Shown piece after piece: positions 1-42,542 of a stretch of DNA of 42,542 nucleotides (the first letter of the stretch is position 1; every line of letters begins with the position of its first letter). The position numbers and the translations under genes are program-made. The DNA lies in contig CAJCCR010000068.1 in assembly GCA_903960945.1 (NCBI GenBank), forward strand, positions 1 through 42,542. Reading direction: 5' to 3'. Under the pieces are notes generated by a model that made no database searches, had not been told where the DNA came from, and saw only the letters and a list, made by a program, of their open reading frames with translations. This stretch comes from an uncultured Planctomycetaceae bacterium (GTDB lineage: Bacteria > Planctomycetota > Planctomycetia > Gemmatales > Gemmataceae).

Positions 1-879
<879 letters not shown>

Positions 880-1015
880 CGAATTTTAATCCTTTCAAGG
901 CAAAAGATTACTTGAGTTAAAATAATTACGATATTTTTTCAAGTAATCTTTGTTTTTAACGGTTTTCCGATTAGCATTCAAAAATTATAACTACCCGAAT
1001 TATCAGGAAGCATAG

Positions 1016-2248
1016 ATGTTGAATATACCCAAAATTGTGGAAAACTTTCCAAAATTAAGACAAAGCAACGAAATTCATGCTGATGCCCCCGGAGGCACAC
1101 AAGTCCCCGAAGGCGTGATTAATGCTATTTCGCACTACCTGATTCACCAAAATGCGAATTTAGGAGCTGCTTTCCGAACTTCAAAAGAATCTGACCAGAC
1201 ACTTTTAAATGCAAGTATTACAGTTCAAGCCTTGTTAAATGCCAGAACTAATTCGGAAATTATTTTTGGCAATAACATGACTTCTTTGACCTTCCACATC
1301 TCCCGTTCGATCGGAAACACCCTGCAAGCGGGCGATCGGATTTTACTTTCTAAACTTGATCACGAGGCAAATATATCGCCTTGGCAACTCATGGCACGAG
1401 ATAAAAAATGCGAAGTTGATTTTGTGGAAATAGATGCAGAAACTTGCACTTTTAATAAAGCCGATTTAGAGAGAAAGCTTTCTAAAAAACCAAAATTATT
1501 TGCATTTACAGCGTGCTCTAACGCAACCGGAACACTAAACGACATTCCAAACCTAACAAAAATGGGCCATGATGCAGGCGCAATTGTTTATGTTGATGCA
1601 GTGCATTATGCCCCGCATAAGCTAATCGATGTAAGCCAATGGGATTGCGATTTTTTAGCATGTTCCGCCTACAAATTTTTTGGCCCGCATGTAGGAATTT
1701 TGTATGGAAAAGAATCAATACTAAACAATTTACAACCTTACAAAGTAAGACCAGCTGCAGATTCAAATCCTGGCAAATGGATGACTGGAACCCAAAACCA
1801 TGAAGGTATTGCTGGAACCACTGCAGCCATCGACTACCTCGCTTCTCTTTCAGGTGTAATCAACTCAACCAGCAAACGAACCCAATTAGAACAAGCATTT
1901 AACAAAATCGAAGAACATGAAAAAGCACTGTCCTCCTGCTTTCTTGAAGGGATCAGAAAACTGGATGGAATTGAAATTGTTGGGTTAAAAGATTTAACAA
2001 CCATAAACCAGCGCGTTGCAACATTCTCATTAACAAGCAAGAAAGTTCCCGCTAGTATATTTGCCAAAGAATTAGCCCTTAAAGGTATTTTTGCATATAG
2101 CGGTAACTTTTACGCAAAAACATTAATGGAAACATTAGGATACGAAGGGAAGGGGGGCGTACTTAGAATTGGATTTGTGCATTACAACGATTTAAATCAA
2201 GTTGAAGTAATCCTCGATGAGTTAAAAAGAATTTTAACCAGTAAGTAA
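1016..2248 (+). CDS. Cysteine desulfurase-like class V aminotransferase (PLP)
   Basis: 410 aa; VDAVHYAPH...DWDCDFLACSAYKFFGPHVGILYG PLP-lysine region; overall NifS/SufS-like. Confidence 0.85.
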   Translation: MLNIPKIVENFPKLRQSNEIHADAPGGTQVPEGVINAISHYLIHQNANLGAAFRTSKESDQTLLNASITVQALLNARTNSEIIFGNNMTSLTFHISRSIGNTLQAGDRILLSKLDHEANISPWQLMARDKKCEVDFVEIDAETCTFNKADLERKLSKKPKLFAFTACSNATGTLNDIPNLTKMGHDAGAIVYVDAVHYAPHKLIDVSQWDCDFLACSAYKFFGPHVGILYGKESILNNLQPYKVRPAADSNPGKWMTGTQNHEGIAGTTAAIDYLASLSGVINSTSKRTQLEQAFNKIEEHEKALSSCFLEGIRKLDGIEIVGLKDLTTINQRVATFSLTSKKVPASIFAKELALKGIFAYSGNFYAKTLMETLGYEGKGGVLRIGFVHYNDLNQVEVILDELKRILTSK

Positions 2249-2356
2249 AGAAGCTTATACTAACTTTTTTAAAACAATTAATTCTTAATCAAAACCTTGT
2301 TGGCCTTGTTAAAAAAATGGACAAATGCTTATTATATTTTAGTACTATTCTAATAA

Positions 2357-3133
2357 TTGCAGAAAAATATGGGTCAAAAAGGCATTAAAATTTCCGTTCA
2401 TTGGACACGAACTTTAATTAGTGATATTGTCTACTATGCAAATAAGGTCCCGCTTTGCACGATTGAAAAAAATATCAACATCGAAGCAGTGCAAATAGCC
2501 AAAAGCAATTCCCTTAAACGAATCGGTTGGACTAGCATATTTACCAAGGCAATGGGATTAGCTTCAATTGAATTTGATGAGCTAAGGCAATCTTGGATGC
2601 CTTTCCCTTATGCTCACTTGTATCAACATCCAATTCCTATTGCCAGTGTTGCAATCAATCGCATAATCGATAATCAGGAAGCGGTAGTATTCGGAATGGT
2701 TCAAAAACCAGAAGATAAACCCTTACTAGAGATTAACGAAGCACTTCACTATTTTAAAAGTAGTCCAATTGATTCAGTGTCGTTATTAAAAAGAATGCGA
2801 AGAACCTCGAAATTCCCTTGGCCTATAAGAGCGATCATCTGGAATTACGGATTGTATCTCTCAGGTTACTGCAAGGCGAAAAACTTTGGTACCTTTTCTG
2901 TCAGTTCCGTTTCGCAACTAGATGCAAATACCATCCACCTTTTAACGCCCCTAACTAGTGCCCTAAATTATGGCCCGATTTCAGCCAATGGCGATTGCAC
3001 CATTCGCCTAACCTTTGATCATCGGGTTATGGATGGTCTTACCGTTGCAAAAGTGTTGTCGTTTATTGAAGAATCGGTCAATGTATCTTTACGAGAAGAA
3101 ATCGAAAATCAAAACGAATCTCAAGTAGCATAA
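2357..3133 (+). CDS. Stand-alone 2-oxoacid dehydrogenase E2-type acyltransferase catalytic domain
   Basis: 258 aa; C-terminal LTFDHRVMDGLTVAKVLSFIEE is the CAT/E2 HxxxDG active-site motif; no lipoyl or E3-binding domain. Confidence 0.75.
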   Translation: MQKNMGQKGIKISVHWTRTLISDIVYYANKVPLCTIEKNINIEAVQIAKSNSLKRIGWTSIFTKAMGLASIEFDELRQSWMPFPYAHLYQHPIPIASVAINRIIDNQEAVVFGMVQKPEDKPLLEINEALHYFKSSPIDSVSLLKRMRRTSKFPWPIRAIIWNYGLYLSGYCKAKNFGTFSVSSVSQLDANTIHLLTPLTSALNYGPISANGDCTIRLTFDHRVMDGLTVAKVLSFIEESVNVSLREEIENQNESQVA

Positions 3134-3173
3134 AAAAAGGAAAGGCGGGAATTATACCCCGCCTTTCCTTTTT
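3134..3173. terminator. Bidirectional intrinsic terminator between convergent genes
   Basis: Perfect 16-bp stem AAAAAGGAAAGGCGGG / CCCGCCTTTCCTTTTT with an 8-nt loop; A-tract on one side and T-tract on the other. Confidence 0.9.
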
Positions 3174-3194
3174 CAAATATTGCCAATCCAAATT

Positions 3195-4223
3195 TTACCC
3201 AAGAAGAAGATCAGCTTCCCAACCAACGCGTTCAGCGGAGGCACGAAGTTTTTCTAATGCTCTATTTTGAATCTGGCGAACTCGTTCTTTGCTAATGCGA
3301 AGGAGATTGCCGATTTGGCGAAGGCTGTGGGTTCCACTACCAGTTAAGCCAAAACGGAGATCCAAAACTTTTCGCTCTCTGGGGCGAAGATTCTCCATTA
3401 GGAACAACAAAGCTTCTTGACGCTCATTATTAGAGCGCTGAATCGTGCTTTCATTGTCTGGCATGGCTTCAGTGAGTTTAAAATCACTGTCATCATCGAG
3501 AACAGCATTTAAAGAAACAGGGGTCCGAGTAGCAGTTTGAAGGTGAGTCAAGTGCTCAAGGCTAGAACCAGTACGGGAAGCCAATTCCTGGGGGGTGGGC
3601 AAATGTTTGCCACCATGCGCCAGAGCTTCGGATTCTTGTTGCAGTTGGCCTAATTCTTGCAAATGGTGGGGGGAAAGACTAACCAAATGGCTTTGTCTTG
3701 CAACCGCAATCTGCAAAGTTTGCCTGATCCACCAAGTTGCATAAGTTGCAAGTCGTGTACCATGGCTCACATCAAATCTATCAATAGCTTGCATCAAGCC
3801 ACAAACAGCTTCTTGGAGCAAATCGGCATAACTAAGGGCATGGTGCCTAAAGCGCTTGGCAACGTGCGCAGCAAGGCGAATATTAGCAGAAGCGAGCCTA
3901 TGTTTAAGATGTACATAGCGATCGTGAAGCCTTCTGATTGCAGCAGCACTGCGAACAGGTTCGATACAGTTATCTTTGATAAACTGTGCCATAGGCCAAG
4001 GTTCGAGTGGTGGCCTTTGGCTTCGAAGTTTTGGGTATTGTCTAACCAAGGCACGAACTAATTCGCATTTGGTTTCCCAAAAATCAGCCAACAAGTTTCG
4101 TTCTTCTTCTGGAGTTAAAAGATCAGAGGAGAAAATAGTGGGATTTTCAGTTGTGCTAAGAACTTCTATTTCTTTGATATCAACTTCTTTGAGTTCAACC
4201 TCAGCACTTTTCTTAGTTTTCAT
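3195..4223 (-). CDS. Sigma-70 family RNA polymerase sigma factor (RpoD/group 2-like)
   Basis: Region 2: LLQEAVCGLMQAIDRFDVSHGTRLATYATWWIRQTLQIAVARQSHLV; region 4: LRPRERKVLDLRFGLTGSGTHSLRQIGNLLRISKERVRQIQNRALEKLR. Confidence 0.92.
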   Translation of the reverse strand: MKTKKSAEVELKEVDIKEIEVLSTTENPTIFSSDLLTPEEERNLLADFWETKCELVRALVRQYPKLRSQRPPLEPWPMAQFIKDNCIEPVRSAAAIRRLHDRYVHLKHRLASANIRLAAHVAKRFRHHALSYADLLQEAVCGLMQAIDRFDVSHGTRLATYATWWIRQTLQIAVARQSHLVSLSPHHLQELGQLQQESEALAHGGKHLPTPQELASRTGSSLEHLTHLQTATRTPVSLNAVLDDDSDFKLTEAMPDNESTIQRSNNERQEALLFLMENLRPRERKVLDLRFGLTGSGTHSLRQIGNLLRISKERVRQIQNRALEKLRASAERVGWEADLLLG

Positions 4224-4556
4224 TACAATTCCTTAGATAAATACAACGAATAATAATTAGCATAAACCCTAATGAATTATGGATTTACAACTTTACAATT
4301 AAACAGAAACCATGAAGGAGCATACCAACATAGATTTCGATTGAGCCTAGTTCGAAATAATTGACCCGCAGGTCGAATTTAAATCACCTTGCCCAAGGGA
4401 TACCGAATCTTATAGGGGATGAGGAGGGATTTCAAGTAGAAATTTGAAAATATTACAATAGGTTGAATGATTCATTTCTAAGTGCTTTCTATAAGTGAAT
4501 TAATCATTACCATTTAACAAATCGACCACACCAAGGTTTAACTTGTAAAAACTTAG

Positions 4557-5381
4557 TCAAATATGGGGGTCGAAGTTCGTGCCCTCCTTGTTTTTTCGAT
4601 TCTTTGGACCTAAACCGTTAATAAGCAGTACTAAAGCTAGTAATAATTTTTTTTTCGCTAAACTTGTCTTAAACCCTAGTAGAAACAATTGCCAAACTGA
4701 AGTTGGGTTAAAAAACACAAAGAAAACGAGTGGCAGAACCAAAAGTCGGCCTTTTTGAACAAAAGTTGCCAGTTTTTCAGGTACTGTAAAGAATAAATCA
4801 TCCAAAATAACCCTCAAACAAAAAACAGGAACCATGATTTCAAAAAAAATGTCATGCACAAGCTTCAATTCCATTTCCACCAAATCTGCGCCCTCTTCAC
4901 CTAAAATCTTTTTTACCGCCGGAGTTGCAACTCGATCCACCGTCACCCCAACCCCAACCCGAATCAAATTTTGATTAAAAAAAAGCGGGTCGACTAAAAT
5001 TGTTTCTGAGATTATGGTCGTTTGATGATCATCAAGAATGCGGTTCACAAAAAAAACATCACCCGTCTTGCTTTCCTTTTTGCACCCACCAGCAAATCCT
5101 GCTAACAACACCAAGTTAGGCCTAAAGAGTTTATTTTCTAAAATCAACTCGCTTAATTGCAAACAAAATTGCCGAGCTTCTATACCAACGCCAACTACAA
5201 AACTACAGATTCGAAAGCCCGAATAATCCCCTTCAATAAACGAAACCCCTGAAACATTGTTATGTGTTTTTAATTGAATACGATGCAAAAAAGAAAGCTC
5301 CTCAGCCCATGTAGGGAAAAGGAGCCACAAAAGCTTTAATTCAGATGCATCTGCCTGATTATTTTCTAGGAAAGTTGCCAC
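4557..5381 (-). CDS. hpnG: Hopanoid-associated phosphorylase/nucleosidase (HpnG-like)
   Basis: Purine phosphorylase superfamily pattern (LVLLAGFAGGCKKESKTGDVFFVN; ADLVEMEL..VPVFCLRVILDD); start overlaps the end of hpnH. Confidence 0.75.
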   Translation of the reverse strand: MATFLENNQADASELKLLWLLFPTWAEELSFLHRIQLKTHNNVSGVSFIEGDYSGFRICSFVVGVGIEARQFCLQLSELILENKLFRPNLVLLAGFAGGCKKESKTGDVFFVNRILDDHQTTIISETILVDPLFFNQNLIRVGVGVTVDRVATPAVKKILGEEGADLVEMELKLVHDIFFEIMVPVFCLRVILDDLFFTVPEKLATFVQKGRLLVLPLVFFVFFNPTSVWQLFLLGFKTSLAKKKLLLALVLLINGLGPKNRKNKEGTNFDPHI

Positions 5382-6385
5382 ATCAACATCTTCAGGCTAT
5401 CACCTAATTTACCATTAACCCCAAGTGCAGCGCTGGCCTCAAAGCCCGAATGGACCAGACAATGTTCGCAACGAGGGTCTTTACCATGGCCATAACTATC
5501 CCAATCGGTGTCATTCATTAAACCATCAAAGGTATCATGATGAGTATCAGTAATAAGATAGCAGGGCCCTTTCCAGCCTTTGACATTACGAGTAGGGTTG
5601 CCCCAGGCTGTGCAAGGGATTTCGCGTTTACCACTTAAAAACTCAAGATAAATAGGGGAAGACATCATCTTGTATTTTTTAAAAAGGGATTGCGCTTCGA
5701 CAAATTTCTTACGAATGTCATCACGCGTCATAAAGATCTCGGCAGCGCCATCTGGATTCGTTTCATGAACTGCAGAATATCCGTAGGAAGGAGAAATCAA
5801 AAAGCCATCAACCCCTAATTTTGCAAGAAAAGCGTAAAGCTTGTCTATTTCATCAAGGTTGGTTTCCTTGTAAATGGTGGTATTGGTACAAACCAAAAAC
5901 CCAGCTTTTTTCGCGGCTTTTATCCCTTCAACCGCAGCTTTGAAAACGCCTTCGCGTTCCACCATAAGATCGTGGGTCGCTTCCATACCATCAAGGTGGA
6001 CATTAAAGAAGAAACGATCACTCGGTTTGAACTGATCGAGTTTCTTTTCTAGAAATACACCGTTGGTACAAAGATAAATGTGTTTTCTGCGATCAAGAAT
6101 TTCTTTTACCAGCCTGCCAATTTCCGGATAGATAAGAGGTTCGCCACCACAAATACTAACAATCGGTGCTGCTGCTTCATCAACAGAAGCCATACATTCT
6201 TCAACCGAAAGTTTATCCTTAATGGTTTGAGAGTATTCTCGAATTCTTCCGCACCCTGTGCAAGTAAGATTGCAAGCATGGAGAGGTTCAAGCATAAGAA
6301 CCAATGGGAATTTTTTCTGCCCGGTTATTTTCTTTTTGCCTATATAGCCAATCATAGTCGAAGTTAACGATAACGGAAAACGCAT
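5366..6385 (-). CDS. hpnH: Hopanoid biosynthesis radical SAM protein HpnH (adenosylhopane synthase)
   Basis: 339 aa; MLEPLHACNLTCTGCGRI (CxxxCxxC cluster), SICGGEPLIYPEIG, HpnH-like N terminus MRFPLSLTSTMIGYI. Confidence 0.93.
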   Translation of the reverse strand: MRFPLSLTSTMIGYIGKKKITGQKKFPLVLMLEPLHACNLTCTGCGRIREYSQTIKDKLSVEECMASVDEAAAPIVSICGGEPLIYPEIGRLVKEILDRRKHIYLCTNGVFLEKKLDQFKPSDRFFFNVHLDGMEATHDLMVEREGVFKAAVEGIKAAKKAGFLVCTNTTIYKETNLDEIDKLYAFLAKLGVDGFLISPSYGYSAVHETNPDGAAEIFMTRDDIRKKFVEAQSLFKKYKMMSSPIYLEFLSGKREIPCTAWGNPTRNVKGWKGPCYLITDTHHDTFDGLMNDTDWDSYGHGKDPRCEHCLVHSGFEASAALGVNGKLGDSLKMLMWQLS

Positions 6386-6458
6386 TAGAAATCCCTTTCA
6401 CTGCATATATGTAAAGAAGCTAAAATCATTTAAACCGACAAACTGATCCAACACCAGA

Positions 6459-8447
6459 TCAATAAGTATTCTGCTTGAAGGCATACCCAAGAGCACGGCA
6501 ATACCGTGAAAGGGCCATCAAGGGAAAATAGACTCGATAATAATGGTACTTAAGATAAAAGACCTTAGGAAACCCTGTGCCCGTAAAAAAGTATTCGGCC
6601 CAATCGCCTCCCGAATCTTGCGTATTTACTAGATAAGAAATGCCATTTCGGACCGCATCAGAGTTTTCTTCACCAGCTGCAAGTAGTCCTAAAATGGCCC
6701 ATGCAGTCTGGGAGGGAGTAGCCTCGCCCTGACCAGCAAGCGATGGATCATTATAAGTAGCACAGGTTTCACCCCAAGAACCATCTTGATGCTGACACCC
6801 CTTAAGCCACTGAACAGCTTTAATAATCATTGGGGCATTCATATCAAACCCAACAGCTTTAAGGCCGAGCAAAACTTGCCAAGTACCATAAATATAATTT
6901 ACGCCCCAGCGACCAACCCAAGCGCCCCATGGTTCCTGAGAACACCGAATATACTCAATAGCTTTTTGAATATGGATTTCATCTGACCTGTATCCAAGTT
7001 CACCCAGCGCCTCTAACACTCGTGCGGAAATATCAGGACAAGTGGGGTCAAGCATCGCATTGTGATCAGCAAATGGAACCTTGGTTAAAAATTCCTGATC
7101 GATATCTTTATCGAAGGCACCCCAGCCTCCATCCCGATTTTGCATCAAGAAAATCCAACGAACCGATCTCTCAATAGCAGCAATACATTCTGGGCGATTG
7201 TGACTATTAGTTTTTACCATTGCAATGATGACCATAGCAGTGTCATCAATATCAGGATAAAACTGGTTGTTATATTCAAAGAACCAACCTGCAGGCTTCA
7301 TATCAGGATGATTGGTTGAGCAATCAATTCTACCAGTAACTTCTTTTTTCAAAAGCCAGTCTACTGCTTTTCTTAAATTCAAGTCATCTTGGGGTTGGCC
7401 AGCATCTGAGACAGCAATCGTGGCAAGGGCTGTATCCCAAACTGGCGAGACACAAGGTTGAAGTCGAATGGAACCCTTTTCCTCAATAACCAAATCAAGC
7501 AATTGTTTCAGGGCCCATTGCATTTCGGGGGAAGATTCTTTAACGCCCAAGCACTTAAGGGCAACCACGGTGTAAATCATGGGCGGAAAAATAGCCCCTA
7601 CACCGTCGGAGTGTTGAAAATGGTCACGCATCCAGATAGCGGCTTTGCTAACTGCATAATTTCTAAGGAACGGTAATCGTGGAGCGATCTTCTTAATTGC
7701 AAAGTCTGCCAACAAAAAGAAATTACGCCAAGAAAATACCTCTTTAGAAGGTGGGGAAGGCCATTTCGCCTGCCATGGATCTTCTACAAAAAGTTCACGG
7801 ATACCTTTATCCTTGGGTAATTTTATCGATGGTTTGATCGCAGAAAAAATACTGAGGGGGACAAGAATGGTTCTAGTCCAACTAGACATCGAATAAATGC
7901 TGACAGGAAACCATGAAGGTAGAAGCAAAAGTTCTGGGGGAACTTCAGGGCAATTTTGATAAGCGTATTCGCCCAAAAGCGCAAAATAAAACCGAGAAAA
8001 ACTATTACAGTTTTCAGCACCACCTGCTTGAATTATTTTTTCCCGGGCTAGTTTCATCCATGGCAATTGGGTTGATACACCAGTTAACTTCAAAGCAAAG
8101 TAAGCCTTGGTTGAAACACTAAGATCAAAAGGTCCGCCTGGAAAATTACTCCACCCGCCATCTGGATTAAGTTGCGATTGAATATAAATCGAACACTTCT
8201 TACATATTTCGTCGTTTTCTTTACCCAAGAAAGCCATGAGTAAAACAAACTCAGATTCTAAAATCGTGTCGCCTTGTAATTCAGCGACCCAGTGTCCATC
8301 TTTTTGCTGATGTCGAGCCAAAAAATTGCGGCCGTTAACAACCGCAGTAAATGCTTGGTCTAGCAAATTTCCAACCTGACCTGAAACAGGATTAAAAGTC
8401 GTGTGCTTTTTATTTATGAATGAGACTGGCACAGGAATCCTTTCCAT
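6459..8447 (-). CDS. shc: Squalene-hopene cyclase
   Basis: 662 aa; DIDDTAMV catalytic DxDD motif and repeated QW motifs (QNRDGGWGAFD, QHQDGSWGETC, GGDWAE). Confidence 0.97.
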   Translation of the reverse strand: MERIPVPVSFINKKHTTFNPVSGQVGNLLDQAFTAVVNGRNFLARHQQKDGHWVAELQGDTILESEFVLLMAFLGKENDEICKKCSIYIQSQLNPDGGWSNFPGGPFDLSVSTKAYFALKLTGVSTQLPWMKLAREKIIQAGGAENCNSFSRFYFALLGEYAYQNCPEVPPELLLLPSWFPVSIYSMSSWTRTILVPLSIFSAIKPSIKLPKDKGIRELFVEDPWQAKWPSPPSKEVFSWRNFFLLADFAIKKIAPRLPFLRNYAVSKAAIWMRDHFQHSDGVGAIFPPMIYTVVALKCLGVKESSPEMQWALKQLLDLVIEEKGSIRLQPCVSPVWDTALATIAVSDAGQPQDDLNLRKAVDWLLKKEVTGRIDCSTNHPDMKPAGWFFEYNNQFYPDIDDTAMVIIAMVKTNSHNRPECIAAIERSVRWIFLMQNRDGGWGAFDKDIDQEFLTKVPFADHNAMLDPTCPDISARVLEALGELGYRSDEIHIQKAIEYIRCSQEPWGAWVGRWGVNYIYGTWQVLLGLKAVGFDMNAPMIIKAVQWLKGCQHQDGSWGETCATYNDPSLAGQGEATPSQTAWAILGLLAAGEENSDAVRNGISYLVNTQDSGGDWAEYFFTGTGFPKVFYLKYHYYRVYFPLMALSRYCRALGYAFKQNTY

Positions 8448-8543
8448 TGCTAAACAGTTAATTAAATTATTAAAAACGATGGATGGCTATCTGGCAAGCA
8501 CCTTTAATAAACAATTTTGAAAAGTTGATTCTTAACCAATAAC

Positions 8544-9545
8544 CTAGATCAATCCAATGGAATTAAACCAAGCAACCGCTTCTTGCAGGGAATTTTCAAC
8601 AGGGCGGACTTTCCATCCCATTTCTTTTAAGGCAACATTGCTTTTAAAGTGCATGATTCTTCGAGTTAATTGCACCCCGGTTAGGTTTGCTTGGGGGGCC
8701 TTCCCTGTAACAAAGTCCGCCCACAATTCTGAAAAAAAAGCAAATCCGAGAGCCAAAGGGTAAGGGATTTGAGTCTCTGGGCCAGGTAGGCCAACTATTT
8801 GGGATAATATTTGAAATACTTCCTTAATGGTTTTGTTTTCCCCTGAAAGAATATACCGCCTTCCTGGTTCCCCTCTTTCACAAGCAAGAATGAAACCTTG
8901 GGCAATATCTCGAACATCTGCCAAATTCAAATCGCCAGCAATGTACTCTTTCCTTCCGGTTTTGCAAAAATCGAGGATCATTTTTGAAGGAGGGCTAAGT
9001 CCATAATCACCTGGGCCAATAGGAAGCGTAGGGTTCACTACAATCACAGGTGCACCCATAGAACCTAATCCCAATGCGAACAATTCCGCACGCATTTTTG
9101 ACCTACAGTAACTGCCAATCGTATCTTTCAATCCAACCTGCTGCGTTTCAGTGATTTCATCTTTTTGATTTTTACGGGTAAGAATACTTTCGGTACTGGC
9201 ATGAACAATTCTTTTTACACCTAAATCGAGTGCAACTTCGATAACATTTTTCGCACCCTCAAAATTGACCTTGTGATAATGTGATCTGCTTTTCCGCCAA
9301 AGATTAGGATCTGCAGCAAGATGAAAAACAATGGAACAACCTGATATCGCATTCTTTAAACTTTCTCTTTTCGTGATATCAGCCCAAACAATCTCAAGTT
9401 CAATTTTAGGGAGATGATTGATATTTATGCCAGGTTTTTCAAGAACCCTAACTGCAAAGCCTCGCTGCAAAAGGGCAGAAACTAAATGACTTCCAATAAA
9501 GCCAGCACCACCAGTCACTAAAATTTTATCGCTTTTGTTTAACAT
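8544..9545 (-). CDS. hpnA: NAD-dependent epimerase/dehydratase, hopanoid-associated sugar epimerase (HpnA-like)
   Basis: 333 aa extended SDR; ILVTGGAGFIGSHLVSALL Rossmann motif; clustered with shc and hpnH. Confidence 0.85.
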   Translation of the reverse strand: MLNKSDKILVTGGAGFIGSHLVSALLQRGFAVRVLEKPGININHLPKIELEIVWADITKRESLKNAISGCSIVFHLAADPNLWRKSRSHYHKVNFEGAKNVIEVALDLGVKRIVHASTESILTRKNQKDEITETQQVGLKDTIGSYCRSKMRAELFALGLGSMGAPVIVVNPTLPIGPGDYGLSPPSKMILDFCKTGRKEYIAGDLNLADVRDIAQGFILACERGEPGRRYILSGENKTIKEVFQILSQIVGLPGPETQIPYPLALGFAFFSELWADFVTGKAPQANLTGVQLTRRIMHFKSNVALKEMGWKVRPVENSLQEAVAWFNSIGLI

Positions 9546-9604
9546 TGAATTGAAGTCATTAATTCAGACCATTTACTTGGCAGCAAGAAAAGAAAGCTCA
9601 AACA

Positions 9605-10411
9605 CTAATTAGCCTTACAAAGGATTTCACCCCGGCCAAGAGAAATTAAATCTCCGCAATACCTAGACCAAGGAGAAATCGTATTCAATAACGGAAAGTT
9701 GAATTGCTTGAGTTTATTAAAATAAATTGTTAAAAAAGCGGGATCATAATTGCAGGAGAACCGGAAGGTGGGAAGCAATGCTGGCCTTTCAGAAAGAAAA
9801 ACTAACGTGCCTCTTTTCATCTCAGCACCAGCCCTTATGCCCACAGATCCAGCAGTAATAATAGTCCCTGCGATCATTCCCATCCCTACAAAGTCTCCGA
9901 CATTTTTTCCAATCGCAATAAGGCCCCGCCTCATGTGGGAACCAACTTCATTACCACAGCTTCCGTGAACGATAAGATTTCCCCCGCGCATCCCAACCGA
10001 TGCGCCCCTGTAAGCAGCGCCAATAAGATGGCCCGCATCGCCAAGGATTTCAATAGTGCCACCCTTCATTTCTGCGCCAACCCAATCGGTAGCAGATCCC
10101 CTAACCAGAATTGATCCGCCTGAAATACCAGCGCCCAGATGCATGCCCACATTTCCAAGAACCTCAATTTTTCCACGAGTCATTCTGCTACCAATTAATT
10201 TAACATTGGAGCAATCATTTTCGATCAAAATAGAATCATCATCCATCGTTCCAGAAATAGAAAAGAACTGCCCAAGTTCGCACTTTCGATTACCGTCAAA
10301 GACTGGAAGCTTGGAAATGTCTGAGTTGGCTTTACCAATAAAGAAATCGGGTGTAATACATTCCGCTTCAAGAGGAATCTTAGAACTTGACAGATAGGAA
10401 AGACGAATCAT
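9605..10411 (-). CDS. fhcC: Formylmethanofuran dehydrogenase subunit C-like (FhcC)
   Basis: GxxGxxxGxxM beta-helix repeats (GGTIEILGDAGHLIGAAYRGASVGMRGGNLIVHGSCGNEVGSHMRRGLIAIGKNVGDFVG); adjacent to ftr/fhcD. Confidence 0.9.
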   Translation of the reverse strand: MIRLSYLSSSKIPLEAECITPDFFIGKANSDISKLPVFDGNRKCELGQFFSISGTMDDDSILIENDCSNVKLIGSRMTRGKIEVLGNVGMHLGAGISGGSILVRGSATDWVGAEMKGGTIEILGDAGHLIGAAYRGASVGMRGGNLIVHGSCGNEVGSHMRRGLIAIGKNVGDFVGMGMIAGTIITAGSVGIRAGAEMKRGTLVFLSERPALLPTFRFSCNYDPAFLTIYFNKLKQFNFPLLNTISPWSRYCGDLISLGRGEILCKAN

Positions 10412-10450
10412 AAAAAAACCTTTGACAATAATCAGCTTAAAAACGAATAA

Positions 10451-11365
10451 CTAGCTTATTAAGGAAGAAAGCCTGATATGAACAGGCCCAAGCTTGCCTC
10501 CATAATTACCAGCACTGATACACTCAACTCCCTCGCCACAAGCTGCATGAAGCGCATTTTTCATTGCAGCCTCAACAGCTTCTCTGGAAAATCCATCGAT
10601 GACAATTTCATAAACAGCGGAAACATTTGGATCCAATTGCGAAGCAGCAATCGCTCGTAAGGTGGGGCAATAAGCTTCATTGGTACTGGCTTTAAGTTTT
10701 TTATATTTACTACCAACCTTGCTTCCACTACGAACAACACCGCCAGGAAAAGGAAGAAGAACATCTGGAATTTTGCGTGCTGCTTCAACCCCTCTTGAAG
10801 CGGCTTGAAGTGCAAGAGCCTGAGTGGTGGCAAGAATAAGAATATTGCCGCCAGCCACACCTTTAACTGTGCCGAATTTATCTTCACAAACAAATTCGCC
10901 ATCCATGACAGGAATTCGCCAATATCTCTTACCATCCAAAAGTTTACTGGTTTGATACCCATCCCCAAAAAAGCGCAACATGCCACCAATCTGAATAGCA
11001 CGCGAAGGATCAATAGGCACGCCATTATAACAAGCCGTGGTAGGGCAGGTTAAAATAGATTGACCAACCCTTGCGACAATCGCTTTTTGCAAAGCCTCTC
11101 TGGAAAAAGCGAAGAAGAGCAACGAAAAGCCGGGCCGTCCATCAGGAGTTTCATCAGGAGAAAGTTCGCGCTCAATCCCTGCTTCAGTATCGCAACCGAT
11201 AACGGAAGAAGCATACCCTGTTGAAGTAGTAGCCGCGATATAAGCCCATTCTCGGGAAACCGCAGTCACAATAACGCGAGTGCCAGTAATAGGAAAAGCT
11301 TCTGCAAAGGTATCAATGATTTTGACACCTTGAAAAATAAACGAAGGGGTCTCAGAATTATTCAT
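10451..11365 (-). CDS. fhcD: Formylmethanofuran:tetrahydromethanopterin formyltransferase (Ftr/FhcD)
   Basis: 304 aa; FAEAFPITGTRVIVTA, CDTEAGIERELSPDETPDGRPG, TCPTTACYNGV, all characteristic of Ftr. Confidence 0.93.
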   Translation of the reverse strand: MNNSETPSFIFQGVKIIDTFAEAFPITGTRVIVTAVSREWAYIAATTSTGYASSVIGCDTEAGIERELSPDETPDGRPGFSLLFFAFSREALQKAIVARVGQSILTCPTTACYNGVPIDPSRAIQIGGMLRFFGDGYQTSKLLDGKRYWRIPVMDGEFVCEDKFGTVKGVAGGNILILATTQALALQAASRGVEAARKIPDVLLPFPGGVVRSGSKVGSKYKKLKASTNEAYCPTLRAIAASQLDPNVSAVYEIVIDGFSREAVEAAMKNALHAACGEGVECISAGNYGGKLGPVHIRLSSLIS

Positions 11366-11413
11366 AATGAGAACCCTCGCATCGATTCAAAAAACAAAGC
11401 CTTAAAGATAAAA

Positions 11414-12691
11414 TCAAACAAACTTGGTTATCCCCGGCCTTGCAACTTCTGGCATGGGCATCATTCCCAATTCGTATTTTGCAGGTGTAAGATCTTCCTT
11501 TGAATTCCATGCCATATCCCATGTAATTAATTTACCTGTATAAGTTGCCATCCTACCCATGATAGCCATCAAGGTGCTTTGGCACATCCATTCCCCATCA
11601 TTAATGGGTTTACCAGCCCTAATGCTAGCAAAAAGTTCGTTGTGTTCATTTTGATACATGTCGTCCTGTGGTCGCTTTTTCATGGTCCAAGGATTCTTCC
11701 CTTTGATCTGATGTTTCATAACATCGCAAGTCCCCTGGGTACCCATGAGATAATCATTTACCTCATTAAAACAACCATCCTGCTGGCGGGTATAACTAAA
11801 GGCTTTAGCGCCATTTTTCCACTCATAAACAACAGCATGGTGATCAAATATATGACCAAAATCAGTGGAGACCCGAACCTGCCTACCCCCTAGACCCATC
11901 GCAGAAATCGGTGGCTCATCCTTCATAGCCCACATGCATTTATCAAGGCTATGAATATGCTGCTCGACAATATGATCGCCACTCAGCCAAGTAAAATAAA
12001 GCCAATTACGAAGCTGCCATTCCATGTCCGACCATTCAGGTTCTCGTTTTCTATGCCATAGGCCACCTACAACATAATTGGTGTGCATTGCAACAATATC
12101 ACCAATCTGCCCCTCATGAATACGAGTCATTGTTTCGCGTTTACCGAAGTGGTATCTCCAGCAAAGGCCAGAAACGACAGCAAGATTTTTAGCTTTAGCC
12201 TGTTTGCATGATTCCAAAACAGAGCGCACCCCAGTGGCATCAACAGCAACCGGTTTTTCAGCAAAAACATGTTTGCCTTTTTCAATCGCATATTTAATTT
12301 GCTGTGCACGAAAATGAGGAGGGGTCGTAAGCAAAACAACATCAACCCCACTATCGATAACTTTTTTGTAAGCATCGAAACCAAGGAATTTTTTATCGCC
12401 TACATTAATCTTACCTGCAAGTTCTTTGTCCTTATTAAAACTATTTAAGCTTCCCTCAAGCCTATCTCCAAACATATCCCCCATAGCATGAAGAGAAACA
12501 GCTTTATCCGCACGCAATGCCTGAGCGGCAGCACCGGACCCGCGCCCCCCACACCCAACCAAACCGATTTTTAAAACATCGCTCCCTTGTGCATAAACAC
12601 CGCCAGAAACAATTGGCAAGGCTGATATTGCAACAGCACCCGCCTTTAAAAAATCCCTTCGAGGCGCCACCGACTTTTTAGGAGCAGCCAT
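11414..12691 (-). CDS. Gfo/Idh/MocA family oxidoreductase with TAT signal
   Basis: Rossmann motif LKIGLVGCGGRGSGAA, EKPVAVDATG. TAT-like signal RRDFLKAGAVAISALPIVSGGVYA favours the internal ATG at 12691 over the ORF-track start at 12820. Confidence 0.88.
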   Translation of the reverse strand: MAAPKKSVAPRRDFLKAGAVAISALPIVSGGVYAQGSDVLKIGLVGCGGRGSGAAAQALRADKAVSLHAMGDMFGDRLEGSLNSFNKDKELAGKINVGDKKFLGFDAYKKVIDSGVDVVLLTTPPHFRAQQIKYAIEKGKHVFAEKPVAVDATGVRSVLESCKQAKAKNLAVVSGLCWRYHFGKRETMTRIHEGQIGDIVAMHTNYVVGGLWHRKREPEWSDMEWQLRNWLYFTWLSGDHIVEQHIHSLDKCMWAMKDEPPISAMGLGGRQVRVSTDFGHIFDHHAVVYEWKNGAKAFSYTRQQDGCFNEVNDYLMGTQGTCDVMKHQIKGKNPWTMKKRPQDDMYQNEHNELFASIRAGKPINDGEWMCQSTLMAIMGRMATYTGKLITWDMAWNSKEDLTPAKYELGMMPMPEVARPGITKFV

Positions 12692-12922
12692 TTTATCTTC
12701 CTTTACGAAAACAAGTTGTAAACTAGCAGTAAAACCATCAATACAATGGATTAAAAGCTCTCGCAACATTTTTTTAGCAATTAACCATCCTAAACTAACA
12801 TATCTATAAGGTTTTACCATAACATCTTACGGTTGGTCTTGACATAAAAACTCAATTAGAATAACGAAAGAATGGTGTGTGTGAATTAAAGCAAGATAAA
12901 TGCTTAAGTTAGAAGATAAATT

Positions 12923-13762
12923 ATGCAGGAAAGCTTTACGGAATTAGAATCAGATGATTACTCTGCATCTATTCCATTTCCTGGAATGAATAGGACTTGG
13001 GGAAACCAAGAACTGATCAACAGTATTTTTTGGAAAGAATCGTTAAGAAAGCCAAATAAAGAAAATGACTTACCTAAGGCGGGTTCACCAGAATGGTTTA
13101 TGCAAGCAGAAAAACTGCGCTACTCGCATTATGGCAAATGGGTTCCTAAACTCCTTGAATTCAACAAACATGCAGGGGAAAGAATTCTTTGCATAGGTTC
13201 AGGACTTGGAACAGACTGGATTCAATACGCAATAAATGGCGCAGAAGTTTGGGCAACCACAACCAAAGATGCCCACGACGAAATAATCCGACAAAATTTT
13301 CAATCAAGGAATCTTAACTTTAATCTTAGAAAATTATCTAAGCAAGGTATTCTATTTGCGAACTGCAGCTTTGATGTGGTTTTATTGAATGATTTTTGCA
13401 AAGAAGAAATCACCCACGAACATTTAAGCTCAGAAATACAACGCGTATTAAAGCCAGGTGGGAAACTGCTCTCCCTTTCCCAATCTCTTTTCAACATCAG
13501 CTATTTTCTAAAGAAGATTTTCCCCTCAATTTCAAGCCAAAACCAGCAGGAAACCAACTTTTACACGGCCACAGAACTTAAGAATATTTTCGCTTTTTGC
13601 CAAGAATCCCGGGTACACAAAAGGCACCTACAACGAAATGATCTTCCGCCCTTATTCCGATGGATCCCTATCCCCCTGATTGAACGACTCGTAGGCAAAC
13701 ATTTGATATTCAAAGGCTTCAAACCACTTTCTCAGGCAATTCCTATTTTACAAGCAGCCTAA
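12923..13762 (+). CDS. Class I SAM-dependent methyltransferase
   Basis: 279 aa; GERILCIGSGLGTDWIQYAINGAEVWATT (motif I) and RVLKPGGKLLSLS. Confidence 0.75.
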   Translation: MQESFTELESDDYSASIPFPGMNRTWGNQELINSIFWKESLRKPNKENDLPKAGSPEWFMQAEKLRYSHYGKWVPKLLEFNKHAGERILCIGSGLGTDWIQYAINGAEVWATTTKDAHDEIIRQNFQSRNLNFNLRKLSKQGILFANCSFDVVLLNDFCKEEITHEHLSSEIQRVLKPGGKLLSLSQSLFNISYFLKKIFPSISSQNQQETNFYTATELKNIFAFCQESRVHKRHLQRNDLPPLFRWIPIPLIERLVGKHLIFKGFKPLSQAIPILQAA

Positions 13763-13811
13763 TTTCAAATATCATTAATTCAATTACAAGTACTTTCTTT
13801 GATAGAAAACC

Positions 13812-14414
13812 ATGGCAGCTTTTACTGTTGGACACTCCGTTTTAAGCCTTGAAGATTTCTTCAATTTACTTCGCATGCACAAAATTAATACCCTTGTAGA
13901 TGTGCGCAGCGTTCCGTTCAGTCCACGAAACCCACAATTCAATCGCACAGAAATTGATCATTCTCTTACAAAGGCTGGATTCAATTATCACTTCATGGGA
14001 GATACTTTAGGCGGCCGCCCCTTTGACGAATCGCATTATCATGAAAATGGTATAGCCAACTATCTCGCAGTACGAGAAAGTAAATCTTTTTCGGAAGCAC
14101 TTGCAAAATTTATGAAGTGGGCAAAAGAAGAAAATGCAGCATTAATGTGCGGTGAAGAAGACCCAATAACGTGCCACCGGGCATTAATGATTACGCCGGC
14201 TCTGGCTAAATTAAATGTTTTTCCAAGCCATATCCGCAAAGAAGGTGCAATCGAAACGCATCGAATGTTTATTCTGCGAACATCAATGCATGCAAAAATC
14301 TTAAAAATCCCGCAACTTCCATCTTTATTTTCCGATGACACAGAAGAGCGATTATTCGAAGATGCAGTTGAAAAATTGGCAAAAAAATATGCGTACCGAA
14401 GAGCAGAAGAATAA
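13812..14414 (+). CDS. DUF488 family protein
   Basis: FTVGHSVLSLEDFFNLLRMHKINTLVDVRSVPFSPRNPQFN ... LMCGEEDPITCHRALM, diagnostic for DUF488. Confidence 0.92.
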   Translation: MAAFTVGHSVLSLEDFFNLLRMHKINTLVDVRSVPFSPRNPQFNRTEIDHSLTKAGFNYHFMGDTLGGRPFDESHYHENGIANYLAVRESKSFSEALAKFMKWAKEENAALMCGEEDPITCHRALMITPALAKLNVFPSHIRKEGAIETHRMFILRTSMHAKILKIPQLPSLFSDDTEERLFEDAVEKLAKKYAYRRAEE

Positions 14415-14417
14415 ATC

Positions 14418-15554
14418 TTAAATATCAAAAAGGTAAAGCTTACAAGGGATTGCGCCATTAAAAAGCCGTATTGTTTTTTGTGGCGTCATTTTCATTTCAT
14501 TTAATGCATGAACATACCCGGTCATGACAGCCAATTTCCATCCAGAAAACCGAGCTTTGGCAACCGAAGCAATTAGACGATACACATCAGCAACGCCTTC
14601 TTCTTGATCCAAGCGAATTCCATAAGGAGGATTCAAAAACAAAATACCGGTTGTTCCAGGAATTGGTTTTATATTTTCAAAATCTTCTTTTCGAAAATCA
14701 ATCAGATGGCCAACCCCAGCAGCTCCTGCGTTATCCTTGCAAGCCCGCAGGGAATCGCCCCTTAAATCTGAACCAATAACATTAAGTTCTGGAATAATTT
14801 CGACCTGATTACGAATTTGGTTTCGGATTTCAATAAACAGGGATTGCTCAAAATCCACCCAACCTTGAAAGCCAAATTTCTTGCGGGTTAAGCCGGGGGC
14901 CCTTGCAGTTGCAAGAGTCGCAGCTTCGATAGGCAAAGTTCCGGAACCACACATGGGATCCCAAAAAGTTTGAGAAGAATTCCAGCCAGCCAACTGAATC
15001 AGGCCTGCAGCCAAAGCTTCGTTAAGAGGAGCTTTCCACTGCTTTGGCCTGTACCCGCGCTTATGAAGTGAATCACCTGAACTATCCAAACTAATTACGC
15101 CATGGTTATTGCTGAGATGGAAATTAATTTTAACCAGGGGGTTTTCCTTGTCAACGGAAGGCCTTCGACCAACCTTCTCAACAAACTGGTCACAAATAGC
15201 ATCTTTTATTTTTTGGGAAGTAAACTGGCTATGGGTCAAATTAGAATCACGAACATTAGAATCAACCATAAGCGTATGGTCAGGAGTCATGTAGTTGGAC
15301 CAATCAATGGAAGAAGCAAACTCATATAGGGCTTCATCACTATCGACAGGAGCTTCTGCGAGAAAAAAAAGAACGCGAACCGCAGTTCGGAGACAGATAT
15401 TAGCCTTATAGACAAGCGCCAAATCGCCTTTAAAAGAAGCGCCTCCCTCGCCTGCCTTGACATCTGCCCCACCAAGGGCCAAAAGTTCAGATGCAAGAAT
15501 ATCTTCGAGTCCTTTTGCGCAAGTTGCAAAAAGTTTAAATTGATTTATAGTCAT
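14418..15554 (-). CDS. THUMP-domain 23S rRNA methyltransferase (RlmL-like)
   Basis: N-terminal ferredoxin-like/THUMP region, then WDPMCGSGTLPIEAA and FLNPPYGIRL (NPPY). Start MTINQFKLFATCAKGLEDILASE preferred over the ORF-track start at 15602. Confidence 0.88.
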   Translation of the reverse strand: MTINQFKLFATCAKGLEDILASELLALGGADVKAGEGGASFKGDLALVYKANICLRTAVRVLFFLAEAPVDSDEALYEFASSIDWSNYMTPDHTLMVDSNVRDSNLTHSQFTSQKIKDAICDQFVEKVGRRPSVDKENPLVKINFHLSNNHGVISLDSSGDSLHKRGYRPKQWKAPLNEALAAGLIQLAGWNSSQTFWDPMCGSGTLPIEAATLATARAPGLTRKKFGFQGWVDFEQSLFIEIRNQIRNQVEIIPELNVIGSDLRGDSLRACKDNAGAAGVGHLIDFRKEDFENIKPIPGTTGILFLNPPYGIRLDQEEGVADVYRLIASVAKARFSGWKLAVMTGYVHALNEMKMTPQKTIRLFNGAIPCKLYLFDI

Positions 15555-15735
15555 GAGATGGGTTAAAAGTTTTAAAAATCGAGATAGTAGCTCCCAGCGC
15601 AAGACAGTTATTCGACGCGAACAACTGCTCAGCTACTACCTCGAAAGCCATTAAATAAGACGCTCTTGGTATTTGAATAGAATATAATCTTAGCAGCTGA
15701 ATTGCAATTGATTAGCCATATAAATCCGAGAACTC

Positions 15736-16092
15736 ATGAAATCCTTCAACCGATATGTAATCCTATCCCACAACCATCCGACCCAACACTTCGATTTTAT
15801 GCTAGAAAAAGAAGGGGTTCTTGAAACGTGGCGTTTAAACCTATTACCTGGAAATACCCCGTTCCTTGCAGAAAAAATCCACGATCACCGCTTGGAATAT
15901 CTCGAATACGAAGGGCCGGTAAGCAACGATAGGGGTGTTGTGAAAAGAATGGATAGGGGAAATTACGAAATAATCGCCGATACAGAATCATTTATGATTA
16001 TTCAACTTTTGGATGGAAAGTACCGAGGTCAAATCAACTTTGACCGTATGGGAGCAGAAACCCTTTTAGGAACATTTCTGGCAGACCAATAA
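15736..16092 (+). CDS. Stand-alone LigD N-terminal (3'-phosphoesterase-like) domain protein
   Basis: 118 aa; SHNHPTQHFDFMLEKEGVLETWRL...HDHRLEYLEYEGPVSNDRGVV.RMDRGNYEI matches the LigD phosphoesterase layout H-x5-H-x-D and HxLxY..FEG. Confidence 0.78.
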   Translation: MKSFNRYVILSHNHPTQHFDFMLEKEGVLETWRLNLLPGNTPFLAEKIHDHRLEYLEYEGPVSNDRGVVKRMDRGNYEIIADTESFMIIQLLDGKYRGQINFDRMGAETLLGTFLADQ

Positions 16093-16097
16093 TGTTA

Positions 16098-17003
16098 TCA
16101 GGGAGACGGACTTTGAAAAACCACTTTATTTCTACCAGTGTTTTTAGCCATATAAAGTCGGGTATCACTTTGTTGAATTAATTGATCGATAGTAGTGGGA
16201 GGATCGCCATTAGTTGTCGCGACACCAACACTCACAGTAATATTAAATTTTTTAGATTCAAATTCGAATTGATTGTTTTCAACAATTGCCCGAATTTTTT
16301 CAGCAAGATTTAAAGCTTGTTCAATTTTGGTTTCGGGAAGAATAATCGCAAACTCTTCGCCACCAAACCTTGAAAAAAGCTCCTCCCTTCGAATAGTTTC
16401 GCGAATCAGAGTAGACATCGCTTTTAAAGCAGCATCGCCTGCAAGATGCCCCATGGTATCATTAACCGTTTTAAAGTTATCAATATCAATCATTAGTACA
16501 GATAAAGGGCGCTTATGCCTGTTGGATCGAGCAATTTCACGGTCTAAAAACTCATTAAAAAACCTTTTATTAGGGCAACTGGTAAGGGCATCAATAATTG
16601 TAAGATTATAAATAACCTCATGATAATCTGCCTCAATATTTCCACCCGCAAGAAATCGATAAATACAATTTCCGGCCTTCAAATAATCCCCATCCTTCAT
16701 TATGGTTTGGTTGGCAGGAACATCATTAACAAATGTGCCATTAGTACTTTGAAGATCGGTTGCAAAATATACTCCCGCCTCATCTCGATCAATCCTGGCG
16801 TGTTGCCTAGAAACAGAAGCATTGTCGATATGAATTTGGCAACTAGGGGAACGACCGATAATTACATTCTGATCAGCTAGGGCATACCGAAGCCCCATGC
16901 CGGGCCCAGTTGGATATATCAATACCAGACATGCATCTTTGGAAGAAGCAGGGGCCTGCTTCTTTGGATGTGAGACAAGAGTTTCGGAAAGTTTGTCCGC
17001 CAT
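16098..17003 (-). CDS. FHA-GGDEF protein (putative diguanylate cyclase)
   Basis: FHA: VIIGRSPSCQIHIDNASVSRQHARI...DLQSTNGTFVN; GGDEF: IDNFKTVNDTMGHLAGDAALK...FSRFGGEEFAIILPE. Confidence 0.94.
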   Translation of the reverse strand: MADKLSETLVSHPKKQAPASSKDACLVLIYPTGPGMGLRYALADQNVIIGRSPSCQIHIDNASVSRQHARIDRDEAGVYFATDLQSTNGTFVNDVPANQTIMKDGDYLKAGNCIYRFLAGGNIEADYHEVIYNLTIIDALTSCPNKRFFNEFLDREIARSNRHKRPLSVLMIDIDNFKTVNDTMGHLAGDAALKAMSTLIRETIRREELFSRFGGEEFAIILPETKIEQALNLAEKIRAIVENNQFEFESKKFNITVSVGVATTNGDPPTTIDQLIQQSDTRLYMAKNTGRNKVVFQSPSP

Positions 17004-17098
17004 ATCGCCCCGCTAAACTTAAGTATTGTTTATTTAATACTATGATTTATTTTAGCAAGGAAAGCCATCAAAATTAAGTCTATCACCAACAATCTAAA

Positions 17099-18883
17099 TT
17101 ATTTTGAATTTAATGAAATTCCAAGCACATTGACTTCGGGTATATTCAGGTCGATCAACAGGGGTTCTTGCGTTTGCGCAACCGCAACATTGCCCGCGGA
17201 ATCTTTTACCATTAGTTTCAAATAAACACTTGCAGGCATATTTGGGTGCATGGCCCATGTGTATTTCCCTGTGTTAGGTAATTCACCTGGCCCTATCGGA
17301 GTCCAAGGCCCCTCTCGTTTTTCACTCCATTCCAATGTTACAGGGTTCAATGAAAGGTTACGATCCGTTGCTTTCCACGTAAGAACCAGAGTGTCTCGCT
17401 GGCCGGGTTCTGGTTGAGGACTATAAAGCACCGCCTCGGGAAAAGTTGTATCAACTTCGACTCGAATATGGGGAATATCAGATTTCACAGGTGGACTTTT
17501 TCCCAAACCAGCCTTACTTTTTACAACCACATAATAACCTACCGGAACACCTTCTTGGGCCACAGGAACTACAATCGAAGCTTTAACTGGCATCATGCTT
17601 CGTGGGTCGGATACCAAGCTGTTTTCAGTTAATGCGAGTGTCCAAGATTGACCATCATCCAGCGTGCTATACACGTCAACAGAACCTAATCCTGAAGGGC
17701 CAAACTTTGCAACCTCATAATCAATGCGAATTTGTTTTTTATTGACGATTTGCAAGGCAGGCAAAATCCTTTTAGATGCGCCAGTTGTCGGCTGATTTTG
17801 AACTGTATTTGTGTTTTGATTAGCATTTGCACCACCCGCTGAAGAAGCCAGCACACCGTTTAAATTTGATGTATTTGAGGTTCCATTCCAACCAGGAATA
17901 GTTTGAGCAGGTGGCACAGTGCTTCCAAGATCAACTTCTTTTGCTCCCCGAGAAACTGGAAAAACCGGGACTGCGGAGGGCAAATTGTTTTTAGCAAGGT
18001 CATCTACCGCGGGCAAAGGGTTTCCTGCAGGCAAAGGAATGGCAGTATTAGGCATAGTAAGCCCGGACATAGGCGGAATTTTTTCGGTATTTAAAGGCAT
18101 TGGAGGCACATTATTTGAAACAACTGGGCTTGAATCTGCAGGTTTTTCTGGAACGGCCGAAACTGATTGCGAGTTTAAACTATTGGGATCTGTAACTGCA
18201 TTTGAAATTTGAGTGGGGGCAATAGTGCTGGGAACAGCGGCCAAATTTGGCATAGGAATAGAACCCTTTGGGCTGCCTATATCAACAATAACGCTGGCAT
18301 AATTCGCAGCGGTATCACTCATCTGAAGCCGTACAGATAGCATTCCTGCACCTTGAACTTTAAAAGTACCGCTACCATCCATCACAGGCTTGATACTGAT
18401 AGGAATCCATTCGTTAGAATCGTTGCCTTCAATTTTGCATTCAAGCTTCATCGAATTGATATCAGGATTGGCATCCTTGACTTCCCATTTAACTTGAATC
18501 TCTTCTCCGACTTTTTCCGCCTTTAGTTTTATGTCTGGTTTTTGCGTATCCACTAAAACTTTCTGTCCAACTTGAGCCTTGGCAATATCTGCAGGCTCTT
18601 GAATACCTTTTACATCGACAACCCCAATACTAAACCAATGTGGGCCATCCTCCTTTGCAACAAAGGTAAAAGCCTCCTGATTAGGTTTCGCACGGGTAGA
18701 AACTTCCCATGTTTTTCCTTTATCTTTAGAAACATAAAGAACCAATTCTTTAATTTGTTCCTTACGTTCTTGATGCACACGAATCGGTATCTGAAACTTA
18801 GGGGTGTTCAGAGGCCATTCCTCGGAAGGTGTTTGCTGAAAGCATGTGGTTAGTAGAGCAACACCCAGTAAATTCATGACCAT
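17099..18883 (-). CDS. Secreted protein or lipoprotein of unknown function with duplicated beta-sandwich-like modules
   Basis: 594 aa; hydrophobic N terminus MVMNLLGVALLTTC; two 'DxGxxW' modules separated by a Pro/Asn/Ser-rich stretch. Confidence 0.7.
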   Translation of the reverse strand: MVMNLLGVALLTTCFQQTPSEEWPLNTPKFQIPIRVHQERKEQIKELVLYVSKDKGKTWEVSTRAKPNQEAFTFVAKEDGPHWFSIGVVDVKGIQEPADIAKAQVGQKVLVDTQKPDIKLKAEKVGEEIQVKWEVKDANPDINSMKLECKIEGNDSNEWIPISIKPVMDGSGTFKVQGAGMLSVRLQMSDTAANYASVIVDIGSPKGSIPMPNLAAVPSTIAPTQISNAVTDPNSLNSQSVSAVPEKPADSSPVVSNNVPPMPLNTEKIPPMSGLTMPNTAIPLPAGNPLPAVDDLAKNNLPSAVPVFPVSRGAKEVDLGSTVPPAQTIPGWNGTSNTSNLNGVLASSAGGANANQNTNTVQNQPTTGASKRILPALQIVNKKQIRIDYEVAKFGPSGLGSVDVYSTLDDGQSWTLALTENSLVSDPRSMMPVKASIVVPVAQEGVPVGYYVVVKSKAGLGKSPPVKSDIPHIRVEVDTTFPEAVLYSPQPEPGQRDTLVLTWKATDRNLSLNPVTLEWSEKREGPWTPIGPGELPNTGKYTWAMHPNMPASVYLKLMVKDSAGNVAVAQTQEPLLIDLNIPEVNVLGISLNSK

Positions 18884-19092
18884 AGCAAATTCCCCTTACC
18901 CAAAATTAAGACCAATACTTCTGAAAAAAGCTGACTTGGTCTACCTCTAATGAAAAATCGGATTTTTAGTGATAAATCTTCAAGTAAATTGCTATTTCTT
19001 CAAGAATTGTTTAAGAAGTCCTACCTCCTGGAGCTTTGGGCAAACAAATAAATAGAGTGGGTAAATATTTAAACATTGGGCCTTAGATATCC

Positions 19093-21360
19093 TTGCTTAC
19101 TAGAATGGGTATTAGAAGGGGAAAAACTGTGCCTTTAAAATCTGTAAAGGATGTTGTTTGCGGCATGATGGTTGACCCAGGTAATCCTGCTGCAACTAAA
19201 ACTTATAACAACGAAACCTATTATTTTTGCCACGCTTCTTGCGCTAAAAAGTTTGAATTAAATCCTGAATCTTACTTAAAAAATGACCTCAAAGTAATCA
19301 AAACCAAGCCGATGGTTTTAACAGATGGCAATCTGCGTTATTCCTGCCCAATGGACCCGGAAATAATACAGTTTTTACCTGGAAGCTGCCCAAAATGCGG
19401 CATGCCTCTAGAGGCAATGGCTACAGCAAATGAAGAATTGAAAACCACAAACCCAGAGTTAATTAAAATTTTAATTGCTTCTGCGTTATGGTTACCGCTT
19501 CTAGGAAGCCACCTTCCAGTTTTTGATTCCCACGAATTTTTAATAGTACAAGCGATCCTTTCTTCACTGGTTGTGTTTATTTTTGGTTATCCAGTTCTTA
19601 AAAGCTTTTTGAAGTCGTTATGGCCCGGCCCGTGGAATATGTTTACATTGGTAGGCCTAGGGGTTCTTGCAAGCCACACATTAAGCTTACTTGCAGTATT
19701 ACAACCCGATCTGTTTGGCCATCACAGTTACTTTGAATCTTCGGCTGGAATTGTAGTCCTAATGCTGCTTGGGCAGTTTCTTGAAAATCGCCTACATAAA
19801 CAAGCAAACAAAGCACTATCACAAATGATCATGTCTATACCCAAGGAAGCTCGATTAATCGGCCCTTCTGGTGCTGAAACAAACATTCCTATAGATCTTA
19901 TCCAGCCGGGCGACCTTGTGCGGGTTAGGCCTGGGGAAAAAATCCCCCTAGATGGAATCATTGCGATAGGCAATTCCAGCATTGATGAATCGATGATTAC
20001 TGGAGAACCCATGCCCAGAGATGTAGAAAGCAAAGATTTTGTATATGCAGGCACTGTAAATATAAATGGCTCTTTCACTCTAACCACTACAGGCTCGGGT
20101 AAAGAAACCATGCTGGCCAAAATCATCCAGATGGTTGAAGATGCAAAACGGACCAGGCTTCCCATTCAGGCAACAGTTGATGCTATTTCAAGAATCATGG
20201 TTCCATTAGTGCTGTTGATCGCAGCGTTAACTTTAATTTACTGGATCATTAAAAATGAAGGGCCACTGGGGTGGATTGATGCATTGCAAAAATCTATCGC
20301 TGTTCTGGTAATCGCCTGCCCTTGCGCTTTGGGTTTAGCAACACCCATGGCTGTAGGCGTTGGAATTTCCAGAGGAGCAATGCTCGGCATTTTAGTGCGA
20401 AAAGGGCAACACCTTGAAAACCTAATGCATATTAATGTCCTCGTAATAGACAAAACGGGAACACTTACAGAAGGAAAACCAAGTGTAACTGCAATTCATG
20501 CTTCCGCAAACATTCACCCAGATGAATTGCTAAAATATGCAGCAAGCCTAGCACAATCAAGCAGCCATCCTCTTTCTAAATCGATTGTAAGTTTTGCCTT
20601 AAAAAAAGGAATTACTCTAAGCTCCCCTACAGAAATTCACGAAGAACCGGGGCAGGGCACTTCTGGCATAATTTCAGGCCAGATAACAGCAATAGGAAAA
20701 CTCAATTTCCTTAACGAAAAAGGCATAAACACTTCAATCAACGGATTGGAAGAATTTGCAAATAATGAATCAACAAAAGTTTGGGTTGGGATTAAAGGTA
20801 TTAATGCAGGATTTATCGAATTATCAGACCCTATAAAACCTTCCTCCGAAAAGGCAATTAAGCAATTACAAAACGATGGCATAAAAGTAATATTACTTAG
20901 TGGCGACAACGAACAGACCACCGCCAAAGTCGCCAAACAACTTAATATTAATGATTTCCATGGAAACAACACCCCTGCAGACAAAGCTGCATTTATTAAA
21001 AATCTTATTCTTCAAGAAAAAAAAGTAGGAATGGCTGGAGACGGCACCAATGATGCACCTGCCTTGGCCTTGGCCCAGGTTTCAATCGCTATGGGCACCG
21101 GCACCGATTTAGCACAAGAAAGTTCCGGGATTATTTTGCTAAAGGGCGATCTAATGGCTATTGTTAAAGCTAGAAAATTAAGCAGGTTTACAATTAATGC
21201 AATAAGGCAAAACCTTGCATTGGCTTTCATTTATAACATGTTAAGCATACCATTGGCCGCATTTGGATTTTTGTCACCATTGCTTGCTGGATTAACAATG
21301 AGTTTAAGCTCTATTTCAGTTTTAATAAATTCTCTTAGGTTACGCAAAATCCCACTATGA
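19093..21360 (+). CDS. Heavy-metal (copper-type) P1B ATPase with N-terminal YHS and heavy-metal-binding domains
   Basis: YHS: DVVCGMMVDPGN..TYYFCHASCAKKFELNPESYL; HMBD: YSCPMDPEIIQFLPGSCPKCGMPLE; IACPCALGLATP; DKTGTLT; GDGTNDAPAL. Confidence 0.95.
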   Translation: MLTRMGIRRGKTVPLKSVKDVVCGMMVDPGNPAATKTYNNETYYFCHASCAKKFELNPESYLKNDLKVIKTKPMVLTDGNLRYSCPMDPEIIQFLPGSCPKCGMPLEAMATANEELKTTNPELIKILIASALWLPLLGSHLPVFDSHEFLIVQAILSSLVVFIFGYPVLKSFLKSLWPGPWNMFTLVGLGVLASHTLSLLAVLQPDLFGHHSYFESSAGIVVLMLLGQFLENRLHKQANKALSQMIMSIPKEARLIGPSGAETNIPIDLIQPGDLVRVRPGEKIPLDGIIAIGNSSIDESMITGEPMPRDVESKDFVYAGTVNINGSFTLTTTGSGKETMLAKIIQMVEDAKRTRLPIQATVDAISRIMVPLVLLIAALTLIYWIIKNEGPLGWIDALQKSIAVLVIACPCALGLATPMAVGVGISRGAMLGILVRKGQHLENLMHINVLVIDKTGTLTEGKPSVTAIHASANIHPDELLKYAASLAQSSSHPLSKSIVSFALKKGITLSSPTEIHEEPGQGTSGIISGQITAIGKLNFLNEKGINTSINGLEEFANNESTKVWVGIKGINAGFIELSDPIKPSSEKAIKQLQNDGIKVILLSGDNEQTTAKVAKQLNINDFHGNNTPADKAAFIKNLILQEKKVGMAGDGTNDAPALALAQVSIAMGTGTDLAQESSGIILLKGDLMAIVKARKLSRFTINAIRQNLALAFIYNMLSIPLAAFGFLSPLLAGLTMSLSSISVLINSLRLRKIPL

Positions 21361-21397
21361 AATGAGTGTTAATTTCCTGTAAGATTATTATGAATAG

Positions 21398-22423
21398 ATG
21401 TCACAGAGTGAAAATATGCCTGCCAACTTGAAACCGTTAGCCGATTTCCTTCAAGGAAAAACCAATATTCTTCTAACCACCCATGCAAGGGCGGATGGAG
21501 ATGCGATTGGTTCGTGCCTTGCCATGCTGGAATTGCTTGAGAAACTACAAAAAAAGGTTGAAATCCATCTTCCAACCCCTTTCGCACAACGCTATGTTTT
21601 CATGGATCCGGGTAAAATCCTCCGCGTCTATGGGCAAGACGCCGACCCTAACAAAAATTGGGACGGATTAATCGTGCTTGATACAGGCACCTGGAGCCAA
21701 CTTGCCGAAATGGGAAACTGGATTAAACAACAGTTTGTACCAACCTGTGTAATCGACCATCATGTAACCCAAGACTACATTGGTAACCCCTTAATATTGG
21801 ATATTTCAGCAGAAGCCACCGGCAGACTTGTTTATGAATGTTTTAATTATTTTGGTGTAACTCCGACTGCCTCCGCTGCAAACCATATGTTTATTGCAAT
21901 TGCAACCGATACTGGTTGGTTTAGGCACGCAAATACAACCGCTTCCAGTTTTTCCCTTGCAGGAGATTTGATCAAGCTAGGTGCCACTCCGACCATGCTT
22001 TATGATGCATTGTTTGATAGCAACAGTCTGGCCAAACAAAAACTTGCAGGAACCATGTTATCGAGGTGCCAAACTAGGCAAGGCGGAAAATTAGTCTACT
22101 CATGGCTTACCCAAACAGATTTTAGCAATGCGAATGCACGAACATCTGATGCGGAAGATCTTATCGTTTATCTACGAAGTACATCGTGTGCAGATATTGT
22201 GATTTTCTTTTTAGAAATAAATGAAACAACAACACGCGTCAACTTCCGCTCGCGTACTGGTGCGGATGTTTGCCAAATTGCACAGCAATTCGGTGGGGGT
22301 GGGCATAAGCTTGCTGCTGGAGCCACTGTTTTACTACCCATAAACCAAGCGATCGAAAAAATCTTAGTACTAGGCGAAGGGCTTGTTAAAACAAAATCCA
22401 GCCCCCGAGAGAACCAATCATGA
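21398..22423 (+). CDS. DHH/DHHA1 phosphoesterase (NrnA-like oligoribonuclease/pAp phosphatase)
   Basis: LTTHARADGDAIGSCLAML, VIDHHVT, C-terminal FGGGGHKLAAGA. Confidence 0.9.
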   Translation: MSQSENMPANLKPLADFLQGKTNILLTTHARADGDAIGSCLAMLELLEKLQKKVEIHLPTPFAQRYVFMDPGKILRVYGQDADPNKNWDGLIVLDTGTWSQLAEMGNWIKQQFVPTCVIDHHVTQDYIGNPLILDISAEATGRLVYECFNYFGVTPTASAANHMFIAIATDTGWFRHANTTASSFSLAGDLIKLGATPTMLYDALFDSNSLAKQKLAGTMLSRCQTRQGGKLVYSWLTQTDFSNANARTSDAEDLIVYLRSTSCADIVIFFLEINETTTRVNFRSRTGADVCQIAQQFGGGGHKLAAGATVLLPINQAIEKILVLGEGLVKTKSSPRENQS

Positions 22424-23553
22424 ACGAATCATACTTAAAAAAATTGCCTTTTGCAGGGAAAATCGTTGTCGCTACCCTATTACTTAGCATTGGAGTAGGT
22501 TTCACTTCTGCAATTGTTAATCTGCATTTCCAATCTGCAAATGCTGGGCAACCCTTGCCAGGCCCTGAAGAAACCGTCTCTGAATTCCATGGTTCTAAAA
22601 AGTATTCACATATCGAACGCCTTTTGATTGCAAATGAATCAAAGCCTTTTAATGGCACCGGAAGTATGAGAAGCGCCTTTACCAGCAAAAGAGCTGGGGG
22701 CATTAAACGGGCAATCAAAGAAAAGCGGATTCTCTTGACCGAGCTTGCTGAAGAGAAACTGAAAGACAAACCAGAAGCACTAGCTAAAGAAATATCCCGT
22801 ATCGAGAATGATCCCGAAGTTGAAAAATTAGTTTATCAAGATATCGATGGCGAAAGAATTGCGCTATTGGCTTGGATTAAAAATGGCTACAAGAAAGAGT
22901 ATTACGAGAATTCACAACTGCAAGGTTACCCATTAACAGGCAAACTAGAATCGCTAAAAATTTCGCCTCATATGGTTCATACCACTGAAGATGGCTCGCA
23001 AAGATTTGCCAATATCGAAGGGATTATTGAATCAAGATGCGTAAGGTGTCATGATGCAAATGCGGGAGGAAGTGCGGCAAATTTCCCATTAAACACATAT
23101 GAAGAATTCACGGATTACTGTGCGCCCGAAAAATCATCTGCAAAATCTCTTGAGAAACTTGCTCTATCTTCCCATGTGCATTTGCTTGGTTTTGCGATGC
23201 TTTACGGAATTACAGGTTTTTGCCTAGCAATGACGGGATTCCCAAACTTTCTCAAGGTAATCATTGCACCATCCGCCTTAATCATTCAAGTGATAGAAAT
23301 TTCATGCTGGTGGTTTGCCAGAATGGACGCACCACTGGGACCACTTTTCGCTTCTGCAATCCCAGTGCTAGGGGGTGTGGTAGCCTTGGGACTTTTAAGC
23401 CAGATATTACTTAGCCTTTGGGATATGTTCGAAATTGGCGGAAGGAAATTCATTATTATCCTTCTGATTATAGGCGCGATTTTTGGAGGAATCATTGGCA
23501 TAAAAGTCATTCTTCCTTATCTAAAAGAAGAAGCTGGCCAAGTTGAAAATTAG
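22420..23553 (+). CDS. Membrane protein with a single c-type heme motif
   Basis: 377 aa; N-terminal TM, IIESRCVRCHDAN (CxxCH), then SSHVHLLGFAMLYGITGF and several TM helices; start overlaps the NrnA stop by 4 nt. Confidence 0.8.
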   Translation: MNESYLKKLPFAGKIVVATLLLSIGVGFTSAIVNLHFQSANAGQPLPGPEETVSEFHGSKKYSHIERLLIANESKPFNGTGSMRSAFTSKRAGGIKRAIKEKRILLTELAEEKLKDKPEALAKEISRIENDPEVEKLVYQDIDGERIALLAWIKNGYKKEYYENSQLQGYPLTGKLESLKISPHMVHTTEDGSQRFANIEGIIESRCVRCHDANAGGSAANFPLNTYEEFTDYCAPEKSSAKSLEKLALSSHVHLLGFAMLYGITGFCLAMTGFPNFLKVIIAPSALIIQVIEISCWWFARMDAPLGPLFASAIPVLGGVVALGLLSQILLSLWDMFEIGGRKFIIILLIIGAIFGGIIGIKVILPYLKEEAGQVEN

Positions 23554-23571
23554 CAATTCAATCCTTTATAT

Positions 23572-23799
23572 TCAGGGGGGGTCATAACCTCCCCGATTCC
23601 AAGGATTACATCTGCAAACCCTTCCAACCCCTTTCAAAGCACCTGAAAACGGGCCATACTTATTAACAGCTTCAATGAAATATTCACTGCAAGACGGATG
23701 AAATTTACAAACCGCTGGCAATATCGGCCTTAATATAAGCTGATAACAACGCACCATTCCAACCAAAATCATACTTATAAAAAACAATACAGCTCTCAT
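23572..23799 (-). CDS. yidD: Membrane protein insertion efficiency factor YidD
   Basis: 75 aa; YQLILRPILPAVCKFHPSCSEYFIEAVNKYGPFSGALKGVGRVCRCNPWNRGGYDPP. Confidence 0.96.
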   Translation of the reverse strand: MRAVLFFISMILVGMVRCYQLILRPILPAVCKFHPSCSEYFIEAVNKYGPFSGALKGVGRVCRCNPWNRGGYDPP

Positions 23800-24170
23800 C
23801 GTCGCTTTTTATCATTTAGAAACTTCAATGCCTGCGATGTAAGATTCATAAACGAATCTTTTAGAGTGCCTAATTCCAAGATGGCTCCTTTTCTAGGAAC
23901 AACTACTAAATCGAACCCCTGAGCCTGCTGTTGATCTTTTGTCAATCTAAAAGCCTCTCGTAACAGCCTTTTAATTCGATTTCGCACAACCGCATTGCCG
24001 TTGATTTTGCCTACTGCAACCCCCACCCGATTAAAAGAAAGACCGTTAGGCATGGCATAAAGAGCAAGATGCTGATTTGTAACTTTCACCCTAAAGGCGA
24101 ACACTTTTCGAAAATCATCCGACGATTTAAGCTTATATTTTTGTGAAAAACAGAACTCAGATAAGGCCAT
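23796..24170 (-). CDS. rnpA: Ribonuclease P protein component
   Basis: GVAVGKINGNAVVRNRIKRLLREAFRL (RNR motif). The internal ATG (MALSEFCFSQKYKL) at 24170 avoids overlap with the upstream gene; the ORF-track start is 24197. Confidence 0.93.
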   Translation of the reverse strand: MALSEFCFSQKYKLKSSDDFRKVFAFRVKVTNQHLALYAMPNGLSFNRVGVAVGKINGNAVVRNRIKRLLREAFRLTKDQQQAQGFDLVVVPRKGAILELGTLKDSFMNLTSQALKFLNDKKRR

Positions 24171-24187
24171 CAAATCACCTATGATTA

Positions 24188-25081
24188 TTAATTCCAAGGC
24201 ATATTTTTTCGAGGTTCCTGCGGATTAAGTTTTGCAAACTCTTCAACAAGTTGCTTGCTAGGCTCATCAATGGAGGAAGGCACAATAATTTTAAGTTGAA
24301 TAAACAAATCACCTGACCCAACACCTTTACCCTTAATTCGCAATCTTGCGCCGCTGGAGGCCCCTGGAGGGACCTTGACAGTCAATTTGGTACCATCTAT
24401 TACGGGTACATCGATTTTAGTACCCAGAATAGCCTCTGAAATAGAAATAGGAACCTCTACAACGAGATTATCGCCTTCTCTATTAAAATAAGCATGGGCT
24501 GCAGCTTTTATAGTGAGATACAAATTCCCACCATCTTGCCCCTGACCAGTAAGCCGAATTTTTCCGCCCTCCTTTACACCGGGAGGAATGTTAACGTCAA
24601 TATTTGATCCATTTAAAGAGAGAGAAATTTTACCGCCGAGTACAACTTTCTCTAGAGGAACCTCTACATCAAAATGGCTATCTTGAGGTTGATTGAAAGG
24701 CTTTCTTCTTCCCTTAGCTTTTTTCCCAAACATAGAGCCAAAATCAAATCCGCCTCCTGCATTGCCTCCAAACATACCTGCCAAATCTTCCATGTTGATG
24801 GAACCTGATCCGCCATGGAAGCCACCACCTGGACCTCTCGGTCCCCCGCCAAAACCTGCGGAAGGATCTACAAACCCAAATTGATCATATTTGGCACGCT
24901 TTTCTTTATCATGGAGCACCTCGAAAGCGTCTTGAATTTCCTTAAATTTCGTTTCCGCCTGCTTATCTCCAGGATTGCGGTCAGGGTGAAAATCTCTGGC
25001 AAGCTTCCTGTAAGCCTTTTTAATGTCATCTTCGGTTGCGTTTTTCGAAACGCCTAAGACTTCGTATGGATCTCGTGGCAT
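24188..25081 (-). CDS. CbpA/DnaJ-type J-domain co-chaperone (no zinc finger)
   Basis: [36 protein letters not shown] (HPD), G-rich region, DnaJ C-terminal domains; no CxxCxGxG repeats. Confidence 0.92.
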
Positions 25082-25269
25082 GATATTATTTGCCTTTTGT
25101 CCTTAACTGGGAACTTTAATGACCTTATTGTTATTTATAAGGATAATCGCTGTTTTTACCCTCGCAAATTTTATTGAAATCAAGATTTCTTCTTTTGGAT
25201 TGATCCAAATGGCAATTTAGCTTAAATACTTGATCGTAAGGTGATTTTTCGGAAAATAAAGGATATCCT

Positions 25270-26052
25270 GTGTTTAAGGTGGTTTCTGAGGGAATTAGTT
25301 CGGGGAATTCAAGTTATCAAATACTTGGTTTCAGCAAATTCACAATATTAAGCAGTGAAATAGCAAAACTTCGCACCGAACTTAACCCTTCCTTGCCAAA
25401 CCCTTTATCAACCTCAATTTTAAAATATTTGGACGACCAAACTGTAATCGCACTGCAATGCACCCACCAAGCAACTAAAGAAATTAAAAATCTTGCAAAT
25501 TGGGGCGTTATTGTTTCCCCCAAACATCCAGGCCGAAAAAGAGTTGCAGGGGCATTCGATAAATTCAAACTCGAAAGCGCATGGGGAATCTCGCCCCACT
25601 TAGTGCCTTATGATTCCTTGCATTCCCCCTCTGGAATAGTCAGCCTAGCGTATCAGATGAATGGAATTAATCTTGGGGCGGGTGGATTTGCAGGACTTGA
25701 AGGGCAGGGCCTTCTTGCGGGCTTTACTTCACTAGAGAACAATTTCGCTGAAGGACTTGTTCTTATTTGGACGGGCTACCAAGAAGAATTTTCTTTATAT
25801 CACTTGGAAAGCCATAACAATCAAATAATTGAAGGGTATGCCCTTGCAATTACCAAGCAAAAGAAAACAAATGGCAATAAAAGCCCGTATCCAGGGTTGA
25901 GCATTTCTTGGAACAAAAACGCAAAGAACCCAGCATTTGTTACGCCATTGTCGCTTGAAAATCTTTTTAAGATTCCGGACAATTTTCAAACGGACTGGAC
26001 ATTCCAAATCGCCATCAATGTGCTTGCTGATTTTATTCCTGCAAGCATTTAA
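25270..26052 (+). CDS. Short ketosynthase-like protein lacking the catalytic Cys (possible KS-beta/chain-length-factor-like)
   Basis: PYDSLHSPSGIVSLAYQMNGINLGAGGFAGLEGQGLLAGFTSLENN resembles the KS nucleophile-elbow region, with GGFAG in place of the usual Cys motif; directly upstream of an intact KS. Confidence 0.55.
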   Translation: MFKVVSEGISSGNSSYQILGFSKFTILSSEIAKLRTELNPSLPNPLSTSILKYLDDQTVIALQCTHQATKEIKNLANWGVIVSPKHPGRKRVAGAFDKFKLESAWGISPHLVPYDSLHSPSGIVSLAYQMNGINLGAGGFAGLEGQGLLAGFTSLENNFAEGLVLIWTGYQEEFSLYHLESHNNQIIEGYALAITKQKKTNGNKSPYPGLSISWNKNAKNPAFVTPLSLENLFKIPDNFQTDWTFQIAINVLADFIPASI

Positions 26053-26067
26053 GGATTACAAAAAGCA

Positions 26068-27279
26068 ATGGATGACGAGATTTGGATTACTGGAGTAGGT
26101 GTAGGTTGCCCAATGGGCTTTAACCTTGCGGAATTTTCCAAAATGCTGATGGAAGGTAAATCGGCGGTACGAAAAGTTGAATTGTTTGATACCACAAATC
26201 ACCCTAGTCAAATTGCAGCTTACATCGATGAGGTACCAGCATCAAATAAAGTTTCAAAAGAAACATTTCGCTCTCGATCCAAAGCCGAGCAACTTTACAT
26301 TCATTGCCTTGGTCAAGCAATCCAAGATGCTGACATCCAAAAGGAATTAGATAGAAAAAACGCAGGTTTGATATTGGGAACTGGTTCGGACTGGCTTTTA
26401 TCTTGGGAAGAGAATTTTTTCTTGGGAGGCGACAACTACAAATTACCAGGGCGCGAAATCGCTCCGTACTTTCAGTACGCAAAAGATTTATACCAGATAG
26501 AGGGCCCGGCACTTCAAGTCTCCACGGCTTGCGCTTCCGCCAATCACTCTCTGATTTTTGGTGCAAATTGGCTAAAAATGGGGATTGTTGATATATGCAT
26601 TGTTGGCGCATGCTCCATAAATGTAACGCCAATTACTCTGGCCTCATTTGGAAACCTTAGAGCTCTTTCGCGCAGAAACGATAACCCTGAACAAGCATCT
26701 AGGCCTTTCGACAAAGATCGTGATGGCTTTGTTCTTGGCGAAGGGGGCGCAATTTTTATCCTTGAAAAAGCATCTCACGCCAAAAACAGGCGAGCTTCGT
26801 GCCATGGAAAAATACTAGGTGGCGGCTTCTCTAGCGATGCTTTTCATCCTGTTATTCCTAATCCTAATACTTTGCAAATTGAAACTGCTGTGAAAAACGC
26901 TCTTGCCAACAGTCAAACCAATCTTGATGCAGTCGATTACATTAACGCCCATGGTACCAGCACCCCGGTCGGGGATGTTGGTGAAGCAAATGCAATCCGA
27001 ACTGTATTTTTAAACCAGTTTCGAAACATCCCTGTTAGTTCCATCAAAAGCATGGCAGGCCACGCACTTGCCGCCTCTAGTGCGATTGAGGCTGCAGCAT
27101 GCCTCGTAGCATTACAACAGCAGGCAATTCCACCGACTATCAATCTCGAAAACATAGATCCAGCTTGCGATTTATATCATGTTGCAAATACAACAATTGA
27201 GAAAAAGCTTACACGAGTGATATCTAATTCATTTGGTTTTGGGGGCAGTAATAGTTGTATCGTGCTTGGAAAAGCATAA
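26068..27279 (+). CDS. Beta-ketoacyl-ACP synthase (FabF-like)
   Basis: VSTACASANHSL (active Cys), NAHGTSTPVGD (His), SIKSMAGHALAASSAIE (His), SFGFGGSNSCIVL. Confidence 0.95.
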   Translation: MDDEIWITGVGVGCPMGFNLAEFSKMLMEGKSAVRKVELFDTTNHPSQIAAYIDEVPASNKVSKETFRSRSKAEQLYIHCLGQAIQDADIQKELDRKNAGLILGTGSDWLLSWEENFFLGGDNYKLPGREIAPYFQYAKDLYQIEGPALQVSTACASANHSLIFGANWLKMGIVDICIVGACSINVTPITLASFGNLRALSRRNDNPEQASRPFDKDRDGFVLGEGGAIFILEKASHAKNRRASCHGKILGGGFSSDAFHPVIPNPNTLQIETAVKNALANSQTNLDAVDYINAHGTSTPVGDVGEANAIRTVFLNQFRNIPVSSIKSMAGHALAASSAIEAAACLVALQQQAIPPTINLENIDPACDLYHVANTTIEKKLTRVISNSFGFGGSNSCIVLGKA

Positions 27280-27302
27280 GGCCCACCAAAAAATGGCAGG
27301 CC
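27280..27302. terminator. Possible weak hairpin terminator between convergent genes
   Basis: Imperfect inverted repeat GGCC-CA-CCA AAAAA TGG-CA-GGCC; no strong T-tract. Confidence 0.3.
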
Positions 27303-27328
27303 CCTATAGCAAAAAGATTAGCATTCTT

Positions 27329-28537
27329 TTAAAACAAGAATTGCAACTCGAGAGTTGGCCCTTGATAAAAGATAGTACCGATATCACTGGAACCCGTGGT
27401 TTCTCTAAGATTATAATTATACTGGGAAGAAGCTTCTGCCATTCCTATAGCCCACAAAACATTATAACCCGCCCTGAATCGGGCCCTTTCAAGCAACAGA
27501 ATATCTGCATAGAATCCCATTTCTAAAATCGATGCAAAGGTTGCTCCGTTTTGTGATCCGCTAAACCCTTGCAAGCCATCACCGCGCACAAGCGAAACTT
27601 GCGAATTCCACCAGTTCACGCCTGCAGAACCTTTAGTCATCATCCCTATTCCTAAATGCTTGAAAACTCGGTGATTATATTCAGAACCTACTTGCAACCC
27701 TAAAATATGATTATGGGCACGAGCATTATAGTTGGCTTCCAATTTAGGATTTGATGTATTTATATCGCCTGAACGATTGGTCGAATAAATCATGTTTTCA
27801 AGGATATCAAAATACCTTACCCCAAACATAAACTCGACATCTTTAATCCCAGGGCTTGCATAGCGGTAATTCAGTTCAGCATTCCCAATTGCAGAATTCA
27901 TAGTTGTTGTCATGGTATCCGCATTTAACCAAAGACCCTGAAAACCAGCCGGTGCATAGGGTGGGGGAGGTGAGCTACCAAATGGACTGGATAACCTTCC
28001 TTGATCGGTATTGGAAATCGATGTTGAATTTTGTGGAATATAAAAACCGTAGAACTCAAGCATGTGATTGTTTTCAATGAACCCAAAAGTCACAGTAGGT
28101 CCCCAACCCATCGCTGGACTCAATTGGTTAAAATTTTGAACCTCGGGTAAACGAGCAAAATCTGCAGCACCCAATACATCCCCATCACCTTGATAAGCAG
28201 ACCCTAAGCTGCCGTTATTCTGCCTTTTTAATGCCCTTGCACCAATACTACCGTACCATGCAAATTCAATAAGTGGAGGCTCTTCCATAAACGCACTAGG
28301 CGACAAACCGGACAAACTTAGATCTAGAGGTGCCTCCTCGGGTTCACCAAAGGACTGGGGATTCCCCATTGGTCCAGAATTCGGAAAACCCTGATTACCA
28401 AGGTTTGAACCACCTAACGGGATTGGCTCAGCAAGAGGGCGAGGGCCTTGGCCAGATGGAAGATTTTGAGCTTGAATAAAGGAAGCCTCAAAACAAAAAG
28501 CTGCAGAGACCAGAATACTTGATAAAACTTTTCGCAT
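27329..28537 (-). CDS. BBP7-family outer-membrane beta-barrel protein
   Basis: Signal peptide MRKVLSSILVSAAFCFEASFIQA from the internal ATG at 28537; Pro/Gly-rich N-terminal segment; barrel-like alternating strands ending ...GPTLELQFLF; planctomycete BBP7-like layout. Confidence 0.7.
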   Translation of the reverse strand: MRKVLSSILVSAAFCFEASFIQAQNLPSGQGPRPLAEPIPLGGSNLGNQGFPNSGPMGNPQSFGEPEEAPLDLSLSGLSPSAFMEEPPLIEFAWYGSIGARALKRQNNGSLGSAYQGDGDVLGAADFARLPEVQNFNQLSPAMGWGPTVTFGFIENNHMLEFYGFYIPQNSTSISNTDQGRLSSPFGSSPPPPYAPAGFQGLWLNADTMTTTMNSAIGNAELNYRYASPGIKDVEFMFGVRYFDILENMIYSTNRSGDINTSNPKLEANYNARAHNHILGLQVGSEYNHRVFKHLGIGMMTKGSAGVNWWNSQVSLVRGDGLQGFSGSQNGATFASILEMGFYADILLLERARFRAGYNVLWAIGMAEASSQYNYNLRETTGSSDIGTIFYQGPTLELQFLF

Positions 28538-28901
28538 GACCACCACTCCCTCTTTACTTCCTAACCATCCCAAATATACAAATTTTGGAATTTCCTTAAC
28601 TTGGGAATCCGTATTAATGGAATCGTCACTATAAAGCTCAATCTTGAAAAAATCGGTAAAGGTTTCCAACCGCACGTAGGAAGCATCCCGCCAACAACAA
28701 CCCAGACTCAGCAAACAACCCATATCCCAAATTCTTAAACTTCTAAACACAGATCCCTATAAAATTTACGAATCCTGTTCCAATATCATCAAATGTTTCT
28801 TTCGAAACTCACACTGGGTTGACTTTTAAGCTAAATCCTTGGTATTGAGGAGAAGTCTGGGTTGGTTTTTGGTATTTTCAGGCAAAGAGACCTGCATCAA
28901 A

Positions 28902-29624
28902 ATGGCAAGATTATCTTTATATTTGGCACTGGCAACTTTCCTTAGTCTACTATCGATTGGGGGAGTTATTTTATACTCCATCATTCGACATGAACCGAAT
29001 TTTTACAAAACCGCTTTGCTAGTAGCAAACGATCCAAACAAAAGCGACAAATCAAAGGAATTTACCTCTGAGTGTTTCGAATTCGTTGGAGCTGTTGGAA
29101 CTGAAAAAGAATGGTATGCACAATTCAAAGAAGATCAGATCAACAGCTTTTTTTCTGAAGAACTCGACGAAACAGGCAATAAGAACAAATATTTCCCTAA
29201 TTACATTCGGGCTCCACGAATCTGCCTAGAACCAGATCGATTGCGTTTAGGGTTTCGTTGGGGCGAAGGAAAACTAAGCACCATCGTTTCAGCAGAATTA
29301 AAACTTTGGCTTGCCAAAGACGAACCCAATGTGATTGCTATTCAAGTTTATTCATTAAAAGCAGGTGCTTTGCCCATATCCTTGCTATCGATGTTCGACA
29401 AAATATCAGATACGGCAAGACAAAACGGAATTGAAATATCCTGGTATCGGCATCAGGGAAAACCGGTAGCAGTGGTTCGATTTCAAGCAGATCAACCACG
29501 CCCTACAATGCTGTTACAAGCTTTGGAAATTGAAAGAGGATTTCTCACGCTACGCGGAAAAAACATGGATAGCAACCGACCAGAAATTCCAATTGCTAAC
29601 AAGCAAGTCTCCAGCGCAAATTAG
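28902..29624 (+). CDS. Membrane-anchored or secreted hypothetical protein
   Basis: N-terminal TM MARLSLYLALATFLSLLSIGGVILYSII from the internal ATG at 28902; no family recognised. Confidence 0.65.
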   Translation: MARLSLYLALATFLSLLSIGGVILYSIIRHEPNFYKTALLVANDPNKSDKSKEFTSECFEFVGAVGTEKEWYAQFKEDQINSFFSEELDETGNKNKYFPNYIRAPRICLEPDRLRLGFRWGEGKLSTIVSAELKLWLAKDEPNVIAIQVYSLKAGALPISLLSMFDKISDTARQNGIEISWYRHQGKPVAVVRFQADQPRPTMLLQALEIERGFLTLRGKNMDSNRPEIPIANKQVSSAN

Positions 29625-29627
29625 ATA

Positions 29628-30320
29628 TTAGAACCCGTATTTAATTCGCGTAGCTTGAATAATAGTTTGAATCGTACAGTCCTCACCCAACCGACTTGAG
29701 TTTAAAACGAGATCGTAGCAATAAGGTTCAATCATGACGTTCTTAAAATGACCGTGCAGGAATTCCACGCGCCTTTCATCAGAGTTTCGAACTTTATCTT
29801 TTGAATCTTCCAAGGTTAAACGATCATATTGCGAAATATAAGAAGCTCGATCCTCAAAAGGGGCAATAATTCGGGCATGCAAACGATTAACCTCTGGAAC
29901 AAGAAACCCCGCACCTGAACCAACAAAAACAGTATTACCAATGCAGCCAAGCAGCAAAATTACACGGGCCAAATCTTCAACTTCTTCTGTCCTAGTAATT
30001 CGCTTTTCGTCAACTAGTTGCGACCATTGACCTTGCACCCAGTCAACAATTTTAGGGCCTGCAAAATCAAACAACTCCTGTTTTGCTGCTGGATTAGATG
30101 CCATGTACTGAAGAATTTCATGGCTATAGATTTGCCAACCTAATTTTTTGGCAACTTTCGCAGCGATAGACCCACCTCTTGCGCCGAACTGTCGAGAAAT
30201 GCAAAGGCAGTGCCCAGGAAAAGAACTGGGAAAGCTATCAGGGAATAAATCACCTCGATACCCATGCTTAGGGAAATCAATAAACAAATCAGGTCTGGGG
30301 GTGCTATCATTTTTTTGCAT
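29628..30320 (-). CDS. Cytidylate kinase-like family protein
   Basis: CISRQFGARGGSIAAKVAKKLGWQIYSHEIL...VFVGSGAGFLV; matches the cytidylate kinase-like family (AAK_33/Cytidylate_kin2-like). Confidence 0.85.
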   Translation of the reverse strand: MQKNDSTPRPDLFIDFPKHGYRGDLFPDSFPSSFPGHCLCISRQFGARGGSIAAKVAKKLGWQIYSHEILQYMASNPAAKQELFDFAGPKIVDWVQGQWSQLVDEKRITRTEEVEDLARVILLLGCIGNTVFVGSGAGFLVPEVNRLHARIIAPFEDRASYISQYDRLTLEDSKDKVRNSDERRVEFLHGHFKNVMIEPYCYDLVLNSSRLGEDCTIQTIIQATRIKYGF

Positions 30321-30338
30321 TGGTCACCGGTAAAAAAA

Positions 30339-31292
30339 TTATCTCTGGCCTCTTAGCTCTATCTTCCCAAAAAAGAATATTCCTGCAACCAGAAATAGTA
30401 ATGCTATACCCATCATAAAGCATATTGCCATTGTTTCCGAAAAATCACCATACCCACCACCTTGCTCTAAAACCACCCCTAAGTTCGCACTTTTTTGAAA
30501 CATGATACATCTGGCATAAAAGGCGACACTTAATTGCTTAAGTGAACCAGGCATACTTCCTAAAAGAGTTTCAACAACAAAAGCATAGGCCAAGGCAATC
30601 AAAGATGCTCTAGGCAAACAGGCGCCCATAAAGAAAAATACTGAGGCATAAGTTACGCTTGCTAAAGCTATGGGCTGCCAAAACAATTTGAAAGCAAAAA
30701 GCCCACAATCACCTGCACAAACTGCAAGAACAAAAAAACCACCAAGGCTCCATATTAAAACCCAGGGAAGAATCGCCAAGAATTTTCCAATGTAAATACT
30801 TGACCGAGGAACAGGCTTTGAGAATAACCAAAACAAGGTCTTACCTTCTCTTTCTGCCCCAAGTCCTTCCACCGCAAAAGTAAGGCACCACAAAGGAAGC
30901 AGAAATCCTAGTAAAACAGAGAATACAACATTTTTGGTGAAAACCGGGAACCCGGATTGGATCAATAACCCAGAACCTGCACTTGCAACAGCGGAACAAA
31001 CAGCAGAAACACCAGCATTATGGCCCAAAACCAAACTACCCGCCTCGATCATTTCAATTGAATTTTTAAAATTGAGGCCAACCTGACCACGCGGTTTAAG
31101 CGTTTTATAGTTCCACTGATTTTTCAGATTAACGGAAACAACAACACCGGCAACAAGCATTAAAAAACCAACCGAAACCCAAAACAACCCGTGCCCAACC
31201 CTAGCCCGAAAAAGATGGACTGTAAGTTGGGACTTTACACCTTGAATAAAAGATTTTAGAAACTCCAAACTTGAACCTCTTTCAAAAATCAA
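30339..31292 (-). CDS. ABC-2 type transporter permease
   Basis: Multiple TM segments; GAEREGKTLFWLFSKPVPRSSIYIGKFLA typical of ABC-2 permeases; overlaps the upstream ATPase by 4 nt. Confidence 0.82.
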   Translation of the reverse strand: MIFERGSSLEFLKSFIQGVKSQLTVHLFRARVGHGLFWVSVGFLMLVAGVVVSVNLKNQWNYKTLKPRGQVGLNFKNSIEMIEAGSLVLGHNAGVSAVCSAVASAGSGLLIQSGFPVFTKNVVFSVLLGFLLPLWCLTFAVEGLGAEREGKTLFWLFSKPVPRSSIYIGKFLAILPWVLIWSLGGFFVLAVCAGDCGLFAFKLFWQPIALASVTYASVFFFMGACLPRASLIALAYAFVVETLLGSMPGSLKQLSVAFYARCIMFQKSANLGVVLEQGGGYGDFSETMAICFMMGIALLFLVAGIFFFGKIELRGQR

Positions 31293-32257
31293 CCCTCAAA
31301 TAATGACTCCATGACTTCGGCAGGGGCTTCGTCAACCACTTCCAACCTGCGAATTTGAAAATTGTTCTCAATACACATCATCACCAAATGAGCAAAAACA
31401 AGCTCTGGCTTTCTGGTTAGCACCATTAAAACATGCTTTTCACCTTCAGGCAAACGAACTCCAAGTACCTCTGAATGACTTAAAACGGATTGAGCAAGAA
31501 ATCGAATTCTTTCATTATCTTGAATTTCCAAAGCAATTTCGACTGGTTTATTTAATAATCTATCTCGAACCCGGGAAACAGGCCCAGCGGAAACAACCCT
31601 GCCTGATCTTAGCATTACTACCTGATCTGTAAGTTTCTCAATTTCCTCCAACTCGTGACTTGATACCAAAATAGTTTTTCCTAATGCTTGAAACTGTAAT
31701 AACAACTGAACTAAATCGCGCCTTCCTACAGGATCTATACCCCGAAAGGGTTCATCTAAAATAAGCAAAGGTGGATCCATTAAAAGAGCATGGGCAATTT
31801 TTGCCCGTTGCCTCATTCCTAGCGAACAGCGTCTTAACAATGTAGTTTGCACTGATAACAAACCTACCACCGAAAGAATTTCATTAAGCAAACCAGAAAC
31901 CCGTTTACTTTCAACACCTGCTAAACAAGCCATTCTTGCAAGAAAATCTTTAATACTCCATGAAGGGTAAAAATAATCCAGATCAGGGCTATAACCGACA
32001 AGCTTTTTCCCCTGCCAAGTCCAAGGATTAATTCCAAAAATATGAATCGAGCCAGAATCAGGAAAAAGCTGACCAGATATCAAGTTCATTAAAGTGCTTT
32101 TCCCCGAACCATTGGAACCAAGTAACGCTGTAATCCCTGGCCTAAGTTCCAAGCTGAGATCATTTAATCCGAGAAAATTGCCATGCCATTTTGATACTTT
32201 TCTGCACCACAAAGGTACAGCATCAGATTTGGCGAAATCAGATGAAACCCCCATCAT
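31289..32257 (-). CDS. ABC transporter ATP-binding protein
   Basis: LLGSNGSGKSTLMNL (Walker A), CSLGMRQRAKIAHALLMDPPLLILDEPFRGIDP (signature and Walker B). Confidence 0.95.
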   Translation of the reverse strand: MMGVSSDFAKSDAVPLWCRKVSKWHGNFLGLNDLSLELRPGITALLGSNGSGKSTLMNLISGQLFPDSGSIHIFGINPWTWQGKKLVGYSPDLDYFYPSWSIKDFLARMACLAGVESKRVSGLLNEILSVVGLLSVQTTLLRRCSLGMRQRAKIAHALLMDPPLLILDEPFRGIDPVGRRDLVQLLLQFQALGKTILVSSHELEEIEKLTDQVVMLRSGRVVSAGPVSRVRDRLLNKPVEIALEIQDNERIRFLAQSVLSHSEVLGVRLPEGEKHVLMVLTRKPELVFAHLVMMCIENNFQIRRLEVVDEAPAEVMESLFEG

Positions 32258-33204
32258 GATTCCACACCTTTTTTAAAATATATTCGGATGGTAAGAATTG
32301 AACTAACCATAAAAACAAACCCCAGAGAAGCAACGGCTAGCCAAGGATTTAAAGAATTATCGGTATGACCAGGAAGCAGGGTAGGGGATGCACCGAGGCA
32401 TTTTTCACCCAACCTTTCAACACAGTACCAAAAATCTAAAACCCTGAACGCAGGATTTAATTTTAAGCGATCAATCATGATGGCACAAAGAGAAGGGAGA
32501 AGAAAGAACACACCCGCCCAGCACATGATTAAACCAATGGTTGACCTGAAAAATCCGACCGTAGCAAACAACAGTGAAACAAGCCCAAGATTAATTACAA
32601 AACCATATCCAATAATTCCAAGCAACAATCTTGGATGATAAAGCAGGTAGGTCCAAGTATCGATAAAACAAATTTCAAGAAAAAGAAAAAGGGCAGGAAT
32701 AGTTGCGAATAGGTGCACCAGAAAAGAGGCTGCTAGAAACTTACCACCAATATAATTGCTCATTCCACCTGATTTGGATTGGTAGAAGATCAAAGAACCT
32801 TGATTTAAATCTTCGCCAAGTAAAGAAGCGCCCGCCAATACAAGTAGCACAATTATGCCCCTTGATTGCAGATTAATAAAATTCCGAAAGGTCTCAGGAG
32901 ATCCATCCATCTTCAAAACACTGCGCAGAAATTGCATCATATCGTTTTGATTGGCACGCCCAAAACCACCAACGCGCACCAATCCATCTGGTTGTTGATC
33001 GGCAACCCAAAAGAAAAGATACTGACCAAAAAAATATAGAAGAAAATTCAAAACAGCCAGTGAGAATACGACCCAAAATACTTTGCGAGTGAATATTAAT
33101 TTCAACGATTCGCGAGTAATAGCAAACGCCCCCATCCAAACCGGGTTTCTTAAACCACGCCATGGCCTGTATTCCAAAAACGAATTAAGGGAGGTAACCG
33201 ACAT
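32254..33204 (-). CDS. ABC-2 type transporter permease
   Basis: 316 aa, several TM segments, GEDLNQGSLIFYQSKSGGMSNYIGGKFLAA; coupled to flanking ATPase genes. Confidence 0.82.
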   Translation of the reverse strand: MSVTSLNSFLEYRPWRGLRNPVWMGAFAITRESLKLIFTRKVFWVVFSLAVLNFLLYFFGQYLFFWVADQQPDGLVRVGGFGRANQNDMMQFLRSVLKMDGSPETFRNFINLQSRGIIVLLVLAGASLLGEDLNQGSLIFYQSKSGGMSNYIGGKFLAASFLVHLFATIPALFLFLEICFIDTWTYLLYHPRLLLGIIGYGFVINLGLVSLLFATVGFFRSTIGLIMCWAGVFFLLPSLCAIMIDRLKLNPAFRVLDFWYCVERLGEKCLGASPTLLPGHTDNSLNPWLAVASLGFVFMVSSILTIRIYFKKGVES

Positions 33205-34172
33205 CAGTTCGCCACCAACCTTTGCTTATCTAAAAGAGCAAAAAAAGCATCATCCAAATTACCTTCCAATGGTACGAACTTTTTAATCACACCACCTGCA
33301 GCCAAAATCTTTGAGGCAATATTATTTATCCCTAAAGATGAGTCACACTGGACAAATACTTTAGTGAACCCACCCATATCTTGCGTACGTATGCACCTTT
33401 CACCCAAAGCAACAATTGCGCCAATTTGGTTTCCTGTAACTTCAATCAAATAGCTATCGGCTTTGTTCCCTACAAGTTTTTCAAGCGAACAAGAAGCAAG
33501 GCAAACGCCAAAATTTAAAACAACAACCTGATCACAAACTGCTTGCACATCTCCAAGTAAATGGGTTGAAAGCACGATAGATTTGCCTTGCTGTCTGGCA
33601 AAATAACTAAGGTAATCCAACATTTGATTTCTTGCAGGCGGATCTAATCCTGCGGTAGGTTCATCAAGGATTAACAAGTCTGGATCATGAACCAAAGCTT
33701 GTGCAAGTTTTACTTTTTGAATCATCCCTGTAGAGTATTCACCAAGTTTTCTAAACCGCGCTTCCCCCATGCTTAGGCAATCAAGAATCTCATGAGAACG
33801 CCTAAGAGCATCTTTGCGTTTCAAGCCTTCGAGTTCGCCAGCAAATGCAACAAATTCAAACCCTTTCATTGAAGGAATAATAGCCTTTGCTTCAGGCATG
33901 AAGCCGATTTTCCCTAACTCAACTTTGGATTTCCCAAAAAGTGATATGTCGCCAGAAGTAGGGATATCTAGACCAAGAATAAGCTTGATTAAAGTGGATT
34001 TTCCTGCGCCATTTGGGCCTAACAAACCAATAATTCCTGGATAAACTTCAAAAGAAACATTATTAAGAACGGTTTTCGGGCCGAATTTCCTAGTGAGATT
34101 TCGACACCTAATTACAGCGATCTCGTCACCCACATTAAATTCTCGTTTAGAATTAAATCCGAAAGAAATCAA
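33204..34172 (-). CDS. ABC transporter ATP-binding protein
   Basis: LLGPNGAGKSTLIKL, YSTGMIQKVKLAQALVHDPDLLILDEPTAGLDP. Confidence 0.95.
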   Translation of the reverse strand: MISFGFNSKREFNVGDEIAVIRCRNLTRKFGPKTVLNNVSFEVYPGIIGLLGPNGAGKSTLIKLILGLDIPTSGDISLFGKSKVELGKIGFMPEAKAIIPSMKGFEFVAFAGELEGLKRKDALRRSHEILDCLSMGEARFRKLGEYSTGMIQKVKLAQALVHDPDLLILDEPTAGLDPPARNQMLDYLSYFARQQGKSIVLSTHLLGDVQAVCDQVVVLNFGVCLASCSLEKLVGNKADSYLIEVTGNQIGAIVALGERCIRTQDMGGFTKVFVQCDSSLGINNIASKILAAGGVIKKFVPLEGNLDDAFFALLDKQRLVAN

Positions 34173-34531
34173 TCGCTATTAAGAGCAGCAATTGCTTCCT
34201 TGCGATCATTGTAGATGGGCCAGAGTGTATCAAGGCCTGTAAGGTGCAATAATTCTCTTGCATTGGGAGATGCCCCTGCAATTACCACTTCACACCCATG
34301 TTTTTTGACTCTTTTATGGCATCTAAGCAAAAAACCCAAGAATAATGACCCGACATAATCAACTTCAGAAAGATCAAAAACAAGCCCGCTTGGCTTCATT
34401 TGATCTAACGGATCCAGCACTAATTCAGTTGCGGTAAGCATAAGATCTTCAGCCATTTTTTCAGCAGTTGGCGATGGTATTACAATCGCTATGTCGCCAG
34501 CTTTTTCAATGCTAAACGTTGGAATTTCCAT
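34169..34531 (-). CDS. STAS-domain protein (anti-sigma factor antagonist-like)
   Basis: 120 aa; GLVFDLSEVDYVGSLFLGFLLRCHKRVKKHGCEVVIAGASPNARELLHLTGLDTLWPIY. Confidence 0.88.
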   Translation of the reverse strand: MEIPTFSIEKAGDIAIVIPSPTAEKMAEDLMLTATELVLDPLDQMKPSGLVFDLSEVDYVGSLFLGFLLRCHKRVKKHGCEVVIAGASPNARELLHLTGLDTLWPIYNDRKEAIAALNSD

Positions 34532-34614
34532 TGGTAGCTTAATAACTCCACTTGAGATAAAAACTGATTTTCCAAGCCGTGCTTTAACTAACTAATATCC
34601 TATCTTCATGTGGA

Positions 34615-35847
34615 TTGATCAAAAACACAAGTTATTTAAAGGAAATTAGTTACTTGGACACCATAAATCCAAAACTACCTGTTATCAAACTAAAAATCGT
34701 AAGGAACTCAAATCATCCCTGGATATTCCAGAAAATGATTGAAAAACCAGATCAAAAGATTCCCAACGGCTGCATTGTTGACATCGAAGACCGCGGAGGA
34801 GCATGGGCTGGCCGTGGTATTTTTAATGGCCACTCCAGAATTTCTCTTCGCATTTTAACAACCAATCAAGACGAACCGATTGACGAAGCTTTCTTTGATA
34901 AAAAAATAGGATTGGCCGTTGGGCTCCGTAAGGAAACCCTAAATCTAGAAGCTTCAACCAATGCATACCGCCTTATTCATGGCGAAGGGGATGGCCTTAG
35001 CGGACTCATCATTGATAAATTTGGGAAAACAATCGTCATCGAATTTTTTTCTTCGGGCATGTACCGTCTTAAAGACACAATCCAAACGATTCTTCTAAAA
35101 CATTATCCAGAACATCAAATTACTTGGTTCGCTGAAAGTCATGTTCAAAAACAAGAGTCATTTAATTGCAAAGAACCAGGCTACGATATAAACCCTGAAA
35201 TCATTAATGAAAATGGATTAAGCTTTAAGGTGACCCCTGGCACTGGCCACAAAACCGGTTTTTTTGCAGATCAACGCGAAAACCGATTACTTCTTAGCAC
35301 CTTCTGCAAGGATAAAAAAGTCTTGGACCTTTGCTGTAATTCCGGAGGTTTTTCCGTTTATGCAAAAGCCCTGGGTAAAGCTGAAGATGTAACCGCAATT
35401 GATCTCGACGAAGAAGTCCTTGCGCTTGCCAGACATAATGCCAGCCTAAATAAAGTAAGAATTAAATGTGTCCAATCAGACATTTTCCCTTGGTTGCGAG
35501 ATTGCATAGCTAAAGGGGAAAAATTTGATGTCGTCATTTTAGATCCATCTAAGCTAACCCGTGATCGCGATGAAATTGAAACTGCGCTTAGAAAATATAC
35601 AGATATGAACCGACTTGCTATGCAGGTGGTCAGTGATGGTGGCATTTTACTCACTTGTTCTTGCACTGGTTTGGTTTCAGAATTTGATTTTTTTGATTCA
35701 GTGCGAAAAGCAGCTTGGCAAGCTGGTAAGACCGCTCAAATTTTAAAGTTAACCGGAGCCGGCCCTGATCATCCGTTTATGGCCCACGCGGGCGAAGGGC
35801 GTTATTTGAAAGCTATTTTTGCCAGAATTCATCATGGTACTACATAA
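34615..35847 (+). CDS. PUA-domain class I rRNA methyltransferase (RlmI-like)
   Basis: HPWIFQKMIE (PUA), VTPGTGHKTGFFADQRENR, VLDLCCNSGGFSVYA, VILDPSKL, LLTCSCTGLV. Confidence 0.92.
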   Translation: MIKNTSYLKEISYLDTINPKLPVIKLKIVRNSNHPWIFQKMIEKPDQKIPNGCIVDIEDRGGAWAGRGIFNGHSRISLRILTTNQDEPIDEAFFDKKIGLAVGLRKETLNLEASTNAYRLIHGEGDGLSGLIIDKFGKTIVIEFFSSGMYRLKDTIQTILLKHYPEHQITWFAESHVQKQESFNCKEPGYDINPEIINENGLSFKVTPGTGHKTGFFADQRENRLLLSTFCKDKKVLDLCCNSGGFSVYAKALGKAEDVTAIDLDEEVLALARHNASLNKVRIKCVQSDIFPWLRDCIAKGEKFDVVILDPSKLTRDRDEIETALRKYTDMNRLAMQVVSDGGILLTCSCTGLVSEFDFFDSVRKAAWQAGKTAQILKLTGAGPDHPFMAHAGEGRYLKAIFARIHHGTT

Positions 35848-35850
35848 AAA

Positions 35851-35878
35851 AAGCGCCTCAGCTTTAACTGAAGCGCTT
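35851..35878. terminator. Hairpin terminator between convergent genes
   Basis: AAGCGCcTCAG-CTTTAA-CTGAaGCGCTT, preceded by A7. Confidence 0.75.
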
Positions 35879-35902
35879 AGAATTACTTATCAGCTAATTA
35901 CT

Positions 35903-37174
35903 TTAAAGCAATTCTGTAACAGGTTCACGATCATCCAGAATATACATCGGACGGCCAAAGTTATCTGGGAAGGTCGCTGAAGAATCGATACCCATTGCAG
36001 AGTAAATGGTGCTTAACAATTGAGGCACCTTATACTTGCGGTCAATAGGATATTCCCCGCGGGCATTAGTTGCACCAATGGCTTGCCCCATTTTCAAACC
36101 GCCACCTGCAACAAGGGCGCTCATAGCTGCTGACCAATGGTCACGGCCACCACCATCTTGCATATTGATTTTTGGTGTTCTACCAAACTCGCCCCAAACC
36201 ACCGTAACAACCTCGTCACTCATGCCTCGATCGTGAAGATCTTGAATGAGGCTCGAAATACCCCGATCCAGCATTGGAAGCTGTGTTTTCAAGGTTTTAA
36301 AGTTGCCGGAATGGGTATCCCAACCACCATAAGAAAGAGTTACACAGCCAACACCAGCTTCGATAAGCCTTCTGGCCGTAAGGAATTGTTCAACTCCTTT
36401 ATAACGATCACGAACTTTCGGTTCTTCCCTCGAAAGATCAAGGGCTTTGCGAACGGTACCTGATGCAACCATTTCAAAGGCTCGCGTGGCAAAAGAATCC
36501 ATTCCCTTCATGGTGCCAGATGCATCAATTTCACGGCGAACATTATCAAAGTTTTTGAGTAGCGATTTTCTATCATCATAACGGTCGTTTTCAACACCGC
36601 TAGGAAGGCGTAAGTTTTGCAAACCAGGACCGTCTGGAGTAAATGGACGATGAGCAATACCAAGATAACCAGGTTCGGTACCTTTCGTCATGCCCCTCAA
36701 GCTTACAAAAGGTGGGATATCTGACTGATTAGAGTGGAGCTTGGAAATAACCGACCCGAAAGATGGGTGATGAACAACCCTATTTATATTTTCACTATAA
36801 CCAGTCATCACTTGGGAATCGGAATGTTCATCAACAGAAACGAGACTTCGTACAACGGCAAGTTTGTCAAACATTTTAGCTTGGTTAGGAAAATGCTCGG
36901 AGATCTGAATCCCAGGAACATTGGTTGAAATTGGTTTGAATTCACCACGAAATTCGGAAGGGGCATTTGGCTTTAGGTCATACATATCCATGTGGGAAGG
37001 ACCACCCGGAAGATAAATCATAATTGCAGACTTAGCCGTACCAACTTTACCTGCTTCTTTAGCTCGAAGCATATCAGTAAGAGAGAGGGAGGAACCGAAA
37101 GCGCCAATTTTAAGAAAATTTCGGCGATTAATACCATCGCAAAATCTATTGGATCCACCAGAAAAAGATAGCAT
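35903..37174 (-). CDS. DUF1501 domain-containing protein (sulfatase-like fold, TAT signal)
   Basis: INRRNFLKIGAFGSSLSLTDMLRA; KSAIMIYLPGGPSHMDMYDLKPNAPSEFRGEFKPI; VVWGEFGRTPKIN...GRDHW. Confidence 0.95.
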   Translation of the reverse strand: MLSFSGGSNRFCDGINRRNFLKIGAFGSSLSLTDMLRAKEAGKVGTAKSAIMIYLPGGPSHMDMYDLKPNAPSEFRGEFKPISTNVPGIQISEHFPNQAKMFDKLAVVRSLVSVDEHSDSQVMTGYSENINRVVHHPSFGSVISKLHSNQSDIPPFVSLRGMTKGTEPGYLGIAHRPFTPDGPGLQNLRLPSGVENDRYDDRKSLLKNFDNVRREIDASGTMKGMDSFATRAFEMVASGTVRKALDLSREEPKVRDRYKGVEQFLTARRLIEAGVGCVTLSYGGWDTHSGNFKTLKTQLPMLDRGISSLIQDLHDRGMSDEVVTVVWGEFGRTPKINMQDGGGRDHWSAAMSALVAGGGLKMGQAIGATNARGEYPIDRKYKVPQLLSTIYSAMGIDSSATFPDNFGRPMYILDDREPVTELL

Positions 37175-37552
37175 GTGAAGACTCCATTAAAGGTGAGACA
37201 CGCTTAAACAAAGGCAGGTGATTGAAAAATAACCCAACATAACCAATAGGTCAACTGTTTTTATTGATAAAACCAAAACAATTCGAATAAAAACCCAAAA
37301 ATTAGGTCAAAATATAACAAATGGTACTACAACTACTTTTATTCCGTGTGTTACGCCGTTATACCACTTAATAACCAAGTCGTTTCCCTATTTAGCTAAG
37401 AACTAAAACTCCTTCAGGAACGCAATTTAAGACCTAATAATCCTTAATTTTCAGCAATCAACATTTACAGGTCCCAAATCAGATCGCCCCTTGTTTAAAT
37501 CCAATAGAATAAAATTACTTTTATTAAGGGACGATATAGCGCAGAAAACTCT

Positions 37553-38554
37553 ATGGTAATAAAAACATCAATAATCGCTGGCATCGACATAGGTGGGGCA
37601 AATATTAAATATTGCCAATCTGATGGGTACACCCTAAACACCATATTTCCACTATGGAAAAAAAAGAACGCCTTACCTACGATTCTTGAAAAAATCATAC
37701 CTGCAAAAAAAATTAAAACACTCGCAATCACCATGACTGGAGAACTATGCGACTGCTTTAAAACAAAAACTGAAGGCGTGAGATACATCTTAAGTTCCAT
37801 TCCTAAGAAACAATTCACCCCCTTTGTTTGGACTACAACCCAAAATTTCATTCCTCTGGACAACGCAATCCAAAACCCAACAATTTGTGCTGCTTCAAAC
37901 TGGTTAGGCTTGGCAAGCTTTATTGCAAAACAACATCCTGAAAACTTTGGGCTATCAATCGATATCGGCTCAACCACCACAGACATCACATCCATCGATC
38001 AAGGAATCCCAAGTCCAAGTGGTATCACCGACACCCAACGTTTAAATTATGGCGAACTTATTTACACCGGCATGAAACGAACCCCAATGGCATCATTATT
38101 AGGAAGCAAATACGCGCAAGAATTTTTTGCAACTATTGCGGACGCCCACCTCCTCCTAAACAATTTAAAAGAAGATGAAGAAGACACTGAAACCGCAGAT
38201 GGAAGATCATTTACAAAAACAAACTCGGCTAGGCGAATTGCCAAAATGCTTTGTGCAGATCAAAATGAAGTCCCAATGTCTAGAGTTATAAAAACAAGCG
38301 AACTTGCTATAAAAACACAAATCAAATGGATCACGATTGCCCTGAAAAAACATCTCCAAAGAAAAGATAAAGAACCAAAATGGATCAGCATATCAGGATC
38401 GGGGGAAGCATTGGGAAAAATGATAGTAGAATCATTTAAATGGAAAACAAAGCCTAAGATTCAGTCATTTTCTAACGCATTCGGAATTGAAAATTCAAGT
38501 GCGGCATGCGCCTATAGCATTATGAAATTAGCTGGTAATTACCATGAACTGTAA
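37553..38554 (+). CDS. Hydantoinase A/oxoprolinase-like protein of the H4MPT-linked C1 pathway (MfnF-like)
   Basis: IIAGIDIGGANIKYCQSDG ... LAITMTGELCDCFKTKTEGV ... LSIDIGSTTTDITSI; next to mfnE-like and mfnB. Confidence 0.82.
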   Translation: MVIKTSIIAGIDIGGANIKYCQSDGYTLNTIFPLWKKKNALPTILEKIIPAKKIKTLAITMTGELCDCFKTKTEGVRYILSSIPKKQFTPFVWTTTQNFIPLDNAIQNPTICAASNWLGLASFIAKQHPENFGLSIDIGSTTTDITSIDQGIPSPSGITDTQRLNYGELIYTGMKRTPMASLLGSKYAQEFFATIADAHLLLNNLKEDEEDTETADGRSFTKTNSARRIAKMLCADQNEVPMSRVIKTSELAIKTQIKWITIALKKHLQRKDKEPKWISISGSGEALGKMIVESFKWKTKPKIQSFSNAFGIENSSAACAYSIMKLAGNYHEL

Positions 38555-39143
38555 TGTCATTAAGGTTGGAGGAAGCCTTCTTGACACAAACGACTTACCC
38601 CAAAAACTCGACCAATTTCTAAAAAAATTGCAACCCGCCTGCACAGTAGTGGTAGTTGGCGGCGGAAAAGCGGTGAGGAAAATAGAATTAAATAATGCAA
38701 ACAAAAACCCTTTCCTTGAACACTGGGAATCATTGGCAATAATGACTGAAAATGCCATTGCGTTAATGTCTCATTTCCAAGGCGCCACAATGGCAATCAC
38801 ACCATTTAAAAAAGACTTGGGTTTGTTTTTTTTAGATGCACATCAATATTGCAAAAGGGACCAAAAGATTAATGGTGAACCTTATTTGCCACAAACTAGG
38901 GATGTGCGCTCTGATACTGTTGCACTTCGATTCGCACAAGACTTCGATTTCAGTGAATTATATTTGTTGAAGTCAGTTAACTTCCCAGCATCAAAAAACT
39001 GGGAAGATGCGTGCAACCAAAATTATGTCGATCCTTTTTTCTACAAGCTATTCAATAACAAAAAAAATAACCCCACCATATATACAATTAATTTAAAATC
39101 ATCACAAACTCTTCAGCCTTTTTACTGCGGCAATAAGATCTGA
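38544..39143 (+). CDS. Amino acid kinase family protein (MfnE-like)
   Basis: VIKVGGSLLDTNDLPQKL, TVVVVGGGKAVRKI, RDVRSDTVALRFAQDFDFSELYLLKSV; 11-nt overlap with the MfnF-like gene. Confidence 0.8.
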   Translation: MNCNVIKVGGSLLDTNDLPQKLDQFLKKLQPACTVVVVGGGKAVRKIELNNANKNPFLEHWESLAIMTENAIALMSHFQGATMAITPFKKDLGLFFLDAHQYCKRDQKINGEPYLPQTRDVRSDTVALRFAQDFDFSELYLLKSVNFPASKNWEDACNQNYVDPFFYKLFNNKKNNPTIYTINLKSSQTLQPFYCGNKI

Positions 39144-39815
39144 AGTTAAATCAAAATCAACTGTTTTATTTCGAGAGCGCTCTTTACAAACTGCACCGCG
39201 AAACCCAAACCATGCAGGCTTGACTCCCTCCCGAATAAGCCACGTTATTCTTTCAAGATTCAATGACCCTGCAAGAGCAAATTTAACATTACGAGCATGA
39301 CACTTATTTTGTATTTGCAAAAGTTCATCGACTGTAATCCAGTCAAGTACCGAAGAACCATCTTTAGCCCAAGTATCGATCATAATCGCAAAAAAAGAAT
39401 GCTCAAATAAAAGTTCTAAAAGAGCGAATGGCTTGCTTGAATTAGCTTTTAAATAATCGCCGTATAGTACAGGAACTACAAAAGCAGATTTATTTAATAA
39501 AAGGGCCTGCTCTTTGAGTGAAAGCAAATTATCTACCCAGTGACCTGTACTTTTGCAATTCGAAAGCCCAAACTTATAAAAAGAAATACCACTAGGGAGA
39601 AAATCTGATCCTTTGGGTACATCGCACAACTCCCCACAAGCCATGCTAAGGGGCAGATTAGAAGGCAGAGCATTTTGGATTAATGAAACAACTGATAAAT
39701 CAACCATACCCATAGCAGCTTTTTCAGGCTCTTTTAAATCGATAAGGTCAACTCCAGCCCTTAAAGCTATTTTTGCTTCTTCAACATTTCGAACACTAAC
39801 TAACACACTAACCAA
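39102..39815 (-). CDS. mfnB: (5-formylfuran-3-yl)methyl phosphate synthase (MfnB-like)
   Basis: MVSVLVSVRNVEEAKIALRAGVDLIDLKEPEKAAMGMVDL...FALAGSLNLERITWLIREGVKPAWFGFRGAVC, typical of MfnB (former DUF556). Confidence 0.92.
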   Translation of the reverse strand: MVSVLVSVRNVEEAKIALRAGVDLIDLKEPEKAAMGMVDLSVVSLIQNALPSNLPLSMACGELCDVPKGSDFLPSGISFYKFGLSNCKSTGHWVDNLLSLKEQALLLNKSAFVVPVLYGDYLKANSSKPFALLELLFEHSFFAIMIDTWAKDGSSVLDWITVDELLQIQNKCHARNVKFALAGSLNLERITWLIREGVKPAWFGFRGAVCKERSRNKTVDFDLTSDLIAAVKRLKSL

Positions 39816-39861
39816 AGTTCACCTCACAATTATTAAGCAGTTCTCACAAGAAACAACATAA

Positions 39862-39887
39862 AATGATCATGTTATATCTAGATCATT
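39862..39887. promoter_or_regulatory. Inverted repeat in the divergent mfnB / kinase-tubulin intergenic region (possible operator)
   Basis: AATGATC-N12-GATCATT, 7-bp arms; the intergenic region is 163 bp and carries divergent promoters. Confidence 0.3.
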
Positions 39888-39978
39888 ATTTTTATCATTT
39901 CGGCAATGAACAATGTTAAAGTAATATTAGTAATTAAATATTGCCAAACATTTATTGAAGTTAAACATTGCATCCACC

Positions 39979-42542
39979 ATGATAAAAATTTACCCGAATT
40001 ACGAACCACTTCCAGGTTATCGAGTCCTTGAGAAAATAGGCAGTGGTGGATTTGGCGAAGTCTGGAAATGCATGGCTCCGGGAGGGATTCTTAAAGCCAT
40101 TAAATTTGTATCAGGAAAACTTGGAGCAAAATCAGACATACGGGCAGAACAAGAATGGCGCGCAATTGACCGTATTAAAATTATAAGACATCCTTTCATT
40201 CTTACGATGGAACGAATTGATATTATCGAAAACTGCCTAGTTATTGTTATGGAACTTGCAGATAAAAACCTTTGGGACCGATATCAGGAATGCAAACAAA
40301 AAATATTACAGGGAATACCAAAAAACGAGGTATTACATTACCTTGCAGAATCTGCGGAAGCACTTGATGTAATCAATTCACAGTATCAGCTACAGCATTT
40401 AGACATTAAGCCACAAAACCTATTTTTGGTTCATAATCATTTAAAAATTGGAGATTTTGGTCTAGTACACGATCTTACAATTGCAGACCAAGAATTTGAA
40501 GGCGGAATTACACCAATTTATTCCGCACCCGAACTCATAGAGGGCCGACCAAGCAGATTCAGTGACCAATATAGCCTAGCTATAGTTTACCAAGAAATGA
40601 CAACTGGGAAAAAACCCTTTGAATCGGATAATTTACGAAATATTATTAAATCACATTTAAATGATGCCCCAAATCTTTCTTCACTTGAGGAGAGTGAAAA
40701 ACCTATCATAGCCCGCGCTCTTTCAAAAAAACCCGAAGATCGTTTTAAAACTTGCACAGAATTTGTAAACGCTTTAAAAGCTATACATTTACCTTTTGGT
40801 TTTCAAATAACGAATCAACCTTTAATTCTAGAAGATCAATCTATTGCTCCTGAGTCAAAAACTAATGAACAACGATTCAAAAACATTGACCTAAATAAAA
40901 CATTATCTTTCAAAAAATCAAATGATGAACAAAATCCATTACCCCAATTAAATGAACGAGAAGATTCAAATCAAAGCAAAGATCTTAATCTAAACCAGGA
41001 AAATCGAATAGGTTCATTAATAATTGGCCTAGGAAGAACGGGAATTGGGGGAGCCGCATTTTTCGATAACGCACTTAATAACTACTCAAAATCAACTGGA
41101 CTAACTCTACCTATTGAAATACTTGGCATTGATATCGACAATCAGGGTCTAACCACGGAAAAAGATAACGATCAACTTAAATTGCCTTTTGAAAAAGCAG
41201 TGGTTTTCAAACTTAACAGACCTAACTATTACTTAGGCAACAAAGAAAAATCTGAAAAACTAGCACAATGGCTTCCTCTAAGTAAGCTGTATCAAATTCC
41301 AAAAAACCTTAGCACAGAAGGAAATAGAACATTAGGAAAACTCGCAATATTTGATGCGGGAGAAAAGTTAAATGACGAACTAAAAAAACTTTTGAACAAA
41401 ATCAATCAATCCGCATACTCGAACACCATGCCGGGTATAATTAGCCCTAATATTTGGATTTTAACGCATGCTGGAGGTGGCGCCGTTGGTTCACTTCTAG
41501 ATGTTTGCAAATCAGTTATCGAATCATGCCTTCAACTAAACTTGAAGCCACCTACATTCAATCTAATTTTGGCATTGCCTGCAAAAGAAAATTGCAGCGT
41601 GCAAATAGCAACAAATACAACCATCACAATGGAAGAATTAGAAAAAATAGAAATAGCAGATCTAACACAAAAAACAATCTTGCTAGAAACATCAACCGAT
41701 GAAAATGCGGTTCATTTTAAATTAATGCAAGATATGGGAACCATAGTTTATGCAAATCAATTAAAAATTTACAACCAAGGTTCGGAAATCAACAAAAATT
41801 ATAAACCCGAATATTCGTCAAAAAGATCTTACAAATCTGCTGGGGCGCAGTTAGATTTACTATCAAACGAATTAAATCAACAAGCAATAATTAACAAAAC
41901 CTCTTTGGAATTAATCCGATCATGGGTACAAGAAAAACCTGCTTATCACCACGAAATCAGCACCTGGCTTGACCAAGAATTAATAAGAAACAATATTACA
42001 TTTGAAAATCTAACATCAAGTCTTACAGAGCACCTTGAATTCAAATTAGGTGATGCAATCAGTTCATTCATACTAAAAGATCTAATTGATCCATTGTTCA
42101 AATTAGAATCCAAATTAGGAACCCAGGAAATATCCAGTGAAACGATTACAAAAACGAGCTTGAATATTCTTAAAAATTCGGAACAAAATTTAGGACTCGA
42201 ATGGTATACAAGTGAAAATTTAACTGATAAAGGAACTTTCTACAAAATAATGATGCAAAAAATCAACGATCTAACTGAAATTTTTGGTTCGGTGATTGAT
42301 TCTTGGATAGTTCAATGGATTGAAAAACCGGGATATCGTTTTGCCGCTGCAGAAATCCTTCTAACGACCATCAAGAAAAAAACAGAAGAACTTCGAATTC
42401 AAACAATTTCAAACCGAGAAAAACACCATTCAAGTTTAAAGGTTGATTTACTTAGATTTAATAATGCAATCCAACAACCTGCCGGAATAAAGGGTGGATA
42501 TAACCAATCAATCCAGAAAATCATCGGCCAATTAAAATCACT
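39979..42542 (+). CDS. Ser/Thr protein kinase fused to a divergent tubulin/FtsZ-like (Tubulin_2-type) domain; truncated at the window end
   Basis: My translation from the ATG at 39979 is open to the window end (at least 854 codons). Kinase motifs: IGSGGFGEVW, LKAIKFV, HLDIKPQNLFL, IGDFGLV, YSAPELIEGR. The tubulin-like part begins near 41002: NRIGSLIIGLGRTGIGGAAFFDNAL, PIEILGIDIDNQ, RTLGKLAIFDAG, IWILTHAGGGAVGSLLDVCKSV, YKSAGAQLDLL, IEKPGYRFAAAEILL. Confidence 0.85.
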   Translation, partial: MIKIYPNYEPLPGYRVLEKIGSGGFGEVWKCMAPGGILKAIKFVSGKLGAKSDIRAEQEWRAIDRIKIIRHPFILTMERIDIIENCLVIVMELADKNLWDRYQECKQKILQGIPKNEVLHYLAESAEALDVINSQYQLQHLDIKPQNLFLVHNHLKIGDFGLVHDLTIADQEFEGGITPIYSAPELIEGRPSRFSDQYSLAIVYQEMTTGKKPFESDNLRNIIKSHLNDAPNLSSLEESEKPIIARALSKKPEDRFKTCTEFVNALKAIHLPFGFQITNQPLILEDQSIAPESKTNEQRFKNIDLNKTLSFKKSNDEQNPLPQLNEREDSNQSKDLNLNQENRIGSLIIGLGRTGIGGAAFFDNALNNYSKSTGLTLPIEILGIDIDNQGLTTEKDNDQLKLPFEKAVVFKLNRPNYYLGNKEKSEKLAQWLPLSKLYQIPKNLSTEGNRTLGKLAIFDAGEKLNDELKKLLNKINQSAYSNTMPGIISPNIWILTHAGGGAVGSLLDVCKSVIESCLQLNLKPPTFNLILALPAKENCSVQIATNTTITMEELEKIEIADLTQKTILLETSTDENAVHFKLMQDMGTIVYANQLKIYNQGSEINKNYKPEYSSKRSYKSAGAQLDLLSNELNQQAIINKTSLELIRSWVQEKPAYHHEISTWLDQELIRNNITFENLTSSLTEHLEFKLGDAISSFILKDLIDPLFKLESKLGTQEISSETITKTSLNILKNSEQNLGLEWYTSENLTDKGTFYKIMMQKINDLTEIFGSVIDSWIVQWIEKPGYRFAAAEILLTTIKKKTEELRIQTISNREKHHSSLKVDLLRFNNAIQQPAGIKGGYNQSIQKIIGQLKS

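Follow-up and report, generated by a model that had tools for sequence, protein, structure and literature searches.

The end of this locus poses the question of whether a Ser/Thr kinase and a divergent tubulin/FtsZ-like domain are parts of one protein there, and, if so, what such a protein might do. The window, meaning the whole 42,542-base stretch that was analyzed, coincides exactly with its contig and stops at 42542 because the contig stops there. On the forward strand, an unbroken frame beginning at TTG 39955 or ATG 39979 runs to the window end without a stop codon. As relatives share the start MIKIYPNYEPLPGY at ATG 39979, comparison points to this ATG as the likely start codon, and the interval 39979..42542 (+) then carries the 5ʹ 854 codons of a kinase-Tubulin_2 (FtsZl1) fusion gene whose frame is cut by the contig end. 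The gene was absent from the ORF track, probably because it runs off the contig. Its tail was located by using a complete ortholog to query the same assembly: the last ~234 codons lie at the end of contig C192, at about 36409-35703 on the minus strand, and the two contigs leave a gap of about a dozen residues present in neither. On C192, the ORFs put the stop codon 4 bp ahead of scpA, which was identified by a PF02616 match. Complete orthologs in the window's genus are ~1,080-1,120 aa long.

The kinase domain was placed at 40018..40758 (+), where residues 14-260 match Pkinase (PF00069) above the Pfam cut-off at E 1.5e-33. A complete eukaryotic-like kinase had been proposed in the sequence-only reading, and every motif that it named is present: the G-loop (GSGGFGEV) at 40036, the lysine of AIK at 40093, HLDIKPQN at 40396, DFG at 40450, and APE at 40519. 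The catalytic Lys, HxD, and DFG sit N-terminal to the Tubulin_2 region in the same frame, which is how we recognize a kinase-FtsZl1 fusion. Between the two domains, a linker at 40759..41016 (+) is rich in N, L, Q, K, and E and evolves almost freely, with dN/dS values of 0.6-1.5 against the window and 0.23 in one other pair. The earlier description of this linker as hydrophilic and without a TM helix agrees both with its composition and with a Kyte-Doolittle scan of a complete ortholog, in which no TM-like 19-residue stretch was found (maximum mean 1.49). Within the genus, dN/dS is 0.02-0.06 for the kinase and 0.10-0.24 for the tubulin part, and both are under purifying selection though the genus is fast-evolving.

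Downstream of the linker, residues 347-556 match Tubulin_2 (PF13809) at E 2.6e-8, scoring 34 bits where the curated cut-off is 27, a weak match but above threshold, and the resemblance to Tubulin_2 that had been suggested is thus borne out. From this match, the family alignment, and motif positions, the nucleotide-binding-like domain was assigned to 41017..41646 (+); genus members score 36.9-44.8 bits against the same profile. Its glycine-rich T1 loop (IIGLGRTGIGG) lies at 41020-41052, followed on the same strand by IDID, resembling the FtsZ NTD, at 41128-41139 and RTLGKLAIFD at 41326. At 41470-41493 (+), motif position and family alignment identify an altered T4 loop, AGGGAVGS. The claim of a tubulin loop at AGGGAVGSLLD is therefore half right: a T4-like loop is there, but AGGGAVGS is not the standard GGGTG(S/T)G, which is a GTP-binding signature (Makarova & Koonin, PMC2875224). 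T4 reads GGGAVGS, GGGAVGA, AGGAAGA, or AGGAAGS across the window's genus, none of whose members has the standard signature. Among 78 related Tubulin_2 proteins compared, six of them from this genus, GGTG[SGA]G occurs in 50 under a strict and 56 under a loose definition. Other FtsZl1 paralogs also deviate in T4, so the loss is not unique to the genus, and since the loop varies among paralogs, FtsZl1 membership rests on the profile. Seven residues, namely G13 (the T1 glycine), D46, R111, G161, G165, D169, and W310, are invariant in 28 aligned proteins, and over the tubulin part the window protein shares 13-18% identity with other genera. The remainder, 41647..42542 (+), which includes PGYRFAAAE at 42328 and continues on C192, is a C-terminal region common to other FtsZl1 proteins; iterated search and alignment support homology over the whole length, an FtsZ-like domain followed by a long region.

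Profile evidence favors a tubulin fold for this domain. PF13809 matches of E 1e-37 to 1e-44 were obtained for three scpA-linked relatives. One of these (L113) also hit the Tubulin/FtsZ profile PF00091 at E 1.6e-7 and 32.2 bits, just under the 33-bit cut-off, rising to 36.4 bits when its neighbors were included. A profile of 21 relatives searched against the PDB returned 33 weak matches (best E 0.1), 31 of which were FtsZ-, TubZ-, or tubulin-like, and a sequence search of the PDB with the window's tubulin part alone gave no match. A full-length profile (A1) mainly retrieved helical bundles and apolipoproteins from the PDB, which we read as reflecting the composition of the helical tail rather than homology. 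An AlphaFold model computed from the window protein and four relatives (L040-L043) was too poor to use (pLDDT 38.5, pTM 0.33) because the input sequences were near-identical; it is this low-confidence model alone in which the C-terminal region appears helical. Foldseek on the model found no match at E ≤ 0.001, a result set aside given the quality of the model. The window protein has no match to FtsZ_C or Tubulin_C and no identified T7, and no PF00091 FtsZ/tubulin protein was found in the window's genome.

We then consider how far this architecture extends. Tubulin_2 was detected in 113 of 249 sampled genomes of the class, in up to four copies each, and in 9 of 201 genomes of a broader phylum sample, three of the nine belonging to the same class. 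A kinase with HxDxKPxN and DFG precedes the domain in the same frame in 72 of the 78 related proteins. Among the other six, L111 and L120 are cut by contig ends, L087 is missing the N-terminal kinase motifs, L079 has a degenerate kinase, and L083 and L147 have none. Outside the class, HxDxKPxN was absent from the readable frames of L153, L154, and L156, and L151 was cut by a contig end. The L079 copy (L079:5899-9339, G074:C59), a kinase-FtsZl1 paralog reading HGRLKLSN and LDWG in place of the usual motifs and also lacking the T4 signature, is likely a pseudokinase. The viral contigs searched yielded one Tubulin_2 protein (E 1.6e-69), which has no kinase and is encoded at L150:4866-8264 on a 75 kb contig of a viral collection (IMGVR_UViG_3300031452_000003).

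The sequence-only reading had allowed for related fusions in other planctomycetes, and they prove to be both widespread and published; its overall architecture of kinase, soluble linker, and FtsZ/tubulin-superfamily domain is upheld by the profiles, the relatives, and earlier work. Makarova and Koonin defined FtsZl1 in 2010 and reported four planctomycete members with an added N-terminal kinase (PMC2875224), kinase-fused FtsZl1 in planctomycetes was described again in 2023 (PMC9871819), and a 2024 kinase survey, looking at domains found solely in cytoplasmic kinases, ranks the tubulin-like domain first among these partners (PMC11032199). The fusion is therefore not new, having been in print since 2010. 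The window protein shares domain order, phylum, and a helical/coiled C-terminal region with the published FtsZl1-kinases (PMC2875224, PF13809), from which it differs in being far diverged, in its altered T4, and in the position of its gene before scpA, a context not found in PMC2875224 or PMC9871819. Also close are the cytoplasmic planctomycete Ser/Thr kinases with a tubulin-like domain of PMC11032199, in whose consulted passages neither this genus nor scpA linkage is treated at the level of the locus. Its likeness to FtsZ, TubZ, and CetZ is at superfamily level, in the T1, IDxD (FtsZ NTD), and T4 regions; unlike them, it has no FtsZ_C or Tubulin_C match or identified T7, and T4 is altered across its genus. 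As far as we could find, the scpA linkage and the T4 loss in this genus are new; no paper on the scpA link turned up in a literature search that was thin on subscription journals.

In the window's genus, the gene order is mfnB (opposite strand), kinase-FtsZl1, scpA, and uvrB (opposite strand). The conserved divergent neighbor, a MfnB-like 4-HFC-P synthase, lies at 39102..39815 (-; PF04476, E 5.5e-52). It belongs to a stretch at 37553-39815 with Hydantoinase_A-like and amino-acid-kinase genes that, going by their Pfam names, is possibly a methanofuran-type cofactor set. With the window's own genome excluded, 12 of 53 searched Tubulin_2-bearing genomes of the family have scpA directly downstream on the same strand, and the linkage appears in 9 of its 21 genera, the window's genus and eight others. 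At the extremes, the gene and scpA overlap slightly or stand about 200 bp apart, and several of these loci carry two kinase-FtsZl1 genes in tandem before scpA. An upstream mfnB in the opposite orientation is present in 13 genomes. The gene order before scpA may be inherited rather than functional, as conservation is just as strong on the opposite flank for mfnB, whose function is unrelated. Moreover, the kinase-FtsZl1 gene is dispensable in one genome without a Tubulin_2 match, G062, since there mfnB and scpA are direct neighbors 137 bp apart, leaving a natural empty site (L133, G062:C84:318000-330000). Orthology with the scpA-linked copies was argued from gene order and not from the tree, in which the genus sits on a very long branch (2.83); one tree row with a wrong genus label (L116b) was disregarded.

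Elsewhere in the class, the families examined showed no scpA close to the gene. Its recurrent neighbors there were one FHA-EAL cluster, adjacent or close by in 13 genomes, a GGDEF-CBS response-regulator cluster close by in 9, and a protein weakly matching AAA/P-loop families. These names come from Pfam searches of cluster examples, two for FHA-EAL and two for the weak AAA/P-loop family (three examples for the FHA-EAL and GGDEF-CBS clusters). FHA-EAL proteins, which join a phosphothreonine-reading domain to a c-di-GMP phosphodiesterase domain, are encoded, for example, at L092:4650-5774 and L072:4343-5443, and at some such loci a GGDEF-CBS response regulator is encoded close by. The window's own genus showed no FHA-EAL neighbor.

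These data can be set against several explanations. That two genes were joined by an assembly error, or that the gene is decaying, could be suspected from its break at the contig end, which recurs in two other genomes (G078 and G058). The same fusion is present in single-contig genomes (G022, G014, G042) and in nearly all of the compared proteins, and dN/dS is well under 1 in both domains; on the single-contig genomes and dN/dS we rejected a frameshift, assembly join, or pseudogene, and the sequencing error that the sequence-only reading had allowed for is barely credible. A kinase-regulated dynamic GTPase filament, in line with the phosphorylation-controlled polymer suggested in the sequence-only reading and in which the FtsZl1 domain would bind and hydrolyze GTP and polymerize while phosphorylation in cis switched it on or off, would fit the GGTG[SGA]G signature and GxGxxG T1 loop kept by most relatives, together with the PF00091 match of one scpA-linked relative just under the cut-off. 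We consider it unlikely, given that the T4 signature is lost in the window's genus and that Makarova and Koonin did not succeed in identifying T6-H7 or the filament-forming C-terminal domain in FtsZl1 (PMC2875224).

That same T4 loss would suit a signaling enzyme whose tubulin-like part is a docking or dimerization scaffold with no nucleotide role, feeding FHA and c-di-GMP pathways. FHA domains read phosphothreonine, and the FHA-EAL and GGDEF-CBS clusters near the gene in other families are consistent with such a role. However, no FHA-EAL neighbor turned up in the window's genus, and G13, D46, G161, G165, and D169 are conserved in 28 of 28 aligned members, so we give this reading a low probability as well. 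Membership in a membrane-remodeling complex, as proposed for FtsZl1 generally with vWA, GTPase, and OmpA partners, is suggested by the family itself and by the gene neighborhoods reported for its other members (PMC2875224). It appears very doubtful here, as the protein has no TM segment and the annotated recurrent neighbor families (scpA, mfnB, ASCH, FHA-EAL, and weak AAA/P-loop) include no vWA, OmpA, or P-loop GTPase.

The explanation that we tentatively prefer, at somewhat less than an even chance, is a soluble cytosolic kinase composed of an active-looking Ser/Thr kinase, a flexible linker, a divergent FtsZ/tubulin-superfamily domain, and a helical tail, and steered by assembly or nucleotide. 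The tubulin-like part and helical tail would assemble or bind nucleotide, and this state would concentrate or switch the kinase, setting its location or activity. The kinase would then phosphorylate itself and nearby partners; in the window's lineage, the condensin (SMC-ScpAB) machinery, or proteins produced alongside it, would most likely be among these partners. Because the genus has lost the T4 signature, weak or no GTP hydrolysis would be expected, and the protein would act as a scaffold, not as a dynamic filament.

That, in this planctomycete family without FtsZ, the kinase-tubulin protein and ScpA, made from one operon, couple phosphorylation to condensin-driven chromosome organization or segregation, with the window's genus carrying a hydrolysis-dead scaffold, is rather improbable on this evidence. 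Planctomycetes divide without FtsZ. For their chromosome organization and division, a kinase-tubulin fusion found commonly across the class and adjoining scpA in several genera offers a concrete, testable candidate link.
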